NCBI GenBank assembly: GCA_001799615.1
Contig: MGTU01000025.1
Span: 62,001-126,000 of the forward strand
Direction: 5' to 3'
Length of the DNA: 64,000 bases
Source: Elusimicrobia bacterium GWA2_61_42
GTDB taxonomy: Bacteria > Elusimicrobiota > Elusimicrobia > Elusimicrobiales > UBA9959
Shown: in pieces, positions 1 through 64,000 of the stretch
Layout: the number at the start of each line of letters is the position of its first letter
Numbering within the stretch: the stretch's first letter is position 1
Notes under the pieces: generated by a model
Told to the model about the DNA's origin: nothing
The model's database searches: none
What the model saw: the letters and a program-made list of their open reading frames with translations, nothing else
Translations under genes and position numbers: made by a program

Positions 1-690
1 GGCGACACCGTCTATCTTAAAAGAATGCGCGACCTGATGGCCGCGGAGCTGGAGAAGAAAGGGCGCCTGGAAGAAGTGAAGGGGCAGTTCGCCCAGATCT
101 GCAAGATAGAGCCCACTCCCATGCGCTTCGACGAGAGCGGCTTCCTTACGCTCAAAGGCGCCCGGCAGCTCAACGGCAGGGGGCTGGCGGTGCTGCGCGA
201 ACTTTACCTGGCGCGGGAAGTGGCCGCCATCAAACGCAATTCTCCTCCTTTCAAAGTGATCAGCGAAGACCTGATGCTGCGCCTGTCGGTGGCCCCCAGG
301 GAGGGCCTGCATAACCTGTCCATTTTCAAGGGCGTGAGCGGCTACGTGCTGGCTAACCACGGGGGCTGGATCCGCGAAGCTATCCAGAAGGGCCTTAAGG
401 CTCCCGAGTACAACGTGCCTCACCGGGAGATCTCCCGGGAAAAGCGCGCCTACTTCGAGTCCATCAAGACCCGCTTCAAGAACCTCAAACTCTGGCGCAA
501 GGAAACCGCCGTGCGGCGCAACATGCTGCCCGAGGCTATCATGGGCAACGACGTGCTGGAGCGGGTGGCTTTCTCCCTGCCGAGAAGCATGGAAGACCTG
601 CACGCGGTGCGCGGGCTGGGAGCGGAAAAGGTGTCGCTTTACGGCGCGGAACTGCTGGAGTTCATCAAGAAGCACCACGCGGGGAAGTAA
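1..690 (+). CDS. Ribonuclease D-type 3'-5' exonuclease, C-terminal part (5' end outside window)
   Basis: The frame is open from base 1, so this is the tail of a longer gene. The first visible residues (GDTVYLKRMRDLM...ELEKKGRLEEV) match the end of the DEDD exonuclease domain of RNase D, where a tyrosine-containing helix is followed by 'L..eL...GR..w'. Two helical HRDC-like segments follow; the last, around residues 175-220, reads LPRSMEDLHAVRGLGAEKV, a typical HRDC helix-hairpin. RNase D trims the 3' ends of tRNA and other small RNAs in the cytoplasm. The catalytic acidic residues would lie upstream of the window and cannot be checked. Position 25 holds an ATG, but the homology begins before it, so it is probably internal. 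The gene converges on the minus-strand radical SAM gene with only about 23 bases between the stops. Confidence 0.75.
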   Translation, partial: GDTVYLKRMRDLMAAELEKKGRLEEVKGQFAQICKIEPTPMRFDESGFLTLKGARQLNGRGLAVLRELYLAREVAAIKRNSPPFKVISEDLMLRLSVAPREGLHNLSIFKGVSGYVLANHGGWIREAIQKGLKAPEYNVPHREISREKRAYFESIKTRFKNLKLWRKETAVRRNMLPEAIMGNDVLERVAFSLPRSMEDLHAVRGLGAEKVSLYGAELLEFIKKHHAGK

Positions 691-713
691 AGCGCGGCGC
701 CGGCGGCTGTCCG

Positions 714-2483
714 CTAATGGAAGAGTTTTCTGGCCAGGTCGGCCCTGTTGATCTCGCGCAGGGCTTTCAGGATGAGGGGTTTGTTTTCCGGTTTGTAGTA
801 CTGTAGGAGCGCCCGCTGCATGCGGCGCTCCGTTTCTTTTTTGGGGACGTAGACGGGTTCCAGCGTAAAAGGGTCCAGGCCGGTGAAATAGATGGAGGTG
901 GCCAGTTCCATGGGAGCGGGCAGAAAATCGTTTATCTGCTGGGGGCGGATGTTCCTTTCCTTCAGGAAGACCGCCAGGTCCGCCATGTCGGCCAGCGTGG
1001 AACCGGGGTGGGCCGAGATGAAGTAAAGCACCAGGTACTGCTCTTTGCCGGCTTTTTTGGATTCCGCCAGGAATTTATCAGCGAATTCCTTGAACACTTC
1101 CACCGACGGCTTTTTCATCACCGACAGCACTTTGGGGGAGATATGCTCCGGGGCCACTTTCAGCTGGCCCCCGGTGTGGAAGCGCGCGATCTCCGAAATA
1201 TACTCGCCGCAGCGCAGCGCCAGGTCCATCCTGATGCCGCTGGCCACGAAAGCTTTTTTCAGGCCCTTTATGGCCCTTATGCGGCGCATCAGCGCCAGCA
1301 GGGGCTTGTGGTCGGTGTCGAGGTTGGGGCAGATGACGGGGTGCACGCAGGAGATCTTGCGGCAGGCTTGGCAGACGGCCAGGTCGCGCCCGCGCATCTC
1401 GTACATGTTGGCCGACGGCGCGCCCAGGTCCGAGATATTGCCGGGGTGGCGCGGGGTTTTAAGCAGTTCCTCCGCCTCCCTTTCGACGGAGGCGGGGCTG
1501 CGGCTCTGGATGAAGCGGCCCTGGTGCAGGGTCAGCGAGCAGAAAGAGCAGCCGCCGAAGCAGCCGCGGTGGATGACGATGGAGTCCTTGATCATCTCCA
1601 GCGCCGGGATGGGCTCTTTGTAAGAGGGGTGGGCGCGCTTGGTGAAAGGCAGGCCGTAAACGGCGTCCATCTCTTCGGTGGTAAGCGGCAGGGCGGGGGG
1701 ATTCTGGACTACGGCGCGGCCTTCGCTTTTCTGCACGAGGGGTTTGGCGTTATAGGGGTTGGATTCCTCGTAAATTATGCGCGTGGCCGCGGAGAACTTC
1801 ACCCTGTCCCCGGCGACTTCTCCCGCGGACGGGAGCTCCAGGGCTCCGGGGAGCGGCAGCGCGGCCGTCTCTTTGGCGCCCAGCGGGTAGGCGGTGCCGC
1901 GTATGTCCCTCAGGGCCGGAATTTTTTCCCCGGCTTTGAGGCGGGCGGCTATTTCCCTGATCTGGCGCTCGCCCATGCCGTACACCAGCAGGTCCGCTTT
2001 GGAATCCAGCAGGACGCTTTTGCGCACTTTGTCGGACCAGTAGTCGTAATGGGCGAAGCGGCGCATGGTGGCTTCTATGCCCCCGGCGACTATGGGCACG
2101 TCGGGATAGGCTTCCCGCGCGCGCTGGGAGTAAATGATGGTGGCCCGGTCGGGGCGCAGGCCGGGTTTGGCGCCGGGGGAGAACTCGTCGGTGGACCGGA
2201 TCTTCCTGTTGTGGGTGTACTTATTGATCATCGAGTCCATGTTGCCGGCGGAAACGCCGAAGAACAGGCGGGGGCGGCCGAATTTCCGGAAGTCGGCGCA
2301 GTTTTCCCAGCCGGGCTGGGAGAGGATGGCTACGCGCAGGCCTTCGGCCTCCAGCACGCGGCCGACGAGGGCCATGGCGAAGGAGGGGTGGTCCACGTAG
2401 GCGTCGCCGGTTATCAGCACCACGTCCACGGCGTCCCAGCCCCGTTTCTTCACCTCTTCTGGCGTCATCGGCAGAAATTCCAT
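714..2483 (-). CDS. YgiQ family radical SAM protein
   Basis: About 589 residues. The N-terminus (MEFLPMTPEE...DVVLITGDAYVDHPSF) is the diagnostic start of the YgiQ/UPF0313 family. The radical SAM cluster CFGGCSFC supplies three cysteines at about residues 308, 312 and 315 for a 4Fe-4S cluster. A second cysteine group (CQACRKISCVHPVICPN, about residues 370-390) could hold another metal site. The C-terminal part carries the family's FLPAPMELATSIYFTGLDPFT block. The reaction is unknown for the family. I chose the ATG at 2483 because family N-terminal similarity begins there; an upstream ATG at 2513 would add ten residues of no family resemblance. No clear ribosome site is visible. Upstream lies palindromic element A. 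It appears to be a single-gene unit. Confidence 0.88.
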   Translation of the reverse strand: MEFLPMTPEEVKKRGWDAVDVVLITGDAYVDHPSFAMALVGRVLEAEGLRVAILSQPGWENCADFRKFGRPRLFFGVSAGNMDSMINKYTHNRKIRSTDEFSPGAKPGLRPDRATIIYSQRAREAYPDVPIVAGGIEATMRRFAHYDYWSDKVRKSVLLDSKADLLVYGMGERQIREIAARLKAGEKIPALRDIRGTAYPLGAKETAALPLPGALELPSAGEVAGDRVKFSAATRIIYEESNPYNAKPLVQKSEGRAVVQNPPALPLTTEEMDAVYGLPFTKRAHPSYKEPIPALEMIKDSIVIHRGCFGGCSFCSLTLHQGRFIQSRSPASVEREAEELLKTPRHPGNISDLGAPSANMYEMRGRDLAVCQACRKISCVHPVICPNLDTDHKPLLALMRRIRAIKGLKKAFVASGIRMDLALRCGEYISEIARFHTGGQLKVAPEHISPKVLSVMKKPSVEVFKEFADKFLAESKKAGKEQYLVLYFISAHPGSTLADMADLAVFLKERNIRPQQINDFLPAPMELATSIYFTGLDPFTLEPVYVPKKETERRMQRALLQYYKPENKPLILKALREINRADLARKLFH

Positions 2484-2526
2484 ACGTAAATAATAGCAAA
2501 ATGTATACGGCAAGCTTGCTGGTTCG

Positions 2527-2654
2527 CAGTGACAGGGGGTTGGAACGCAAAAACGGCGTCGCGCACACCGTGCGCGCGCCTCCCCGCCTCAGCCCTCGCG
2601 CTATGCAAGCTCGGGCTTCCGGCAGGGTTTTGCTAACCCAACCCCCTGCCACTG
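2527..2654. repeat. Palindromic element, copy A (homologous to copy B at 36652-36766)
   Basis: The ends form an inverted repeat: CAGTGACAGGGGGTTGG at 2527-2543 against CCAACCCCCTGCCACTG at 2638-2654, with one mismatch. Inside, GCAAAA (2547-2552) can pair with TTTTGC (2628-2633). GCGCAC-ACC-GTGCGC (2561-2575) is a perfect hairpin, and AGCCC (2591-2595) pairs with GGGCT (2613-2617). The core aligns almost base for base with copy B, and several differences fall on both sides of a stem so that pairing is kept. There is no coding capacity. It sits in the 262-base gap between two divergent genes and could be a mobile miniature element or a structured RNA. See the findings. Confidence 0.85.
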
Positions 2655-2675
2655 CTCCAACTCGCCAGATTGAGG

Positions 2676-2703
2676 TTGAGGCGATACTATTATTTTGTAA
2701 TAA
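2676..2703 (+). promoter_or_regulatory. Candidate promoter for the outer-membrane protein gene at 2746
   Basis: TTGAGG at 2676-2681 and TAATAA at 2698-2703, 16 bases apart, lie in an AT-rich patch just after palindromic element A and about 45 bases before the ATG. Both boxes are imperfect matches to the sigma-70 consensus, so this is a suggestion based on position and base composition. Confidence 0.35.
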
Positions 2704-2745
2704 TAAGAGTAAGGGGCAGACGTCCCGCTTTTTAAGGAGAAAAAC

Positions 2746-3483
2746 ATGAAAAAACTGATACTTTCGCTTTGTATGCTGCCGCTGCTGGCCCCTATGGCCA
2801 AAGCAGACCCTTTCGAGGACTTCAAGCTCCAGATCCAGGCGCAGGGAAAGGCCCTGCTGACGCCCTTCGTAAAGGACCTGGGCGGCGTGATCGGCGCCAA
2901 TGACTTCAACTCCGGCCGCGCTATCGGCTTTCCCGGCTTCGAGGCCGGCCTGGCCGCGACGCTGCAGGCCAAGCCCAGCCCCGAAAACCGCCTCCTGCGC
3001 GACGCGGGCGTGGACGCTTTCGGCGCGGCCATGCTGCACGCGGGCGCCGCCCTGCCCTTTATAGGCGCGGACGTGATGGTGCGCGGCGTGAGCTATTCAG
3101 GCTTCTCCGTGATCGGCGGCGGCCTGCGCTACCCGCTGCTCAAGAGCGGCACGCTGACCAAGTTCATCCCGGACGTTTCGGTGTCCGCCTACTACGACGT
3201 CATTAAATACGATTACTTCAAGGGCAGCCACATGTCCTTCGACGCGGCGGCCTCCTTCGACATCCCGGTGATAAAGCCTTATGTCGGCGTGGGCCTGGAC
3301 CGCACCAGGCTTGAGATAAAGAACGTCTCCGCCGCGCTCAACGGCGTCGACGCCACCATCTCCAAGCCGCGCTACACGGTGGGCGTGCGCCTGTCGCCCC
3401 TGCCCCTGCTCTACGTCTACGGGGCGTACAACATCCTGCACGGCCAGACCGGCTACTCGATGGGCGCCGGCCTTAAGTTTTAA
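2746..3483 (+). CDS. Exported beta-rich protein, probable small outer-membrane barrel
   Basis: The 245-residue product opens with a clear signal peptide (MKKLILSLCMLPLLAPMAKA, cut before DPFEDF). AAGGAG lies just before the ATG. The mature part alternates polar and hydrophobic residues in short amphipathic strands. It ends in a phenylalanine (GYSMGAGLKF), the usual BAM-recognition signature of outer-membrane barrels. Repeated GVGLD, GVRLSPLPLLYVYGAYNI and similar stretches fit eight or more transmembrane beta strands. I do not recognise a named family. The gene is followed 25 bases later by ornithine aminotransferase, which has its own strong ribosome site, so cotranscription is possible without implying shared function. 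Confidence 0.7.
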   Translation: MKKLILSLCMLPLLAPMAKADPFEDFKLQIQAQGKALLTPFVKDLGGVIGANDFNSGRAIGFPGFEAGLAATLQAKPSPENRLLRDAGVDAFGAAMLHAGAALPFIGADVMVRGVSYSGFSVIGGGLRYPLLKSGTLTKFIPDVSVSAYYDVIKYDYFKGSHMSFDAAASFDIPVIKPYVGVGLDRTRLEIKNVSAALNGVDATISKPRYTVGVRLSPLPLLYVYGAYNILHGQTGYSMGAGLKF

Positions 3484-3507
3484 ACCTTAAATCCAAAAGG
3501 AGATATC

Positions 3508-4722
3508 ATGGAAACCAACCAGAGTCAAAACACCGAGAGCAGCAAGTACATCGAGCTCGCCGAGCATTACGGCGCCAACAATTATCACCCGCTGCCGATA
3601 GTTATTTCCCAGGCCAAGGGCGTCTGGGTAAAGGACCCGGAAGGCAAGCGGTATATGGACATGCTCAGCGCCTACTCCGCGCTCAACCACGGCCACCGGC
3701 ACCCCAGGATCCTGAAAGCCCTGACCGAGCAGGCCAAGCGCGTTACGCTTACCTCCCGCGCTTTCAACAACGACCAGATCGGGCCGTTCTTCAAGGAACT
3801 GTGCGAGTTCGCCGGCTACGAGATGGTGCTGCCCATGAACACCGGCGCGGAAGCCGTGGAGACCGCCCTGAAGGCCGTGCGCAAATGGGGCTACAAGGTA
3901 AAAGGCGTGCAGGCCGATAAGGCGGAGATCATCTGCGCCACCAACAACTTCCACGGCCGCACCATCAGCATCGTTTCCATGTCCACCGAGCCCCAGTACA
4001 AGGACGGCTTCGGCCCCCTGACCCCGGGTTTCAAGGTAGTGGGTTACGGCAATATCGAAGAGCTTAAGGCCGCTATCAATCCTAATACCGTGGCTTTCAT
4101 CGTAGAACCCATCCAGGGTGAGGCGGGCATCATTGTGCCGCCGGCGGGCTACCTGAAGGCCGCCAGCGAGCTGTGCAAGGCCAATAACGTGCTGTTCGTG
4201 GCCGACGAGATCCAGACGGGCTTCGGCCGCAGCGGCAGGAAGTTCGCCTGCGATTATGAGAACGTCAAACCCGATATGCTGGTAATGGGCAAAGCCCTGG
4301 GCGGGGGCGTGATGCCGATGTCCGCGGTGGCGGCCTCCAAAGCCGTGCTGGGCGTGTTCAACCCCGGCGACCACGGCAGCACCTTCGGCGGCAACCCGCT
4401 GGCCTGCGCGGTGTCGCGCATGGCGCTCAGGGTCATCGTCGAGGAGAAGCTGGTGGAACGGTCTTACGAGATGGGCGAGTACTTCATGGAGAAGCTGCGC
4501 TCGATCAAGGGCAAGCACATCAAGGAAGTGCGCGGCAAAGGCCTGCTGATAGGGGTGGAGATGGACTGCAAGGCCCGCCCTTACTGCGAGGAACTGATGA
4601 GCCTCGGCCTGCTGGCCAAGGAAACGCACGACCATGTCATCCGCTTCGCGCCGCCGCTCGTCATCACCAAAAAAGAGATCGACTGGGCGTTCAAGCGCAT
4701 CAAGAAAGTGCTTAAGAAATAA
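3508..4722 (+). CDS. rocD: Ornithine--oxo-acid aminotransferase
   Basis: A 404-residue class III PLP aminotransferase, the normal length for ornithine aminotransferase. It moves the delta-amino group of ornithine to 2-oxoglutarate, giving glutamate-5-semialdehyde and glutamate, and so links arginine/ornithine breakdown to proline and glutamate. The N-terminal block ([21 protein letters not shown]) is the ornithine aminotransferase signature. The PLP-contacting aspartate is about D233 ([11 protein letters not shown]), and the Schiff-base lysine is about K262 ([15 protein letters not shown]). A textbook AAGGAG sits seven bases before the ATG. A strong hairpin terminator follows the stop. Other class III enzymes, such as acetylornithine aminotransferase, are less likely given the N-terminal block. 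Confidence 0.92.
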
Positions 4723-4730
4723 GTTCGCCG

Positions 4731-4770
4731 GGCGGGCAGCGGTATCAACGCCGCTGCCCGCCTTTATATT
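4731..4770 (+). terminator. Rho-independent terminator after ornithine aminotransferase
   Basis: A 12-bp perfect stem, GGCGGGCAGCGG (4731-4742) with CCGCTGCCCGCC (4751-4762), has an eight-base loop and is followed by TTTATATTTA. Confidence 0.85.
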
Positions 4771-4804
4771 TACTCCGCTCACCCGCGCTTAAGGCCCTCT
4801 CCGG

Positions 4805-5740
4805 ATGGATACAGCGAAACAGACTAAAAAGATCAACTGGCTTTATTTCCAGGTGGTGTTCGCCGCGGTGGTCTGGGGCGGGGCCTATCCTTTTACCAAG
4901 CACCTGGTCGCCGAGATCTCCCCGCTTTCCATCGTGACCTTCAGGGCGCTGATAGGCACGCTGCTGCTGCTCTTCCTGACCAGGTCCGGGCTGCGGGCCG
5001 CCGATTTCAGGTTTTCTTTTTTGTGGAAGCTGCTGGCGCTGTCCGTCCTGGGGATCTCCGCCCAGCAGTACCTGCAGGCCTACGCGCTTAAATATACGGA
5101 AGCTTCGCACGCCGGCTGGCTGATCGCCTCCACGCCCATACTTGTGGCCGGGCTGATGGCCGCCCTGGGCGAGAAGATAGGCCCCTTCAAGATAGCGGCT
5201 TTCCTGGTGGGCTTCACAGGCACGCTGCTGGTGGTTTTCTCCAAGGCCGGCGCCGGGGCTTTCTCGCTGCCGTCCACGCGGGGGGACCTGGTCTTCCTGG
5301 TCACCTGCGCCGCCTGGGCTTTTTACGTGATACTTACAAAGAAGTGGCTGACCGCGTGGCCGCAGGCCAAGGTGACCGCCGTTACCATGCTGGTGGCGCT
5401 GGCCACCGTGCTGCCGGCCTGGTTCTGGACCGGCGGCCCGGCAGAATTCGCGCGCCTGTCCTCCAGGGGCTGGCTGAGCCTCGGCTACCTCAGCCTGCTG
5501 TCCTCGGCCCTGGCCTATCTGTTCTGGAACAACGCGGTGGAAGGCCTCGGGGCGGTCAAGTCCTCATATTTTATTTACCTCGAGCCGTTCTCCACGCTGC
5601 TCTGCGCCTACCTGTTCCTCGGCGAGAAAGCTTCTCCCGCCGCTTTCGCGGGGGGCCTGCTGATCCTGGCCGGGGTTTACCTGGTGGGGTTGAACGATAA
5701 ACGGCGCCATCTCTTCAAGGGGGCTTCTTCCAATGCCTGA
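4805..5740 (+). CDS. EamA/DMT family membrane exporter
   Basis: The 311-residue product has about ten hydrophobic helices in two repeated EamA halves. The first begins YFQVVFAAVVWGGAYPFTKH and the second begins RGDLVFLVTCAAWAFYVILTK. The pattern WG..(Y/F)...K near the start of each half is typical of drug/metabolite transporters of the inner membrane, which usually export amino acids or other small metabolites. Substrate cannot be told from sequence. The lysine/arginine-rich C-terminus (NDKRRHLFKG) is expected on the cytoplasmic side. The stop overlaps the murB start by eight bases, so the two are translationally coupled. The ATG at 4805 has only a weak ribosome site. Confidence 0.85.
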   Translation: MDTAKQTKKINWLYFQVVFAAVVWGGAYPFTKHLVAEISPLSIVTFRALIGTLLLLFLTRSGLRAADFRFSFLWKLLALSVLGISAQQYLQAYALKYTEASHAGWLIASTPILVAGLMAALGEKIGPFKIAAFLVGFTGTLLVVFSKAGAGAFSLPSTRGDLVFLVTCAAWAFYVILTKKWLTAWPQAKVTAVTMLVALATVLPAWFWTGGPAEFARLSSRGWLSLGYLSLLSSALAYLFWNNAVEGLGAVKSSYFIYLEPFSTLLCAYLFLGEKASPAAFAGGLLILAGVYLVGLNDKRRHLFKGASSNA

Positions 5741-6638
5741 TTGCGCCGCTTATTCGCCTTTGAAAGAAAAATTCGGGGAGCATTGCGTTTTCGGCGCCCC
5801 GGCTTCGGGTTTTACCACTTACCGCGCCGGCGGCCCGGCCGAGGTTCTTGTGCGCCCGGGGTCCCGCGAAGACCTGTTATGGCTGGCCGGCTGGTGCCGG
5901 GCCGCGGGCGTCCGACTGACGCTGCTGGGCCGGGGTTCCAACGTGCTGGTCAGCGACAAAGGGCTGCCGGGCGTGACCGTACTTACCGGCAGACTTTCCG
6001 GGATAAAGGTTTCGGGCAGGACCATCACGGCGGAGGCCGGCGCCCTGTGGGACGACGTGGCCAGACTTTCGGCGGAACTCGGCCTGGCCGGCCTGGATAA
6101 AACGGCCGGCATTCCCGGGTCCGTGGGCGGGGCGGTGCGCATGAACGCCGGGGCCTTCGGGCAGGAAACCTTCGACCGGCTCGTGTGGGTGGAGGCCTTG
6201 GACCAGGCCGGGGGGCTGCTGCGGCTGGAAAAGAAGGATATCCCGCACGGTTACCGCCGGGCGGAAGGCCTGGAAAAACTCATTTTGCTGTCGGCCGGGT
6301 TCGAATTCGAAGCGGGCGATATCGCCGTGCTGCTGCAGGACCGCTCCTGCGTGCTGGCGGCCCGCGAGACCAAGCAGCCGCTGGAGTTCCCTTCCGCGGG
6401 CAGCGTGTTCAAGCGGCCGCCCGGCGATTACGCTTCGCGCCTTATAGACGCCGCCGGGCTGAAGGGCTTCAGGATAGGCGGCGCCGAGGTGTCGGCCAAA
6501 CACGCCGGGTTCATCATAAATTCGGGCGGCGCCACCGCCGCGGATATTTACGCGCTGATGTGCGAAGTGCGCGCGAGGGTAAAGGCCGGCTCCGGCGTGG
6601 AGCTGGAGCTGGAACAGATACTGCTGGGGGACTTCTAG
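5733..6638 (+). CDS. murB: UDP-N-acetylenolpyruvoylglucosamine reductase
   Basis: A 301-residue FAD enzyme that reduces UDP-GlcNAc-enolpyruvate to UDP-MurNAc in cytoplasmic peptidoglycan synthesis. The N-terminal FAD-binding half has TTYRAGGPAEVLV and LLGRGSNVLVSDKGLPGV. The middle carries GIPGSVGGAVRMNAGAFG. The catalytic serine is about S224 in PSAGSVFKRP, and the C-terminal glutamate lies in GVELELEQI. The compact length and the absence of an inserted loop fit the short type II MurB. It overlaps the upstream exporter by eight bases and is followed 17 bases later by the alpha-2-macroglobulin gene. No other mur genes are nearby. Confidence 0.93.
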   Translation: MPDCAAYSPLKEKFGEHCVFGAPASGFTTYRAGGPAEVLVRPGSREDLLWLAGWCRAAGVRLTLLGRGSNVLVSDKGLPGVTVLTGRLSGIKVSGRTITAEAGALWDDVARLSAELGLAGLDKTAGIPGSVGGAVRMNAGAFGQETFDRLVWVEALDQAGGLLRLEKKDIPHGYRRAEGLEKLILLSAGFEFEAGDIAVLLQDRSCVLAARETKQPLEFPSAGSVFKRPPGDYASRLIDAAGLKGFRIGGAEVSAKHAGFIINSGGATAADIYALMCEVRARVKAGSGVELELEQILLGDF

Positions 6639-6655
6639 TCCGATTAGGGGGAGAA

Positions 6656-9600
6656 ATGAAACTGATCCTTGCCATCCTGCTTTTTCCGTGTTTTGCCGCC
6701 GCGCAAAGCGGCCTGACCAAAGCCGACCAGGCCTTTTCCAAAGGGCTGTACCAGGAAGCTTTGCCGCTTTACTCGGCCGCGGCCGCGCTGCCCGGCGACG
6801 ACGGGCTTAAAGCCGCCTACCGGGCGGCCGAATGCGAGGGCCTGCTTTTCCGCTACGGCGAAGCCGCCCAGCGTCTTGCCGACATGAAACTTCCGGCGGA
6901 CCAGCTCTGGCGGGGCAGGTTTTTGCTGCTGCGGGCCGAGACCGGCCGCCAGTTCCTGGCCCAGTACGGCTATTCGCGGCCCGCCGACGAGGAGAAGGGG
7001 ACCGCCGACGTCACCAAGCAGACCCGCGCGCAGTGGCAGCGGCGCATAGCGGCGGACTACGACGCTTTATGGAACCTGCGCCGCGAGCTGCTGAAATACC
7101 GCCTGGAGACCCAGGATTATTTCGTGGACCTGAAGGGCGCGGAGCTGGCCTACACGCCCACGCTCTGGGACTTCGCCGTGCTGCGCTGGACCGATTACCT
7201 GCTGACCTCGTCCCGGGCCGAAGGCGTGGTGCCCGACGCGGCCGCTATGTTCCGCGCGGACTACAGCGCCGATTACAGCGCGGCCGCCCCGGCCGCCCTT
7301 AAGGCCGCCGCGATCTTCGAAGACGCCGCCGGCCTCAGTTCTCCCGCCATGGATTTCGCCAGGGAATACTGGAAACTGCGGCGCCTGCGGATCCCGGTGG
7401 AGAACGGGGAAATGGCAAGCGCCGCCGAGCAGGCGAAACTCCGCGAGTTGGCCCTGGACACTCTTAAGGGCTGGGGCTCGTCGTTCAAGACCGCCCTCGC
7501 CCGCGCCTGGGCGCTGCATTATGCCGCCGAGCTGAGCGCCGAAAAGCCGGATCATAAGGCCGCGGTGGAACTGTGCCAAAAAGCGGAAGAGCAGGCCCCG
7601 CGCTCGAAGCCGGCCGGGCTTTGCTCCAAAATGCGCGCGGAAATAGAGCTGCCGCGCCTGGAACTTTCCGCCTCTTTCGCGCCGCCGCCTGGGGCGAAGA
7701 TCCTCACCGTGACGGCGCGCAACCTGCCGTCGGTCTATTTCAGGGCTTATAAAACTTCGCCCGAAGAACTGACCTCCATAGGCAGCTACCCCGAGCAGGG
7801 CTGGGGCCGCGTTAAGAACCTCTCCGAGGAAGCCGTGAAGCGTTTCCTCAGGAAGGAAGCCGCCCTGGCGTGGGAGGCGAAGATAACCTATCCCGCCCCG
7901 TACGCGTACAAAGAACAGCAGGTAGTTTCGCCGGCTTTCAAAAAGGGCCTTTACGTCATCATGGCCTCCGGCGACACCGGCTTCGAAGAGGGTTCCTCGC
8001 TGATGAAGGCGGTAACGGTCAACATCACGGACATTTTCCTGCTGGGGACTTCCGGCCTGGCGGGGGACCCGGAGGACTTCCTCTATAACCCGGCCGAGCC
8101 GTCGAGGCAGAGCGGGGGGGACCTCTTCCGTCTTTACGCCGTGAACGCGCTGACCGGGCGGCCGCTGGCCGGCGCGCCCATAGACGCTTTCTATAACAGG
8201 TCTTACTCCAACTGGGAAAGGACCTCCCTGAAGACCGGGCCGGACGGCGTGGCCGTCTTCGGCCTGCCGCTGACAGTAACTTATCCGTCCAATCAGTATT
8301 TCTCCATAGACCCCCTGCTCAGCCACGGCGGTGCTTACGCCTACTGGCAATCCCAGGAGTCGGCGGGCCTCAGCGTGCCCGCGCCGCTGAACGTCTTTGT
8401 CGAGACGGACCGGCCGGTTTACAGGCCGGGCCAGGAAGTGAAGTTCAAGGTCACGGCGCTGCTGCGCGAGCCGCGCGGCTGGCGGACCTACGACGGCAAG
8501 GCCAGGCTTAAGGTCGTGGCGCGCGACCCCAACTGGCAGGAGGTTTATTCCAAAGAACTCCCGGTTACGGGGCTGGGCAGCGCCGCCGGCGCCTTTACGG
8601 TGCCGCAGGGCCGCCTGCTGGGCCAGTACTCCGTCTCCGCGGAACTGAACGAGTACAGCCGCAATTTCAGCGGCAGCGCCAATTTCGGCGTGGAGGAATA
8701 CAAGCGGCCGGAGTTCGAGGTGAAGCTGGACGAGGCCAGGCGCCCTTACCGCTACGGCGAGAAAGCGGAGATCCAAGGCGCGGTTAAATATTATTTCGGT
8801 TCTCCGGTGCCGGGCGCGGCGGTGAAATACCGCGTGATCCGGAGCCGCTACGTGCCCTGGTACTGCTGGTATTGGAACTGGTACTACGGGGCTTCCGGCT
8901 CTTCCGAGGTGGCGGCCGGCGAGACCAAAACCTCCGACGACGGGCGCTTCAGCCTTGCGTTCACGCCGCAGCCCGAAGGCGCGGCCTACGCGGGCTACCC
9001 GTCCTCTTACCAGGTGGAAGTGGAGGCCAGGGACGCGGGCGGCCGTACCATAACGGATTCCCGCGCCTACCGGGCCGGGGCCAAGGCGTACCTGTTCGAC
9101 GTTACGCCCGAAGCCGGTTTCTTCACGCCCGAGAAGCCCGCCGGGCTGAGCGCCCGGCTGATGGACCTCAACGAGGTGCCGCAGGACGGGACCGCCGACT
9201 ACGGGCTCTACAGGCTGGAGCAAGCGCCGGCGGACGAGTCCGGCCAGCGGCAATGGGGCTCTTTCGGCAGGAACCCTTCGCTGGAGCAGGTTTTCAGCCA
9301 GGTGCCCGATGGCCCCAAGGCCGACGCGGGCAAAGTCAGTTTCAGGAAGTCCGCCGCGGCGAAAATAATCCTTAAGCCGCTGCCCCCCGGCGTTTACCGC
9401 CTCAGGCTCAAGGCGAAGGACCCCTGGGGAGGGGAAAGCGAGAGCCAGCTGATCCTGGTTTCGGCTTCGCCGCAGCCCGGGCGCAACGCCGGGCTTAAAC
9501 TGCCGCCGGTGGCGCTGTTCGAGCGGGCTTCCTACCAGCCCGGAGAGACCGCGCGGGCGCTGATAGGCGCTACCGCGCTGAAAGGCGTGAAGTACGCTGA

Positions 9601-12600
9601 GATACTGGCCGGCAGTTTTGTGCTGGCGCGCGAAACGCTGAAAGAAGGCGGGCTGTCGCTGTTCAGCGTGAAGGTCGGCCGGGAGCACCGCGGGGGTTTC
9701 GGCCTCAGGTGGCTGGGCGCGACGGATTTCAAGGTTTATTCCGCTATGGCCGAAGCCGCCGTGCCGCAAAACGACAAGAACATCTCCCTGGCCCTGGACT
9801 TCGACAAAACCCTGGCTCCCGGCCAGAAGGTTTCCTGGCGGCTGAAGGCGAAGGACAGCGCCGGCAGGCCCGCGTCCGGCGAGGCCCTGGTAAAGATCTT
9901 CGACAGGTCCCTGGAGTATTACGGCAAGGACGCCGGTTTCTGGGGCGACGCCCTTTACCCCGGGCGCCCCGCTTCGGGCGAGGGCCAGGGCTCTTTGTTC
10001 ACCCCTTACGCTATAACCCTGCCCATCCGGACGGGCGTCATCCAGCGCATGCTGGAAGCTTTCCGTCGCGGCACGGCGCAGGAGCGCCTGGCGGCGCTGC
10101 GGATAGCCGCTACCAGGGTTTCCCATGGCCGTTCCGGCTACAGGTCCAAAGGCATAGCCTTCGAGGACGGATCGGGGCAGATGATGATGGCCAGCGCCGA
10201 CTCCAATATGATGGATAAATCCTCCGTAGCGGCGATGCCGGGCGGGCTGACCGCCGGCCGGGCCATGGCGAAGTCCAAAGCGGAAGCGCCGGCCGCGGCG
10301 CGTGAATCGATGCTCGAGTCCGCTCCCGAAGTTAAAGTCCGCAAGGATTTTTCCGAGACCGCCTACTATAACCCGCAGCTGAAGGTGCTGAAGGGGGCGG
10401 GCAGGTTCTCGTTCACCATCCCCGAGCGCCTGACGGCGTGGAAGGTCACTTCCTACCTGCTGACGCGCGACGCGCGCCGCGGGTCCGTCTCGGCGGAAAC
10501 CGTCACTAAAAAAGACCTGATGGTGCGCCTGGATATTCCGCGCTTCTTCCGGGAAGGCGACGTTTCCCGCCTTACGGCGGTAGTGACCAACGATACCCCG
10601 GGCGAGCTGTCCGGCGAAGTTTTGCTGTCGCTGACGCGCGACGGCGAGAACGCGCTGAACACCTTCGGCATAAAAGAAGCGGTGAGGCCTTTCGCGGTAA
10701 AGGGCAGCGGCACCGTCTCCGTGTACTGGGACATAGCCGCCCCGTCGGGGACCGGGGCCTATAAGGTGCGCGCGGTGGCCCGGGCGGGCCAGCTGGCCGA
10801 CGCCCAGGAGAACGACCTGCCCCTGCTGCCGTCGAGGGAGCGCCTGATAGCCTCGGCCGTGGCCTCGCTGGACGGCGACGCGTCTAAAAAATTCAGCCTG
10901 CCGGAGCTGGAAAGCGCGGACTCCTCGCGCGAAGTGGAAGCTTTGCACCTGGAGATACAGCCGCAGCTGATGCTGACCGTGCTTAACAGCCTGCCGTTCC
11001 TGGTGCATTATCCTTACGAGTGCACCGAGCAGCTGCTGAACCGCTATGTGCCGCTGGCCATAACCAACAGCTTCTACCGCAAGTACCCGGCGCTGCGGGC
11101 CTCGGCGGCCAGGATCCCCAAGCGGGATACGCTGACCCCGGCCTGGGAGCGGGACAACCCGGTGAGGCTGATGAGCCTGATGGAAACGCCCTGGGAGGAG
11201 CAGTCGAAGGGGCGCAAGGCTTACTGGCCCGTCATCGATATGCTGGACCCGAAGGTGGTGGAGGGGGAGAAAGCGGATGCGCTGGGCAAGCTGAAGGCTT
11301 ACCAGAACGCCGACGGCTCCTTCCCCTGGTTCCCGGGCGGGCGCCCCAACCTCTACATGACGCTTTACGCCCTGGAGGGCCTGGCGGAGGCCTCCCGCTA
11401 CGGCGTGGACGTGCCGCAGGACATGGCCCAAAAGGCTTTGGCCTACGTGCTGGCGGAGATCCCGGCGCATATGAAGCCGGAGGCGGACCAGACCTCGCTG
11501 ATCCTTTACGCGGCTTACGTGGTGACCTCTTTCCCGGCGTCCTGGCCGGAGAGCAGGACCGCGCTGACCTACGCCAAAGAATGGGCGGACTACGCCGATA
11601 CGCACGCGGCGGCCATGACGGCCTTCGGCAAGGCTTACGCGGCCTACGTGTACCTGCGCCTGGGCGAGAAAGCGAAAGCCGAAAGCTACCTGGCGCGCGC
11701 GATGGACGGGGCCCGCTCCGACGATATCGCCGGGGTTTACTGGGCACCGGAGAAGCTCTCCTGGCTGTGGTACAACGACACGGTGGAGAAGCACGCCTTT
11801 ATCCTGCGCACGCTGCTGGCGGTGCGCCCCAAGGACCCGAAGATAGCGGGGCTGGCGCGCTGGCTGCTGTTCAACCGCAAAGCCAACGAGTGGAAGTCCA
11901 CCAAGGCCTCGGCGGCGGCGATCTATTCCCTGCTGGACGTGATGAAGGCGAGGGGCGCGCTGGACAAGGGCGAGACTTTCAACCTGAAATGGGGCGCGAC
12001 GGCGGAGACGGCGGCGCTGCAGCCTTTCGACTGGATCGCCAAGCCGCTGCGCTGGTCCAGGTACGGCGCGGAGATCACGAAGAAGGACTTTGCGCCGGTG
12101 GTGGAAAAGAAGGGGCCGGGGCTGGCTTTCGCGGCCTTTACGGCCGTCTATACCACCAGCAAGCAGGCGGAGGAATCCCCGGCCGGCATGATGAACGTTT
12201 CACGCCGGTACTTCCTGCGCGCGAAGGAGGGGGAGGCTTATACGCTGAAGCCGCTTTCTTCGGGCGATACGGTGGGGGTGGGAGACCAGATAGAGGTGCA
12301 CCTGACGGTGAATACGCGCAGTCAGTTCGAATATGTGCATATCAAGGACCCGAAGGCGGCGGGGTTCGAGGCGGAGGAACTGAACAGCGGCTGGAAGTGG
12401 GACCAGCTGGGCCGCTACGAGGAGCCGCGGGATTCGCTGACGAACTTCTTCGTGGAATGGCTGCCGCACGGCGAGTACGCGCTGAAATACCGGCTGCGGC
12501 CTACTACGCCGGGCTCGTTTAAACTGGGGGCGGCGGTGATGCAGTCGATGTACGCGCCCGAGTTCGCCGCGCATTCGGCGGGCATGGTCATTAACGTGAA

Positions 12601-12604
12601 GTGA
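6656..12604 (+). CDS. Alpha-2-macroglobulin family protein with thioester
   Basis: The 1,982-residue product starts with a signal peptide (MKLILAILLFPCFAAA, cut before QSG). It has no acceptable lipobox, so it is probably soluble in the periplasm or exported. After about 350 helical, TPR-like residues come macroglobulin domains, including a stretch reading VETDRPVYRPGQEVKFKVTA, typical of the MG domain before the bait. A low-complexity Met/Ala/Ser-rich segment at about residues 1160-1230 sits where the protease bait region belongs. The reactive thioester is YPYECTEQLL, with Cys at about residue 1456 and the Glu-Gln pair intact. The complement-like helical domain follows. Bacterial homologues trap proteases and are often paired with a pbpC-type penicillin-binding protein, which is absent here. 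GGGGAG precedes the ATG; the frame remains open upstream inside murB, but the signal peptide fixes the start. Confidence 0.9.
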   Translation: MKLILAILLFPCFAAAQSGLTKADQAFSKGLYQEALPLYSAAAALPGDDGLKAAYRAAECEGLLFRYGEAAQRLADMKLPADQLWRGRFLLLRAETGRQFLAQYGYSRPADEEKGTADVTKQTRAQWQRRIAADYDALWNLRRELLKYRLETQDYFVDLKGAELAYTPTLWDFAVLRWTDYLLTSSRAEGVVPDAAAMFRADYSADYSAAAPAALKAAAIFEDAAGLSSPAMDFAREYWKLRRLRIPVENGEMASAAEQAKLRELALDTLKGWGSSFKTALARAWALHYAAELSAEKPDHKAAVELCQKAEEQAPRSKPAGLCSKMRAEIELPRLELSASFAPPPGAKILTVTARNLPSVYFRAYKTSPEELTSIGSYPEQGWGRVKNLSEEAVKRFLRKEAALAWEAKITYPAPYAYKEQQVVSPAFKKGLYVIMASGDTGFEEGSSLMKAVTVNITDIFLLGTSGLAGDPEDFLYNPAEPSRQSGGDLFRLYAVNALTGRPLAGAPIDAFYNRSYSNWERTSLKTGPDGVAVFGLPLTVTYPSNQYFSIDPLLSHGGAYAYWQSQESAGLSVPAPLNVFVETDRPVYRPGQEVKFKVTALLREPRGWRTYDGKARLKVVARDPNWQEVYSKELPVTGLGSAAGAFTVPQGRLLGQYSVSAELNEYSRNFSGSANFGVEEYKRPEFEVKLDEARRPYRYGEKAEIQGAVKYYFGSPVPGAAVKYRVIRSRYVPWYCWYWNWYYGASGSSEVAAGETKTSDDGRFSLAFTPQPEGAAYAGYPSSYQVEVEARDAGGRTITDSRAYRAGAKAYLFDVTPEAGFFTPEKPAGLSARLMDLNEVPQDGTADYGLYRLEQAPADESGQRQWGSFGRNPSLEQVFSQVPDGPKADAGKVSFRKSAAAKIILKPLPPGVYRLRLKAKDPWGGESESQLILVSASPQPGRNAGLKLPPVALFERASYQPGETARALIGATALKGVKYAEILAGSFVLARETLKEGGLSLFSVKVGREHRGGFGLRWLGATDFKVYSAMAEAAVPQNDKNISLALDFDKTLAPGQKVSWRLKAKDSAGRPASGEALVKIFDRSLEYYGKDAGFWGDALYPGRPASGEGQGSLFTPYAITLPIRTGVIQRMLEAFRRGTAQERLAALRIAATRVSHGRSGYRSKGIAFEDGSGQMMMASADSNMMDKSSVAAMPGGLTAGRAMAKSKAEAPAAARESMLESAPEVKVRKDFSETAYYNPQLKVLKGAGRFSFTIPERLTAWKVTSYLLTRDARRGSVSAETVTKKDLMVRLDIPRFFREGDVSRLTAVVTNDTPGELSGEVLLSLTRDGENALNTFGIKEAVRPFAVKGSGTVSVYWDIAAPSGTGAYKVRAVARAGQLADAQENDLPLLPSRERLIASAVASLDGDASKKFSLPELESADSSREVEALHLEIQPQLMLTVLNSLPFLVHYPYECTEQLLNRYVPLAITNSFYRKYPALRASAARIPKRDTLTPAWERDNPVRLMSLMETPWEEQSKGRKAYWPVIDMLDPKVVEGEKADALGKLKAYQNADGSFPWFPGGRPNLYMTLYALEGLAEASRYGVDVPQDMAQKALAYVLAEIPAHMKPEADQTSLILYAAYVVTSFPASWPESRTALTYAKEWADYADTHAAAMTAFGKAYAAYVYLRLGEKAKAESYLARAMDGARSDDIAGVYWAPEKLSWLWYNDTVEKHAFILRTLLAVRPKDPKIAGLARWLLFNRKANEWKSTKASAAAIYSLLDVMKARGALDKGETFNLKWGATAETAALQPFDWIAKPLRWSRYGAEITKKDFAPVVEKKGPGLAFAAFTAVYTTSKQAEESPAGMMNVSRRYFLRAKEGEAYTLKPLSSGDTVGVGDQIEVHLTVNTRSQFEYVHIKDPKAAGFEAEELNSGWKWDQLGRYEEPRDSLTNFFVEWLPHGEYALKYRLRPTTPGSFKLGAAVMQSMYAPEFAAHSAGMVINVK

Positions 12605-12643
12605 GGGAGCAGCTTTGGGTATTGGTCCGCGGGATGTAAAGTC

Positions 12644-12777
12644 GGGGGCTGCCGGGGGGTGTCCCCTGCTCACCCGGACCGAGGAAACCCTTGCGTCGGT
12701 TTCCCCCCGCCTAGGGAATTTATGGCGGGGCCCCCTTTCCGCAACGGGTGCTCAGGGGACACCCCCCGGCAGCCCCC
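12644..12777. repeat. Palindromic element C with perfect 25-bp inverted ends
   Basis: Bases 12644-12668 are the exact reverse complement of 12753-12777. After a two-base mismatch the stem resumes (CACCCG with CGGGTG). Inside are two more hairpins: GGAAACC at 12683-12689 with GGTTTCC at 12698-12704, and CCCCGCC at 12705-12711 with GGCGGGG at 12724-12730. The two bases outside each end are TC, a possible but weak target duplication. It fills most of the gap between the convergent alpha-2-macroglobulin and small membrane protein genes. It resembles a miniature inverted-repeat element and might also terminate transcription. Confidence 0.85.
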
Positions 12778-12818
12778 TCCGGGTTAGCGAACGTTGGCGG
12801 TGTTTCTCCAGGGTCGGG

Positions 12819-13148
12819 TTAGAAGCGGCGGAAGACTATGGGGGATCTGGCGCCGAAGGTGAGGAGTTTGAAGAGCAGGAAGAAGACTACGGCGCCCGCG
12901 AGCATGAGGGGGATGCCGATGACGGCGCCGATGAAGGTGGAGGTGAGCAGGGCGCCGGAGAGGAAGAGGCCTATGGCCAGCAGGGCGAGGCCGCCGGCGA
13001 TCAGCATTTTGAGGCGCGTGAGCAGGCCGGGCTTTTCGGCGGGAGCGTGGTCCGGCCGCGGTCTTTCATAAGCGGGGCCCCTGCCGCCCGGGCTTATTAG
13101 CTCCGGTTCGACGCACTCTTCGTTCACGGCAAGCTGGTTGTTTCCCAT
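12819..13148 (-). CDS. Small membrane protein of unknown function
   Basis: The 109-residue product has a hydrophilic, proline-rich N-terminus, then two hydrophobic helices (LKMLIAGGLALLAIGLFLSGAL and FIGAVIGIPLMLAGAVVFFLLF) separated by a very short turn, and a basic tail ending SPIVFRRF. This looks like an inner-membrane hairpin. I do not recognise a family. I prefer the ATG at 13148 (MGNNQLAVNEE); an upstream ATG at 13178 would add ten residues with no sign of conservation. No good ribosome site is visible for either. It stands alone, between palindromic element C and a divergent secreted-protein gene. Confidence 0.6.
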   Translation of the reverse strand: MGNNQLAVNEECVEPELISPGGRGPAYERPRPDHAPAEKPGLLTRLKMLIAGGLALLAIGLFLSGALLTSTFIGAVIGIPLMLAGAVVFFLLFKLLTFGARSPIVFRRF

Positions 13149-13236
13149 CAGTATAATTGTATCAAAACCGCGCAACAAATCCGTAAAAACGGGCAGCTAT
13201 GATATATAGACGCGAAGGCGCGCACGGAGAGGATAA

Positions 13237-14217
13237 ATGAAGCGCTCAATACAGCTTTTTGCGGCCCTGGCCGCCTTATTTTTCTGCCGCGGCGCCGCCG
13301 CGCAGGACGGCAGGCAGGTGAACGCGCTGCTGGTCATCCCTTCGGCCCAGACGGCCTTTGACGGAAAATTCCAGAGCTTCCTGGACAAGAAAGGCGCCAA
13401 GCTGCTGCAGTCCTATCCGCCCAGCGTTTTTGTGGGCTACATTCCCAAGGCGCTGGACGCCGAGCTGGCCGAGAAATACGGCGCGCGGGTTTACCGCGAC
13501 AGGGTGGAAGACTGGAGCTCCTTCGCGCGCTACGGCGAGAAGGCCGTGTTCGCCGTCAACGCCTGGAACAAGCGTTTTGTGGAGGACCCGCCCGAGGCCC
13601 CGCTGGTGGTCAGCTCCAGGGTGCGGCGGGCCGGCAAAAAAGGGGAGTCCCTCGATCTTACCTGGAACGCGGTGATGAAGGCCGTTTCCTACCGGCTGCA
13701 GATAGGCCCGGACCCGGACTTCACCGCGCCGCAGGTGGATACGGTGCTGGCGCGCAACAGCTACAGGGTAGTCCCTTCCTTCTGGAAGGACGGGGTTTAT
13801 TACTGGCGCGTGGCTGGCCGGCTCAGGCTTAACTCCGGGGAACTGCGGGACGGGGCTTTTTCCGAGGCTTATTCTTTCGCGGTCTCCAATCCCGCCGGGC
13901 CCCGCGGCGCCAAACTGCCCGCCCCGCCGCTGCCCGCCAGGATCGGCGTCACCGAACGCCCGCTTTCCTGGGCTTCCGCCGTGGCTTTCAAGTATTACCG
14001 CCTGCAGATCTCCGAAAGCGCGGATTTCGGCGCGCCGTTGCTGGACGTGTTTACCGATACCTGCTCCTATAAGCTGGCGGGCCTGGGCCTGCTGCCGCAG
14101 ACGCCGTATTATATGCGCGTGATGGGCTCGGACGGGGCCGCGGCCGGCGGCTGGTCCGGGATCTCCGAATTATCGCTGGAGCCGCAGCGCCGCGTAATCG
14201 ACAGCAAGAACCGCTAG
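13237..14217 (+). CDS. Exported protein with two fibronectin III-like domains
   Basis: The 326-residue product has a signal peptide (MKRSIQLFAALAALFFCRGAAA, cut before QDG) and a GGAGAGG ribosome site. Residues about 25-95 form a small alpha/beta region (NALLVIPSAQ...FVGYIPKALDAELAEKYGARVY) whose layout recalls the inhibitor_I9 propeptide fold of subtilases; this is only a resemblance. Two fibronectin-like beta domains follow. Each contains the pattern W..V..A..YRLQI......F, as in LTWNAVMKAVSYRLQIGPDPDF and LSWASAVAFKYYRLQISESADF. The gene lies 15 bases before the M6 protease gene and is probably cotranscribed with it, so a role as partner or inhibitor of that protease is possible but unproven. 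Confidence 0.65.
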   Translation: MKRSIQLFAALAALFFCRGAAAQDGRQVNALLVIPSAQTAFDGKFQSFLDKKGAKLLQSYPPSVFVGYIPKALDAELAEKYGARVYRDRVEDWSSFARYGEKAVFAVNAWNKRFVEDPPEAPLVVSSRVRRAGKKGESLDLTWNAVMKAVSYRLQIGPDPDFTAPQVDTVLARNSYRVVPSFWKDGVYYWRVAGRLRLNSGELRDGAFSEAYSFAVSNPAGPRGAKLPAPPLPARIGVTERPLSWASAVAFKYYRLQISESADFGAPLLDVFTDTCSYKLAGLGLLPQTPYYMRVMGSDGAAAGGWSGISELSLEPQRRVIDSKNR

Positions 14218-14232
14218 ACTTTTTGCGCAACT

Positions 14233-17200
14233 ATGAAAAGCCGCCACGTAAGACAACCGGGTTATTTCCTAAAAGGGCTGGCGCTCTGCGCCTGCATTGC
14301 CGTTCTCTTTGCGGGGATAGCCGGCGCGGTGCCCGCGAACCCGCGCCCGCGGGCGGCGGCGCAGCCGGACGGCACAAAGATCACCATAGCCCTTAAGGGC
14401 GATGAATACCACCACTGGAACGAGGACGCCGCCGGTTATACCGTCTTAAAAGACAAAGCCACCAGGAACTGGGTTTACGCCGAGAAGGACCCCTCCGGGG
14501 CGCTGAGGCCCGGCCTTCACAAGGTAGGGGCGGCCGACCCGGAGAAACTGGGGTTCACCAAGCGGCTGCTCGACGAAAGAAAGGTAAAAGCCGGGGCCGC
14601 CAGGCGCGTCAAAACCGAGACCGCCAGGCGGGCGAAGGCCTCAGCCTCTTCGCCGTCGCGGGTTTCTTCCAGCCAGGCGACCGTTTCGGGGCTGGCCGCC
14701 TCCCCGGCGGCTGTCCGCACGCCCATCCTTACGGGTACCATGAGGAACCTGGTGATCCTGGCTAAATTCTCCAATCAGGGCACGGTTTACACGCAGCCCC
14801 AGTTCAACAGCCTTTTCAACGACGCCGGGTACTCCTTCGACGGGGCAGCGGGCTCCGTCAAGGATTATTACACGCAGGTTTCCTACGGCCAGCTTACGGT
14901 GCAGTCGGGCGTAAGCGCCTGGGTGAACCTGCCCCAAACCGCGGCGTATTACGGCGCCAACGACGTCGACGGCTGGGACCTGCGCCCGAAGCAGATGGTT
15001 ATAGACGCCATAAACGCCCTGGACGCGTCCGGCTTCGATTTCAGCGCCTACGACGGCAACGCCGACGGCGAAGTGGACGGCCTGACCATCATCCACTCGG
15101 GCCGGGCGGAAGAATGGGACACGAACGATCCCGATTATATCTGGTCCCATCAATGGGAGCTGGACGCCCCGCTGGTCAAAGACGGGGTCAGCATGCAGAT
15201 GTACCACACCGAGGCCGAGATGCGCGGCTGGGACGGGGATCCCGCCGCTATAACGCGCATCGGCGTTATCGCCCACGAGACCGGCCACTTCCTGGGCCTG
15301 CCCGACCTTTACGACACTGACGGCGGCAGCAGCGGCCTGGGGCAGTTCTGCCTTATGTCCGGCGGTTCCTGGAACGGTAATTACGGCAGCTCCCCGGCGC
15401 ATTTCAGCGCCTGGCCCAAGAAATACCTGGGCTGGGCCACGGCCACGCGGCTTACGACCATCGGCACCAAGCCGCTGAGCAGGATAGAGGACAATGCCGC
15501 CGCGCTGTACCTGCTGCAAGACAGCGCTTTCCCCGCCGACGAATATTTCCTGGTGGAGAACAGGCAGGGCTATGGTTTTGACTCCCAGCTGCCGGGTTCC
15601 AGCCGCGGCATATTGATCTGGCACGTGGACGAGAGCAGGTCCGGCAATACCGACCCGGCGCATTACCTGGTGGACCTGGAGGAGGCCAGCGGCACGCAGC
15701 ATTTAACGTCCGGGACGAACGTGTCCGGGGACGACGCCGATTATTTCCGGCAGGGCAATAATACGACCTTCAGCGACACGACCTCCCCCAACAGCAAAAC
15801 TTATACGGCGGCCAGTCTTAAATTGCCTATCAGCGCAGTTTCAGCTTCCGCCGCTGCCATGACCTTCTACCTGGGCACTACCGATATTACCCAGCCGGCA
15901 GCCGTCGCGACGGTAAAAGACGGGCTCGGCGACGACATCGCCCAGACGGGCTCGCTGACACAGCTTTCGGCCAACTGGACCGCTGCCAGCGATCCTGAAA
16001 CCGGTATTTCCGGCTATAAGTACGCCATAGGCACCGCGGCCGGCTCCGTTAACGTGGCCGACTGGACCGATAACGGGGCGGCCCAGTCCGTAACGCGAGG
16101 CGGGCTGACCCTTACGGCGGGAACCGTGTATTACTTCGGGGTTAAAGCCGTTAACGGCGTAGGCGTGGAGTCGGCGGTGCAGTGGTCCAACGGGCAGCAG
16201 GTGGACATAAGTTTCCCGTCCGACATTCCCTATGTTTATGACGGACTGGCCGAAGATATCGACTACGCGCAATCGCTGAACACCCTTTCCGCCAACTGGG
16301 GAGCCTCCGCCGCGGGCGGGGTATTGGAATACCAATACGCCATAGGCACTACCCCGGGCGGCACCGAAAGACTGGGCTGGACCACCGCGGGCCTGAATAC
16401 CTCTATCACCAAGCCGGGCCTGGTGCTGGCCGAGGGGGCCACCTACTATTTCGCCGTGAAGGCCAGGAACGCCAACGGCTTCTCCTCCGCCGTAGCTTCC
16501 GACGGGCAGCGCGTGGATACCGTCGCCCCTTCGGCCAAGGTAGAGATCTTCTCGGCTTTACCGGCCAAGACCGGCCCTTTCTCCGCCAAACTGATAATCA
16601 CCGAGGCGGGCGCCCTGGCCGGAGAACCGGTCTTGAGGCTGGCTTTCGGCTGCGGCGCCGGCACGCCCATGGCTATAACCTATACGGTCGCCTCCACCTG
16701 GACGGTCACGGCTTTCGTCGAATCGTATTTTTCCACCGGCACCGCCTGCTTTACTTTCAGCGCCACGGACCTGGCCGGTAATACCGGCACCCTCATAACG
16801 GGGGGGAATTCGTTCGACGTGGATCCGGCGGTAGCCGGGGCGGGCGGCGGCACGATCAGCAACAGCGACGGGACGTCAGTGACCATCCCGGCCGGGGCGT
16901 ACGCGGGGAACCTCTACGTGACCATCTCCACCATCCCCGCCTCCAGGACGGAGACCGCAGATTCTGGTTCCCGCGATTCCGTCAAACTGCTGTCCAGCGA
17001 CCTGGTAAAGGAATTCAGGGCCCGCAGCGCGGCGGGCGCGCCGGTCACCTCGTTCTCAAGCCCGGTGACGATCAGGCTGGGCTATCCCGACGCCAATGAC
17101 GACGGGCACCTAGACGGGGATTTTATCCGGGAAGACCTCGCCTGGCTTTACTACCTCAACGAGGCCACCGGCAAATGGGAACCCCAGGAGAACGTCGTCA

Positions 17201-17574
17201 GGGACCGCGCCGCTAATACCGTTTCGGCGCAGACCAGTCATTTCTCGGTTTACTCGGTCAGGGTCTCTATCGCCGCGGGCCAGGGTTTATCGGGGCTCAA
17301 GGCCTATCCCAACCCCTGCGATTTTCGCGGCTCCGCGTCGCTGAACATCGCCGGGATCCCCCTGGACGCTTCCAATCCGCGCGTCTATATTTACAACGAA
17401 GCCGGCGAGCTGGTGCGTACGCTTACGGCAGGCTCCGGCATAGACGCCTGGAACAGCGCCGCCTGGGACGGCCGGCTGCCGAACGGCGCCAAGGCCGCCA
17501 GCGGGCTCTATATTTACCTGGTCAAGACGGATAATTACGGGAAAGGAAAAGGAAAGTTCTTCGCGCTCTGGTAA
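14233..17574 (+). CDS. M6 family metalloprotease with FN3 domains and C-terminal sorting-type domain
   Basis: The 1,113-residue product begins with a long signal region (to about residue 36) and an M6-type propeptide (LKGDEYHHWNEDAAGYTVLKD). The catalytic domain carries the zinc motif HETGHFLGLPD, with the first His at about residue 348. It also has the NADGEVDGLTIIHSG block and the downstream LMSGGSWNG turn found in M6 (immune inhibitor A-like) proteases. Two fibronectin-like domains and a ZU5/beta-sandwich-like region follow. The last 95 residues form a FlgD/sorting-type domain, from LKAYPNPCDF to KAASGLYIYLVKTD. In Bacteroidetes such C-terminal domains direct proteins through type IX secretion. 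The stop is separated by one base from the next start, a PorV-like protein, so the two genes are coupled. Confidence 0.88.
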   Translation: MKSRHVRQPGYFLKGLALCACIAVLFAGIAGAVPANPRPRAAAQPDGTKITIALKGDEYHHWNEDAAGYTVLKDKATRNWVYAEKDPSGALRPGLHKVGAADPEKLGFTKRLLDERKVKAGAARRVKTETARRAKASASSPSRVSSSQATVSGLAASPAAVRTPILTGTMRNLVILAKFSNQGTVYTQPQFNSLFNDAGYSFDGAAGSVKDYYTQVSYGQLTVQSGVSAWVNLPQTAAYYGANDVDGWDLRPKQMVIDAINALDASGFDFSAYDGNADGEVDGLTIIHSGRAEEWDTNDPDYIWSHQWELDAPLVKDGVSMQMYHTEAEMRGWDGDPAAITRIGVIAHETGHFLGLPDLYDTDGGSSGLGQFCLMSGGSWNGNYGSSPAHFSAWPKKYLGWATATRLTTIGTKPLSRIEDNAAALYLLQDSAFPADEYFLVENRQGYGFDSQLPGSSRGILIWHVDESRSGNTDPAHYLVDLEEASGTQHLTSGTNVSGDDADYFRQGNNTTFSDTTSPNSKTYTAASLKLPISAVSASAAAMTFYLGTTDITQPAAVATVKDGLGDDIAQTGSLTQLSANWTAASDPETGISGYKYAIGTAAGSVNVADWTDNGAAQSVTRGGLTLTAGTVYYFGVKAVNGVGVESAVQWSNGQQVDISFPSDIPYVYDGLAEDIDYAQSLNTLSANWGASAAGGVLEYQYAIGTTPGGTERLGWTTAGLNTSITKPGLVLAEGATYYFAVKARNANGFSSAVASDGQRVDTVAPSAKVEIFSALPAKTGPFSAKLIITEAGALAGEPVLRLAFGCGAGTPMAITYTVASTWTVTAFVESYFSTGTACFTFSATDLAGNTGTLITGGNSFDVDPAVAGAGGGTISNSDGTSVTIPAGAYAGNLYVTISTIPASRTETADSGSRDSVKLLSSDLVKEFRARSAAGAPVTSFSSPVTIRLGYPDANDDGHLDGDFIREDLAWLYYLNEATGKWEPQENVVRDRAANTVSAQTSHFSVYSVRVSIAAGQGLSGLKAYPNPCDFRGSASLNIAGIPLDASNPRVYIYNEAGELVRTLTAGSGIDAWNSAAWDGRLPNGAKAASGLYIYLVKTDNYGKGKGKFFALW

Positions 17575-17575
17575 C

Positions 17576-18613
17576 ATGAAAACCGCCAACGCCGTAGTCC
17601 TGCTGCTGCTCGCCGCCGCTTCCGCCCTGAGGGCTGAGACGGGCAGCACGGCTTTGCCTTTTCTGAAAATGGACCAGGGCGCCCGCGCCGCCGCGCTGGG
17701 AGGGGCCTATTGCGCCGCCGGCGACGACGCCTGGTCGGTATTCTATAACCCGGCCGGCACCGCTTTGCCGCCCAGGAGGGAGATAGCGCTGGGCCACAAC
17801 GAATGGCTGGAGGGGATAAGGAACGAAACCCTGGCCTACGTGCACCCGCTGGCTTCCGGCGCCGCGCTTTTCGGCGGACTCAACGCCCTGCTGAGCGGCG
17901 GGATGGATAAATACGACGCCGCGGGCACGAAGACAGGCTCGTTCAGCGCGCAGGAAGGGGCGCTGAGCTTCGGCGCGTCCGTTCCGCTGGGGGGCGGCTA
18001 TTACGGGGGCGCGGCGGCGAAGGGACTCTATCAGAAGGCCGCGGCCGACAGCGCCCTGGCCTGGGCCGGGGACGCCGGCCTGCTGAAGGTCTCTGGAGAC
18101 TGGCGCTTAGGCGCTTCGGCTTCTAATTTCGGTACCGGCATGAAGCTCGGTTCCGTCTCTTTTCCCCTGCCGCTGATCCTGCGGGCCGGGGCGGCCTGGA
18201 ATTACCAGGACAAGCTGCGGATCTCGGCGGACGGAGTAAAAGCCGGAGAAAGCGACACGGCCCTGGCCGTGGGCGCTGAAGGGGAACTGGCCGTCAACCC
18301 CGGCGAGTCTTTCTACGCCAGGGCGGGCTACCGGACGGGCCGCAGCCGCTACGCGGGGCCCGGGCTCAGCGCCGGCGTCGGCCTGAAGAACGGGGGGCTG
18401 CGCGCGGATTACGCTTTTACGCCTTACGGCGAACTGGGGGATTCGCATCGGCTGACCATAGCCTTAAGTTTCGGAGGAGAGAGACCGGCCCCGGCCAAAA
18501 GGCGCGGTAAATACCAGCCCCGGCGCAAGGCCGTACAAACGGCCCCGGCCAGAAGGATCGAAAAGAAAAAGAAAGGGAAGACGGAAGACGCCCCGGTGTA
18601 TTTTATCTGGTGA
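17576..18613 (+). CDS. PorV/PorQ family outer-membrane protein
   Basis: The 345-residue product has a signal peptide (MKTANAVVLLLLAAASALRA). The family signature follows at once: FLKMDQGARAAALGGAYCAAGDDAWSVFYNPAG. This 'G.R..a.GgA..A..dd..a..yNPAg' block opens PorV/PorQ/UPF0164 barrels. The rest is a beta barrel ending DSHRLTIALSF, but here it carries an unusual extra C-terminal tail of about 45 residues rich in Lys/Arg (KRRGKYQPRRK...KKKKGK). PorV is the outer-membrane shuttle for type IX cargo in Bacteroidetes. The gene overlaps the convergent glycosyltransferase gene by 11 bases. A paralogue is encoded at 50569-51492. Confidence 0.82.
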   Translation: MKTANAVVLLLLAAASALRAETGSTALPFLKMDQGARAAALGGAYCAAGDDAWSVFYNPAGTALPPRREIALGHNEWLEGIRNETLAYVHPLASGAALFGGLNALLSGGMDKYDAAGTKTGSFSAQEGALSFGASVPLGGGYYGGAAAKGLYQKAAADSALAWAGDAGLLKVSGDWRLGASASNFGTGMKLGSVSFPLPLILRAGAAWNYQDKLRISADGVKAGESDTALAVGAEGELAVNPGESFYARAGYRTGRSRYAGPGLSAGVGLKNGGLRADYAFTPYGELGDSHRLTIALSFGGERPAPAKRRGKYQPRRKAVQTAPARRIEKKKKGKTEDAPVYFIW

Positions 18614-19808
18614 CGATCTCTTTCCAAAGCGCGGCGGTCTTTGACAGCGCGAAATCGCCGGCTCTGACCAGGCCCGCCCGCGCGTACGCCTCCAGCGCTT
18701 TCTTGTCCGCCAGCGCCGCGCAGATCTCGCCGGCCCAGGCCAGCTCTTCAGGCTCCGGCCGCGCCGCCGCCAGCCGCCTGCCGGAAAGGACGGGCATGAG
18801 CAGGCCGTAGGGGGCCTTTTCCGGCGCGTTAGTGCGCGTGAAGAAAGGGGTGGCCGGCGCCAGGATCTCGCGAGGGCCGGAAGAGCAGTCGGCCGACATT
18901 ACGGGGATGCCGCAGGCCATGGCTTCCGTCAGGGCGTTGGGGAACCCCTCCCACAGAGAAGTGAAAACGAAAAGCCCGGCCCCGGCTATGAAATTATACG
19001 GGTTCTCGCGGAAGCCGGTGAAATAAACGTCGGCGTCCGCCGGGGGGGCGCCTTCACCGGAAAAAGTTTTAAAGCCCAGCTCCCTGCTGAGCTCCAGCAG
19101 CCAGGGCTTAAGTTCGCCGTCCCCGACGAGCACCAGGGCGGCTTCGGGCAGGGTCTTCTTTACCTCCCGGAATATCCTGAGCAAATGCCATTGGCCTTTT
19201 GCGGGCGTCAGCCTGCCGCTGGTGGCAAGGACAGGGCGCTCATAGACGCGGGCCCAGGCGGCGTCCAGCGGGACCCGTGCCTGCGCGGCGATGCCCGCGG
19301 TATCGTGGCCGTTGTTGATCACCTTTATCTTTTCCGCGGGCACGAGGAAATTGTCCGCCAGATCCTTTTTAACGCCCTGCGAATTGGCGACCACGAGGTC
19401 GGCGCGGGGATAATAGCGCTTTATCAGCGGGCGCATCAGGGCGCCGCGCAGCCCGGAAAATTCGCCTGAGGGCCGCGTGCGCTCGCAGATCACGGCGCGG
19501 TGCCCGGAACGGCGGGCCGCTATCACGTTCACGAGGTTGGCGCGCTCCATGAACGACAGCACGGTGTCGCCGGGCCCGGCGAGCTTCGCCAGCCTGTGCG
19601 CGTAAAGCGGGATGGCAGCGGTTTTAAGCGCGGAACTGGTGGCCGCCCGGTGTTCGGACAGGGTCTTTATTTTCGCCGCGTCCGCCGGCTGGCAGATCTC
19701 GTTCTCGAGCAGCAGGATGGACTCGGCCGGGAGCAGCGCGGAGAGGGCGGCGAATTGTTTTTCGGCCCCGCCCCTGAACAGGGAGTTTATAAGCAGCTTC
19801 AGCGCCAT
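18603..19808 (-). CDS. Glycosyltransferase family 4 (GT-B fold)
   Basis: The 401-residue product has the two Rossmann-like halves of GT-B enzymes. The acceptor half starts LKLLINSLFRGGAEKQFAAL, with the glycine loop that opens GT4 proteins. The donor half contains LATSGRLTPAKGQWHLLRIF, ALVLVGDGEL, and the nucleotide-sugar motif EGFPNALTEAMACGIPV, whose two glutamates (E-x7-E) hold the donor. ADLVVANSQGVKKDL is the usual hinge. It transfers a sugar from an activated donor, probably to a lipid- or polymer-linked glycan at the cytoplasmic membrane; acceptor and donor cannot be predicted. It stands alone, not in a polysaccharide cluster, and its 3' end overlaps the PorV-like gene on the other strand. 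Confidence 0.88.
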   Translation of the reverse strand: MALKLLINSLFRGGAEKQFAALSALLPAESILLLENEICQPADAAKIKTLSEHRAATSSALKTAAIPLYAHRLAKLAGPGDTVLSFMERANLVNVIAARRSGHRAVICERTRPSGEFSGLRGALMRPLIKRYYPRADLVVANSQGVKKDLADNFLVPAEKIKVINNGHDTAGIAAQARVPLDAAWARVYERPVLATSGRLTPAKGQWHLLRIFREVKKTLPEAALVLVGDGELKPWLLELSRELGFKTFSGEGAPPADADVYFTGFRENPYNFIAGAGLFVFTSLWEGFPNALTEAMACGIPVMSADCSSGPREILAPATPFFTRTNAPEKAPYGLLMPVLSGRRLAAARPEPEELAWAGEICAALADKKALEAYARAGLVRAGDFALSKTAALWKEIVTR

Positions 19809-19881
19809 ATGGCAATTCTAGAATATTTTTGTTCCGGACGGCGGGCGTTATTGTAAAATAACAGGTGGATACGGGGGACAT

Positions 19882-20823
19882 ATGATCAAAGCATGCACGC
19901 TTATTCTATTTTCGGCGCTCGCCAGCGCGGAGCCTGAAGCGCCTTTGAAGACGCTGGCCTGGCACAGCGCCGCCGTGGAGGCCGTGGCCGTTTCGCCGGA
20001 CGGGCAGTACCTGGCTTCCGCCGGGCTGGATACCAACGTGGCCCTTTGGACCGTGAAGACCGGGCGGCTTAAAAAGACCATGGGCGGCCACACCGACGCC
20101 GTCTGGGGCCTGGACTTCTCGCCGGAAGGCGACTACCTGGCTTCGCTGGGCAACCAGACCGTCGAGATCTGGAAGGTCCCGTCGGGAGCGAATTTCAAAA
20201 GCATACAGGGCCAGAGCTTCAGCATGTACGGCGTGAGGTTCTCTCCCAACGGGGATTATGTGGCGACCGGCGGCTACGGCTCCATCGGCGTCTGGGATTT
20301 CCCCAAAGGCAATTCCATTCACACGATGAAGGCCAGCGTGGAGAACGTTTATTGCATAGCCGTGGGGCCGAACGGGAATTATATCGTCGCCGGCAACGGC
20401 GACGGGTCGGTGGTGGTCTGGAACGTGGCCAACGCTAAAATAGTGCGTTCCATCAAGGCCCACAAGCAGCCGGTGCGCTCCGTGGCCGTCACCGGCGACG
20501 GCGCTTACGCGGTCTCGGCCAGCATGGACGGAACGGTAAAGGTCTGGCGCCTCAGCGACGGGGTGCTGGTGAACGGCTATGTGGCGCACGCCGGCGGCGC
20601 GCGCGCCGTCGCCATCTCCCCGGGCGGCAAGTATTTCGCCAGCGGCGGCATGGACGGGGCGGTGAAACTCTGGCCCCTGCTGCCCCGGCCCAAGACCAAA
20701 ACGCCGCTGAAGCTGTACGCGGACCATACCGAAAGCGTGGAAACGCTGGTTTTCTTCCCGGACGGGAAGACCCTCGCTTCGGGGTCCAAGGACAAGACGG
20801 TAAAGCTCTGGAAAATGCCCTGA
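19882..20823 (+). CDS. Exported WD40-repeat beta-propeller
   Basis: The 313-residue product has a short signal peptide (MIKACTLILFSALASA, cut before EPEAP). Seven WD40 units fill the rest. Most have the pattern V..VA.SPDG.Y.ASAG.D..V.LW; examples are VEAVAVSPDGQYLASAGLDTNV and VETLVFFPDGKTLASGSKDKTV. Seven blades make one closed propeller with no room for another domain, so the protein is most likely a scaffold or ligand-binding module in the periplasm. Bacterial WD40 propellers are mostly cytoplasmic or attached to kinases; an exported stand-alone one is less usual. GGGGGA precedes the ATG. A bidirectional terminator follows the stop. Confidence 0.85.
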   Translation: MIKACTLILFSALASAEPEAPLKTLAWHSAAVEAVAVSPDGQYLASAGLDTNVALWTVKTGRLKKTMGGHTDAVWGLDFSPEGDYLASLGNQTVEIWKVPSGANFKSIQGQSFSMYGVRFSPNGDYVATGGYGSIGVWDFPKGNSIHTMKASVENVYCIAVGPNGNYIVAGNGDGSVVVWNVANAKIVRSIKAHKQPVRSVAVTGDGAYAVSASMDGTVKVWRLSDGVLVNGYVAHAGGARAVAISPGGKYFASGGMDGAVKLWPLLPRPKTKTPLKLYADHTESVETLVFFPDGKTLASGSKDKTVKLWKMP

Positions 20824-20843
20824 CAGGGCCGGGCAAAGAAAAA

Positions 20844-20870
20844 GGGCGGACCTGGTCCGCCCTTTTTTTA
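20844..20870. terminator. Bidirectional terminator between WD40 and nucleoside-transporter genes
   Basis: GGGCGGA (20844-20850) pairs with TCCGCCC (20856-20862) around a five-base loop. A T-run follows on the plus strand and an A-run precedes it, so it can serve both converging genes. Confidence 0.88.
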
Positions 20871-20885
20871 TTTCCCGCTGGCGGG

Positions 20886-22130
20886 TTACAGCAGGATGCC
20901 GGCGATAGTGGCCGACAGGAAGCCGGCCAGGGAGCTGGCCAGCAGGGCGTAAAGCCCCAGTTTGGCCAGGTCATGGCGCCGCTCGGGCGCCATAGCGCCT
21001 ATACCGCCTATCTGGATGGCGATGGACAGGAAGTTGGCGAAGCCGCAAAGGGCGTAGGAGGCCATGGCCACGGAGCGTTCGCTCATCACGCCGGGATTCG
21101 CCTTCAGGAACGTGGACATGTTGAGGTAGGCCACGAATTCGTTAAGGACGGTCTTCTGACCCATCCAGCTGGCCACCTGCTGCACTTCGTTCGAGGGCAC
21201 GCCCATGACCCAGGCCAGGGGGGTGAAGATCCATCCGAAGATCCTTTCCAGCGTAAGGCCCTGGATGCCGGCGAAGCCCGCGCCCAGGCCCAGCAGGTAG
21301 TTCGCCATGGCCAGGATGGCCATGAAAGCGATAAGGCAGGCGGTCACGTTTATGGCCAGCTGCATGCCTACCGTGGAACCGTTGGCGGCGGCGTCTATCA
21401 CGTTGGCGTCCGTGATCTCCAGCTGCATCTTGACCACGCCCTTGGTCTCCGACTCTTCGGTCTCCGGGACTATGATCTTGGCCATGACGAGGCCCGCCGG
21501 GGCGGCCATGATGGAGGCGGCCAGCAAATGGCCGGCGATGTTGGGGATGGAATCCACGAGCAGCCCGACGTAGGCGGCCATGATGCCGCCGGAGATGGTG
21601 GCCATGCCGCCGGTCATGATGGCCATCAGTTCCGACTGCGTCATGCTGGCGACGTAAGGCCGCACCACCAGGGGGGCTTCGGTCTGGCCTACGAAAATAT
21701 TAGCGCTGGCCGAAAGGGATTCGGAACCGGAAGTGCCCATTACCTTCGCCATGATCCTGGCGAAGACGAGCACTACTTTCTGCATGATGCCCAGGTAGTA
21801 CAGCACCGCCATGATGGCCGAAACGAAGATGATGGTGGGCAGCACGCGCACGGCGAAGATGAAGCCCATGGACGGGTTGGTCACGAGGGAACCGAAGACG
21901 AACTCGGCGCCCTTGTCGGAGAACGAGAGCAGTTTCACGATCACGTCGTTCATGAACTGGAAGAAATACCGGCCCCAGGGGAGCTTAAGGACTATCACGG
22001 CGAACGAGATCTGCAGCAGGAGGCCCGCCGCTATGGTCTTGTAGCTTATGGCCTTGCGGTTCTTGCTGGCCAGCCAGGCTATGCCCAGCAGTACGAACAC
22101 TCCGAAGAAACCTATTATCTTGGGTGACAT
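20886..22130 (-). CDS. Concentrative nucleoside transporter (CNT/NupC family)
   Basis: The 414-residue product is a polytopic inner-membrane protein of CNT length. Family blocks are present: PTIIFVSAIMAVLYYLGIMQ, SLSASANIFVGQTEAPLVVRPY (the nucleoside/cation-binding GQTEAPL loop), ELMAIMTGGMATISGGIMAAYV, and YALCGFANFLSIAIQIGGIGAMAP near the C-terminus. These proteins import nucleosides with sodium or protons. AAGGAG is six bases before the ATG. The gene is the last of a minus-strand series after signal peptidase I (60-base gap). Phosphopentomutase at 35408 would process the ribose phosphates released from imported nucleosides. Confidence 0.92.
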   Translation of the reverse strand: MSPKIIGFFGVFVLLGIAWLASKNRKAISYKTIAAGLLLQISFAVIVLKLPWGRYFFQFMNDVIVKLLSFSDKGAEFVFGSLVTNPSMGFIFAVRVLPTIIFVSAIMAVLYYLGIMQKVVLVFARIMAKVMGTSGSESLSASANIFVGQTEAPLVVRPYVASMTQSELMAIMTGGMATISGGIMAAYVGLLVDSIPNIAGHLLAASIMAAPAGLVMAKIIVPETEESETKGVVKMQLEITDANVIDAAANGSTVGMQLAINVTACLIAFMAILAMANYLLGLGAGFAGIQGLTLERIFGWIFTPLAWVMGVPSNEVQQVASWMGQKTVLNEFVAYLNMSTFLKANPGVMSERSVAMASYALCGFANFLSIAIQIGGIGAMAPERRHDLAKLGLYALLASSLAGFLSATIAGILL

Positions 22131-22190
22131 GCGCGCTCCTTAGGTGTCTGCTCCCGATTATCCAGAAAATAATTATACAAATAAATGGTT

Positions 22191-22706
22191 TCAGTAGCTG
22201 CCGCGGACCTTGCCGGTTACGGCGGGCAGGGGGAGGAAGAGGGGCGGGGCGCCTGTGGCCGGGTCTTTCCAGGAGGCGGAGTCGTTGGAGTTGTCCCGGT
22301 TGTCGCCCAGGACGAACAGCGCGCCGTCCGGGACGGTAACCGGGGGCAGGTTGTCTCCCTGCAGGTTTTCGGCGGCCCGGGCGTAATAGGCGTAGGTCTC
22401 AAGCTGCGGCTCGCCGTTGAGATAGACTTTTTTGCTCTTCAGTTCGATCGTGTCGCCGGCCACGGCTATCACGCGCTTTACGGATTCGTGGTCTTCGCCC
22501 ACCGGGGAACGGAAGGCGATTATTTCGCCGCGTGAGGGCTGGCGGAAGCGGTAGGTGACTTTGTCCAGGAAGAGGTGGTGGCCTTTGGAGAGGGTGGGGG
22601 CCATGGAGTCGCTGGCGATGTAGATGGGCTCAATGAGCCAGCGGCGCGCGGCGAGCACGGCCGCGACGGTTATTATTACGATCAGGGTGGTTCTTATCGG
22701 TTTCAT
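22191..22706 (-). CDS. lepB: Signal peptidase I
   Basis: A 171-residue S26 family serine protease anchored by one N-terminal membrane helix (TLIVIITVAAVLAARRWL). The catalytic serine lies in IYIASDSMAPTLSKGH (box B). The general-base lysine is in SVKRVIAVAGDTIEL (box D), and box E is LFVLGDNRDNSNDS. The enzyme cuts signal peptides from exported preproteins on the outer face of the inner membrane. It is of the short single-helix type. I chose the ATG at 22706 over a TTG at 22733 that would add nine basic residues; neither has a strong ribosome site. It lies 41 bases after the GH3 gene. The many exported proteins of this window are its likely clients. Confidence 0.92.
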   Translation of the reverse strand: MKPIRTTLIVIITVAAVLAARRWLIEPIYIASDSMAPTLSKGHHLFLDKVTYRFRQPSRGEIIAFRSPVGEDHESVKRVIAVAGDTIELKSKKVYLNGEPQLETYAYYARAAENLQGDNLPPVTVPDGALFVLGDNRDNSNDSASWKDPATGAPPLFLPLPAVTGKVRGSY

Positions 22707-22746
22707 GCGGTTTGCCCGGAGCGGTTTTCTCAAGAAAATATGGGCG

Positions 22747-24336
22747 CTACTTCGGAAGGCTCACCGGAAGCCTCCCGCCGGGTTTGAGGGTGCCGGAGAG
22801 GGCTTCCCCGGCCGCGGCCATCGACGGGGCGGTCATGCCGTAGAGAGCCAGCGCGCAGGGGGCCTGGGGGTAGCCGGCCAGGTCGTAGGGGTTCATCAGG
22901 CTGAGCAGGACGGCGGGCTTGCCCGAGGCCAGCAGGGCGGTGATCGCCTCTCTCTGGCTGGCGTTCTGGGCGCCGGCCCACTGGAAGCTGCCCAGCACCA
23001 GCACGTCGGCGGCTTCGGCCGCGCGCTTTACGCGCTTGAGGTCGCCGGCGTCTACGCCGATGTCGAAAAGGTACTGGCTGGCGCTGTAGCCGTTCTCGAG
23101 CAGCGTCCGGTACAGGTGGATGGCGTTGGCGGCGAAACGCGGCGGGGCGAAGATTATGACCGCGATCTTCTTGTTCCTGGGCAGCGGCAGCAGGCCGGGT
23201 CCCTTTAACAGCGTAAGCCCCCGGCGGGAAAGGTCGCGCGTTATCTCCAGGTAGGCCTTGTCGAAGGGGGAGGGGGCTTCGGGGGGCGAGAACAGCCCGG
23301 CGCCGCGCTTGGCGGCGAGCACCCGGTGGTAGGCGTCGTTAAGCCGCGTTTCGTTTATGGCGCCGGAGCGCACCTGCGCCGCTATTTCCTTTACCGCCGC
23401 CCTGAAATTCCCTTTGCCTATCAGCAGCACGTCCGCCCCGGCCTTCAGGGCGGCCGCGGCCGCTTTGTGTATTTTTTTTCTCGACGTTATCGCGCGCATG
23501 TCCAGGCTGTCCGTTACCACCAGGCCGTCGAAGCCCAGGTCCCTTTTAAGGAGCCCAGCCAGCACGGCCTTGGAGAGGGTGGCCGGGTTGTCCGGGTCGA
23601 GCGCGGTATACCGGATGTGCGCCGTCATGATGGCGGGTATGCCTATGGCCGCCGCGGCTTTGAAAGGGATAAGGTGGGTGGCCGCCAGTTCCGCCGTAGA
23701 GACGGAGATCTCGGGCAAAGTCTTGTGCGAGTCCTGCGAGGCGGCGCCGTGCCCGGGGAAGTGCTTGGCTACCGGTATGACCTCGGCGGCCTTAAGGCCG
23801 TTTATGATGGCGTTGCCCAGCCTGGAGGCGGCCAGGGGATCGGAACCCAGCGAGCGGATGCCTATGATCGGGTTTTTCGGGTTGGTGTTGATGTCCAGCA
23901 CCGGGCCGAAGGCCATATTGATGCCCGCGCGGCGCAGTTCCTTGCCGGCCAGGTAAAAGAGGGTGGCGGTGTTGTTCTCGTCGGCGGCGGCCCCCAGCAT
24001 CATGTTGGTGGGCAGTTCCAGGAGGCCCAGCGTGGTGGGGACATAAACGCTGCCTCCCTCGTAGTCTACGGCGATGAAGAGCGGGGGGTAGCCCGTGGCC
24101 GAGGCCTGGAGGGTCTCGGTCAGCCTGCGCGTTTCTTCCAGGGAGTAGGAGCCCCACTGCAGCTGCACGCCGCCCAGGCCCGCGCGCGCCGCCGCGGTGG
24201 CGGCGGAGATATCGGCGGCGTCGGCGGAAACTATTAAAAGCTGGGCCGCCTTCTCCTCGAGGGAGGGTTCGGCGGCCCGGGCTGTGAACGCCGGCGCGAG
24301 GAGCAAAGACAGGAAGAGCCGGCGGGGTAGTTTCAT
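22747..24336 (-). CDS. Glycoside hydrolase family 3, beta-N-acetylhexosaminidase-like
   Basis: The 529-residue product has a signal peptide (MKLPRRLFLSLLLAPAFTARA). The GH3 TIM barrel shows the NagZ-type motif KHFPGHGAASQDSHKTLP (Lys-His at about 191-192), whose SxDxH loop supplies the acid/base histidine in hexosaminidases. The nucleophile is about D276 in LVVTDSLDMRAI. A second alpha/beta domain (about 340-529) follows, with AEAADVLVLGSFQWAG and AVLLSLMNPYDLAGYP. NagZ releases GlcNAc from muropeptides in the cytoplasm; this longer, exported two-domain version probably acts on peptidoglycan or other GlcNAc-containing polymers outside the membrane. It starts six bases after the stop of the VWA gene, a tight operon junction. 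Confidence 0.88.
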   Translation of the reverse strand: MKLPRRLFLSLLLAPAFTARAAEPSLEEKAAQLLIVSADAADISAATAAARAGLGGVQLQWGSYSLEETRRLTETLQASATGYPPLFIAVDYEGGSVYVPTTLGLLELPTNMMLGAAADENNTATLFYLAGKELRRAGINMAFGPVLDINTNPKNPIIGIRSLGSDPLAASRLGNAIINGLKAAEVIPVAKHFPGHGAASQDSHKTLPEISVSTAELAATHLIPFKAAAAIGIPAIMTAHIRYTALDPDNPATLSKAVLAGLLKRDLGFDGLVVTDSLDMRAITSRKKIHKAAAAALKAGADVLLIGKGNFRAAVKEIAAQVRSGAINETRLNDAYHRVLAAKRGAGLFSPPEAPSPFDKAYLEITRDLSRRGLTLLKGPGLLPLPRNKKIAVIIFAPPRFAANAIHLYRTLLENGYSASQYLFDIGVDAGDLKRVKRAAEAADVLVLGSFQWAGAQNASQREAITALLASGKPAVLLSLMNPYDLAGYPQAPCALALYGMTAPSMAAAGEALSGTLKPGGRLPVSLPK

Positions 24337-24342
24337 CTCGTT

Positions 24343-25938
24343 CTACTGCGCGAACTTGTAGCCGCGCCTGGTGGCCTGTTTGCGGATGGTCTCGATCATG
24401 GCCTTGTCCAGGGTGTTAACGGAGGATTTCTTCTTTTCCTCGACGGCGATATAGGCCTTGCGCTCGGATTGCAGGCGGATTATTTCCTCTTTGATCTTTT
24501 TGCGCTCGGTGAGCTTTTCATCGAGGTATTTATCCAGTTTAGCCTTGTCCATCGCCCTGAGCTCCTCGGGCAGCTGGTCTTTTTTAATTTCGCCGCGCTT
24601 CAGGGAGCCGCTTTCCAGGGCCGAGACCACGTCCCACGAGGATTCCGCCTGGGCGGCGGCCGGGGCGGCGGCTTTAAAGGCCGCGCGTTCGGACGCTACC
24701 GAGGCGCCGGCTCCCAGCGTCATGGAATCCATTTCTTTCTTGGCGGCCATCTTGCTTTGTCCGAAGGCGCCGCGGGCCACATAGGTGTCGTTGAGCCTGG
24801 TGCTGAGCTGCGCTATCTTGTCGTCCTGGGGGGCGGCTATGGCGTAATCCTGCGCGGACTGGTCTATGTTGGCGTAGTCGCCTTCGGCCAGTTCGGCCCC
24901 GGCCTTCCACTGCTCGGCCAGGCCCTGCTGGCGGGAGCCGCAGTAGATGGTGTTGACGAAAATATTCTTGGCCTTGGCCTTGGCGACCGCCTCCTGGAAG
25001 CTCACCGCGCCCTGGGTAAAGGGCTCGTTGCCCGCTATAAAAATGGCCTTGTACACGTCCGCCTTGGGACTCCACTTCAGGCCGTCCACGGCTTCCTTTA
25101 TCACCTGGCCGCAATACTCGTCGCCGCCGTTGGTCTTAAGGGCGAAAAGCTCCTTCGCCACGCTGTCCAGGTCCGAGGTGAAAGGCAGCACCCGGCGGAT
25201 CCAGCCTTTTTCCATAGGCAGGGCCGAGTTGCCGTATTCATAAAGCGCCACTTCTATGAGCGGCTTGGAGCCGCTCTTTTCCGAGGAAACCAGTTCGTTG
25301 ACTATCTTCCAGACCTGGCTGCGCGCCTGGTTGATGAGGCCGTCCATGGAATTGGAGGTGTCGAGCAGCACGGCCACCTGCACCAGGGGCTTCGCGCCGA
25401 AGTCCTGGGGCGGTTTTACGGTCACGGCGGCGCCGTCCTTCCAGTTCTTCTTAACGGAGGCAGAGGCGGCGGCCAGGATCTTGCCGGTCTCAGTCTCCAC
25501 CACGCGCGCGTTCACTTCGGACTCGTCTTCGGCCGTATCGTTAAGGGTCCCGGTAACCACGGCGTCCGCGCCCAGCAGCTTGCCGAGTTTTTTTACGGTT
25601 TCCTCGTTCATGGCGCCTGAAGCCTGGAGATTAAGTTCCTCCATTACCTTCTTCATGAGGCTTCTTTCTATAAGGGTTACGTCTTTTTTCTGCGCCAGCA
25701 GGGTTGTCAGCCGCTCCTGCACTACCACCGGGCCTTCGGAGGGCTTTTCGCTGGTGTAAGCGAACGCCAGTACGGCCAGTTTTATGCCGGGCCGGTCTTT
25801 TACCCCGTCCGACAGTTTGTCCGCGAGCGCCGAGAGTTCCCGGGCGGAGGGCGATTCCTTTTTCGGCTGCTGCAGCGCCTCGGCGCCGCCCCAGGCCGGC
25901 AGCAGCGCGAGCAGGGTCAGGATCAAAGTTTTTTTCAT
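24343..25938 (-). CDS. Exported CsgG/FlgO-like plus von Willebrand factor A fusion protein
   Basis: The 531-residue product has a signal peptide (MKKTLILTLLALLPAWGGAEA). Residues about 40-165 resemble CsgG/FlgO: IKLAVLAFAY, then VVVQERLTTLLAQKKDVTLIERS, and LGKLLGADAVVTGTLNDTA. These match the 'iAVl.f....l...l...l...g.fevveR..l...l.E..l...G..l.ADyvl.G.l' plan. A VWA domain follows at about 187-370 with an intact MIDAS start (DTSNSM, D193/S195/S197) and IFIAGNEPFTQG. The last 100 residues are strongly charged and helical (ERKKIKEEIIRLQSERKAYIAVEEKKK), probably a coiled coil. Both domain types occur in surface and envelope assemblies; the fusion suggests metal-dependent ligand binding at the outer membrane. 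It heads the GH3-lepB-CNT series. Confidence 0.75.
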   Translation of the reverse strand: MKKTLILTLLALLPAWGGAEALQQPKKESPSARELSALADKLSDGVKDRPGIKLAVLAFAYTSEKPSEGPVVVQERLTTLLAQKKDVTLIERSLMKKVMEELNLQASGAMNEETVKKLGKLLGADAVVTGTLNDTAEDESEVNARVVETETGKILAAASASVKKNWKDGAAVTVKPPQDFGAKPLVQVAVLLDTSNSMDGLINQARSQVWKIVNELVSSEKSGSKPLIEVALYEYGNSALPMEKGWIRRVLPFTSDLDSVAKELFALKTNGGDEYCGQVIKEAVDGLKWSPKADVYKAIFIAGNEPFTQGAVSFQEAVAKAKAKNIFVNTIYCGSRQQGLAEQWKAGAELAEGDYANIDQSAQDYAIAAPQDDKIAQLSTRLNDTYVARGAFGQSKMAAKKEMDSMTLGAGASVASERAAFKAAAPAAAQAESSWDVVSALESGSLKRGEIKKDQLPEELRAMDKAKLDKYLDEKLTERKKIKEEIIRLQSERKAYIAVEEKKKSSVNTLDKAMIETIRKQATRRGYKFAQ

Positions 25939-26077
25939 ATAAGGAATACCCCTTGAACGGTAAATTAAGCAAAATCAGGATACAAAAAGAAGCTTACCCC
26001 GTCAATTCGCGGGCGCGGTCGGGCGCCGGCGCCGGCGTGTTGAAAGAAGGCCGAAAAAAATGTAATCCTATACAGGT

Positions 26078-27109
26078 ATGCGAATGGGGGCTCACGTGAA
26101 AAAATCAGCTTACAGGTTTTTTATCGTTCTCTTTGTTTCCGTTCTGGCCGCCGGCTGTAAACGGGAAGAACCCGCTTATACCCAGAGCATCTTCCTTATG
26201 AACGTGCCGGCCCAGGTAAAAGTGTACGGGGCGGGAGAGGAAGCCGGCAAGCAGATAGCCGACGCCGTCCTGGCGGAGTGGAAGCGCGTCTCCGACGAGT
26301 TCAGCTTCAGCGAGCCCTACAGCATGACTTCCCTGGTGAACAAGAAGGCCTACGGGGAATGGGTGAAGGTGGACGACGAGTTCCTGCGCCTGCTGCTGCT
26401 GTCGCTGGACTATTACCGCCTGACGGGCGGCGCTTTCGACATTACTTTCGCCCCGCTGTGGCCTATCTGGAAAGAGGCGGCCTCCACGCGCAAAATGCCG
26501 GCCAAGGAAGAGATCTCCAAGGCCCTGGCCAACATAGGCTCCAATTACATCCAGGTGGACGTGAAACGCAAGCTGGTGCGCTTTACGCGGCCGGTGCAGA
26601 TAAACATGGGGGGCATACTGCGCGGGTACTGCTTCGCCAGGGCCTCCCGTATCCTTAAAGAAACGGCTTCGGCCTACCCGGTAGAGCTCCGGCTGGGCAG
26701 CAATATGCTGGCCTACGGAAAAAAACCCTGGGAATACGAAATAATGGACCCGTTCCACGACGACAAAGTCTTCGGCAGGCTTTATTTCCAGGACGGGGTG
26801 GTGATGTCCTCTTCGGGCCGGGAACATTTCGTGCAGATAGAGGGAAAACTTTATTCCCACATGCTGGACCTGAAAACCGGCTACCCGCTGGAAGATTTTT
26901 CCAATCTGGTGGTCTATTTCCCCAGCATCGAGGAAGAAAGCTTCCTGGCTTCGGCGGTGCTGGCGGTGATGGGACAGGACAAGGCCTTCGACCTGCTCGC
27001 TAAATTAAGAGGTTCCTCGGCGGTATGGATAGACAGCTCCGGCCGGGAGAAAGTTTTTTCCAACGAGGGCAGCCGCGCCAGGTGGGAGAAGGCGAAGGGC
27101 TTGTTCTAG
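26078..27109 (+). CDS. Divergent ApbE-type FAD:protein FMN transferase, lipoprotein
   Basis: The 343-residue product has a lipoprotein signal (FFIVLFVSVLAAGC) with the lipidated Cys at about residue 27. ApbE architecture is recognisable: TGGAFDITFAPLWPIW (D121), VQINMGGILRGYCFARASRIL, GSNMLAYGKKPWEYEIMDP, and LYSHMLDLKTGYP. The family attaches FMN through a phosphoester to threonine in Rnf/Nqr subunits and related proteins, outside the inner membrane. Several positions depart from the norm. The usual KGYAVD is RGYCFA, the GGN loop is LGSN, and the metal-binding ADALAT region reads ESFLASA. A GTG at 26096, preceded by GGGGG, would also give a normal lipoprotein start. A bidirectional terminator follows. 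No flavin-dependent ion pump is visible here. Confidence 0.75.
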   Translation: MRMGAHVKKSAYRFFIVLFVSVLAAGCKREEPAYTQSIFLMNVPAQVKVYGAGEEAGKQIADAVLAEWKRVSDEFSFSEPYSMTSLVNKKAYGEWVKVDDEFLRLLLLSLDYYRLTGGAFDITFAPLWPIWKEAASTRKMPAKEEISKALANIGSNYIQVDVKRKLVRFTRPVQINMGGILRGYCFARASRILKETASAYPVELRLGSNMLAYGKKPWEYEIMDPFHDDKVFGRLYFQDGVVMSSSGREHFVQIEGKLYSHMLDLKTGYPLEDFSNLVVYFPSIEEESFLASAVLAVMGQDKAFDLLAKLRGSSAVWIDSSGREKVFSNEGSRARWEKAKGLF

Positions 27110-27126
27110 CCTGCCGGCGGACGCGT

Positions 27127-27158
27127 AAAAAAGCCCGGGGCTCCCCGGGCTTTTTTAT
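27127..27158. terminator. Bidirectional terminator between apbE-like and asparaginase-like genes
   Basis: GCCCGGGG (27133-27140) and CCCCGGGC (27143-27150) form a perfect stem with an A-run before and T-run after, serving both converging genes. Confidence 0.9.
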
Positions 27159-27174
27159 TTGCGGCGTGCGGGCC

Positions 27175-27663
27175 CTACCTGGCTTCTTCGAACTCGCCTT
27201 TTGTCTTGTTCTTGCGCACGTTGTCCCAGTTGAAGCAGCGGCCGTTCATGGCGATGTAGACCCCGGGGGGCAGCGTCTGCGCGAAAGAAAGGGCCGACCC
27301 GAGGTTGAACATGCCGTCGGAGGAACCGAACTTGTAGGGGATCATGGCGCCGGTGAGCACCACGGTCTTGTCCTTTATGCCGGGGCCCAGCAGGCGCGCG
27401 GTCTCGGGCATGGTGTCGGTGCCGTGGGTGATGACTATCCGTTTTTCCCGGGCGGCCAGGCATTCGGCCAGGATCCTGCGGCGGTGGGCCGCGGTCATGA
27501 CCAGGCTGTCTATCATCATCAGGGTCTTGACCTTTACCGGCACGCGCGAGCGCCCCAGTTTCAGCATTTCCTGCAGGTGGGTGGCCCGGAAGAACAGCTC
27601 GCCGTTAAGCTCGTTGTATTCCTTGTCGAAGGTGCCGCCCGTGATAAGAAGTTTTATGGTCAT
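27175..27663 (-). CDS. Asparaginase-like protein, N-terminal domain only
   Basis: The product has only 162 residues. It begins MTIKLLITGGTFDKEYN, where TGGTF carries the first catalytic threonine of the L-asparaginase/glutaminase fold, and continues to the second motif, ITHGTDTMPETARLL. Canonical enzymes are about 330 residues with a second Rossmann-like domain; here the protein stops after FNWDNVRKNKTKGEFEEAR, so only domain 1 exists. Stand-alone domain-1 proteins do occur as a family, so this need not be a broken gene, and its frame is intact. Whether it hydrolyses asparagine is uncertain. It is preceded on the same strand by the M18 aminopeptidase gene, with a hairpin between them. Confidence 0.8.
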   Translation of the reverse strand: MTIKLLITGGTFDKEYNELNGELFFRATHLQEMLKLGRSRVPVKVKTLMMIDSLVMTAAHRRRILAECLAAREKRIVITHGTDTMPETARLLGPGIKDKTVVLTGAMIPYKFGSSDGMFNLGSALSFAQTLPPGVYIAMNGRCFNWDNVRKNKTKGEFEEAR

Positions 27664-27665
27664 AA

Positions 27666-27700
27666 TAAATTGAAAGGCGGGGGCTTGCGGCCCCCGCCTT
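27666..27700 (-). terminator. Hairpin/attenuator between M18 aminopeptidase and asparaginase-like genes
   Basis: Read on the minus strand, AAGGCGGGGG (27700-27691) pairs with CCCCCGCCTT (27683-27674) and is followed by TTCAATTTATT. It lies just after the aminopeptidase stop and immediately before the next ATG, so it could end most transcripts and let a fraction through. Confidence 0.7.
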
Positions 27701-27710
27701 CCGCTTGCCC

Positions 27711-29144
27711 TTATTTGCGGCCGTCCTTCAGGAAGGCCAGGTAGCCTTTGTAGGCCATGTAGATGTCCAGTTTGCCGGCCAGTTCCATGGGGGCGTGCAT
27801 GGAGAACAGGCCTACGCCGCAGTCCACCACCTGCATGCCGTAGCGGGCCATCAGGTAGGCTATGGTGCCGCCGCCGCCCTGGTCCACTTTGCCCAGTTCG
27901 CCGGTCTGCCACAGTACGCCGTTGCGGTCGAAGATGCGGCGGATATGCGCCATGAACTCGGCGCTGGCGTCGGAGGAACCCGACTTGCCGCGGCTGCCGG
28001 TGTACTTGGTCACGCAGACGCCGTGGTTGAGATGGGCCGAGTTCTTCTTCTCCGAGACGGAGGGGAACATCGGGTCGAACAGCGCGTTGACGTCGGCCGA
28101 CAGCATCCAGGAGTTGTGCAGGCCGCGCTTGAGCGTCAGCTCGCTGTAGGACTCGCTGGTCAGGTTCAGCAGCTCGGAGGCGGCGTTCTCGAACAGGTTG
28201 GAGGCCATGCCGGTGGCGCCGACGGAACCTATCTCTTCCTTGTCGCAGAGCAGCACGCAGGAGGTGTACTCCGGCGCGCCGTTGAGGTCCAGCAGGGCCT
28301 TCAGGCCCGCGTAGGCGCAGACGCGGTCGTCGTGGCCGTAGGCCAGCACCATCGAGCGGTCGAAGCCCACTTCCCGCGGCTTGCCGGCCGGCACGATCTC
28401 GAGCTCGGCCGACAGGAAGTCGGCTTCGGTCACGCCGTACTTGGCGTGCAGCAGCTTCAGCACGTTGTATTTGAATTTTTCCTTGCGGTCCTTCTCGGCC
28501 ACCGGGATGGAGCCGGCTACCACGTCCAGGCCTTCGCCGGGGATGGCTTCGCCGATCGTCTTCTTGTACTGGTCGGCCGCCAGGTGCGGCAGCAGGTCGG
28601 TGATGCAGAACACCGGGTCTGAGGGGTCCTCGCCGATGCTGATGGTGATCTTCCTGCCGTCCGGCTTGACGAATACGCCGTGCAGCGCCAGCGGGATGGT
28701 CACCCACTGGTATTTCTTGATGCCGCCGTAGTAATGGGTGTCGAGCAGGGCCAGGCCGCCGCTCTCGTAGAGCGGGTTCTGCTTGATGTCGATGCGGGGG
28801 GAGTCGGTGTGGCCGCCGACGATGTGCATGCCGGCCTCGAAGGGTTTCTTGCCTATCACCAGGGCCATCAGGGTCTTGCCCTCGCTGGAGCGGTAGACCT
28901 TGTCGCCGGGCACCAGCTTGACGCCGCTCTTCTCGTGGCCGCGCATGTCGCGGAAACCGGCGGCTTCCAGCAGCAGCACGGCTTCGTCGTGCGCTTCGCG
29001 CTCGGTCTTGGCCTTGCCGATATAGTCCATGTAAAGCTTGTTGATCTCTTCCGAGCGCTTCAGGTCGGCCGGCGAGATCTTCTCATAGCCGTTCTTGTTG
29101 ACGTAGGAAAGGTCCTGGGGTTTCTTGGTTTTTTTGGTTTTCAT
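27711..29144 (-). CDS. M18 family aminopeptidase
   Basis: The 477-residue product is of normal M18 length. It removes N-terminal residues from peptides in the cytoplasm using two metal ions. The metal ligands and catalytic residues sit in recognisable blocks: IVGGHTDSPRIDIKQNP, AYGHDDRVCAYAGLKAL, LCDKEEIGSVGATGM (the catalytic Glu pair), and SMHAPMELAGK near the C-terminus. SAHLNHGVCVTKYTGSRGK is another M18 block. GGGAGG stands before the ATG at 29144; an upstream start at 29189 would add 15 residues that do not look conserved. The N-terminus is lysine-rich with no signal peptide. A divergent MFS gene starts on the other side of an AT-rich gap. Confidence 0.9.
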   Translation of the reverse strand: MKTKKTKKPQDLSYVNKNGYEKISPADLKRSEEINKLYMDYIGKAKTEREAHDEAVLLLEAAGFRDMRGHEKSGVKLVPGDKVYRSSEGKTLMALVIGKKPFEAGMHIVGGHTDSPRIDIKQNPLYESGGLALLDTHYYGGIKKYQWVTIPLALHGVFVKPDGRKITISIGEDPSDPVFCITDLLPHLAADQYKKTIGEAIPGEGLDVVAGSIPVAEKDRKEKFKYNVLKLLHAKYGVTEADFLSAELEIVPAGKPREVGFDRSMVLAYGHDDRVCAYAGLKALLDLNGAPEYTSCVLLCDKEEIGSVGATGMASNLFENAASELLNLTSESYSELTLKRGLHNSWMLSADVNALFDPMFPSVSEKKNSAHLNHGVCVTKYTGSRGKSGSSDASAEFMAHIRRIFDRNGVLWQTGELGKVDQGGGGTIAYLMARYGMQVVDCGVGLFSMHAPMELAGKLDIYMAYKGYLAFLKDGRK

Positions 29145-29232
29145 GCCGCCTCCCGGTAGCAAAATAAGGTGTTGGGTCCGACTTTCCATATATTAGCATA
29201 ATTGCTATTTTGCTATCATAGTACTGAAATAA
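29145..29232. promoter_or_regulatory. Divergent AT-rich promoter region between M18 aminopeptidase and MFS genes
   Basis: About 60 bases (roughly 29170-29230) are markedly AT-rich against the surrounding GC-rich DNA and include CATAAT, TATCAT and repeated TTGCTA. Promoters for both divergent genes probably lie here, but no pair of boxes stands out enough to assign. Confidence 0.4.
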
Positions 29233-30441
29233 ATGAATTCCGACGCCTATTCAAAGAAAGTCCTGACGCTCATCTTCTGCCTGAGCCTTTTCAATTACAT
29301 AGACCGCCAGGTGCTTTACGCCGTGTTCCCGCTTATCAAGACCGACCTGCGCCTGAGCGACTCCCAGCTGGGCCTGCTGGCGTCCTCGTTCATGATCGTG
29401 TACATGTGCTTCGCCCCTTTCGTCGGGTATTTCGGCGACCGGGTGCGGCGCCCGCTGATAATAGGCGTGAGCGCGGTCTTCTGGAGCGTCTCCACTTTGT
29501 TCAGCGGCCTGGTAAAGAATTACGGGCAGCTCATGTTCACCCGCTCGGCCGTCGGCATAGGCGAGGCGGGTTACGGTACGGTCTGCCCGTCCTTCCTGGC
29601 GGAGTGGTTCCCGCTGGACAAGCGGGCCAGGGTAATGGCCACCTACGCGCTGGCCATCCCGGCCGGCAGCGCCGTGGGCTACCTGCTGGGCGGCTTCCTG
29701 GGCCAGCATTTCGGCTGGCGCAACGCTTTTTTTATCGTGGCCGTGCCGGGCCTGCTGCTGGGGACCATCGCCCTTTTCCTGAAAGAGACGCCTGAAAAAC
29801 TGCAGCGCTCGGAACATATCCCCTTCAGGGGCTACGCCGCCCTGTTCAGGAACCGCACTTACCTGCTGATCTGTCTTTCCCAGTCCATCGGCACCTTTAC
29901 CGTGGGCGGTCTGGCGGCCTGGATGCCGTCCTATTTCGTCCGCACTTTCGAGATCTCCGTGGCCAGGGCGGGTTTCCTTTTCGGCCTGGTCACGGTGCTG
30001 GCCGGCCTTACGGGGAATTTCGCCGGAGGCTGGGCCGCCGACTGGCTGCGCAAGCGGACCAAGCGGGCTTACTTCGTGGTGGGCTACCTGAGCTTCTTCC
30101 TGAGCGTCCCTTTCGGGGCGGGCGCGATCCTGGCGAACGACCTTAACACCTGCCTGGCGCTGATGTTCTTCGCCGAGTTCTTTATCTTCGCTTATTCCGG
30201 GCCCTACCACGCCGCCATCGTCGAGACCGTGCCCGTCACGATGCGCTCGATGGCCTTCGCGCTGGACATCTTCATCATCCACGCCCTGGGCGACGCGGCT
30301 TCCCCTTTCCTGCTGGGCGTGGTTTCCGACTCCGCCGGCCTGCCGGCGGCCATTTTCCTGGCCATGATCTACCTGCTGCTGGGCGGTTTTACGTCCATCC
30401 TGGCGGGAGAAGCTTACAAAAAGGATTTTCACGCCGCATGA
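29233..30441 (+). CDS. Major facilitator superfamily transporter
   Basis: The 402-residue product has twelve predicted membrane helices. The A-motif region between helices 2 and 3 reads GYFGDRVRRPLIIG, and the N-terminal LSLFNYIDRQVLYAVFPLIKTDL resembles the spinster/sialate-symporter branch of MFS. It most likely moves an organic anion or lipid-like metabolite across the inner membrane; the substrate cannot be read from the sequence. Its last bases overlap the pseudouridine synthase start (ATGA-type, four bases), so the two are translationally coupled without any evident functional link. Confidence 0.87.
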   Translation: MNSDAYSKKVLTLIFCLSLFNYIDRQVLYAVFPLIKTDLRLSDSQLGLLASSFMIVYMCFAPFVGYFGDRVRRPLIIGVSAVFWSVSTLFSGLVKNYGQLMFTRSAVGIGEAGYGTVCPSFLAEWFPLDKRARVMATYALAIPAGSAVGYLLGGFLGQHFGWRNAFFIVAVPGLLLGTIALFLKETPEKLQRSEHIPFRGYAALFRNRTYLLICLSQSIGTFTVGGLAAWMPSYFVRTFEISVARAGFLFGLVTVLAGLTGNFAGGWAADWLRKRTKRAYFVVGYLSFFLSVPFGAGAILANDLNTCLALMFFAEFFIFAYSGPYHAAIVETVPVTMRSMAFALDIFIIHALGDAASPFLLGVVSDSAGLPAAIFLAMIYLLLGGFTSILAGEAYKKDFHAA

Positions 30442-31088
30442 AAACACCGTTCGAGATCGTACGCGAAACACCGGAACTGCTGGTGGTGAACAAGCCCTCG
30501 GGCCTGCTGACCATGCCGGCCCGCGGCGAGCTGGCGAAGGAAAAACACCTGGTCGGCCTGCTGCACCAGACTTACGGCAGGGTCTACATTACCCACCGCC
30601 TGGACCGCGACGCCAGCGGCCTGATAATCTTCGCCCGCACCCCCGAGGCGCACCGGTACTATTCCGGCCTGTTCGAGACGCGGGAGGTGGAGAAGCGGTA
30701 CGTGGTGGTGGTGGAGGGCAAGGTGGCGGAGAACCGGGGGGAAATAGACAAGCCTCTCAAACAGCGCGGCTCGGGCCGCGTCTCGGTGGTCTTCGACGGG
30801 AAACCTTCCCTTACCAAATACACGGTGATGGAGCGGCTGCGTTCGGCGACCATCCTGGAAGTTTCCATCGTTACGGGGCGCAGGCACCAGATCAGGGCGC
30901 ACATGTACTCCATCGGGCACCCGGTGCTGGGCGACAGCCTTTACGGGGACGCGGTCAGGCAGTCCAAATTCCCGCGCCTGATGCTGCATTCCTGGCGGCT
31001 CCGTCTGAAGGACATGTCGGGCAAGTCCATGTCTTTCGAGGTGAACCCGCCGGCCGATTTCATGGGCGTGCTGAAAGTGTTATCATAG
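30438..31088 (+). CDS. RluA-family pseudouridine synthase
   Basis: The 216-residue product carries the catalytic motif THRLDRDASG, with the essential Asp at about residue 56. The preceding block (LLVVNKPSGLLTMPA) and the RRHQIRAHMYSIGHPVLGDSLYG block are also family hallmarks. It isomerises uridine to pseudouridine in rRNA or tRNA. It is short and lacks an N-terminal S4 domain, like RluA, RluE-like or TruC enzymes, so the target base is unknown. It overlaps the upstream transporter by four bases and is followed by a good terminator. Confidence 0.9.
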   Translation: MKTPFEIVRETPELLVVNKPSGLLTMPARGELAKEKHLVGLLHQTYGRVYITHRLDRDASGLIIFARTPEAHRYYSGLFETREVEKRYVVVVEGKVAENRGEIDKPLKQRGSGRVSVVFDGKPSLTKYTVMERLRSATILEVSIVTGRRHQIRAHMYSIGHPVLGDSLYGDAVRQSKFPRLMLHSWRLRLKDMSGKSMSFEVNPPADFMGVLKVLS

Positions 31089-31123
31089 TTCTTCATTAAC
31101 TCTTAGTGTAAGGCTCTCGTTGA

Positions 31124-31152
31124 AAGGCATCCCCGCGGATGCCTTTTATTTA
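31124..31152 (+). terminator. Rho-independent terminator after the pseudouridine synthase gene
   Basis: AAAGGCATCC (31124-31133) pairs with GGATGCCTTT (31138-31147) around a four-base loop and is followed by a TATTTAT tail. Confidence 0.85.
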
Positions 31153-31217
31153 TGCCGGGTGAAACTTTCTGGCGGGGGCCGCATCTAACTTGTAAGAGGG
31201 AAAAAGGAGACCGTGTT

Positions 31218-31862
31218 ATGGCTTTCATGGACCAACAGACCGCGGACGAGGTAAAAAAACGCCTGGAGGCGCTGGGCGCCGAGGTGAAAATAGTTTTTTT
31301 CAAAGAGAGCCTGCTCTGCCAGACCTGCGGGCCGGCCGAGGACTTCTTCAAGGAAGTAGCCGCCTTGTCGCCCAAGGTGAAGCTGGAGGTTTATAACCGC
31401 GTGACCGACACGGAGAAGGCCGCCGCCTACGGCGTGGCGCAGGTTCCGGCGGCGGTGCTGGAAGGCCCCAACGGCGGCCGCGTCAGGTTCCTGGGCATCC
31501 CGGCGGGTTACGAGTTCGTTTCCCTGCTGGAAGGGCTGAAGAATTCCGCCGCTGCCGCCCAGGAACTTCAGGCTGAAACCCTGGCCGCGCTGGGGGGGCT
31601 GAAGAAGCCCGTGAATATCAAGGTTTTCGTCACGCCTACCTGCCCGTACTGCCCGTCGGCCGTGGTGCTGGCGCATAAGTTCGCGCTGGCCTCGGCGCAG
31701 ATAACCGCCGAGATGGTGGAAGCCACGGAGTTCCCGGAACTGGCGGCTAAATACGAAGTGGAAGGCGTGCCCAAGACCATAGTTAACGAAACGGCAGGCC
31801 TGGTGGGGGCGCAGCCTGAATCAGCTTTGCTCAAAGCCGTGCTGGACGCGGCGGCGGTTTGA
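31218..31862 (+). CDS. Two-domain thioredoxin-fold oxidoreductase (PDO-like)
   Basis: The 214-residue product contains two thioredoxin/glutaredoxin folds in tandem, the plan of the archaeal protein disulfide oxidoreductase and of the AhpF N-terminal domain. The first unit has LLCQTCGPA (Cys34 and Cys37) and the second TPTCPYCPSAV (Cys142 and Cys145), a typical redox-active CPYC. VAQVPAAVLEG and VEGVPKTIVNE supply the cis-proline before each C-terminal strand. There is no signal peptide, so it probably acts in cytoplasmic thiol-disulfide exchange. AAGGAGA lies seven bases before the ATG. The next gene, a DUF2892 membrane protein, starts 13 bases after the stop and is likely cotranscribed. Confidence 0.85.
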   Translation: MAFMDQQTADEVKKRLEALGAEVKIVFFKESLLCQTCGPAEDFFKEVAALSPKVKLEVYNRVTDTEKAAAYGVAQVPAAVLEGPNGGRVRFLGIPAGYEFVSLLEGLKNSAAAAQELQAETLAALGGLKKPVNIKVFVTPTCPYCPSAVVLAHKFALASAQITAEMVEATEFPELAAKYEVEGVPKTIVNETAGLVGAQPESALLKAVLDAAAV

Positions 31863-31875
31863 ACGGAGGACTTGT

Positions 31876-32082
31876 ATGATAATAAAGAACGTGGGTAATT
31901 TAGACAGGGTACTGCGGGTGGTGTCGGGCCTGGCTTTGGCGCTGGGCGCTTTCCTGGCCGAAGGCCCGGCCGTTTATATCCTCGGCGCCGCCGCCGCCGG
32001 GGCCGTAATTACCGGGCTCCTGGGTTGGTGCGGTCTTTATACCCTGCTGGGGATAAATACCTGTAAGATAGACAAGCCCTGA
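31876..32082 (+). CDS. Small DUF2892 (YgaP-type) membrane protein
   Basis: The 68-residue product starts MIIKNVGNLDRVLRVVSG and has two hydrophobic helices. It ends with the family pattern WCGLYTLLGINTCKID, in which two cysteines lie near the membrane edge. DUF2892 domains often accompany rhodanese or redox proteins (YgaP carries both), which fits its position just after the two-domain thioredoxin-fold gene. GGAGG precedes the ATG. It converges on the large protease fusion with only five bases between stops. Confidence 0.88.
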   Translation: MIIKNVGNLDRVLRVVSGLALALGAFLAEGPAVYILGAAAAGAVITGLLGWCGLYTLLGINTCKIDKP

Positions 32083-32087
32083 CGGCG

Positions 32088-35000
32088 CTACTTCGCCGCC
32101 AGTTCCAGTTCAGCCGTCCTTTCCGCCCCGTCCGAAAGATAAGCCGCGCTTATTTTTTGGCCGGGGCTGAATTTTTTCAATGCCGCCGAATACGCGCGCA
32201 GATCGTCCGTGGGCGCGCCGCCCAGGCTTATAATAACGTCGCCGGCTTTCAGCCCAGCCGCCGCCATCGGCGAGCCCGGAGTAATGTCCTGCGCCCTCAC
32301 GCCTTTGCCCTGAAAGGAGAAATCCGGCACCAGGCCGGTGGAGACTTTGCGCTGGCCGCCCGCCGGGGCCGCCGGGGAAGGACCGCCTGCAGGGCGCGTG
32401 AGGAAGCCGGAGTCGCCGGCCAGGTAGTCTATGATCTCCCGGGCGAACTCGGCCTGCTTCACTATGCCGGCGGTATCTATCTTGTCCGCCGTGTCGGAAG
32501 GCTTATGGTAATCCGGTTTGGGCCCGCTGAAGAACTGCACCGCCGGGATGCCGGCCTCTATAAAGCCGGCCTGGTCGCTGGCGTCCAGGTCTTCCTTTAC
32601 CAGGTCGTAGTCGGCGCCGGTAACGAAGCCGGCGCCCCTGAAGATATGCGTCCATTTGTCCGAAGAGGCGGAGCCCAGTACCAGGAGCTTGCCAGCCTCC
32701 AGCCGGCCTACCGTGTCGAAGTTCAGGGCGGCGTTGATCTTGTCCTTCGCCGGCTGGGGAAGAGCGCTCAGGAAAGCGCGCGAACCGGCCCGGCCCGCCT
32801 CTTCCCCGTCGAAGGCCGCGAACAGAATAGTTCTGGGGGAGGTGCGCGCCGCGTAATAGCGGGCCAGTTCCAGGAGCAGCGCCACGCCGGATGCATTGTC
32901 GTCGGCGCCGGGGAAGACCGCGCCTTTTTCCGCGGCCAAGTGGTCGTAATGGGCGCAGAGCACCAGGAGCTCTTCCGGCCGGGAAGAACCTTCTACCAGG
33001 CCCAGCACGTTGGCGTAGCCGGTTTTATCCGCCTGCCGGCTGAACGGAATATTGTTGTAAGGCTTAAGGCCGGCCTTTTTAAATTCCAGGGCGATATGCC
33101 GCGCGGCCTGCTTCAGGCCGGGCGAGCCGGGGCCCCTGCCGCCGAAGAGGGAGGCCAGGTTTTTGACGTCGGCGTTTATCCTCGCCGCAGAAAAAACGGA
33201 AGGGAGGCCGGCCAGCGGTTCGCGCGCCGGGTAGCGCGGCGCTTGGGGCGCCTCGACGCTTGGCAGGGCGAGGGAAAGCGGGGAACCGGCGGCTTTCCAG
33301 ACCCCGGTCGCCGCGGAGTTCATGGCGGCGTCGAAAACCAGCCAGGAATATTTGCCGTAATGCGGGAGCTTGGCGGCCAGCAGGTGAAGCTTGTCGGTGG
33401 CGCCCGACAGCACGAGCGCGCCGGAGTAGGCCGGGTCGGCCGGGTTGAAGGCCGCGAAGACGAAGGTGTAGCCCTCCCGCGGGAACCGCCGGTTCTCTAT
33501 GGTGACGGCATCAGGGGCAAAGCGCGCCCCGTAGCGCTCCAGGCCCGCTTCGAACGCCGCCGCCAGCCTGTTCTCTCCGCCGAACAGCCAGTAGGACGCG
33601 TCCGCGGGTGGAGCCGCCGCGCCGGAGGCGACTTCGGGCAGGTTTTCCTTGTCCTTGGCCCAGGCGTCGGACAAGGTCCGCCAGGCTTTTCCGGGTTCGC
33701 CTTCCGGCAAGAGGATAAAGGGCTTTCTGGCGCCCAGCAGGCGCGACAGCGTGGGCGGGGTTTCGAGCGGGCTCAGCTTGCGGAAAACGTCGAATTCCGG
33801 GTCTATCTCCACGCGGGCCGGCCGCTGCGGCGAGCCGTAATGGTAGGTCTCCGTTCTGGTGTCCAGTTTGAGTATCTTCATCCTGGGCCGGTCCGAACCC
33901 TCCAGGTAGATGGCCGCGGGAATCTCTAGCCTGTAGGGGGGGCCGTCCTGCTTCTGGGACAGCGTGAACTCCAGGTCGTACTCCTGCAGCCCCCGCGAAA
34001 CCTTGGCCGCCGTCAGTTCCAGTTCGGGCGCGCCGGGCCTGGTCGTCCACTGGCTGAAGAACGGCGCGAGCCTGCCGGCGCCGGTAACCTTCTCGAAGGC
34101 CTCGCGCAGATCTTCGAAAGAGGCGTAGGAGCCTTTACCGGCGGCATAGAACTCCCGCAGGCCCTTCTTGAAATTCTGGTCGCCGAGGGACCGGCGCAAC
34201 ATGTGGTAGACCATCAGGGCCTTGCCGTAGCCGACCGCTTCCGACGCCGAGGAGTGGCGCGAGCGGAACTCCGTCAGCGGGAAATCCGCGCCGGCCCGCA
34301 CATGGTCCGAGTATTTCTGCAGCACGGCCACGCGGTAGTCGCGTCCTTTGCCCCTGCCTTCCGCTATCAGGTAATCGGCCAGGTAGGCCGTCAGGCCTTC
34401 GCACCAGTTGCCTTTTTCATAATCCACGAACACCCCGTTGCCCCACCAGTTGTGCAGGATCTCGTGAGGATAGGACGAGTTCAGGATAAAAGGCAGGCGG
34501 ATGACTTTGGGCCCGAGCAGCGTGAACGACGGGATGCCGTAGCCGGTCTCCCAGAAATTCTCCACCAGCGCGAATTTGGAGTAAGGGTACGGGCCCAGCA
34601 GGCCGGAATAAAGGTTTATATATTTAGCGGTCGCCTCCAGGTATTTGTTTGCCAGCTCCTTGTCAGGGGAGCGCAGAAAAGCGTAATAGGTCAGCCTGCC
34701 GTCCTTAACCGAATATTCGGAGTACTCGCCGCAGGTCAGCGTGATCTCGTCCTGGGGGGAAGCGGCTTCCCAGACGGAGCGGTTTGATTTTCCGTCGGAG
34801 GACTTCAGGGTCCTGACGCCGCCGGCGACCGCGGCGTAGGGCGCCGGCAAAGTGGTGTCCAGCCGGAAGGTCACCAGGGCGTTTTCGAAGTGCGGGTACC
34901 AGCCCGACGCGCCGGACAGGTAACAGCCTTCCCTGGAGATGAGCCCGGGGGTTTCGGAGAAGCTGCGGGCGTATTCCTCCACCTGCTCGCCCAGCGGGTG

Positions 35001-35342
35001 GTTTATGACGCCGGCGTAGCGGAGGGTGAACCCGGCGGCGAGCGCTTTGAGGGTGAGGCGGTAGGCCTGGTAGACGGGCGCGGCGGAAGAGAAGTTTATG
35101 CCGTACCTGGCTGCGGCTGCGGCGGGCAGCTCCTCCAGGACAGCGCCCGGTGCGGCGGGGACAAGCCCTTTGTGCAGCGAGAAGACGAATTCTTTGGCCT
35201 TGGTTTCGAAGGAGACCTCGTCCTCAGCCTCGATGGTTCCGGCGCCCGGGGATATAAGGACCTTAAGCCTGTGGGCGGCCGTCTGCGCGGCGCCGGCGTT
35301 CGCGGCCGCGAGGATCAGGAAAGAAAATATAATTTTACGCAT
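32088..35342 (-). CDS. Exported M1 aminopeptidase - M28 peptidase - PDZ triple fusion
   Basis: The 1,084-residue product has a signal peptide (MRKIIFSFLILAAANAGAA). An M1-like module comes first, with the zinc site HEILHNWWGNG at about residue 293 and the third ligand E315 in GNWCEGLTAYL. The canonical GAMEN exopeptidase loop is not evident; the equivalent stretch reads ENFWETGYGIPS. From about residue 750 an M28 aminopeptidase follows: LVLCAHYDHLAA, PGADDNASGVALLLELA, AAFDGEEAGRAGSRAFL and KPSDTADKIDT carry its two-zinc ligands. A PDZ domain closes the protein (GSPMAAAGLKAGDVIISLGG). All three catalytic or binding modules look intact. It probably degrades peptides in the periplasm. It is a single-gene unit, divergent from phosphopentomutase. 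Confidence 0.88.
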   Translation of the reverse strand: MRKIIFSFLILAAANAGAAQTAAHRLKVLISPGAGTIEAEDEVSFETKAKEFVFSLHKGLVPAAPGAVLEELPAAAAARYGINFSSAAPVYQAYRLTLKALAAGFTLRYAGVINHPLGEQVEEYARSFSETPGLISREGCYLSGASGWYPHFENALVTFRLDTTLPAPYAAVAGGVRTLKSSDGKSNRSVWEAASPQDEITLTCGEYSEYSVKDGRLTYYAFLRSPDKELANKYLEATAKYINLYSGLLGPYPYSKFALVENFWETGYGIPSFTLLGPKVIRLPFILNSSYPHEILHNWWGNGVFVDYEKGNWCEGLTAYLADYLIAEGRGKGRDYRVAVLQKYSDHVRAGADFPLTEFRSRHSSASEAVGYGKALMVYHMLRRSLGDQNFKKGLREFYAAGKGSYASFEDLREAFEKVTGAGRLAPFFSQWTTRPGAPELELTAAKVSRGLQEYDLEFTLSQKQDGPPYRLEIPAAIYLEGSDRPRMKILKLDTRTETYHYGSPQRPARVEIDPEFDVFRKLSPLETPPTLSRLLGARKPFILLPEGEPGKAWRTLSDAWAKDKENLPEVASGAAAPPADASYWLFGGENRLAAAFEAGLERYGARFAPDAVTIENRRFPREGYTFVFAAFNPADPAYSGALVLSGATDKLHLLAAKLPHYGKYSWLVFDAAMNSAATGVWKAAGSPLSLALPSVEAPQAPRYPAREPLAGLPSVFSAARINADVKNLASLFGGRGPGSPGLKQAARHIALEFKKAGLKPYNNIPFSRQADKTGYANVLGLVEGSSRPEELLVLCAHYDHLAAEKGAVFPGADDNASGVALLLELARYYAARTSPRTILFAAFDGEEAGRAGSRAFLSALPQPAKDKINAALNFDTVGRLEAGKLLVLGSASSDKWTHIFRGAGFVTGADYDLVKEDLDASDQAGFIEAGIPAVQFFSGPKPDYHKPSDTADKIDTAGIVKQAEFAREIIDYLAGDSGFLTRPAGGPSPAAPAGGQRKVSTGLVPDFSFQGKGVRAQDITPGSPMAAAGLKAGDVIISLGGAPTDDLRAYSAALKKFSPGQKISAAYLSDGAERTAELELAAK

Positions 35343-35407
35343 GGCTCCCCGCTGTATTTGAAAAGTTTAATACAATATATTACATCTTTTTGAAAACAGG
35401 AGAATCT

Positions 35408-36637
35408 ATGAAGCACGCGCAAAAAACAGGCCTCTTGCTGGTGATAGACGCGGTCGGGCTTTCCACCCTGGAGTACCTGCTGTCCAAGTACCCCGGCAAG
35501 GTGAAGCTGCCCAACCTCGCCCGCCTGGGCCTGGGGGAGATAGTGCTGCCGGAATTTAAAAAACGCGTGGGCGTTAAAGCTTCCGGCAAGGCCTACGCCG
35601 CGCGCGTCAGCCAGGTTTCCGCCACGGCGGACAGCCTGGTGGGCCACCGCGAGATGATGGGCGTGATAGACCACCGCACTTACGACCTTTTTGACGACGG
35701 GTTCAGCCGGGAGTACCTGGCCGAGCTGGAGAAGCGCATCGGCCGCAGGACCTTCTTCAACAAGATGGCGGGCGGCATGGAGGCCATAGAGCTGAACGCC
35801 GCCGAGCACGAGCGCACCGGCAAGCCCATCGCGTATGCCAGCAAGTGCGACCCCCTCATCCAGCTGGCGATGAACGAGGCCGTCATCCCCGTGCCCGAGC
35901 AGCATAAGATCGCCGACACCGCCTTCGCCCTGGCCATGGAAATGGGCATCCCGATCACCCGCGCCATAGCGCGCTCGTACATCAAGAACGAACAGGGCGA
36001 GATCATCCGCACCTCCAACCGCCACGACGCGGTGCTGCCCATCGGCCAGAAGACGCTGGTGGACATCCTGCACGACAGCGCCGTCTGGACGGTGGCCGTG
36101 GGCAAGACCAGCGACCTGGTGAACACCGCCTACCACGCCAAGGTGAAGCTGAACAAGGAAGTGTTCATCGACCCGGCGCTGGGCCTGCGCTTCGTGCACC
36201 CGAAGAAGAAGGATACCAACCCGTTCTCCATCCAGGGCACCATCAACGCGCTGCAGGCCGCCCATAATGTTTACCGGCCCAAAGGCACCTTTATCTTTAC
36301 CAACCTGGTGGACACCGACAGCGTCTACGGCCATACGCGCGACGTGGAGGGGGCGCTGAAGTCGCTGGAGGAGATAGACCGGACCCTGCCGCTGATAGAG
36401 AAGAACCTGGCCAAGGGCGACCTGCTGGGCATCACGGCCGACCACGGCATGCTGCACCGCGAGGACTACGGCTATCACAGCAACGAGCCGCTGCCCTTCA
36501 TCGCTTACCGCAAGGGCTTCGACCGCAAGCTGGGCGGGCTGAAAACCGGCCTCATGCCGGGCCTCGCCGACATCGGCAGCGTGTTCGCGCAGTACTTCGG
36601 CCTGCAGGCCGAGTATAAGAAGATCGTTAAGCTTTAA
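35408..36637 (+). CDS. deoB: Phosphopentomutase
   Basis: A 409-residue alkaline phosphatase-superfamily enzyme that interconverts ribose (or deoxyribose) 1-phosphate and 5-phosphate, the step after phosphorolysis of nucleosides. The metal-binding start is LLLVIDAVGLSTLEYL, where the Asp is a ligand. SQVSATADSLVGHREMMGV corresponds to the loop holding the phosphorylated residue. The C-terminal TNLVDTDSVYGHTRDVEGA and LLGITADHGMLHREDYGYHSNEP supply the remaining metal ligands. I chose the ATG at 35408 because GGAGAATCT precedes it directly; an ATG six codons upstream has no such site. It pairs functionally with the CNT transporter at 20886. Palindromic element B and a terminator follow. Confidence 0.85.
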   Translation: MKHAQKTGLLLVIDAVGLSTLEYLLSKYPGKVKLPNLARLGLGEIVLPEFKKRVGVKASGKAYAARVSQVSATADSLVGHREMMGVIDHRTYDLFDDGFSREYLAELEKRIGRRTFFNKMAGGMEAIELNAAEHERTGKPIAYASKCDPLIQLAMNEAVIPVPEQHKIADTAFALAMEMGIPITRAIARSYIKNEQGEIIRTSNRHDAVLPIGQKTLVDILHDSAVWTVAVGKTSDLVNTAYHAKVKLNKEVFIDPALGLRFVHPKKKDTNPFSIQGTINALQAAHNVYRPKGTFIFTNLVDTDSVYGHTRDVEGALKSLEEIDRTLPLIEKNLAKGDLLGITADHGMLHREDYGYHSNEPLPFIAYRKGFDRKLGGLKTGLMPGLADIGSVFAQYFGLQAEYKKIVKL

Positions 36638-36651
36638 GTGCGCGTCCGCCA

Positions 36652-36766
36652 AGGGGGTCAGAACGCAAAAACAGGGTCTCGCACACCGTGCTCGCCCTTC
36701 CCCGTCTCGGCCCTCGCGCTTATGCAAGCTCGGGCCTCCGACAGGGTTTTGCTAACCTGACCCCCT
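36652..36766. repeat. Palindromic element, copy B (homologous to copy A at 2527-2654)
   Basis: The ends AGGGGGTCAG (36652-36661) and CTGACCCCCT (36757-36766) are perfect inverted repeats. Internal pairings match copy A: GCAAAA with TTTTGC, the GCAC-ACC-GTGC hairpin at 36681-36691, and GGCCC (36709-36713) with GGGCC (36732-36736). The element begins 14 bases after the phosphopentomutase stop and lies before its terminator, so it would be part of that mRNA if transcription runs through. Confidence 0.85.
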
Positions 36767-36796
36767 CGTCGAACGCGCGGGCGGCTCAGTAAAAGA

Positions 36797-36825
36797 AAAG
36801 ACCGGGAAGGCCCGGTCTTTTTTAT
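36797..36825. terminator. Bidirectional terminator between deoB and the DUF4015 gene
   Basis: AAAGACCGGG (36797-36806) pairs with CCCGGTCTTT (36811-36820) around AAGG, with flanking A and T runs. It suits both converging genes. Confidence 0.88.
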
Positions 36826-36840
36826 TTACATGGGAGAACT

Positions 36841-38010
36841 TTATTTGTAGGCGGGGTCGACGAAGGCGCGGTAGGACTGGGGGGTAAGGGCGGACCAGGT
36901 GTACTTGTTGGCCGCGTTCCACAGCACCCAGCTGTCCAGCAGGTTCAGCCGCGTGGCCAGCAGCTGGGCGCGCACTTCCGGCGCGCCGTAGTGCCAGCCC
37001 ATCGAGAAATCCTGCAGGTAAGGGCGCAGGCGCGCGTAATCAGGCCCCAGCTTGGCCATGGCGTCCTTCAGCCCGCGGTTTATTACCTTATAGGGGCTGG
37101 CGTTGGGGTTCTTGAGGTTATACTCTCCAGGCGCGTAATGAGAGGGATACATCATGGGGTAGACGTAGTCCGCGCCCGCGGCCAGGGCCTTTATATCCTG
37201 CCCTATGCCCATGTCGTCCTTTACCGTGGTGGTCAGGCCGAAGACGTCGGCGGAGATCTTCACCTTATAGGGGGCCAGGCGCTTGCGCGCGTAATCCAGG
37301 AAATCTTTAAGGTTGGCCGTCGAGGTCTGGCGGTTGTGCGGCTTGGAGTAGCGGCACAGGGAGGTGTTGTCTTCCGACGGATAGCGGATATAGTCGAACT
37401 GGATCTCCTCGAAGCCCAGCTTGGCCGCGCGTTCGGCGATGTCCAGGTTGTAGTCCCAGACTTCGCGGCTGTACGGGTCCACCCAGGTGGCGCCGTTGCG
37501 GCTGCGCCAGGGTTCGCCGCCGGGCGTCCGGACGGCCAGGTCCTTGCGGGCTTTGGGCAGCACCTTGTCCTTGAACACCACGATGCGGGCCACGGTGTAG
37601 ATGCCCGCCGTTTTGAAATCCTTGAGCATCGCTTCCGGGTCGGTGATGGCCGGGGTGTAGGTGCCCCACTTGGCCGCCAGCGCCACGCCGGGGATGTAAA
37701 CCTTGCCGTCGGTTTCCTTTATGGCGATCACCACGGTGTTGACGACGGACCCGGAGATCTTCTTTATCAGCTCGCGCCTGTTCTTGGCGGAGCCGGCGCC
37801 CCAGCAGGTGAGGTGGATGCCCCGCACCTGGCGGTCCGCCAGCACCAGCTCCCTGATGGTAGTGGTGGAAAAAGCGGCCTTGGCGGGCTCGGCGGCGGCC
37901 TGTTGGGCGCCGGCTTTTGCCGCGGCGGCAGCGCCGGAGTCGGCGGCGGAAGCGCCGGCGAAAACCGGGAGAGTGGAAGCAAGGAGTAAAAAAAGCGCTG
38001 TATGGAGCAT
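36841..38010 (-). CDS. Exported DUF4015 putative glycoside hydrolase
   Basis: The 389-residue product has a signal peptide (MLHTALFLLLASTLPVFAGASA), then an Ala-rich linker and a TIM-barrel-like domain. The blocks VRGIHLTCWGAG, NTVVIAIKETDGKVY, TWVDPYSREVWDYNLDIAERA, FEEIQFDYIRYPSE, KISADVFGLTT and ADYVYPMMYPSHYAPGEY are those of the DUF4015 'putative glycosyl hydrolase' family. Aspartates in FDYIRYP and SADVFG are plausible active-site residues by analogy with related barrels. Substrate is not established for the family. It is divergent from the pullulanase gene (50 bases between starts), so the two may share a control region and act on related polysaccharides. Confidence 0.8.
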   Translation of the reverse strand: MLHTALFLLLASTLPVFAGASAADSGAAAAAKAGAQQAAAEPAKAAFSTTTIRELVLADRQVRGIHLTCWGAGSAKNRRELIKKISGSVVNTVVIAIKETDGKVYIPGVALAAKWGTYTPAITDPEAMLKDFKTAGIYTVARIVVFKDKVLPKARKDLAVRTPGGEPWRSRNGATWVDPYSREVWDYNLDIAERAAKLGFEEIQFDYIRYPSEDNTSLCRYSKPHNRQTSTANLKDFLDYARKRLAPYKVKISADVFGLTTTVKDDMGIGQDIKALAAGADYVYPMMYPSHYAPGEYNLKNPNASPYKVINRGLKDAMAKLGPDYARLRPYLQDFSMGWHYGAPEVRAQLLATRLNLLDSWVLWNAANKYTWSALTPQSYRAFVDPAYK

Positions 38011-38060
38011 ATGCTTATATTTTACAATTTAAACGAGAACGAATACGCGCACGGGGCTTT

Positions 38061-40544
38061 ATGAAAAACATCCTTTTATTCCTGGGGGCCATCCTTATGA
38101 CGCAGCCGCTATCAGCCGCGGACACGCTGGTGATCCACTACAGCCGACTGGATAAAAATTACGCGGGCTGGAACCTCTGGATCTGGAACGAGGAGGAAAA
38201 ACGGCCCGGCTTCGAACTGCCGCCCTCCGGGACCGACGCTTTCGGGGCCGTGTACGAATTGCCGCTGGGTAAGTTCGCCCTGAACGGGAAGAAGACGGGG
38301 GTGCTGCCCAGGCTGGGAAACTGGGCGGACAAGGACGTTCCGGACCGGCTGCTGGCGCCGGCCGCGCCCGGCGCCATCTACCTGCTGGAGGGGGACCCCG
38401 CGGTGTACGCGGCGCCGCCCGAGATCTCCACCCGGATAACCGGCGCCTACCTGGACAGTTCCAGCGACGTCCGCGTAGCTTTCAACCGGCCGCTTAACCG
38501 GGCTTTCGTGGAAAAGCAGGCTTTTTATCTTACCCGCGGCGACAACGCTTTCCAGCCGCTGAAGGCGGAGCCGGTGGGCGGCGCGTACTCCCGCGCGGCG
38601 CGCCTTACTTTCGACAGCCTGGGCAGTCCCGATTACCAGGCCCTCAACGCCGGCAGGTACGAGGTGCATTCCCGCGACTTCAAGCCGGCGAAAGTAACGC
38701 TGGGCGACGCCGTTTACGGCCGCCATTTTACCAGCCGCCTGGAGATGGGGCTCACTTTCTCCGGCGAAGACGCGGTGCTGCGGATCTTCGCGCCCTACGC
38801 CGTCAGGGCGGAAGCGCTGGTCTACGACACGCCCGACGCCAAGCCGGCCGTCCACCCGCTGGAGCATAAAGAGGCCGGCGTCTGGGAGAAGAACTTCGGC
38901 GGCCTGCTGGCCGGGAAGTCTTACCGCCTGCGGGTCAGCCAGGGCGGCCGGGTTTACGAGGGGCTGGACCCTTACGCGCGCTGCGTTACCGGCGATGACG
39001 GCCGGGCCCTGGCGGCGGCGGACGCTACGCCGGTTTCGCCCGGGCCGGTCTTCGACCTGTCGGAAACCGTGCTTTACGAAGTGCATCTGCGCGACCTTAC
39101 GTCGGACGCCTTTTCCGGCGTTAAAGACAAGGGCAAGTACCTCGGCGCGGCCGAGGCCGGAACGCGCCACCCGCGGTTCCCGGAGATCGCCACGGGGCTG
39201 GACCATATCGCCGAGCTCGGAGTGAACGCCGTGCACATCCTGCCGTTCCAGGATTTCGAGAACGCCGACAGCACCTCCGCCTACAACTGGGGCTACATGC
39301 CCGTCAACTTCAATTCCCCGGAAGGCGCCTACGCGTCCAACCCGGCGGATTTGTCGCGCGTGCGCGAGGCCAAGCAGATGATAGACGCCTTTCACCGCAA
39401 AGGGCTGAAGGTAATAATGGACGTGGTCTATAACCATACGGCCGAAACCCGCTCGCGCATCTATAACTTCAACGCGCTGGCCATGGATTATTACTACCGC
39501 GTAAATCCCGACGGGACTTACTCCAACGGCTCCGGCTGCGGCAACGAGTTCAGGACGGAGGCCCCGATGGCGCGCCGGTTCCTGGTCGACAGCCTGCTTT
39601 ACTGGACGCGCGAGTACAAGGTGGACGGCTTCCGCTTCGACCTGATGGGGCTGATTGACCTGGACGCCGTTTCGGAACTGGTGCGGGAACTCAGAAAGGC
39701 CAAGCCCGATATTATCGTCTACGGCGAGCCGTGGACTTCGGGGCCGACGCCGGCGCGCGGCGTGAAAAAAGGCAGCCAGCGGTCGAGAGGTTTCTCGGTT
39801 TTCAACGACGGCTTCCGCGACGCCATTAAGGGCAGCGTGTTTTCGATAGCCGACCTCGGCTACGTGCAGGCCGCCAGGAACCGCGACGCGGTCATGCGCG
39901 GCATCAGGGGTTCCGTGGACGACTTTACGGACGGGCCGCTGGAGACCCTGAATTACGTCTCCTGCCATGACAACCACACGCTGTGGGACCGCATCGACCT
40001 GTCGCTGAAGGACGAACCAGTCGAGAACAAGGTCCGCATGGACAAGCTGGCCAACGCGCTGGTGCTGACTTCCCAGGGGATCCCGTTCCTGCACGCGGGC
40101 GAAGAGTTCCTGCGGACGAAGAAAGGCGAGGAGAACTCCTATAACCTGTCCGACGAGATCAACCGCCTGGACTGGACCCGCAAGAAAGAACACCAGGCGG
40201 TCTATGAGTATTACCGGGACCTGGTGGCCCTGCGCCGCGCGCACCCGGCTTTCCGCATGCGCACCGCGGCCGAAGTCCGCGAGAACCTGAAATTCTACGA
40301 CGAGCTGGGGCTGGCGCTGGAGCCGCCGGCTATAGCCTACCTGCTGTACGGCGGGCGGGTTCGCGACGGCTGGGACCGCATATTGGTGCTGGTGAACCCG
40401 GAGAAGACCGCCAGGAAGTTCGCCCTTCCGATGGGGAAATGGCTGAAAGCCTTCGACCAGTCCGGCCTGGTGAAGGAGCCCGGGGCCCCGGTTTCCGCTT
40501 TCTTCGAAGCCGAGCCGCTGTCCCTTACGGTGCTGAGACTTTAG
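38061..40544 (+). CDS. Exported type I pullulanase (GH13)
   Basis: The 827-residue product has a signal peptide (MKNILLFLGAILMTQPLSAA). A CBM41-like starch-binding domain opens the mature part (LVIHYSRLDKNYAGWNLWIW). A CBM48-like domain follows around residues 230-320, then the GH13 barrel. The type I pullulanase marker YNWGYMPVNFNSPEG is present (usually YNWGYDP). Catalytic regions are complete: VIMDVVYNHTA, GFRFDLMGL (nucleophile about D527), YGEPWTSG (acid/base about E556) and SCHDNHTLWDR (about D637). It cleaves alpha-1,6 branches in pullulan, starch or glycogen outside the inner membrane. The ATG at 38061 was chosen because the signal peptide begins there. Confidence 0.9.
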   Translation: MKNILLFLGAILMTQPLSAADTLVIHYSRLDKNYAGWNLWIWNEEEKRPGFELPPSGTDAFGAVYELPLGKFALNGKKTGVLPRLGNWADKDVPDRLLAPAAPGAIYLLEGDPAVYAAPPEISTRITGAYLDSSSDVRVAFNRPLNRAFVEKQAFYLTRGDNAFQPLKAEPVGGAYSRAARLTFDSLGSPDYQALNAGRYEVHSRDFKPAKVTLGDAVYGRHFTSRLEMGLTFSGEDAVLRIFAPYAVRAEALVYDTPDAKPAVHPLEHKEAGVWEKNFGGLLAGKSYRLRVSQGGRVYEGLDPYARCVTGDDGRALAAADATPVSPGPVFDLSETVLYEVHLRDLTSDAFSGVKDKGKYLGAAEAGTRHPRFPEIATGLDHIAELGVNAVHILPFQDFENADSTSAYNWGYMPVNFNSPEGAYASNPADLSRVREAKQMIDAFHRKGLKVIMDVVYNHTAETRSRIYNFNALAMDYYYRVNPDGTYSNGSGCGNEFRTEAPMARRFLVDSLLYWTREYKVDGFRFDLMGLIDLDAVSELVRELRKAKPDIIVYGEPWTSGPTPARGVKKGSQRSRGFSVFNDGFRDAIKGSVFSIADLGYVQAARNRDAVMRGIRGSVDDFTDGPLETLNYVSCHDNHTLWDRIDLSLKDEPVENKVRMDKLANALVLTSQGIPFLHAGEEFLRTKKGEENSYNLSDEINRLDWTRKKEHQAVYEYYRDLVALRRAHPAFRMRTAAEVRENLKFYDELGLALEPPAIAYLLYGGRVRDGWDRILVLVNPEKTARKFALPMGKWLKAFDQSGLVKEPGAPVSAFFEAEPLSLTVLRL

Positions 40545-40567
40545 GCCCAGGCGGGCCTGGGTCTAAA
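40540..40567 (+). terminator. Long hairpin across the pullulanase stop codon
   Basis: Bases 40540-40552 pair with 40555-40567 (with one G-T wobble and a tight loop). The stem contains the TAG stop. There is no T-run, so it may be a non-canonical terminator or a 3'-end stabiliser. Confidence 0.45.
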
Positions 40568-40636
40568 GGCGCTTCTGCCGGCCGGTTAAAGGATGTAAAA
40601 TACCTTGTAACTTAAATCGGTCAGGAGGGGTATATA

Positions 40637-41299
40637 ATGAGAAAGATCCTGTTAGCGTTAGCTATGCTGTCAGCCGCGCCCGCGGCCTATTCTTCGGACT
40701 TCTCCCTTGAAAAAATGAACGCTGCCGACGTCGGCGTAAAAGCCGAAGCGGCCTCCGTGCCCGCGCCGGCCGCGGCGGTTAAAGCCGACGAGCAGGTGCC
40801 GCAGGACCTGGTGTACAAGTTCCGGCAGGTGTCCCGCGAGCTGGACGCTATCCGCAACGACCTGACCTGGGTACGCAACGATATCGACGACCTCGAACGC
40901 CGCGCCCGCCAGATGATACAGCTGAACTCCTCAGATTCTTTCTTCCAGTTCGACCTCCGCAGGATGAACTCCGACATGTCCCGCCGCTTCAGCGACCTGC
41001 AGCGCGCCGCCATGGACGTGCGCGGCCTGCTGAGCCTGGCGCAGAAGTCTCCCGACCTCAACACGATAGCCCGCGACATGGACTGGGCCGCCGGGGATAT
41101 CTTACGCGATACCTGGCCTACCCTGGAGAATTCGGCCCAGCGCCTGGAGTGGACCGTGCGTTCCGGCAAGCCGGAAATAGTCGGTTACGACGCGCAGTGG
41201 ACCGCGATGGATATCTCGCGCTACTGCCGCCAGCTCAGCGACCAAGCCCGCAATACCTCTTACGATACCCGGACCCTGGTTTCCGAAACCCAGCCCTGA
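40637..41299 (+). CDS. Exported helical protein of unknown function, tandem paralogue 1
   Basis: The 220-residue product has a signal peptide (MRKILLALAMLSAAPAAYS). An Ala/Pro-rich linker is followed by an almost wholly helical region from about residue 65: FRQVSRELDAIRNDLTWVR, NDIDDLERRARQMIQL, FQFDLRRMNSDMSRRFSDLQ. Heptad spacing suggests coiled coils. The next gene, three bases after the stop, is a diverged paralogue with the same plan, including matching (S/L)..F..D..R..SD...R blocks. AGGAGGGG lies upstream of the ATG. No family is recognised. The tandem pair suggests a heteromeric periplasmic structure, but this is inference. Confidence 0.65.
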   Translation: MRKILLALAMLSAAPAAYSSDFSLEKMNAADVGVKAEAASVPAPAAAVKADEQVPQDLVYKFRQVSRELDAIRNDLTWVRNDIDDLERRARQMIQLNSSDSFFQFDLRRMNSDMSRRFSDLQRAAMDVRGLLSLAQKSPDLNTIARDMDWAAGDILRDTWPTLENSAQRLEWTVRSGKPEIVGYDAQWTAMDISRYCRQLSDQARNTSYDTRTLVSETQP

Positions 41300-41302
41300 A
41301 CC

Positions 41303-41941
41303 ATGAATAAACTACTGCTCTCGGCGGTCGTTTGCCTGATCGCGGTCCAGAGCGGGACCGCCGCGCCCGGACTAAAAGAGCTGCGCGCCGCGGACGCGGC
41401 CGCGCTTGAACTGGCCCTGCCTCTGCCGGCCAGACCGGCCCCGGCGGCGCCGGCCGACGCCCAGCTTCTGCAGCGCTTCGACCTGGTGCGCAACCAGTTG
41501 CGGTCCCTTAAAGCCGGCGGCGACGCCGCGCTTTACGAAATGAGGCGCCTGGAGTCCGAGGCCTTCCGCATAAGCGCCTCAGGCGCGCCGCACTTGTCTT
41601 TCCAAAGCGACATGCTGCGCTTGTCCTCAGACCTGCCCCGGCGCGCGCAGGAGGCCCGCAACGCCTACTACGCCGTGGTGAACCTGCTGCCGTTCGCGCG
41701 CAAGGACCGGGAACTGGGCCTGCGCGCGGCCGAGATCGATTCCGCCGCCGCTTCTCTCGCGGCGCTTGAGCACGCCGCGCGCCGCCTGGAGGGCGCGGTA
41801 GCCGTCGCCCGCCCGGAGGCCATCGGCTTCGCCGCCCTGGGCCGGGCCCGCGAGATCTCAAGGCAGGCCGAAGAGGTCTGCGACCAGGGCCGCGAACTGC
41901 GCGCCGAGACCGCGGAGCTGGTTAAAAAGACCAGGCCGTAA
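41303..41941 (+). CDS. Exported helical protein of unknown function, tandem paralogue 2
   Basis: The 212-residue product has a signal peptide (MNKLLLSAVVCLIAVQSGTAA), an Ala/Pro linker and a helical body. RFDLVRNQLRSLKAGGDAAL and SFQSDMLRLSSDLPRRAQEA align with the corresponding helices of the preceding gene; both end with a short basic tail closing in Thr/Gln-Pro or Thr-Arg-Pro. It is richer in Ala and Arg than its neighbour. The three-base gap shows an operon, and a strong terminator follows, so the pair appears to form its own unit between pullulanase and the sigma-factor cassette. The function is unknown. Confidence 0.62.
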   Translation: MNKLLLSAVVCLIAVQSGTAAPGLKELRAADAAALELALPLPARPAPAAPADAQLLQRFDLVRNQLRSLKAGGDAALYEMRRLESEAFRISASGAPHLSFQSDMLRLSSDLPRRAQEARNAYYAVVNLLPFARKDRELGLRAAEIDSAAASLAALEHAARRLEGAVAVARPEAIGFAALGRAREISRQAEEVCDQGRELRAETAELVKKTRP

Positions 41942-41960
41942 GAACCAAAAGCGCGCAAGA

Positions 41961-41993
41961 AAAGCGGGGCCAGCCGGCCCCGCTTTTTTCTTT
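41961..41993 (+). terminator. Rho-independent terminator after the tandem helical-protein genes
   Basis: AAGCGGGGCC (41962-41971) pairs with GGCCCCGCTT (41976-41985) around AGCC, followed by TTTTCTTTT. Confidence 0.9.
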
Positions 41994-42006
41994 TGTAGAA
42001 TAAAGT

Positions 42007-42034
42007 GAACTTTTCCGCGGCCGGCAGCTACTAA
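42007..42034 (+). promoter_or_regulatory. Candidate ECF-type promoter for the sigma-factor cassette
   Basis: GAACTT at 42007-42012 and TACTAA at 42029-42034 are 16 bases apart, close to the GGAACTT/TCTAA arrangement read by many ECF sigma factors. It ends 13 bases before the sigma gene's ATG, as expected if the sigma factor activates its own operon. Confidence 0.5.
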
Positions 42035-42047
42035 TCAGCAGAGTATT

Positions 42048-42614
42048 ATGAAAAACGCCAGCGATGAAAACCTTATAAAAGCCGCCGGGGCGGGCGATAC
42101 CGCCGCCTTCGGCGAGCTGGTCAGGCGCTACCAGGACAGGGTCCTGACTTTTATGGCCTGGCATTTCTCGCTGCCTTCCGAAGAGGCCCTGGACATGACG
42201 CAGGAAGCGTTCCTGGCGGCGTGGAAAGGCGCGGGGGGGTACAGGGGAGAGGCCCTTTTCAAGACCTGGCTGTTCTCGGTGGCCCGGAATACCGGCCTCA
42301 GCTATTTCCGCCATTACCTGGCCAAGAAGGCCGAGAGCGCCGGCCTGCTGTTCGGGGACGAAGAATTCGAGAATATCCCGGACGCGGCCCCGGGAACGCT
42401 GGAGCGGCTGGAGGCGGGGGAAAGAAACGCCGCCGTGCGCGCCGCGGTGGAGAAACTGCCGGATAAGCTTAAAACGGCGCTGCTGCTGCGCGAGTGGGAG
42501 CGGCTGTCCTACGAGGAGATCTCCGCCGTGCTGCGGGTGCCCGTGGGGACGGTGCGCTCCAGGCTGCATAACGCGCACGCCAGGCTGCTGGCGCTTTTAG
42601 GGGACACGATATGA
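42048..42614 (+). CDS. ECF-type RNA polymerase sigma factor
   Basis: The 188-residue product has sigma region 2 (GELVRRYQDRVLTFMAWHF, then EEALDMTQEAFLAAWKGAGGYRG and FKTWLFSVARNTGLSYFR) and region 4 (LPDKLKTALLLREWERLSYEEIS and VPVGTVRSRLHNAHARLLALL). Regions 1 and 3 are missing, which defines the ECF group. It would direct RNA polymerase to a specific regulon, often envelope stress or surface functions. The stop overlaps the start of a zinc-finger anti-sigma-like gene by four bases, the usual arrangement. A candidate self-recognised promoter lies just upstream. Confidence 0.92.
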   Translation: MKNASDENLIKAAGAGDTAAFGELVRRYQDRVLTFMAWHFSLPSEEALDMTQEAFLAAWKGAGGYRGEALFKTWLFSVARNTGLSYFRHYLAKKAESAGLLFGDEEFENIPDAAPGTLERLEAGERNAAVRAAVEKLPDKLKTALLLREWERLSYEEISAVLRVPVGTVRSRLHNAHARLLALLGDTI

Positions 42615-43096
42615 AGTGCGATAAAAACATGGAACGCGAGACCGTATCCCTCGCCTTGGGCGAACTGGCCGCCGCCGGCGCGCTGGCGGCGGAGCGGCAC
42701 CTGGCGGCCTGCCCGCGTTGCGCGGCCCTGCGCCTGGCCATCCTGGCGGAAAAGGCCGGCCTGCAGGCCGGCAGCCTGCCGCTGCTGCAAGCCGGGCCCG
42801 ATTTTGCCGCCGCGGCGGTCGCCGCGGCCGCCGGTGAACGGAATGAGAGCAAGCTCGCCTTCGCCGGCCTGGCGCTGGCGGCGGGGCTGGCGGCGCTGCT
42901 GATCTTCGGCGTTCCGCGCGCGACGCCGCCCGCGCCGGCCCCCGCGCCTTCTTTGACCCCCGGCTTCCTGAACCCGGCCGGCGCCAGCGTGCCCGGCGGG
43001 ACCGCCGCCACTGATTTTCTTTACCGGCTCAGCGTCAGGACGGGCAGCGGGCCCGCCGCGGGGCCGGCGCCGTCGAACTTAAAGGAGGCTGTATGA
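42611..43096 (+). CDS. Putative anti-sigma factor with HxxxCxxC zinc motif
   Basis: The 161-residue product has an N-terminal helical region containing ERHLAACPRCAAL, the HxxxCxxC zinc-binding motif of ZAS-type anti-sigma factors. One membrane helix (LAFAGLALAAGLAALLIFG) follows, then a Pro/Ala-rich extracytoplasmic tail ending near FLYRLSVRTG. The cytoplasmic N-terminus would bind the sigma factor encoded immediately upstream (four-base overlap) and the tail would sense a signal across the membrane. The family link rests on the zinc motif, topology and position. It overlaps the next gene by four bases. Confidence 0.8.
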   Translation: MKCDKNMERETVSLALGELAAAGALAAERHLAACPRCAALRLAILAEKAGLQAGSLPLLQAGPDFAAAAVAAAAGERNESKLAFAGLALAAGLAALLIFGVPRATPPAPAPAPSLTPGFLNPAGASVPGGTAATDFLYRLSVRTGSGPAAGPAPSNLKEAV

Positions 43097-43524
43097 AAAC
43101 CAACTCGATAGTGGGCGTGATAATAGTTATCCTGGTAGCGGCCGGGGCGTTCGGACACGCGCGCAAAACGGCCGAATACCGCTCGCCGGACCTGGTCGCG
43201 GGCTACCGCGGCTTGATCCTGGAAATGCCCGGCAAGCAGCTGGCCTGGATCAAGAAAGGGGACTCCCTCGACGTGATAAGCGTCTTCGAGGCGAAGATGA
43301 AAGGCGATATCAGGGAAAAAGTCGCCGCGACCATCCTGCAGAACGTGAAAGTCGCCGGCGTCGACGCGCGCAAGGGGACCATCGTGCTGCTGGTGAATCC
43401 CAACGAAGCGCAGTACGCTTCCCTGGCGCCCGTGCAAGGCTCGCTGGCCCTGTCCCTGAGGGCGCGCGGCGACACGAAGATGGCCGCCATAGAGATCGCC
43501 AGTTACCGCAAGCTGATCAGGTGA
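43093..43524 (+). CDS. Membrane-anchored protein resembling the CpaB/RcpC beta domain
   Basis: The 143-residue product has one N-terminal membrane helix (IVGVIIVILVAAGAFGHA). The rest resembles the RcpC/CpaB domain of Flp/Tad pilus assembly: IKKGDSLDVISVFEAKM, ATILQNVKVAGVDARKGTIVLLVNPNEAQYASLAPVQGSLAL, LRARGDTK. CpaB normally carries a SAF domain before this part; there is none here. No other tad/flp genes are in the window. It overlaps the anti-sigma gene by four bases, and AAAGGAGG precedes its ATG. A role as an envelope partner of the sigma cassette is inferred from position only. Confidence 0.65.
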   Translation: MKTNSIVGVIIVILVAAGAFGHARKTAEYRSPDLVAGYRGLILEMPGKQLAWIKKGDSLDVISVFEAKMKGDIREKVAATILQNVKVAGVDARKGTIVLLVNPNEAQYASLAPVQGSLALSLRARGDTKMAAIEIASYRKLIR

Positions 43525-43532
43525 GGCGGACT

Positions 43533-44171
43533 ATGGACGAGAGCAAGAGAGCCTTTAACCTGAGAACGCTGGAGAACGCCGCCGCGGCCCTGCGCCGCAA
43601 TAACTTCGAGGCGGCCGTTTACGAGACCGGGGCCGCCGCGGCGCAAGCCGTACTGGCGCTGGCGGCCGGGGGAAAAACGGTGGGGCTGGGCGGGTCGGCT
43701 ACCGTCAAGGCGCTGGGTCTGCCGGCAGCCCTGGCGGCGGCCGGCAGCGGGCTGATCACCCATCGCCCGGAAATGGACGCCGAACAGCGGCGCCGCACCT
43801 GGCTGGCCGCCCAGGCCGCGGACCTTTACCTGGCTTCGCCCCAGGCCGTCACGCTCGACGGGAAACTCGTGTTCGTGGACGCCAACGGCAACCGCGGGGC
43901 GGCGGTCATCTACGGCCCCCGGAAAATCGCGCTGCTGGCCGGGATCAACAAGGTAGTGCCGGGCCAGGAGGAGGGCCTGTGGCGCGCCCGCAACGTGGCG
44001 GCCGTCGCCAATAATATACGGCTGAAGAAAGACAATCCCTGCGTAAAGACCGGCCGCTGCGCGGACTGCGCTTCCCCGGGCCGCATCTGCAACGCGGCGA
44101 CGCTGCTTTGGAAAAAGCCGCCCCTCAGCGACATCCTGGTGCTGCTGATCAACGAAGACCTGGGCTATTAG
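43533..44171 (+). CDS. LUD-domain protein (LutC/YkgG-like)
   Basis: The 212-residue product matches LUD-domain proteins: ALRRNNFEAAVYETGAAA, GKTVGLGGSATVKALGL, ADLYLASPQAVTLDGKLVFVDANGNRGAAVIYGP, and KIALLAGINKVVPGQEEGLWRARNVAA. The C-terminal part has a cysteine group (NPCVKTGRCADCASPGRICN) that could bind metal. Family members take part in L-lactate oxidation (LutC) or have unassigned roles; lutA and lutB are not present here, so lactate use is not supported. GAGG precedes the ATG at 43533. It ends the sigma-factor operon, eight bases after the CpaB-like gene. Confidence 0.82.
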   Translation: MDESKRAFNLRTLENAAAALRRNNFEAAVYETGAAAAQAVLALAAGGKTVGLGGSATVKALGLPAALAAAGSGLITHRPEMDAEQRRRTWLAAQAADLYLASPQAVTLDGKLVFVDANGNRGAAVIYGPRKIALLAGINKVVPGQEEGLWRARNVAAVANNIRLKKDNPCVKTGRCADCASPGRICNAATLLWKKPPLSDILVLLINEDLGY

Positions 44172-44218
44172 AGGCCTCCAGGCCGGGGTAACTTGGGATA
44201 CAAGTGCCGCAAATCACC

Positions 44219-44247
44219 TTACCCGTTATATATTAATTAACTATAAT
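44219..44247 (+). promoter_or_regulatory. Candidate promoter for the surface-protein block
   Basis: A strikingly AT-rich stretch holds TATAAT at 44242-44247, with TTACCC 17 bases upstream at 44219-44224. It lies 12 bases before the ATG of the giant FN3 gene, so the leader would be very short. The -10 box is perfect; the -35 is weak. Confidence 0.5.
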
Positions 44248-44258
44248 ATTAGACGGGA

Positions 44259-47200
44259 ATGCCAAGAATCATCCGGGTTTTAGCCATAGGGCTTTTTTTT
44301 GCGGGGGCGCTTTCGGCTGCTACGCCGGCGTCCGTCCGTTTTACTTCCGTTTCTACCGCTTCCGTCTCTCTTGCGTGGAATTTAAGCAATCCCGGCACCG
44401 AAGCCCCCTGGATGGCGCTGGCTTCGGATGCGGATTTTACGGTACTGGTCTCAAGCGCGGCCGGTGCGCTGGGCGCCCAAACTACCAGCTACCACAACCT
44501 CAGCTCCAACGCCACCTATTATTTCAAAGTTAAAGTCTCCGCGGAGGACGACGGCGCCTACAGCGCTTTCGTCTCTTCCGCCACGCCCCCGGTCCTGCCC
44601 CTGAACGTGAGCCTGGTTAAGGTGGATATCTCCAGCCTTACCGTGCAGTGGGCCGGCGGCAACAACGCGCCCGGCTCGTGGTACCAGGCCGAGGCGGCTA
44701 TAGACGAGGGGTTCACGCTCAATACCGTCCTTTCCAGCGGGGCGGCCACCATGGCCGTGTTCGAAAACCTCAACCCCAATACCTCCTGGTACCTGCGCGT
44801 AAAGACCCTGGGGTTCGGCGGCCAGGACAGCGAGTTCAATACCTACGGTTCTACCATTACGCTGACCTATCCTCCAGCCTCGGAGGCTTACGCGCTGGTC
44901 TCCTCCACCGGGATGTCCGTTATCTGGGACGATAACGGCAACCCTCCGGGCACCGTTTATGAGATCACCGTTTCCACGGACGGCTTCGTCACCGTGAATT
45001 ATTCCTCCGTTACGTCAGGGAATTACTACGAGGCGGCCGGCCTGCTGCCCAACGCCACCCATTATTTTAAAGCGGCCTCCATTAACGGCTCGGGCCTGCG
45101 CTCGGAGTTCACCGTGTTCGCCGCCACGCCCACCTACTCGGCCGTCCCGGCTCCCAACCCTCCCGCCCTGGGAGTCCCGACCGCCACTTCGGTGCCGGCG
45201 CAGTGGCTGCCCAACGGCAATCCCAACTACACCGAATATTACGTCCAGGCCAGCACCGCCGCCGACTTTACCGGCATCGATTACGGCCCGCTGGCCTGGT
45301 TCGCCGCGCCTTCCTACACGGTGGCCAGCCTGGAATCCGGCAGGCTTTATTACTTCAGGGCGCGCTCCAGGGATTTCCTGAACCGCGTCAGCGGCTGGCT
45401 CGCGCTGGGCTCTAAAACCACGAACGCCGGCGCCGACACTACTCCGCCCTCGGTTATAGACCTGCAGGGCGGTGACGTCGCCTGGCGCGGCGCCGCCGGC
45501 GGCGCCTACATGGTGCACTTTTCCGACCTGGGCTCCGGTCTGGACCGCTTCGAGGTAAAAGTGACCACCGGGCCCGCCTTCACCGGGGAACTGATCTCCG
45601 ACTGGACCACCGCGGTTACCGGCTTAAGCGGAGAGCCTGAGTACAACGCCGACTGGGTGCTGCCGGCGGCGGTTTTCGAGGCGATACAGGAGAACGTGAC
45701 CAGCTACGTCTCGGTGAGGGTTTACGACACCGCGGCTAACGCCACGACGGCCCCCGACGTTTTTTACGTCAAGCGCGACCTGACGCAGCCGAATATCGTC
45801 AACAACGCCGCCTCGCCGCAGGGCTGGCTGACCGCCGATCCCGGCGCCGTTTTCGACGTGGATTTTAACGACGCGCTGGCGGGCCTGGGGCAGGTGCTCT
45901 ACAGCGCCAGCAATCAGCCTAATACGGCCAGCGCCAACGTGGTGGCCTGGACCGCGGTTGCCGGGTTCACCCCCGGGCCGGCTTTTACCGCCCTGTGGGG
46001 GGTGAATTTCGGCCTGCTGGCCGACGGCGCCAGCAACTATATAAGCGTGCGCGCGGTGGACGCGGCCGGCAACACGCGAACCTTAAGCGACGTTTTCAGG
46101 ATCCTTAAGAACACCGTGGGCCCGGCCGTAAGCATAACTTCTCCCGCCGGCGCCTATGTGTCCACGGCCACCGCGCTGTCCGGTTCCGCGGCGCCGATGA
46201 ACGAAGCCTCCGCCGTAGTTTCCAACCAGGTGGCCATACAGGAGCTGACCGGCGGCCTTTACTATGACGGCACGGCGTTCAACTCAGCGGCGGAGATCTG
46301 GCTGGGCGCGCAGGGCCTGAACACCTGGTCGTATAACGCTTCCACGGTACCGTTCGCGGCGGGCACGCAGTACAAGGTGATGGCCAGGTCCAGGGACGTG
46401 AACGCTTTTGTCACGCCGATGCCGTACCCTAATACTACCTTCCAACTGGACCAGGCCGCGCCGGCGGTTTATATTTCCACTCCCATAGACACTTCCGATG
46501 TTTACGCCTTTAACGAGGTTTCCGGCACAGCGGCCGACACGGGCGGTGCCGGACTTGCGGGCATAGACCTGTACGTAAAGCGCGTGGTGGACGGGAAGTG
46601 GTGGAATTTTGCCGCCGGGAGCTGGGGCGACGTGGCGGTGGCCAGCGCCACCTTGCCCGGCGCGGCCTGGGGCTTTACGCCCGGCACGCTGCTGCGCGGG
46701 GCGCTGGCCCACGGCCAGGACTTCTTCGTGACCGCGGTTTCCCGGGACGCGGCCGTGCCCGCCAACTCTTCGTCTTTCGGCGCGGCAGGCTCCACCTTCA
46801 CCTGGGTGGACACCACCGCCCCCGAACCGGTGGCGCAGTTCGCCCCGTCCACGGGCACCGCTCCCGGCAGGATAAACCTGGCCTGGACCTTCCCGGGCGA
46901 CGACGGGGGAGGTTTCCCGCTGACCTACGGGCAGTTCGCCGTGCAGTACTCCACCTTCTCTTCGGCGGTGTTCAGCACCCAGGCGGCCCAGGTGCTGATC
47001 TCCACGGCGATGGCGCTGCCGGGGGCGGCGCAGGCCTATACCGTGGCCGGGCTGATCCCTGAAACCACTTATTACCTGGCCATCTGGACCAAGGACGACG
47101 CCGACTTCTGGTCGGCGATCTCGCCGCTGGCGCAGACCCTGTCGGGCGAAAGCCTGAATAACATGATCTCGGGCACGGTAAAGACGCCGGCCGGGACCGG

Positions 47201-47978
47201 CGTTACCGGCGTGGTGGTGGAAGCCATCTCGGGCGACGGCGTGCCGATCGCCTCGGCTTATACGCTGGACGACGGCAACGGTACTTTCACGCTGGACAAC
47301 CTCGACGACGGCTTCTACCGGGTCCAGGCCACCTGGATACAGGACGGCTTCTCCAGTTCCATCGCCAAAGACCTGATCCCCATGGGCTACGCCGACACTA
47401 ACTTCGTGCTTGCCATAGAGTACCAGCTGGCCAGCGTTTCGGGCATACTGCCGCTTTCCAGCCCGGCGGGCTTCGTCCCGTCCTCCGCCGGCGGGGCGCG
47501 CGCCCAGCTCTGGCAGGGGAGCAGGATGGTGGCTGCCGCGGTGACCGACCCGGCGGGACGGTTCTCCATCCGCAACCTGATCCCCGGCAATTATACGCTG
47601 CGCGTGGCGCAAGCGGACGGCGCCTGGAAGACCTTCGAGCTGAAACTGACCCCGGGGCAGAATCTGGAGGTCAAGCCGCTGGGCGCGCTGCTTAAGGACT
47701 CGTCCGTGTACGCCTTCCCTAACCCGGCGCGCGCTTTCGTCAAATTCCACGCCGAAACCAGCGTAGCGGCGCATATCCGCCTTTCGGTCTATTCGCTGGA
47801 CGGCACGCTCGTTAAAGCCGTAGAGGAAGCCGTCCCCGGCAGCGGCGTCTACGAGTATACCTGGAACTTTACCGGGGATAAGCCGGCCAGCGGGGTGTAT
47901 TTCTACAACGTAAAACTGAAGCACGACTTAAGCGGTGAAACCGACGGCGAAACGCGGAAGTTCGCCGTGATCAGGTGA
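44259..47978 (+). CDS. Giant exported fibronectin III repeat protein with sorting-type C-terminus
   Basis: The 1,239-residue product has a signal peptide (MPRIIRVLAIGLFFAGALSAA). About eight fibronectin-like domains follow. Early ones share VSLAWN/LTVQWAGG...G..Y......F...S......Y.LA.L.PN..YYFK motifs. Around residue 970 a carboxypeptidase-regulatory-like beta sandwich appears (ISGTVKTPAGTGVTGVVVEA...DGNGTFTLDNLDDGFYRVQATW). The last 80 residues run from VYAFPNPARAFVKF to KPASGVYFYNVKL, a FlgD/sorting-type domain like that of the M6 protease at 14233. No enzyme domain is seen; it is probably a surface or secreted scaffold. It leads a co-directional block with small gaps (13 bases to the next gene). 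Confidence 0.8.
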   Translation: MPRIIRVLAIGLFFAGALSAATPASVRFTSVSTASVSLAWNLSNPGTEAPWMALASDADFTVLVSSAAGALGAQTTSYHNLSSNATYYFKVKVSAEDDGAYSAFVSSATPPVLPLNVSLVKVDISSLTVQWAGGNNAPGSWYQAEAAIDEGFTLNTVLSSGAATMAVFENLNPNTSWYLRVKTLGFGGQDSEFNTYGSTITLTYPPASEAYALVSSTGMSVIWDDNGNPPGTVYEITVSTDGFVTVNYSSVTSGNYYEAAGLLPNATHYFKAASINGSGLRSEFTVFAATPTYSAVPAPNPPALGVPTATSVPAQWLPNGNPNYTEYYVQASTAADFTGIDYGPLAWFAAPSYTVASLESGRLYYFRARSRDFLNRVSGWLALGSKTTNAGADTTPPSVIDLQGGDVAWRGAAGGAYMVHFSDLGSGLDRFEVKVTTGPAFTGELISDWTTAVTGLSGEPEYNADWVLPAAVFEAIQENVTSYVSVRVYDTAANATTAPDVFYVKRDLTQPNIVNNAASPQGWLTADPGAVFDVDFNDALAGLGQVLYSASNQPNTASANVVAWTAVAGFTPGPAFTALWGVNFGLLADGASNYISVRAVDAAGNTRTLSDVFRILKNTVGPAVSITSPAGAYVSTATALSGSAAPMNEASAVVSNQVAIQELTGGLYYDGTAFNSAAEIWLGAQGLNTWSYNASTVPFAAGTQYKVMARSRDVNAFVTPMPYPNTTFQLDQAAPAVYISTPIDTSDVYAFNEVSGTAADTGGAGLAGIDLYVKRVVDGKWWNFAAGSWGDVAVASATLPGAAWGFTPGTLLRGALAHGQDFFVTAVSRDAAVPANSSSFGAAGSTFTWVDTTAPEPVAQFAPSTGTAPGRINLAWTFPGDDGGGFPLTYGQFAVQYSTFSSAVFSTQAAQVLISTAMALPGAAQAYTVAGLIPETTYYLAIWTKDDADFWSAISPLAQTLSGESLNNMISGTVKTPAGTGVTGVVVEAISGDGVPIASAYTLDDGNGTFTLDNLDDGFYRVQATWIQDGFSSSIAKDLIPMGYADTNFVLAIEYQLASVSGILPLSSPAGFVPSSAGGARAQLWQGSRMVAAAVTDPAGRFSIRNLIPGNYTLRVAQADGAWKTFELKLTPGQNLEVKPLGALLKDSSVYAFPNPARAFVKFHAETSVAAHIRLSVYSLDGTLVKAVEEAVPGSGVYEYTWNFTGDKPASGVYFYNVKLKHDLSGETDGETRKFAVIR

Positions 47979-47991
47979 CAGGAGAAAAGCG

Positions 47992-49725
47992 ATGAGAACA
48001 TTTTTATTCGTAATAGCGGCCGCCTGCCTGGCGCAGGCGCCGGCCCTTGCGCAGAACCTGACGGGCACGGGGGCTTCCGTTCACGACGCCTCGGGGGTGG
48101 AGCGGGCCAACTTCTCCAGCGCGGAAGCGGTCACCCTGCGCCAGAAGGTGAACATCGCCGCCACCAGCGGCAGTTCCGTAGTCTTCACTTTCAAAATACT
48201 CAGCCCGGCGGGCGCGGCGGTTTTCTCCCATACGGGCAATTCGGCGCCCGGCAGTTCCGGCGGGGCGCAATCCCAGCTGGCGGGAATTTCCATCCCGTCT
48301 TTTTACACGACCCCCGGGCTTTATACGTTCAAAGGTACGGCCGTGCTGGACGCGGATACGGTGATCCAGCAGGCCACGTTCATGATCTCCAGCCCCAATA
48401 TCATGCTGATCTACCCGCCTTACGGGGCGCGGGGGCTTTCCGACAAACCGCTCACTTTCCGCTGGACGGCCAGCGGGGCCAGCCGCTACCGGGTTACGGT
48501 GGCGGATAACGCCGGCCTCTACAACCCCGCGCACGAGGCGCTCAACGGCGGGGAGAATTCCTATTCCTACCCGGATAACCCTTCCCAGCCGCGCGAGCAG
48601 CTGGTGCCGGATCAGGTCTTTTACTGGAAGGTGGAAGGGCTGGACGCCAGCAATAACCGCATTTCGGAGAGCAACGTCTATAATTTCTCGCTGCGGTCCC
48701 AGGCCTCGGCCCAGAGCCGCAACGTAACGGTTACCGCCCTGGAGCTGTCCGCCCCGGCGCTGGATTTTGAAAAGCCGCTTAACTTCAAAGCGGTGCTCTT
48801 TAACAGCGGCTCCACCACGGAGTCCAACATCTCGCTGAAGATGTCGCTCGGGGGCATCCCGGCGCAGGATTCTCCCAAGCAGGTGGCCATGATAGGGCCC
48901 GGTGAAAAGAAAGAAGTGCCGTTTACGGCGTTCATGCCCTCCGGCCAGGAGGAAGGGCTGGCGGTGGCCTGCTCAGACCTGTTCGACGACAATATCCCGG
49001 ATAACTGCAAAACGCGGCTGATCTCCAAGAACGCAGGGCTCCCGGCCGCGCCCAAGACCGGCAAGAAGCTGAGCTACGAGGAGATGTTCCAGGAGATCAT
49101 CAAGCGCCTGGGACCGGACGCCGCCAAGGCGCTGGAAGGCTACACTTTCGAGAGCCTCACCTGCGCCAATTGTTCGCAGGACGAACTTTCTTCCATCATC
49201 TCCGCCCTGATCAGCGGCGAGGCCCAGCTGGTGAACGCTTCAGTGCTGGATACGGGCGGGGCCCAGGCGGGCGCAGGCGCCCAGACCCAGGTGGCGGCGG
49301 CCGCGGAGGAAGAGGCCGCGCCGGCCGAGCAGATGGAGACCAACCTTGAAGTGCCGGAGCTGAAGGATGAAACGCCGGGAGAATGGACCGGCTATACCCA
49401 GCCGCTCAAGACCCGCGAGGGCGCCGGCTATATCATACGTGACCGCAAGGAATGGAAGAGGATCTGGAAGGCCATCTCCTCGGAGGAACTGCCCGACGTG
49501 GACTTCGGCGCCAAGATGGTAGCCGGCGTGATCTCCGGCGCCAGGGACAGGGCCGAGTCGGTGCGCATGCTGGGCAAGCGCAAGACCGAAGACGGCATAG
49601 CCTTCGACTATTACATCATCGAGGCCGCTGCGGGCGTCAAACCCCCGCTGGCCGCTTTTATCTTCAAGGTCTACGACAAGGCCGAAGGGAAAGCGGAATT
49701 CAAGCGGCTGGACGTTGCCAAGTAA
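47992..49725 (+). CDS. Exported protein with C-terminal PrcB-like domain
   Basis: The 577-residue product has a signal peptide (MRTFLFVIAAACLAQAPALA). Two or three beta-sandwich domains follow. One (about 135-230) is fibronectin-like: LTFRWTASGASRYRVTVADNAG. Another (about 240-330) resembles CARDB: NVTVTALELSAPALDFEKPL...VLFNSGSTTESNISLKMSL. An Ala/Glu-rich linker leads to residues about 475-575, which match the PrcB C-terminal domain: AGYIIRDRKEWKRIWKAI, LPDVDFGAKMVAGVISGARD, YYIIEAA. PrcB was named as a lipoprotein partner of the dentilisin protease of Treponema; no such protease is adjacent. It probably works as an envelope adaptor within this surface block. Confidence 0.72.
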   Translation: MRTFLFVIAAACLAQAPALAQNLTGTGASVHDASGVERANFSSAEAVTLRQKVNIAATSGSSVVFTFKILSPAGAAVFSHTGNSAPGSSGGAQSQLAGISIPSFYTTPGLYTFKGTAVLDADTVIQQATFMISSPNIMLIYPPYGARGLSDKPLTFRWTASGASRYRVTVADNAGLYNPAHEALNGGENSYSYPDNPSQPREQLVPDQVFYWKVEGLDASNNRISESNVYNFSLRSQASAQSRNVTVTALELSAPALDFEKPLNFKAVLFNSGSTTESNISLKMSLGGIPAQDSPKQVAMIGPGEKKEVPFTAFMPSGQEEGLAVACSDLFDDNIPDNCKTRLISKNAGLPAAPKTGKKLSYEEMFQEIIKRLGPDAAKALEGYTFESLTCANCSQDELSSIISALISGEAQLVNASVLDTGGAQAGAGAQTQVAAAAEEEAAPAEQMETNLEVPELKDETPGEWTGYTQPLKTREGAGYIIRDRKEWKRIWKAISSEELPDVDFGAKMVAGVISGARDRAESVRMLGKRKTEDGIAFDYYIIEAAAGVKPPLAAFIFKVYDKAEGKAEFKRLDVAK

Positions 49726-49779
49726 GACGCGGACGAATTAGGGCGGTAATTTGATATTGCGAGACGAAATGGAGGAAGT

Positions 49780-50514
49780 ATGACTAACCTGATGAAGAAA
49801 ACTGTGGCGGCGGCAGTAGCGGCCGCCAGCCTGGCGGGCTGGGGGCAGACGGCTTTCTGCGCTCCCAGCGTCAGCGGCGTGGTGGTGTACGTGGCGGGGG
49901 ACGTGCAGGTAAAGCGTTCCGGCGAGAGGGGGTATAACGAAATTAAAGTGAACGACATGCTTTATTCCGGCGACGGGATCAAGACCGGGCGCGCGAGCCG
50001 CGCCGGCATAGTGACCAAGGGCGGCGCCGAGGTGCGGCTTAACGAGAACTCCAACTTCGAGATCTCTCCCCAGGGCAAGATCAGGGAGATGATCAACCTC
50101 TCCGTGGGCCAGCTCTGGACCCGCATGCTGCACAAGATGTCCAAGATCAACGTCAGGACCCCGTCGGCCGTCTGCGCCGTGCGCGGCACCGAGGCGGACA
50201 TAGAACAGCGCAGCATCCTGACCGTGAAGGTCTACGAGGGCCACGTGGACGTGCAGAACTCCCTGGGCAAGCAGTCCCTTAAGGCCGGGCAGATGACCAC
50301 GGTGGCCGGGGCCGCCGCCGCGCCCGACGCGCCCAAGAAGATGTCCGGGACCGACGCGGGCAAGTGGCAGGAAGAGGTGAAGGTAAGCGACTACGACAAA
50401 TTCATCAACCTGCTCAAGGAAAGCGGCACTTCCGGCAAGAAGCTCAAGACTTCGGTGAAAATGCCGGACGGCACGGTAAAGCAAATCGAGGGCGGCCTTA
50501 AGAAAAAGCCGTAG
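49780..50514 (+). CDS. Exported FecR-domain protein
   Basis: The 244-residue product starts with a signal peptide (to about residue 28, TAFCAPSVSG). The FecR domain fills most of the rest: VVVYVAGDVQVKRSGERGYNEIKVNDMLYSGDGIKT, TKGGAEVRLNENSNFEI, INLSVGQLWTRML, INVRTPSAVCAVRGTEADIE, TVYEGHVDV-like strands and LKAGQMTTV. Classical FecR has a cytoplasmic anti-sigma segment and a membrane helix; here export by a cleavable signal leaves only the periplasmic beta domain, so it is unlikely to be a sigma regulator. GGAGG precedes the ATG. It lies between the PrcB-domain and PorV-like genes, which suggests an envelope-structural role. Confidence 0.83.
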   Translation: MTNLMKKTVAAAVAAASLAGWGQTAFCAPSVSGVVVYVAGDVQVKRSGERGYNEIKVNDMLYSGDGIKTGRASRAGIVTKGGAEVRLNENSNFEISPQGKIREMINLSVGQLWTRMLHKMSKINVRTPSAVCAVRGTEADIEQRSILTVKVYEGHVDVQNSLGKQSLKAGQMTTVAGAAAAPDAPKKMSGTDAGKWQEEVKVSDYDKFINLLKESGTSGKKLKTSVKMPDGTVKQIEGGLKKKP

Positions 50515-50528
50515 CCGCGGTATGCCCG

Positions 50529-50551
50529 CCGGGCCGCTGCCCGGCGGGGGC
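50529..50551. repeat. GC-rich hairpin between FecR-domain and PorV-like genes
   Basis: CCCGCCGGGC and GCCCGGCGGG form a 10-bp stem with a short loop, between the FecR-domain stop and the next ribosome site. No T-run follows, so it is more likely an mRNA-stability or partial attenuation element than a full terminator. Confidence 0.55.
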
Positions 50552-50568
50552 GGTAATGCTGGAGGATT

Positions 50569-51492
50569 ATGAAATCGTTCTTACTGGTTGCAGCGCTTCT
50601 GGCGCAGGCGCCGCTGCTGAACGCGGCGCAAAGCCCGGCCGCGCAATTTTTGAGCCTGGGGTTCGGGGCGCGCGCGCTGGGCATGGGCGAGGCCTTTACG
50701 GCCGTAGCCGACGACATCTCCTGCGTCTATTACAACCCGGCCGGGCTGGCCGCAGGGGCGGCGGACAGGCAGCTCGCCTTTTCCCACGCCTGGCACGTTC
50801 AGGACACGGCCGTCTCCCAGGCCGGCTTAATGCGGCGGCCTTACGCGGCCTCGCTGACCTACTTCTCGGCCGGGGACCTGGAAGGACGCGACGATAACGC
50901 CGCTCCCACCGGCAATTTCACGGCCAGGGACCTGGCTTTCGGGCTTTCGCGCGGACTCACCCTGGGCCCGCTGGCCGCCGGCGTTACAGGCAAGGTCATC
51001 AGCCAGAGGATCAAGTCCAGCGGCTCCACTTCTTTCGCCGCGGACCTGGGGCTGCTGTACCGGTTCGAGGGGACGCCCTACTCGCTGGGAGCGGCGCTGC
51101 TCAACTTCGGCACGAAGGTGAAATTCGAAGAGGAAAGTTTTCCGCTGCCGCTCAAGCTGAAGGTCGGCGCGGCGGCGGCGTTCACCTCGCGCCTGCTGCT
51201 GGCGGTGGACGGGGAATTCCCGGATTACGGGCCGGCGGCGGCGCGCCTGGGGGCCGAGTACCGCGGGGTGGAGGGGATAGCCCTGCGTTTCGGCTACCGT
51301 ACAGCCTCTTCCTCCCAGCGCGACGCCATCCTGGGGCGGGACTTCGGCGACGCGGTTTCGGGCGTGGACGCCATGTACGGCTTCTTCGCCGGCGTGGGCT
51401 TTGAATATTCCGGCTTTAACCTGGATTACGCTTTGCTGCCTTACGGCGACCTCGGCAGCGCGCACCGGTTCTCGCTCGGGCTTAAGTTCTAG
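50569..51492 (+). CDS. PorV/PorQ family outer-membrane protein
   Basis: The 307-residue product has a signal peptide (MKSFLLVAALLAQAPLLNAA) and then the family block FLSLGFGARALGMGEAFTAVADDISCVYYNPAGLA, nearly identical in plan to the paralogue at 17576. A beta barrel follows and ends LGSAHRFSLGLKF with the terminal phenylalanine expected of outer-membrane proteins. Unlike the paralogue it has no basic C-terminal tail. In type IX systems PorV receives cargo by its C-terminal domain at the outer membrane. Here the nearest cargo candidate is the FN3 protein at 44259, with the large repeat proteins downstream. TGGAGG precedes the ATG. Confidence 0.85.
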   Translation: MKSFLLVAALLAQAPLLNAAQSPAAQFLSLGFGARALGMGEAFTAVADDISCVYYNPAGLAAGAADRQLAFSHAWHVQDTAVSQAGLMRRPYAASLTYFSAGDLEGRDDNAAPTGNFTARDLAFGLSRGLTLGPLAAGVTGKVISQRIKSSGSTSFAADLGLLYRFEGTPYSLGAALLNFGTKVKFEEESFPLPLKLKVGAAAAFTSRLLLAVDGEFPDYGPAAARLGAEYRGVEGIALRFGYRTASSSQRDAILGRDFGDAVSGVDAMYGFFAGVGFEYSGFNLDYALLPYGDLGSAHRFSLGLKF

Positions 51493-51517
51493 CTATGGCC
51501 GGCGGCCCGGCCATAGC
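51492..51517 (+). terminator. Perfect hairpin after the PorV-like gene
   Basis: GCTATGGCCGG (51492-51502) pairs with CCGGCCATAGC (51507-51517) around four bases, directly overlapping the PorV-like stop. No T-run follows immediately; it may lower expression of the large downstream genes relative to the upstream part. Confidence 0.55.
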
Positions 51518-51629
51518 GGACCAGCGTTGAAATAAGGACGGGAAGGCGGCAAGCCGGCCCGGGTTTATTTGAACTTTGGTGCGCGGTGCTGAATGAAGAT
51601 TTTTTCGAGTGCCATTACGGAGGCGGTTT

Positions 51630-54600
51630 ATGAAGAAAATTATTTTAACCCTGTCGCTTTTCTCGCTCTTCGCCGGCGGGCTGCACGCCGGGCCGGTGAT
51701 CACCTACCAGGGCCGTCTTAAATCCAGCGGCGCGCCGGTAAGCGCCAATAAGTCCTTCGGCTTCGAATTCTGCGCCACTCCCGCCGGGACCGGCTGCGTT
51801 CCCTCCGTAGACGGGTCCCAGTCCTTCCAGGTAGCCAACGGTCTTTTTAAATCCACGTTCACCGCGCCAGCGGTGGATCTTGCCGCCGGGCCCTGGTACC
51901 TGCGCGTTTCCGTGGACGGGACGCCCCTGCTGCCTTTGGAGCAGCTGACGATGGTTCCTTACGCCGTGCAGGCGGCGTCCTCGGCTTACGCTTCCGCACT
52001 GGCCGTAACTTCGGGCGCCGGCGTGGTGGCGTCCACCCATGTTATCGTCATGGGCGGGATCAGCGTCGGGGACTGGGCGGTCGTTCCCTCCAGCGAGGCT
52101 GTCTTTCAGGCCCTGGGCCTGGGACAGGACCTCAATCCCGGCGCTGAAGATATCAAAGTGGCTGTAATGGGCTACGCCCGGTCCGCCAGCGCTGACGCGC
52201 TGGACCTGGTGGCGGGTGGAAATTTCGAAGCGGAGATCCCTTCCGGCATGAACGGGGCCCTTGTCGGCCTGCGCTCGGTGAACAGGAATTACGGCAGCGC
52301 CGGCATGGCCATCGGCATGATGGTGGACTCCCTGCAGAACACCGGGACTATCGCCGAGACCTACGGTTTGATGATAGGCACCATGACGGCCGGCACGCAG
52401 GTGAACCGTCCCTACGCGATCTACTCCCATGACCCCAACGCCCGCACCTATTTCGCGGGGCAGGTGGGCATCTCCAGCCGCACTCCATCGTATTCTTTAG
52501 CCGTTTCCAGCGCCTCGGGTGACCTGTTCTGGGTAGCTCAGGATGGCGCGCATTCGACGAAATACTGGGGCGACGGGTCCGGGCTCACCGGCGTTACGGG
52601 CGCCAGCGGCACCGACAATACCAAAGTGCTGAAGACCGGGGATACGATGAGCGGTCAGCTGACCCTGGCCGGCTCCACCCTTACCGTGGTCGACGCTTCG
52701 GGGGCGTCGCCCGGAGTACTATGGGTTTCCACCAGTTTCTCGCAGCCGATACTTTTTGTTTCGTCCAGGGGCTTCGCCGGCATAAATACCGCGGCGCCGC
52801 TGTACCCGCTGCACCTCTCATCGCGCCAGGGGCAGACCGCACTGCAGATAGACGGGCACGACGCCGGCTGGGACACTATCGCTATCGACTCTAAAAACAG
52901 CGGGCAGCCCAATATCAGTTATGTCCGGGGCGGACTGCTGAAAGCCAACACCTTCGTGGACGGCTCCAATAATTTTAAGTTGAGAGTGAACGGCGCCGAT
53001 ACTCTTACCGCGACGCCGCTGGGCAAGGTCGGCATCGGGAATACAGATCCGCTTTACGCGCTGCATGTCTCGAGCGGGGCGGGCGAAACCGGCATTGTGT
53101 TCGCCGTCTCGACCGGTGCCAGCCACGTTTTCTGGGCGGCCGGCGACGGCGCGCACGCCACTGCCTTCTACGGCAACGGCTCGGGCCTGACCGGCGTAAC
53201 GGCTTCCGGAGCGGTTCAGAAGACCGGCGACACCATGACGGGGACTTTAACGGTAAACTCGAATACCGGGGTATCCTCAACCGATCTCGTCACCAACGGT
53301 ATAGTGGTATCCACCGGGGGCGCGATCGCCACGACAGGGCTGGGCAACGGCACTGTCGCCGGAGACGCGCGCGGTATGGGCGCCGTGGATTTGCAGACCT
53401 TCAGGACCGCCATAACGGAAGTAGCTTCCGGCGCTTACTCGGTGATCGGCGGCGGCCAGCTTAATACTGCCGGCAATGATTATGCCACCGTCTCCGGCGG
53501 TTCGGCCAATAATGTCAGCGGCACTTACGCCGCCGCGGGCGGCGGGCAGAACCATGTCGTGTCCGGCAGTTATGCCGGGGCTTTCAGCGGCTATTACAGC
53601 TCCATAGCCGGGAATTACGCCTTTATCGGCGGCGGCTTCCAGAACGCGATAACTATCGCAGGAGTAGACTCGGCGATAGCCGGGGGTATGAATAATAAAA
53701 TTTCCGCGGCCTACGCGGCCATAGGCGGCGGGCGGCAGAATATAGTCTCCGGTCAGGACGCGGTAGTTCCGGGCGGCTTCAACAATAGCGCATTGGGAAA
53801 TTACTCCTTTGCCGCCGGCTCCAAGTCCAGTTCCACCGCCCAGGGCGCTTTTACCTGGCAGGACAGCGGCGGTTCGACCATAAACCTCATCAATAACGTC
53901 ACGGACAGGACCATTTTTAAGAGCCGCGGCGGTTTCATCGTGACGGGTTCCACCGACACCGCTATCAGCGGCACGCAGAACCGCGCCGTTCTGATCACCG
54001 GCGCTGGCCTTGTGGGTATAGCCACCGGCGCGCCCCAGGCGGCCCTGGATGTGGTCGCTGACGGCTTCGGGGCCGGCGTTCAGGCCCAGATCTGGCGCAC
54101 CGGCTCCGGGGTGATCGTCGGTTCCATGTCGGCCACGGGCAGCATGACGGCCGCGCGCTACGTGGGCGACGGCTCAGGTCTTACCGGGGTTACGGGCGCC
54201 AGCGGTACCGACGCCACTAAAGTCCTGAAAACCGGCGATACCATGACCGGCAGCCTGCTCATAGCCGGTTCCAGCCTGGCCGTGGTGGCCGTCGAGACGA
54301 ACCGTTTCTCCCTCTGGGCTTCCACCTCGGCCGCGGTGCCGCACCTTTTCGTTTCTACGGCCGGAAAGGTCGGTGTCGGCACCGAGTTTCCGGGCGCGCA
54401 GCTGACCGTGAACAGCGCTATAGGGCTCAACTACTCCGTCCCCGCCCTGATCGTCGGCAATCCCAACGGCGCCGCGGAAGTTACGGCCGGGAAAAGCTCC
54501 ACCCAGAGAACGAGCATGGGCTGGAACAACGGCGGCTACGGCGAGTTCAACTCTATCGGCGGCGCGCTGCTCATCAACGCCAGCGGCCAGGACGTCGGCG

Positions 54601-56807
54601 TGGGCGCTTTGAACGCGCAGAGCAGGTTCAGCGTGCAGGGCCCGGGGTCCGCTTATGTCCTTTATGTGAGCAGCAGCAGCAGCGGGCTGCCCGCCCAGCT
54701 GGCCGTTACGAATTCCGGCAACGTGGGTATCAGCACGGCCGCGCCAACGCATAAACTGGCGGTAGCGGGGGGAATCCTGGCGACTTCCAGCATAACCGCT
54801 CTCGGCGGCTTCTACGGCGACGGCTCTGGCCTCTCCAATCTGACAGGTGATAACCTCGGCAATCATACCGCCGCACAAGTATTACAGATGGGGGCCTACG
54901 GGGTAAACACTTCAAGCCATGTTACCGCCGCGCGCTACCAGATCGGAGGCAGCACGGTGCTGGCCTTGAGCGGGGTCAGCAGCTTCAGCGCCGGCATCGA
55001 CGCCGGCAAGGTCAATACCGGCAGCTACAGCACTTTCCTGGGCTACTTCGCTGGCGCGGTTAATACCGGCGGCAATTACAATTCCTACCTTGGTTTTAAC
55101 GCCGGCAGCGCTAATACTCTGGGCGCTTTTAATTCCATGGCCGGCGCTTACGCCGGTTCCGCCAATACTACCGGCGGCTCCAACGCTTATTTCGGTTACA
55201 GGGCCGGAAGCAACAGCCAGATCGGTTCGGCCAACTCGAATTTTGGCGCGGACGCGGGTTTAGGGTTTGCCGGCAGTTCTTTCTCCAGCTCCACGATAGT
55301 GGGGTATCGCGCGGGCTACAACCTTACCAACGGTTCTAACAATATCCTGCTGGGGTACCAGGCCGGGTACGCGGTCACTACCGGCGCCGGGAATATCGTG
55401 ATCGGCTATAACCAGGGCACGCAGAACGCCGCGGCGAACAACGAGCTGAATATCGGCGGGCTGCTGTTCGGCGACCTGGCGGCCGGCACCATAGGCATTT
55501 CCACGCGCGCGCCGCAGGCCGCGCTGGATATCGTTTCCACGGGGACCGCGGCGAATATTTACGCTCAGATATGGCGCAGCGGCGCTGGTGTCGCTGTCGC
55601 TTCCATTACTTCTCAGGGCAAGCTTTATGCTGACGGCTCAGGGCTGACCGGCGTCCCGGGCGACGGCCTGGGCAGCCATGTGGCCACCACCACGCTGAAC
55701 ATGTCGGCGTTCCATATAGTCAACGTCGACAGTATGTCCGCTGCCGGGAACATCACCGCGGCGCGCTACCAGATCAACGGCAGCACGGTACTGGCCTTGA
55801 GCGGAACCGACAGTTTGGGCGTAGGCGTGCAGGCGGGCAGGGTGAATTCCGGGGATGGGAATACTTTCGTAGGCTTTCAGGCCGGTAAAGTTAACACCAG
55901 CGGATTCCAGAACTCCTTTCTCGGTAATTTGGCGGGAACGCTCAATACCACCGGGTATGACAACTCATTCGTGGGTTATCAGGCCGGCGCCGCCAACACC
56001 ACCGGCACGCAGAACTCCTTTTCAGGCTATCAGGCCGGGCTCTCGAACACTACGGGCTGGTATAACTCGTTCTACGGCGTATTCGCGGGCTTGTTCACTA
56101 AAACCGGTTCCGCGAACGCCATCTTCGGCGCCCACGCCGGTTATGGCGCGACAGGGCAGTCTTTCTCCAGTTCCACGCTGCTGGGCTACCAGGCGGGCTA
56201 CGGTCTTACGACCGGCTCGGACAATATCCTGCTGGGCTACCAGGCCGGGTACGCGGTCACCACCGGCTCCGGGAATATCGTGATCGGCTATAGCCAGGAT
56301 ACACAGGGCGCCGCAGCGAACAACCAGCTGAATATAGGCGGGCTGCTGTTCGGCGACCTGGCGGCCGGGACCATAGGCATTTCCACGCGCGCGCCGCAGG
56401 CCGCGCTGGATATCGTGGCGCCCGGGACTTACGCGCAGATCTGGCGCAACTCGGCCGGGGTGCAGGTGGCCTCGCTGACCGCTACCGGTATTTACTACGG
56501 CAACGGTTCGGGCCTGACGGGAGTGTCCGCTGCCGACCCGAGCAAGCTGCCGCTTGCCGGCGGTGCCCTTACCGGGCCCGTAGATTTTAATTCAAACATT
56601 ACTATCTATGGCGCGGCTACGTTCATCTCCAGCATTACCGCCCTGGGCAGCAACCAGTTCGGCGACGCCGTCGCGGACACGCACGGGGTTAACATGGCGC
56701 CCGAGGCGGGCACGGCGCTGGCCGTGAACGGCACGGGAACGTCGGGGGATAATGTGGCCAAATTCTACTCCAATGGGTCTTTGGTAATGGGGCTGCGCAA
56801 GAAATAA
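51630..56807 (+). CDS. Giant exported adhesin-like repeat protein 1
   Basis: The 1,725-residue product has a signal peptide (MKKIILTLSLFSLFAGGLHA). Residues about 22-115 form the 'ITYQGRL' beta domain (VITYQGRLKSSGAPVSAN...WYLRVSVDGTPLLPLEQLTMVPYAVQ) common at the start of such proteins. Then fibre-like units recur, each marked by an (D/N)GSGL(T/S)(G/N) motif, at six places. Residues about 597-733 hold YadA-head-like repeats (GGGxNxxSGxYAxVxGG), ending SFAAGSKSSSTAQGAFTWQDSGG. Two blocks (about 1124-1267 and 1400-1557) repeat FxGYxAGxxNTTGxxN. It has no membrane anchor or S74 autochaperone at its end (SNGSLVMGLRKK). It is probably a trimeric surface fibre. GGAGG marks the ATG at 51630. Confidence 0.78.
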   Translation: MKKIILTLSLFSLFAGGLHAGPVITYQGRLKSSGAPVSANKSFGFEFCATPAGTGCVPSVDGSQSFQVANGLFKSTFTAPAVDLAAGPWYLRVSVDGTPLLPLEQLTMVPYAVQAASSAYASALAVTSGAGVVASTHVIVMGGISVGDWAVVPSSEAVFQALGLGQDLNPGAEDIKVAVMGYARSASADALDLVAGGNFEAEIPSGMNGALVGLRSVNRNYGSAGMAIGMMVDSLQNTGTIAETYGLMIGTMTAGTQVNRPYAIYSHDPNARTYFAGQVGISSRTPSYSLAVSSASGDLFWVAQDGAHSTKYWGDGSGLTGVTGASGTDNTKVLKTGDTMSGQLTLAGSTLTVVDASGASPGVLWVSTSFSQPILFVSSRGFAGINTAAPLYPLHLSSRQGQTALQIDGHDAGWDTIAIDSKNSGQPNISYVRGGLLKANTFVDGSNNFKLRVNGADTLTATPLGKVGIGNTDPLYALHVSSGAGETGIVFAVSTGASHVFWAAGDGAHATAFYGNGSGLTGVTASGAVQKTGDTMTGTLTVNSNTGVSSTDLVTNGIVVSTGGAIATTGLGNGTVAGDARGMGAVDLQTFRTAITEVASGAYSVIGGGQLNTAGNDYATVSGGSANNVSGTYAAAGGGQNHVVSGSYAGAFSGYYSSIAGNYAFIGGGFQNAITIAGVDSAIAGGMNNKISAAYAAIGGGRQNIVSGQDAVVPGGFNNSALGNYSFAAGSKSSSTAQGAFTWQDSGGSTINLINNVTDRTIFKSRGGFIVTGSTDTAISGTQNRAVLITGAGLVGIATGAPQAALDVVADGFGAGVQAQIWRTGSGVIVGSMSATGSMTAARYVGDGSGLTGVTGASGTDATKVLKTGDTMTGSLLIAGSSLAVVAVETNRFSLWASTSAAVPHLFVSTAGKVGVGTEFPGAQLTVNSAIGLNYSVPALIVGNPNGAAEVTAGKSSTQRTSMGWNNGGYGEFNSIGGALLINASGQDVGVGALNAQSRFSVQGPGSAYVLYVSSSSSGLPAQLAVTNSGNVGISTAAPTHKLAVAGGILATSSITALGGFYGDGSGLSNLTGDNLGNHTAAQVLQMGAYGVNTSSHVTAARYQIGGSTVLALSGVSSFSAGIDAGKVNTGSYSTFLGYFAGAVNTGGNYNSYLGFNAGSANTLGAFNSMAGAYAGSANTTGGSNAYFGYRAGSNSQIGSANSNFGADAGLGFAGSSFSSSTIVGYRAGYNLTNGSNNILLGYQAGYAVTTGAGNIVIGYNQGTQNAAANNELNIGGLLFGDLAAGTIGISTRAPQAALDIVSTGTAANIYAQIWRSGAGVAVASITSQGKLYADGSGLTGVPGDGLGSHVATTTLNMSAFHIVNVDSMSAAGNITAARYQINGSTVLALSGTDSLGVGVQAGRVNSGDGNTFVGFQAGKVNTSGFQNSFLGNLAGTLNTTGYDNSFVGYQAGAANTTGTQNSFSGYQAGLSNTTGWYNSFYGVFAGLFTKTGSANAIFGAHAGYGATGQSFSSSTLLGYQAGYGLTTGSDNILLGYQAGYAVTTGSGNIVIGYSQDTQGAAANNQLNIGGLLFGDLAAGTIGISTRAPQAALDIVAPGTYAQIWRNSAGVQVASLTATGIYYGNGSGLTGVSAADPSKLPLAGGALTGPVDFNSNITIYGAATFISSITALGSNQFGDAVADTHGVNMAPEAGTALAVNGTGTSGDNVAKFYSNGSLVMGLRKK
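55348..55540 (+). repeat. Intragenic long direct repeat, unit 1
   Basis: About 190 bases encoding ILLGYQAGYAVTTG through STRAPQAALDIV are repeated at 56225-56417 with only about 13 base differences by my reading. Most of the rest of the gene's repeats are much less similar at DNA level. Confidence 0.75.
56225..56417 (+). repeat. Intragenic long direct repeat, unit 2
   Basis: This is the second copy of the unit at 55348-55540. Recombination between the two would remove about 877 bases. By my count that is not a multiple of three, so an in-frame deletion would need an offset within the repeats. Confidence 0.7.
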
Positions 56808-56840
56808 TTTCGGCTGGCTGAATATATTGGGAGCTTTATT

Positions 56841-59800
56841 ATGACCGTAAAAAAATTGACACCGATCCTGGCGGCGCTCTTGGCGCTGTCGTTCCTGCCC
56901 CGGCTTTACGCCGCGGATAACGGCACCGAGGTTTACATGGAAGACGACCTGACCACATACGGGTCGCAAGGCACGGCCCTGGACCCCGACGTGGAAATAA
57001 AAGGCTTCACGGTTTTCGGCGCCACCCAGTCCGCGCCCGCGCTGCAGATCCCCGCGGCCCCCGGCAATGTGATGGTAAACGGCTATATGCAGGTATCCAG
57101 CGGCATGTACGTGGCGGCAGGTTCTACTTTTACCCAGGCGTACTTCACGGGAATAAGCAGTTTCAGCAATGTGGGTAATTTGTATTTCGCCGGGGGCGCC
57201 GCCAACCAGGTACTTGTGAAAGTTGCCGGCGCGGGAATGGTCTGGTCTAACCTGGGCGATAACCTGGGCAACCACACGGGCACTGAGGCGCTGAAGATGG
57301 GCGTTTACGGCGTCAATACCTCCAGCGACATCACCGCCGCGCGCTACCAGATAAACGGCAGCACGGTGCTGGCGGCTCTTTCTTCCGGAAGCTCCCTTGC
57401 GGTGGGGCTTGAAGCCGGCAGGACCAATACGTCCGGGACTAATAATAATTTCGTGGGTTACCAGGCGGGGTACGCCAATACCACGGGCAGCGGTAATAAT
57501 TTCGTCGGCTGGAAGGCCGGGTTCCAGAGCAACGGGGGCAACAACAACTTTTTCGGCAATACGGCCGGGCAAGCTAATACCACCGGCACTGAAAACAGCT
57601 ATTTCGGCGATAACGCCGGGTACAGCAACAGCGCCGGCGGCTACAACGCGGCGTTCGGCAATTCGGCGGGTTTTGGCAGCGCGGCGACTTATTCCAGCGT
57701 CACGCTCATGGGGTACGGCGCCGGGTTCGCGCTTACCAGCGGTAATGCAAACACTTTGCTGGGCTACAAGGCCGGCTATGCCGTTACCACAGGGACCGGC
57801 AACATCATCATCGGCGCAAACCAGGACACCTCCGCCGCGGCCGCGAATAATGAACTGAATATCGGCGGCGCCATTTACGGTAACCTGGCGAACAGCCGCA
57901 TAGGGCTGGGCGTGAAGGCCCCGGCGGCACGGCTGGAAATAGCCGAAACCAATACCGCCAATTCCGCTTATTCCCTGCGCATCGGTACCGGGACCAATAA
58001 TTTCCAGGTGGCCGTAACTACGGGCGGGTGGGTAGGTCTGAACCAGGCCGACCCCAAGTCCACTTTACACCTGACCGGGACCAGCAAGGACGAGGGCGTA
58101 ATTATCGAACAGGCTTATACCGGGGTGGACAGCAGTTTCCTGGCTTTCCTGAAATCAAGAGGCCAACCGACCTCGCAGCTGATGCCCGTCAATAACGACA
58201 ACCTGGGCGTAGTGATGTTCATGGGCTATGACGGCGCCGCCGGCGACCCGTTCCGCGAATCGGCCGCGCTAGTGGGCAGGATAGACGGCGCCGCCGCCTC
58301 AGGCAATATGCCCGGCCGCCTGGAATTTCACACCACGCCGGACGACGGGTCCGGGGCTATGGCGCAGCGCATGGTCATAAAGAACAACGGTTTCGTCGGT
58401 ATTTCAACCGGGAACCCGCAGTATATGCTGGACGTCTACGGGAGCATGAACGCGTCCGGCAATATTTGCCTGGGCGGGGACTGCAAGGCCTCCTGGTCTT
58501 CCATAACCGGCGTCTGGAACAAGACGGGCAACACTATTTCTCCGATGACCTTGTCCGACACCGTGGTGATCAATTCCACGCTGGCCGTGGCCGGCAGCGC
58601 TTTCTCGGTCGGCGGCTCCACGCTGGTGGCGGTCAACGGGCGGGTGGGCATAGGCACTATGACCCCGGTTTCGGTCCTGGACGTTAACGGCGACCTTACT
58701 TTGAGGGGCCAGGTTAATTCTATCGGCCACCTTACGCTGTTCACCACTAACCTGGCCAGCTCCGTCACCGTGCGCGCGGCCGCGGGCAATGCGGATACCG
58801 GCGGCGCCATCTGGCTGCGGGCCGGCAATTACTCCGGCGGCAGCAATAACGCGGTCGGCGGGCCGGTAATACTGGCCGGCGGCGACATCTCCAACGGTTC
58901 GGGCGGGCAATACATGAAGGGCGGAGACATCATCCTTAACGCGGGCAACGATTACACGGTCGGGCAGCTGGGGCCCAAAGCCGGCAGCGTGATCCTGAAC
59001 GCTGGCGCTACCAACGACGGCAAGAGCGGGGTGCTGCAGTTCAAGATAGCCGGCATTGATAAAGCCATCCTGGACAGCTCGGGCAGGGTGGGCATAGGTT
59101 ACACCACTCCCGCCGCGCTGCTGGAAGTGCGCGACGTTAACGCGTCTTCAGGTTATGTGCTGATAGCGGGCACGGGCACCTCTACAGCCCTGGCGATCAC
59201 CACCGGCGGCGTAGTGGGAGTGGGCACGCTGTTCCCTTCTTCTTCTACCGTCTTCCACGCGCAGGCTACGGCCGTTAACAGAGGCCCCGGCGAGGACGTT
59301 ACGGCCGGCATGATAGGCTCGGTAAGAGCCAACGGCACGGCTATCGACGACGCGGCGGTAGGCGGCGACTTCGAGGCCTCCATCGACGGCACGCAGAACC
59401 TCGGCTACCTGGCGGGCCTGCACACTTCCCTTAACAGGGAGAACGCTACCGGCGGCACGGTAGTCAACGCCGTGCAGATCTATATAGACGCCCTGCGTAA
59501 TTCCGGTTCAGGGTCAATAACCAATACGTACGGCCTGTATATCTCCACGCTGACGTCCGGCGCGCAGACCAACGCGCCTTACGCCGTTTATTCCGAGGAC
59601 CCCGGCGCCCGCAGTTATTTCGCGGGCAGGATGGGCATCGGTACGACAAGCCCCGCCGCCGCGCTGGTGATCTCCAGCGCCGCGGGCAGCTCTGACGTGA
59701 TGCTGGTGGTTTCCACCGGCGCGTCCGTAGTGTTCGGGGTAAAGGGGAACGGAGAGGTCGCCGCCGGAAAATATTTCGGCGACGGCTCGGCCCTTACCGG

Positions 59801-62138
59801 GGTTGTCGGTACGGACTCCACGAAAGTATTGAAGGCCGGGGATACGATGTCCGGCCCGTTAAACGTGACTGCGAACGCTTTCATCTATTCAAATGCCATC
59901 GTGACTAACGGCATAATTATCTCGACCGGCGGCGCGCTGCAGACCACCGGGATAGGCAACGGCGCTATATCCGGCGACGCGCGCGGTTTCGGCGCGGTGG
60001 ACCTGCAGTCAGCCAGGAATTCGAACATCGAAGTCGCCAGCGGCCTCTATTCGGTTATAACCGGCGGCCGCGAGAACAAAGCCTCAGGGCCGTACACGGT
60101 GGTGGGGGGCGGCGTCAGCAACGACGCGCTAAATACCGCCAGTTTCGCGGGGTCCGGCATGTATAACAGCGCCGGCGGCAACGAGGCGGCTGTCGTGGGC
60201 GGCACCAATAACACTACCAGCGCCGATGGCTCCTTTATCGGTTCGGGCAATTATAACAGCATCACGGCGGCGGCTGCCTACTCGGCGATAGCCGGCGGTG
60301 ACCATAACAAGGCCCAGGCGTATAACGGGTTCATCGGCGGCGGCTATTACAACGTGGTCAGCGGCTCCGGTTCAGCGGCGGCCGGCGGTACGTATAACAA
60401 CGTTTCCGGCACCTCCTCCGTCGTGGCGGGCGGCGAGTCCAATACGGCTTCAGGCATGCACTCCGCCATAGCCGGCGGCTACGGCAACAACGTCGGCGCC
60501 ATAACCGGGACAATAGGCGGCGGAACGGGCAATTTTGTTAACTCCGCCGCGCCCGCCGGCACGATAGCCGGCGGCGCCGGTAATGCCATGTCCACTCCCT
60601 ACGCCGTCATCGGGGGCGGTTTCAACAACAAGTCGGGGATGAACGGTACCTCCGGCCAGTACTCCGTAATAGGCGGCGGCTCCAACAATACCGTGACCCG
60701 CTCCTATGCCACTATCGCGGGCGGCACCTACAACGCGGCGCACGCGACCAATCCGTTCGGTTATCCGACCATAGGCGGCGGTTCGTATAACTCTACCATG
60801 GGCGACTACGCGACCGTACCCGGCGGAAGTTGGAATACCGCCGGAGGCGACTACTCTTTCGCCGCGGGTTATAAGTCTTCTTCTACCGCCGGTGGTGCGT
60901 TCACCTGGGCGGACAGCGAGGGTCTCGTTACCGAAAACAATGTCACGGACCGGGTGCGTTTCAAAGCACGGGGCGGTTTCCTGGTCAGCGGTTCCACCAA
61001 TGCGGCCGCTTCGGGGTTCTTTGTGGACGCCTACGGCGCGACGACGATAGGCACCGGCATGTATATAAGCCGCTATGGTGAAATCCAGTCCACCGGGACG
61101 GGGCGCGGCACCGTTACCGGAAATGCGCGGGGCAGTTCGGCCATTGACCTGCAGGTTACCAGGGACCAGTCGTATAACGTCGCCTCCGGTTTTGCCTCGG
61201 TCATAAGCGGCGGCGACAGCAATACGGCCAGCGGCAACAGGACGACGGTAGGCGGCGGCGCCGGCAACACCGCCGGGGTTGAATCCGCGGTCGTCTCCGG
61301 CGGTTATTACAACCAGGCAACCCAGAGTTATGCCGCGGTCGGGGGCGGCGTATACAATAAGGCGGCCGGGATGTATTCCGCGGTCGGGGGCGGTTATTCC
61401 AACGCTGCCAACGCTTCGTCATCGACGGTAAGCGGCGGCAGCAACAATATCGCAGGCGGCATAGGCGCCGTGGTCCCCGGCGGTGTGGAAAATACCGCCA
61501 AAGGCAATTATTCCTTTGCCGCCGGCTATAAATCCTCTTCTACCGCCAGCGGTACCTTTACCTGGACGGACGGCGCCGGTACCCTGGTAGAAAATACCCT
61601 GGTGAACCAAGTGCGCTTCAAAGCCGCGGGCGGGTTCTGGGTGTCCACCTCCACCTCTTACGGCAACCCCGGCCTTTTCGTGGACAGTTATAACAATGTC
61701 GGCATAGGCACTACGACCGTGACGTCGAAACTGCAGGTCGCCGGGGACCTGGGCCTGGGCGACGGCACCGACACCGGGAACAAGCCTGTCGTGGTATGGC
61801 TGCGCAACGCTTCGGCCTCGTTCATCTCGTCCGGCTCTATCGTGGTTATCGGCGGAGGCTCGGCTTTTGTTACCACGGGAGTGGCTAACGCTCCCGCCGC
61901 CATAGGCGTCGTATACGAACCGGCGGGCATAGCCGCCTCGGCCGTGGGGCGCATAGCTATAGCCGGCATAGCTTCCGTCCAGTGCAACGCTACTGCGGCG
62001 CTGGGCTCGCATGTGGTGACTTCCGCCGTCGCCGGCAAGGCCGACGCGCCGGTTAATCCGTCCGTGATAGGCTCCAGCATCGGCATCTGGCTCGAGGCTT
62101 GTACATCACCGGCTATGGGCAGGGTATTGTTAAGGTAA
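56841..62138 (+). CDS. Giant exported adhesin-like repeat protein 2
   Basis: The 1,765-residue product has a signal peptide (MTVKKLTPILAALLALSFLPRLYAA). It uses the same building blocks as its upstream neighbour in a different order. FxGYxAGxxNTTG repeats come first (about 190-330, FVGYQAGYANTTGSGNNFVGW), then tail-fibre-like units (GIGTMTPVSVLDVNG, YFGDGSALTGV). Two YadA-head-like arrays of GGGxxNxASGxYAxVxGG follow (about 1067-1347 and 1437-1564), each closing with SFAAGYKSSSTA.G.FTW. The last 130 residues form a separate beta domain (VVVWLRNASASFISSGSIVVIGGG...AIGVVYEPAGIAASAVGRIAIAG) that resembles phage DUF2190-type decoration proteins. It starts 33 bases after the first repeat protein, and the ATG follows TTGGGAGC. 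A surface fibre partner is likely. Confidence 0.78.
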   Translation: MTVKKLTPILAALLALSFLPRLYAADNGTEVYMEDDLTTYGSQGTALDPDVEIKGFTVFGATQSAPALQIPAAPGNVMVNGYMQVSSGMYVAAGSTFTQAYFTGISSFSNVGNLYFAGGAANQVLVKVAGAGMVWSNLGDNLGNHTGTEALKMGVYGVNTSSDITAARYQINGSTVLAALSSGSSLAVGLEAGRTNTSGTNNNFVGYQAGYANTTGSGNNFVGWKAGFQSNGGNNNFFGNTAGQANTTGTENSYFGDNAGYSNSAGGYNAAFGNSAGFGSAATYSSVTLMGYGAGFALTSGNANTLLGYKAGYAVTTGTGNIIIGANQDTSAAAANNELNIGGAIYGNLANSRIGLGVKAPAARLEIAETNTANSAYSLRIGTGTNNFQVAVTTGGWVGLNQADPKSTLHLTGTSKDEGVIIEQAYTGVDSSFLAFLKSRGQPTSQLMPVNNDNLGVVMFMGYDGAAGDPFRESAALVGRIDGAAASGNMPGRLEFHTTPDDGSGAMAQRMVIKNNGFVGISTGNPQYMLDVYGSMNASGNICLGGDCKASWSSITGVWNKTGNTISPMTLSDTVVINSTLAVAGSAFSVGGSTLVAVNGRVGIGTMTPVSVLDVNGDLTLRGQVNSIGHLTLFTTNLASSVTVRAAAGNADTGGAIWLRAGNYSGGSNNAVGGPVILAGGDISNGSGGQYMKGGDIILNAGNDYTVGQLGPKAGSVILNAGATNDGKSGVLQFKIAGIDKAILDSSGRVGIGYTTPAALLEVRDVNASSGYVLIAGTGTSTALAITTGGVVGVGTLFPSSSTVFHAQATAVNRGPGEDVTAGMIGSVRANGTAIDDAAVGGDFEASIDGTQNLGYLAGLHTSLNRENATGGTVVNAVQIYIDALRNSGSGSITNTYGLYISTLTSGAQTNAPYAVYSEDPGARSYFAGRMGIGTTSPAAALVISSAAGSSDVMLVVSTGASVVFGVKGNGEVAAGKYFGDGSALTGVVGTDSTKVLKAGDTMSGPLNVTANAFIYSNAIVTNGIIISTGGALQTTGIGNGAISGDARGFGAVDLQSARNSNIEVASGLYSVITGGRENKASGPYTVVGGGVSNDALNTASFAGSGMYNSAGGNEAAVVGGTNNTTSADGSFIGSGNYNSITAAAAYSAIAGGDHNKAQAYNGFIGGGYYNVVSGSGSAAAGGTYNNVSGTSSVVAGGESNTASGMHSAIAGGYGNNVGAITGTIGGGTGNFVNSAAPAGTIAGGAGNAMSTPYAVIGGGFNNKSGMNGTSGQYSVIGGGSNNTVTRSYATIAGGTYNAAHATNPFGYPTIGGGSYNSTMGDYATVPGGSWNTAGGDYSFAAGYKSSSTAGGAFTWADSEGLVTENNVTDRVRFKARGGFLVSGSTNAAASGFFVDAYGATTIGTGMYISRYGEIQSTGTGRGTVTGNARGSSAIDLQVTRDQSYNVASGFASVISGGDSNTASGNRTTVGGGAGNTAGVESAVVSGGYYNQATQSYAAVGGGVYNKAAGMYSAVGGGYSNAANASSSTVSGGSNNIAGGIGAVVPGGVENTAKGNYSFAAGYKSSSTASGTFTWTDGAGTLVENTLVNQVRFKAAGGFWVSTSTSYGNPGLFVDSYNNVGIGTTTVTSKLQVAGDLGLGDGTDTGNKPVVVWLRNASASFISSGSIVVIGGGSAFVTTGVANAPAAIGVVYEPAGIAASAVGRIAIAGIASVQCNATAALGSHVVTSAVAGKADAPVNPSVIGSSIGIWLEACTSPAMGRVLLR

Positions 62139-62175
62139 GGCTAAGAGAAAGCAGGAGCGCGTTTTTGAAGCGACA

Positions 62176-64000
62176 ATGAAAAGACTAGCTGCGGCGGTAC
62201 TGCTGTTATTGGCGCAAACAGCCGCCGCGGAGAATAAAAGCGCCGGAAACCTGGCCGTGCTCGGGGACTCCCACGAATTTTCTTCGGGGAGCCTGGGCCT
62301 GGCGGGGGGACTTTATGCCCTGGACGGCGCTTTCGCGGGTGTGGCGTACGGCACTTCCGCGGCCGGGGCGCTCGGCCTGGAATCGGGTTTTTACTCCAGG
62401 ATGGTCTCCTCGCCCGCGGCGCCCGGCTACTCCGGTACTTCCACCGGCAGCTACGCGCTGGCCTGGGGCGGCGCCAGCCCGTCCGGCACGCTCTACGAGC
62501 TGCAGGTTTCCACCTGGGGGGAGGCGGACCCGTACATGGCTTATTATTCCACGGACCAGAACGGGTACCCCGTGGAAAGCCTGGGCGCGAATACCAGCTT
62601 TTATAATTTCATTTTCTCCAATTATATGGAAGGTGATTATTCCGCCATAGCTGCCACCACGGCCGTTACCTTGGCCGTAACGCCTTCGTCCGGGCCTTTT
62701 ACGCTGGAAGACGCCGGTCACAGTACGATAAGTCTTTCTTTCGCCGGTTTCGAGAACCCCGCGGCGGTCTCGGGCAAACCCTGGGCTACGGACTCCTTGG
62801 CGCTGGACGCCGCGCGCTACGGCCAGGCCTCGGTGGTTTACGGTTCCCACGTTTTCCTTGCCGGGGGCTTTAACGGCATCACTTTCTCCAGCGTGGTTTA
62901 CCGCGGCGCCCTGGGTCCGGGCGGGACGCTGGCCGGCTGGGAAACCGCCTCCTATCTGCCCGCGGCGCGCTACGGCCACCAGCTGCTGGCCGCCAAAGGC
63001 AGGCTTTATTCGCTGGGGGGTTATGACTCCGCCGGCTCCCACGCCGAGGTCTGGTCGGCCGATATCTCTTCCGCGGGCGTGATCGGGGCCTGGCTGCCGG
63101 AGGCGCCGCTGCCGGCCGCGCTCTACTTCCACGCCGCGGCGGTGGCCGCGGGCAAGATCTATGTGTCGGGGGGCTACGCCAGCGGTTCGGGGGTGCAGGG
63201 TACTATTTACCGCTCGCAGGTGGGCGACGACGGCGTCCTGGGCGGTTGGACCGCTCCCGACGCGCTGCCGGCTCCGCGGTATTCGCACACCATGACCCTC
63301 ATCGCCGGCAGGCTTTACGTGGCCGGGGGCAAGGACGGGGCCGCCGCCAGGAGCGAAGTGTGGGCTACCCAGCTGGACGCCCAAGGCGAACTGCCTGTTT
63401 CCTGGACGGAGTACACACCCCTGCCGGCCCCGCGCTTCGGCCACAAGGCGCTGGCCGCGGCCAACAGCCTTTACGTTATAGGCGGCAGCAACGGAAGCGC
63501 GGCGCAGGCGCAGGTTTTCCTGTCCACCGTTTCGGCCGCCCTTTCCGCCCAGGCTCCCTGGCAGGCCTATAACCCGCTGCCTTCCGCGCGGCAATTCCCG
63601 GCCGCCGAGATCGTCGGGGAAAAACTCTGGGTTTTCGGCGGCTCCTCCGGCTCGGCCGCCCGCGGCGAGATCTTTACCTCCGATATTTTCGGCACGCAGT
63701 ACCTGGTCGAGGTCTCGTCCAACGCCGGCTTCGGCTCGGCCGTCAGGTCTTCGGGCTGGATGAGCAGCCCGGCCTGGCGCGAAGCGCTGCTGGAGCCCGG
63801 CCTGCAGTATTATTTCAGGGCCAAGGCCAGGAACTGGACCGGCACCGAGACCGGCTACTCCGCGGCCGGCTCCACCACCACCTACGCGGCTTTGCCCGCC
63901 ACCGCCCCCTGGAGCGGCGTCGGCGCGGCCGCGGGCACCGTGAACTGGCTGGCCAACGGCAATCCCGCCGGCTACACTTACGAAGTAGTGTATTCCAAAT
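62176..64000 (+). CDS. Exported kelch-repeat plus fibronectin III protein (3' end outside window)
   Basis: An open frame of at least 608 residues runs off the window end without a stop. It has a signal peptide (MKRLAAAVLLLLAQTAAAE) and a region resembling the type of N-terminal module found in fibre proteins (LAVLGDSHEFSSGSLGL). A fibronectin-like unit is followed by five or six kelch blades. Each has the pattern (L/A)P.AR(Y/F)GH..LAA..(R/S)LY..GG......A.V; examples are LPAARYGHQLLAAKGRLYSLGG and LPAPRFGHKALAAANSLYVIGG. Further fibronectin domains begin near residue 515 (YLVEVSSNAGFGS). It probably ends in more FN3 domains and perhaps a sorting domain like that at 44259. It starts 37 bases after the second repeat protein. 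Confidence 0.8.
   Translation, partial: MKRLAAAVLLLLAQTAAAENKSAGNLAVLGDSHEFSSGSLGLAGGLYALDGAFAGVAYGTSAAGALGLESGFYSRMVSSPAAPGYSGTSTGSYALAWGGASPSGTLYELQVSTWGEADPYMAYYSTDQNGYPVESLGANTSFYNFIFSNYMEGDYSAIAATTAVTLAVTPSSGPFTLEDAGHSTISLSFAGFENPAAVSGKPWATDSLALDAARYGQASVVYGSHVFLAGGFNGITFSSVVYRGALGPGGTLAGWETASYLPAARYGHQLLAAKGRLYSLGGYDSAGSHAEVWSADISSAGVIGAWLPEAPLPAALYFHAAAVAAGKIYVSGGYASGSGVQGTIYRSQVGDDGVLGGWTAPDALPAPRYSHTMTLIAGRLYVAGGKDGAAARSEVWATQLDAQGELPVSWTEYTPLPAPRFGHKALAAANSLYVIGGSNGSAAQAQVFLSTVSAALSAQAPWQAYNPLPSARQFPAAEIVGEKLWVFGGSSGSAARGEIFTSDIFGTQYLVEVSSNAGFGSAVRSSGWMSSPAWREALLEPGLQYYFRAKARNWTGTETGYSAAGSTTTYAALPATAPWSGVGAAAGTVNWLANGNPAGYTYEVVYSK

Follow-up and report, generated by a model that had tools for sequence, protein, structure and literature searches.

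Among the known palindromic repeats of bacteria, the REPs are hairpins of 20-40 bp. As described in the main text of PMC3733652, REPs have alternative complementary residues in their stems, form inverted dimers and are placed between genes in a manner similar to that reported below, and repeats of the CGTC type carry mostly CCA-type tails and have no linked transposase. The string 'elusimicrob' is absent from the main text of that article. Template switching between the arms of an inverted repeat homogenises the arms and inverts the spacer, as reported in PMC8604942 for very short spacers (changes of 2-5 bp), and it is described in PMC8794818 as creating and maintaining hairpins with multi-base compensatory changes.

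Three further kinds of palindrome were considered for comparison. ERIC and MITE-like repeats are large imperfect palindromes of near 130 bp that lie between genes in either orientation, and the arms of ERIC-type copies are alike in sequence. Integron attC sites are conserved as a folded single strand and not as a sequence, and one strand folds better than the other. The T-shaped inverted terminal repeats of viruses are T or Y palindromes with two side hairpins, and are known in two orientations.

The repeat described here has two copies in the window, by which we mean the whole stretch of 64,000 nucleotides of Elusimicrobia bacterium GWA2_61_42 that was analysed. Its cloverleaf family, from a group of uncultured bacteria, is a larger, more elaborate relative in kind of the known bacterial palindromic repeats. 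Unlike ERIC as generally described, the cloverleaf has arms that are nearly free in sequence yet complementary. Unlike attC sites, its copies are dispersed over many contigs, with no cassette arrays, and bear a head built on a three-way junction; attC was set aside by eye against the general description of such sites, no matching R and L boxes being recognised. The viral T-shaped repeats serve as an analogy, the cloverleaf being chromosomal and interspersed, with no role in terminal replication suggested.

Two related palindromes in the window

The initial annotation had reported two palindromes 34 kb apart, copy A (2527-2654) and copy B (36652-36766), that align almost base for base. Their positions and alignment were rechecked in the sequence and found to be as reported, and a repeat finder run on the window also lists both, as D10 and D14. 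The terminal stems read GGGGGTTGG/CCAACCCCC and GGGGGTCAG/CTGACCCCC, and a second stem reads AGCCC/GGGCT in copy A against GGCCC/GGGCC in copy B; the claim that both stems had changed on the two strands with pairing kept was correct as written. In copy A the pairing runs on outward as CAGTGACAGGGGG/CCCCCTGCCACTG. When RNA folds were compared with dinucleotide shuffles, z was -7.60 (+ strand) and -8.34 (- strand) for copy A, and -5.82 and -6.30, respectively, for copy B, with 0 of 200 shuffles as good. The folding energy of the - strand was -88.8 kcal/mol against -73.9 for the + strand in copy A, and -69.4 against -55 in copy B. Copy B is flanked by a stop codon on one side and by a terminator-like hairpin with a T run on the other. 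Within the window the two copies are the sole matches to the covariance model described below, and their features are listed in Table 1. A separate large inverted repeat at 12644-12777, with 33 nt arms that are 94% complementary and 68 nt apart (GGGGGCTGCCGGGGGGTGTCCCC...), is absent from the model matches.

Table 1. Coordinates of the two cloverleaf copies and their parts in the window.
Feature	Position	Strand	Basis or remark
Copy A	2520..2661	+	Covariance model R1; contig C25 (G000) 64520-64661; encloses 2527-2654
Copy A, 5' terminal-stem arm CAGTGACAGGGGGTTGG	2527..2543	+	Sequence, fold
Copy A, 3' terminal-stem arm CCAACCCCCTGCCACTG	2638..2654	+	Sequence, fold
Copy A, inner stem GCAAAA	2547..2552	+	Partner TTTTGC 2628-2633; closes the three-way junction; fold, pair counts
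Copy A, side hairpin 1, conserved tip CACACCGTG	2555..2580	+	Fold, alignment, pair counts
Copy A, side hairpin 2, conserved tip GCGC-TATGCAAGC	2582..2627	+	Fold, alignment, pair counts
Copy B	36637..36781	+	Covariance model R1; contig C25 (G000) 98637-98781; encloses 36652-36766
Copy B, 5' arm: outer stem GCGCGTCC, CCA side of asymmetric internal loop, GGGGGTCAG	36640..36661	+	
Copy B, 3' arm: CTGACCCCCT, CGTC, outer stem GAACGCGC, in that order	36757..36778	+	
Copy B, side hairpin 1	36673..36698	+	Fold, pair counts
Copy B, side hairpin 2	36700..36746	+	Fold, pair counts

Structure and covariation of the repeat family

The anatomy of the unit was drawn from alignment, folds and pair counts. 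It is an imperfect palindrome of about 145-170 bp, with 145 positions in the covariance model. Read in + orientation from the outside, it begins with an outer stem that is variable and some 6 bp long, inside which an asymmetric internal loop sets CCA on the 5' side opposite CGTC on the 3' side. Next come an inner stem, about 10 bp in length, another internal loop with AAC opposite TAA, and a short stem beneath the junction, usually GCAAAA/TTTTGC. The two-part stem comes to about 15-25 bp overall. The three-way-junction head, of roughly 85-100 nt, bears hairpin 1, tipped by CACACCGTG, and hairpin 2, tipped by GCGC-TTAYGCAAGC or GCGC-TATGCAAGC. The hairpin tips are almost invariant and the letters of the stems vary widely; in a second subtype, a GGAACGCAAAAC block is swapped for one of type TATGGGNNNGTCGGGCAC, and pairing is retained. 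Tips and asymmetric loops are conserved within the genome from which the window comes (the source genome), and the tips recur in loci of other genera. At three loci (L274 1015-1180, L348 1353-1520 and L294 4001-4164) the head has an extra small hairpin, for example GGAGCGAAGCGACAG in L348, in the manner of a nested loop insertion.

Pairing was measured in 44 copies of the source genome, using a MAFFT alignment that was not fitted to the structure model. Stem cells were paired in 90.1% of cases against a shuffled mean of 74.1%, and two-sided changes numbered 311 cells, where shuffling gave a mean of 85.8 and the best slid control 62. The covariation score was 0.396, compared to a shuffled mean of 0.127, and the retention of pairing first noted in two copies thus holds over a large family. 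Many copies whose differences fell at random with respect to the stems had been named as the pattern that would speak against it; copies are indeed many, and their stems covary very strongly, so that this check did not go against the observation.

Distribution among genomes

The source genome (2.95 Mb in 34 contigs) gave 44 blastn matches. When 44 copies had been aligned and turned into a covariance model, this returned 77 rows, of which 7 overlapped a better row, leaving 70 places, and all 70 matches span model positions 1-145. A search of 52 neighbourhoods of this genome again returned 70, the two weakest with E of 5e-10 and 5e-7, E-values of the model being rough. Outside the source genome, blastn with copy A matched 34 of 61 genomes, made up of all 32 of the genus (the source genome and 31 others) and two more, one of them at E 0.007. 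With stricter filters, the model matched 38 of 294 genomes of a phylum sample, comprising 22 of the genus, 14 from five further genera of the family (g3, g5, g10, g12 and g13) and 2 from other families of the class. These last two, G286 and G218, gave three and one weak model matches (best E 3.9e-9 and 5.1e-6), which are possible diverged relatives.

A motif scan over 84,980 species genomes found at least 111 stretches. Among the 80 loci listed, 66 were titled Elusimicrobia, Elusimicrobiales or Elusimicrobiota and 14 'bacterium', and the 6 bins behind the latter match at the same contig places as 6 genomes of genus g1; no other phylum appeared among the matches listed. Fourteen genomes from the scan gave 25 to 101 model rows each, opposite-strand rows included. 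No match to one exact motif was found in IMG/VR viral contigs, and plasmids and phages gave no blastn match to copy A. The initial annotation had recognised no matching family, and this stands for Rfam 15 at gathering thresholds, where the window gave 0 matches; relaxed searches (E up to 10) returned 8 and 4 matches for the two copies, each far below the gathering score. In the open-licence literature, neither a palindromic repeat of this type in Elusimicrobia (titles and the starts of abstracts) nor an Elusimicrobi- noncoding RNA with covariation was found.

In all, 239 copies were analysed: 70 from the source genome, 104 from named loci (106 matches, less two opposite-strand duplicates) and a further 65 (73 matches, less four duplicate loci and four opposite-strand rows). 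Sufficient flanking sequence was available for 217 distinct copies. The alignments of all three sets were fitted to the structure, and counts drawn from them are biased in its favour. Those of the genomes compared that carry titles are metagenome assemblies, and those with G handles are incomplete.

Filled, empty and reversed sites

Orthologous sites were compared for the two copies of the window. Of 30 loci fetched for the copy A site, 22 had both anchors (8 lacked the second), and 2 of these 22 were filled, in the source genome and in G015, the latter with the other subtype; the remaining 20 carry 84-409 nt without a copy. For copy B, 25 of 30 loci had both anchors (5 lacked the second). Five were filled, in the source genome, G015, G021 and G027 and, in rearranged form, G022, and 20 had no copy; one long stretch at this site, L360, gave no model match. 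Relative to the source genome, the element is reversed in G021 and G027. In G022 (L350 2714-2969), the left arm and the start of the head are intact and the rest consists of long other hairpins. Further filled and empty orthologous sites were seen in alignments beyond these two, and filled sites are over-represented among the motif-scan loci because these were picked for containing the motif.

Both orientations were present at 11 of 21 orthologous single-copy sites, with no contradictory comparison. By genome pairs, 43 had the same orientation and 33 the opposite, sites with two neighbouring copies in one genome and four same-genome duplicates being excluded. The clearest reversal is that between L275 and L210, where the flanks match, the unusual stem CATAAGGGTTG/CAACCCTTAYG is found in both, and the head is inverted. 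In L210 the CCA side now reads GACG, the full complement of the CGTC side, which is what template switching would do. Some of the reversals may be artefacts, since in incomplete metagenome assemblies made from short reads a head flanked by inverted arms of about 25 bp could be joined in the wrong orientation. Among 11 alignments read at filled and empty sites, a possible TA target-site duplication was seen at L186 compared with L285, the other sites being too diverged.

Arms, heads and close pairs

When the heads (83-87 nt) of 69 copies of the source genome were grouped at an identity of 97% or more, there were groups of 10, 7, 5 and 3 copies and seven pairs. Median arm identity is 0.62 for the 64 pairs of copies sharing near-identical heads, against 0.58 for any two copies, and the self-complementarity of a copy's own arms in the three large head groups has a median of 0.79, internal loop included. 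Arms and heads evolve separately. At some orthologous sites, such as that of L262 and L136, the copies have the outer arm in common (GCGGTTCCG/CGGAACCGC in this case) and differ in the head. In same-orientation orthologues, both-sided Watson-Crick changes compared to one-sided changes numbered 122:35 in the inner stem (inner 10 bp), 81:39 in the outer stem and 196:68 in the head, and in opposite-orientation orthologues 105:30, 66:28 and 134:69, respectively; the pairs compared are non-independent, and these counts lean towards the structure because the alignments were fitted to its model.

Copies lying 300 bp or less apart are always arranged + then -, or tail to tail (30 of 30 pairs, 29 of them distinct, 10 in the source genome), and head-tail order occurs in 0 of the 29 distinct pairs. 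This uniform arrangement argues against free flipping of the heads. Some of the sites with mixed orientation may therefore be losses from ancestral pairs, or the pairs may be constrained; L114 (-), L209 (+) and L145 (a pair) look like alternative losses from one pair. Of 217 copies, 81 have CTCC (GGAG on the - strand) at the 3' foot of the + strand, and only 16 have it at the mirrored position.

Comparison with REPs and a proposed mechanism

The explanation that we favour, at somewhat better than even confidence, is that these repeats of Elusimicrobiota form a non-autonomous family that acts at the level of DNA, in the manner of a giant REP/BIME. As in the GTAG and CGTC superfamilies treated in the main text of PMC3733652, the copies are dispersed, mostly intergenic palindromes with subfamilies of complementary stem residues, they form inverted dimers with head-tail order rare, and most of them lie where the neighbouring genes are same-direction or convergent. 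In the consensus, the motifs CGTC and CCA face each other across the stem, which may correspond to the arrangement in the CGTC REPs, for which that text likewise gives no linked transposase. Unlike REP/BIME, the cloverleaf is a three-way junction of about 145-170 bp and not a hairpin of 20-40 bp, its arms are almost free in sequence, its orientation varies at orthologous sites, and its pairs are tail to tail only, if the GGAG foot is taken as the tag. In addition, its CGTC and CCA lie inside a longer stem, the outer stem continuing past both motifs, and the stem of 8-9 bp and loop of 4-5 bp of a CGTC REP contrast with an inner stem of 10 bp and a head of roughly 85-100 nt.

In such a repeat, recognition and conservation would apply to the folded single strand (or a cruciform). 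The compensating changes would come mainly from template switching at replication, one arm being rewritten from the other and the spacer inverted. Both marks of template switching, arm rewriting and inversion, are present, and they occur together in one case (L275/L210). The annotation had held that selection explains the pairing better than plain duplication, which we regard as only half of the answer, since template switching is a published mechanism that alone yields multi-base compensatory changes (PMC8794818). Selection must also act, because template switching by itself would erase the CCA/CGTC and AAC/TAA loops; whether it serves the host or the copying of the element itself, it would preserve these asymmetric loops. 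Differences in orientation may reflect inversion in place and, at some sites, loss of either member of a tail-to-tail pair. The size of the inverted head (about 100 nt), compared with the very short spacers reported in PMC8604942, counts against inversion by template switching. Since the loops are conserved and presence differs between species, we infer a mobile or formerly mobile repeat with a constrained fold.

Covariation is usually taken as strong evidence for a functional RNA. In the cloverleaf it comes with little wobble and with reversed heads, as expected of pairing at the level of DNA, a warning that covariation alone is insufficient to call such repeats RNA genes. With dozens of copies per genome, many species and orthologous sites, the family is a dense natural data set that can be used for measuring compensatory evolution from template switching against that from selection, and it adds a large, structurally elaborate repeat family to a little-studied phylum.

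It is conceivable, and in our judgement unlikely, that the repeats are mobile DNA of a new class, whose recognition depends on the folded strand alone, with a putative recombinase or nuclease acting on the cloverleaf head. If this were true, heads would be exchanged, inverted and spread between sites while each site kept its self-complementary arms, and the genome would hold a population of DNA heads that recombine with one another, each on a stem private to its site.

Placement relative to genes and the possibility of a structured RNA

Genes were called with a simple custom hexamer gene finder. In the source genome, 65 of 70 copies were intergenic and 5 overlapped a predicted frame; the neighbouring genes were same-direction for 49 copies, convergent for 11 and divergent for 5. 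The 104 copies of the named loci were divided into 52 same-direction, 26 convergent and 4 divergent placements, 7 overlaps and 15 at locus edges. Compared with all gaps of at least 100 bp in these regions and in the named loci (161 same-direction, 48 convergent, 52 divergent), divergent gaps are under-used. Between same-direction genes, 26 copies of the source genome were oriented with the genes and 23 against (n=49), and in the named loci the figures were 25 and 27.

Terminal-stem cells in 231 distinct rows comprised 3433 Watson-Crick, 36 G-T, 101 A-C and 155 other combinations. An RNA from the + strand should favour G-T, which is not favoured in the terminal stems, and the excess of A-C means that wobble is preferred on the - strand. 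A tRNA control gave 94 Watson-Crick, 2 G-T, 0 A-C and 2 other cells from 14 distinct acceptor stems, which are too few. The wobble excess and the better fold of the - strand would suit either strand-specific folded DNA or a - strand RNA.

The second of these, a structured RNA read from the - strand (a small RNA or an mRNA 3'-end element) whose compensatory changes are selected through the fold, appears improbable to us. It agrees with the better folding of the - strand in both copies, with the A-C cells (G-U on that strand), with the recurrence of the hairpin tips in loci of other genera, and with the position of the copies relative to genes, the closest gene end being a 3' end in 98 of 147 copies that have two readable neighbours (both sets). 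Wobble-type cells are nevertheless scarce on either strand, no Rfam family matches, both orientations are found at 11 of 21 orthologous sites, and the absence of a strand bias relative to genes disfavours a cis-acting RNA element in particular. Some copies (group Y, judged by eye) lie directly against the start region of the next gene, which leaves them hardly any space for their own promoter. Folded DNA is favoured over RNA, and not proved, by the lack of gene-strand bias and the reversals between species, together with the filled and empty orthologous sites, near-identical heads on dissimilar self-complementary arms, and the few wobble pairs. Of the two readings offered in the initial annotation, the mobile element of hairpin type is a better fit than the structured RNA, in view of the empty sites, the two orientations, the lack of gene-strand bias and the absence of G-T enrichment on the + strand.

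Y1 transposases and other origins

Searches that covered Y1/RAYT genes found no linked mobilising enzyme. A Y1/REP-associated transposase had been suggested as the partner of the repeat; such genes are present in the genome but do not track the repeat, and Y1/RAYT as the mover is not supported. Y1 genes were found in 49 of 59 genomes of the family (161 matches in all). Five element-bearing genomes at least 90% complete (G003, G015, G023, G025 and G244) had no Y1 match, incomplete assemblies being able to hide such a gene, and Y1 matches are numerous in several genomes that the model does not match, such as G034 (9) and G035 (8). One Y1-type transposase frame of the source genome (L074 1465-2313, G000 C4) has 282 aa, with a C-terminal segment that by eye resembles a helix-turn-helix, and no cloverleaf lies in that locus.

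It is quite unlikely that the repeats are a true REP/REPIN family with a RAYT (Y1 HUH transposase) as mover, acting at the GGAG foot of the - strand. The enrichment of that foot over its mirrored side and the solely tail-to-tail close pairs would be expected of such a family, as would the two Y1 genes of the source genome and a placement mainly between same-direction or convergent genes, as described for REPs in the main text of PMC3733652. Apart from the mismatch in occurrence between Y1 genes and repeat, no copy was found in the flanks, up to 1.5 kb on each side, of any of 21 Y1 loci examined (of the 161 matches), and the unit of about 145-170 bp is not one of 20-40 bp. A MITE, derived by deletion from a DDE insertion sequence and bounded by terminal inverted repeats, is very unlikely: size, palindromy, dispersed copies and empty sites fit, but the ends should be alike in all copies, which the low arm identity beneath near-identical heads contradicts, and no clear target-site duplication stands out in the 11 alignments read. 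Least credible are old palindromes with neither function nor mobility, paired by template switching alone and homogenised by gene conversion, for while arm homogenisation, inversion and head exchange require no enzyme of the element (PMC8604942), the tips and asymmetric internal loops are conserved in the source genome, the tips recur in other genera, and presence differs between species.

Different palindromes, of type GGGGTCAGGTCTTGCATT... or AAAGGGGACAGGCTACTTT..., occupy the intergenic, cloverleaf-empty sites of L325, L354 and L363. GGGG[AT]CAGG motifs are also found in some Y1 loci on both strands (2 and 2 in L302, L305 and L310), and the palindromes at these three empty sites may be real RAYT-linked repeats.
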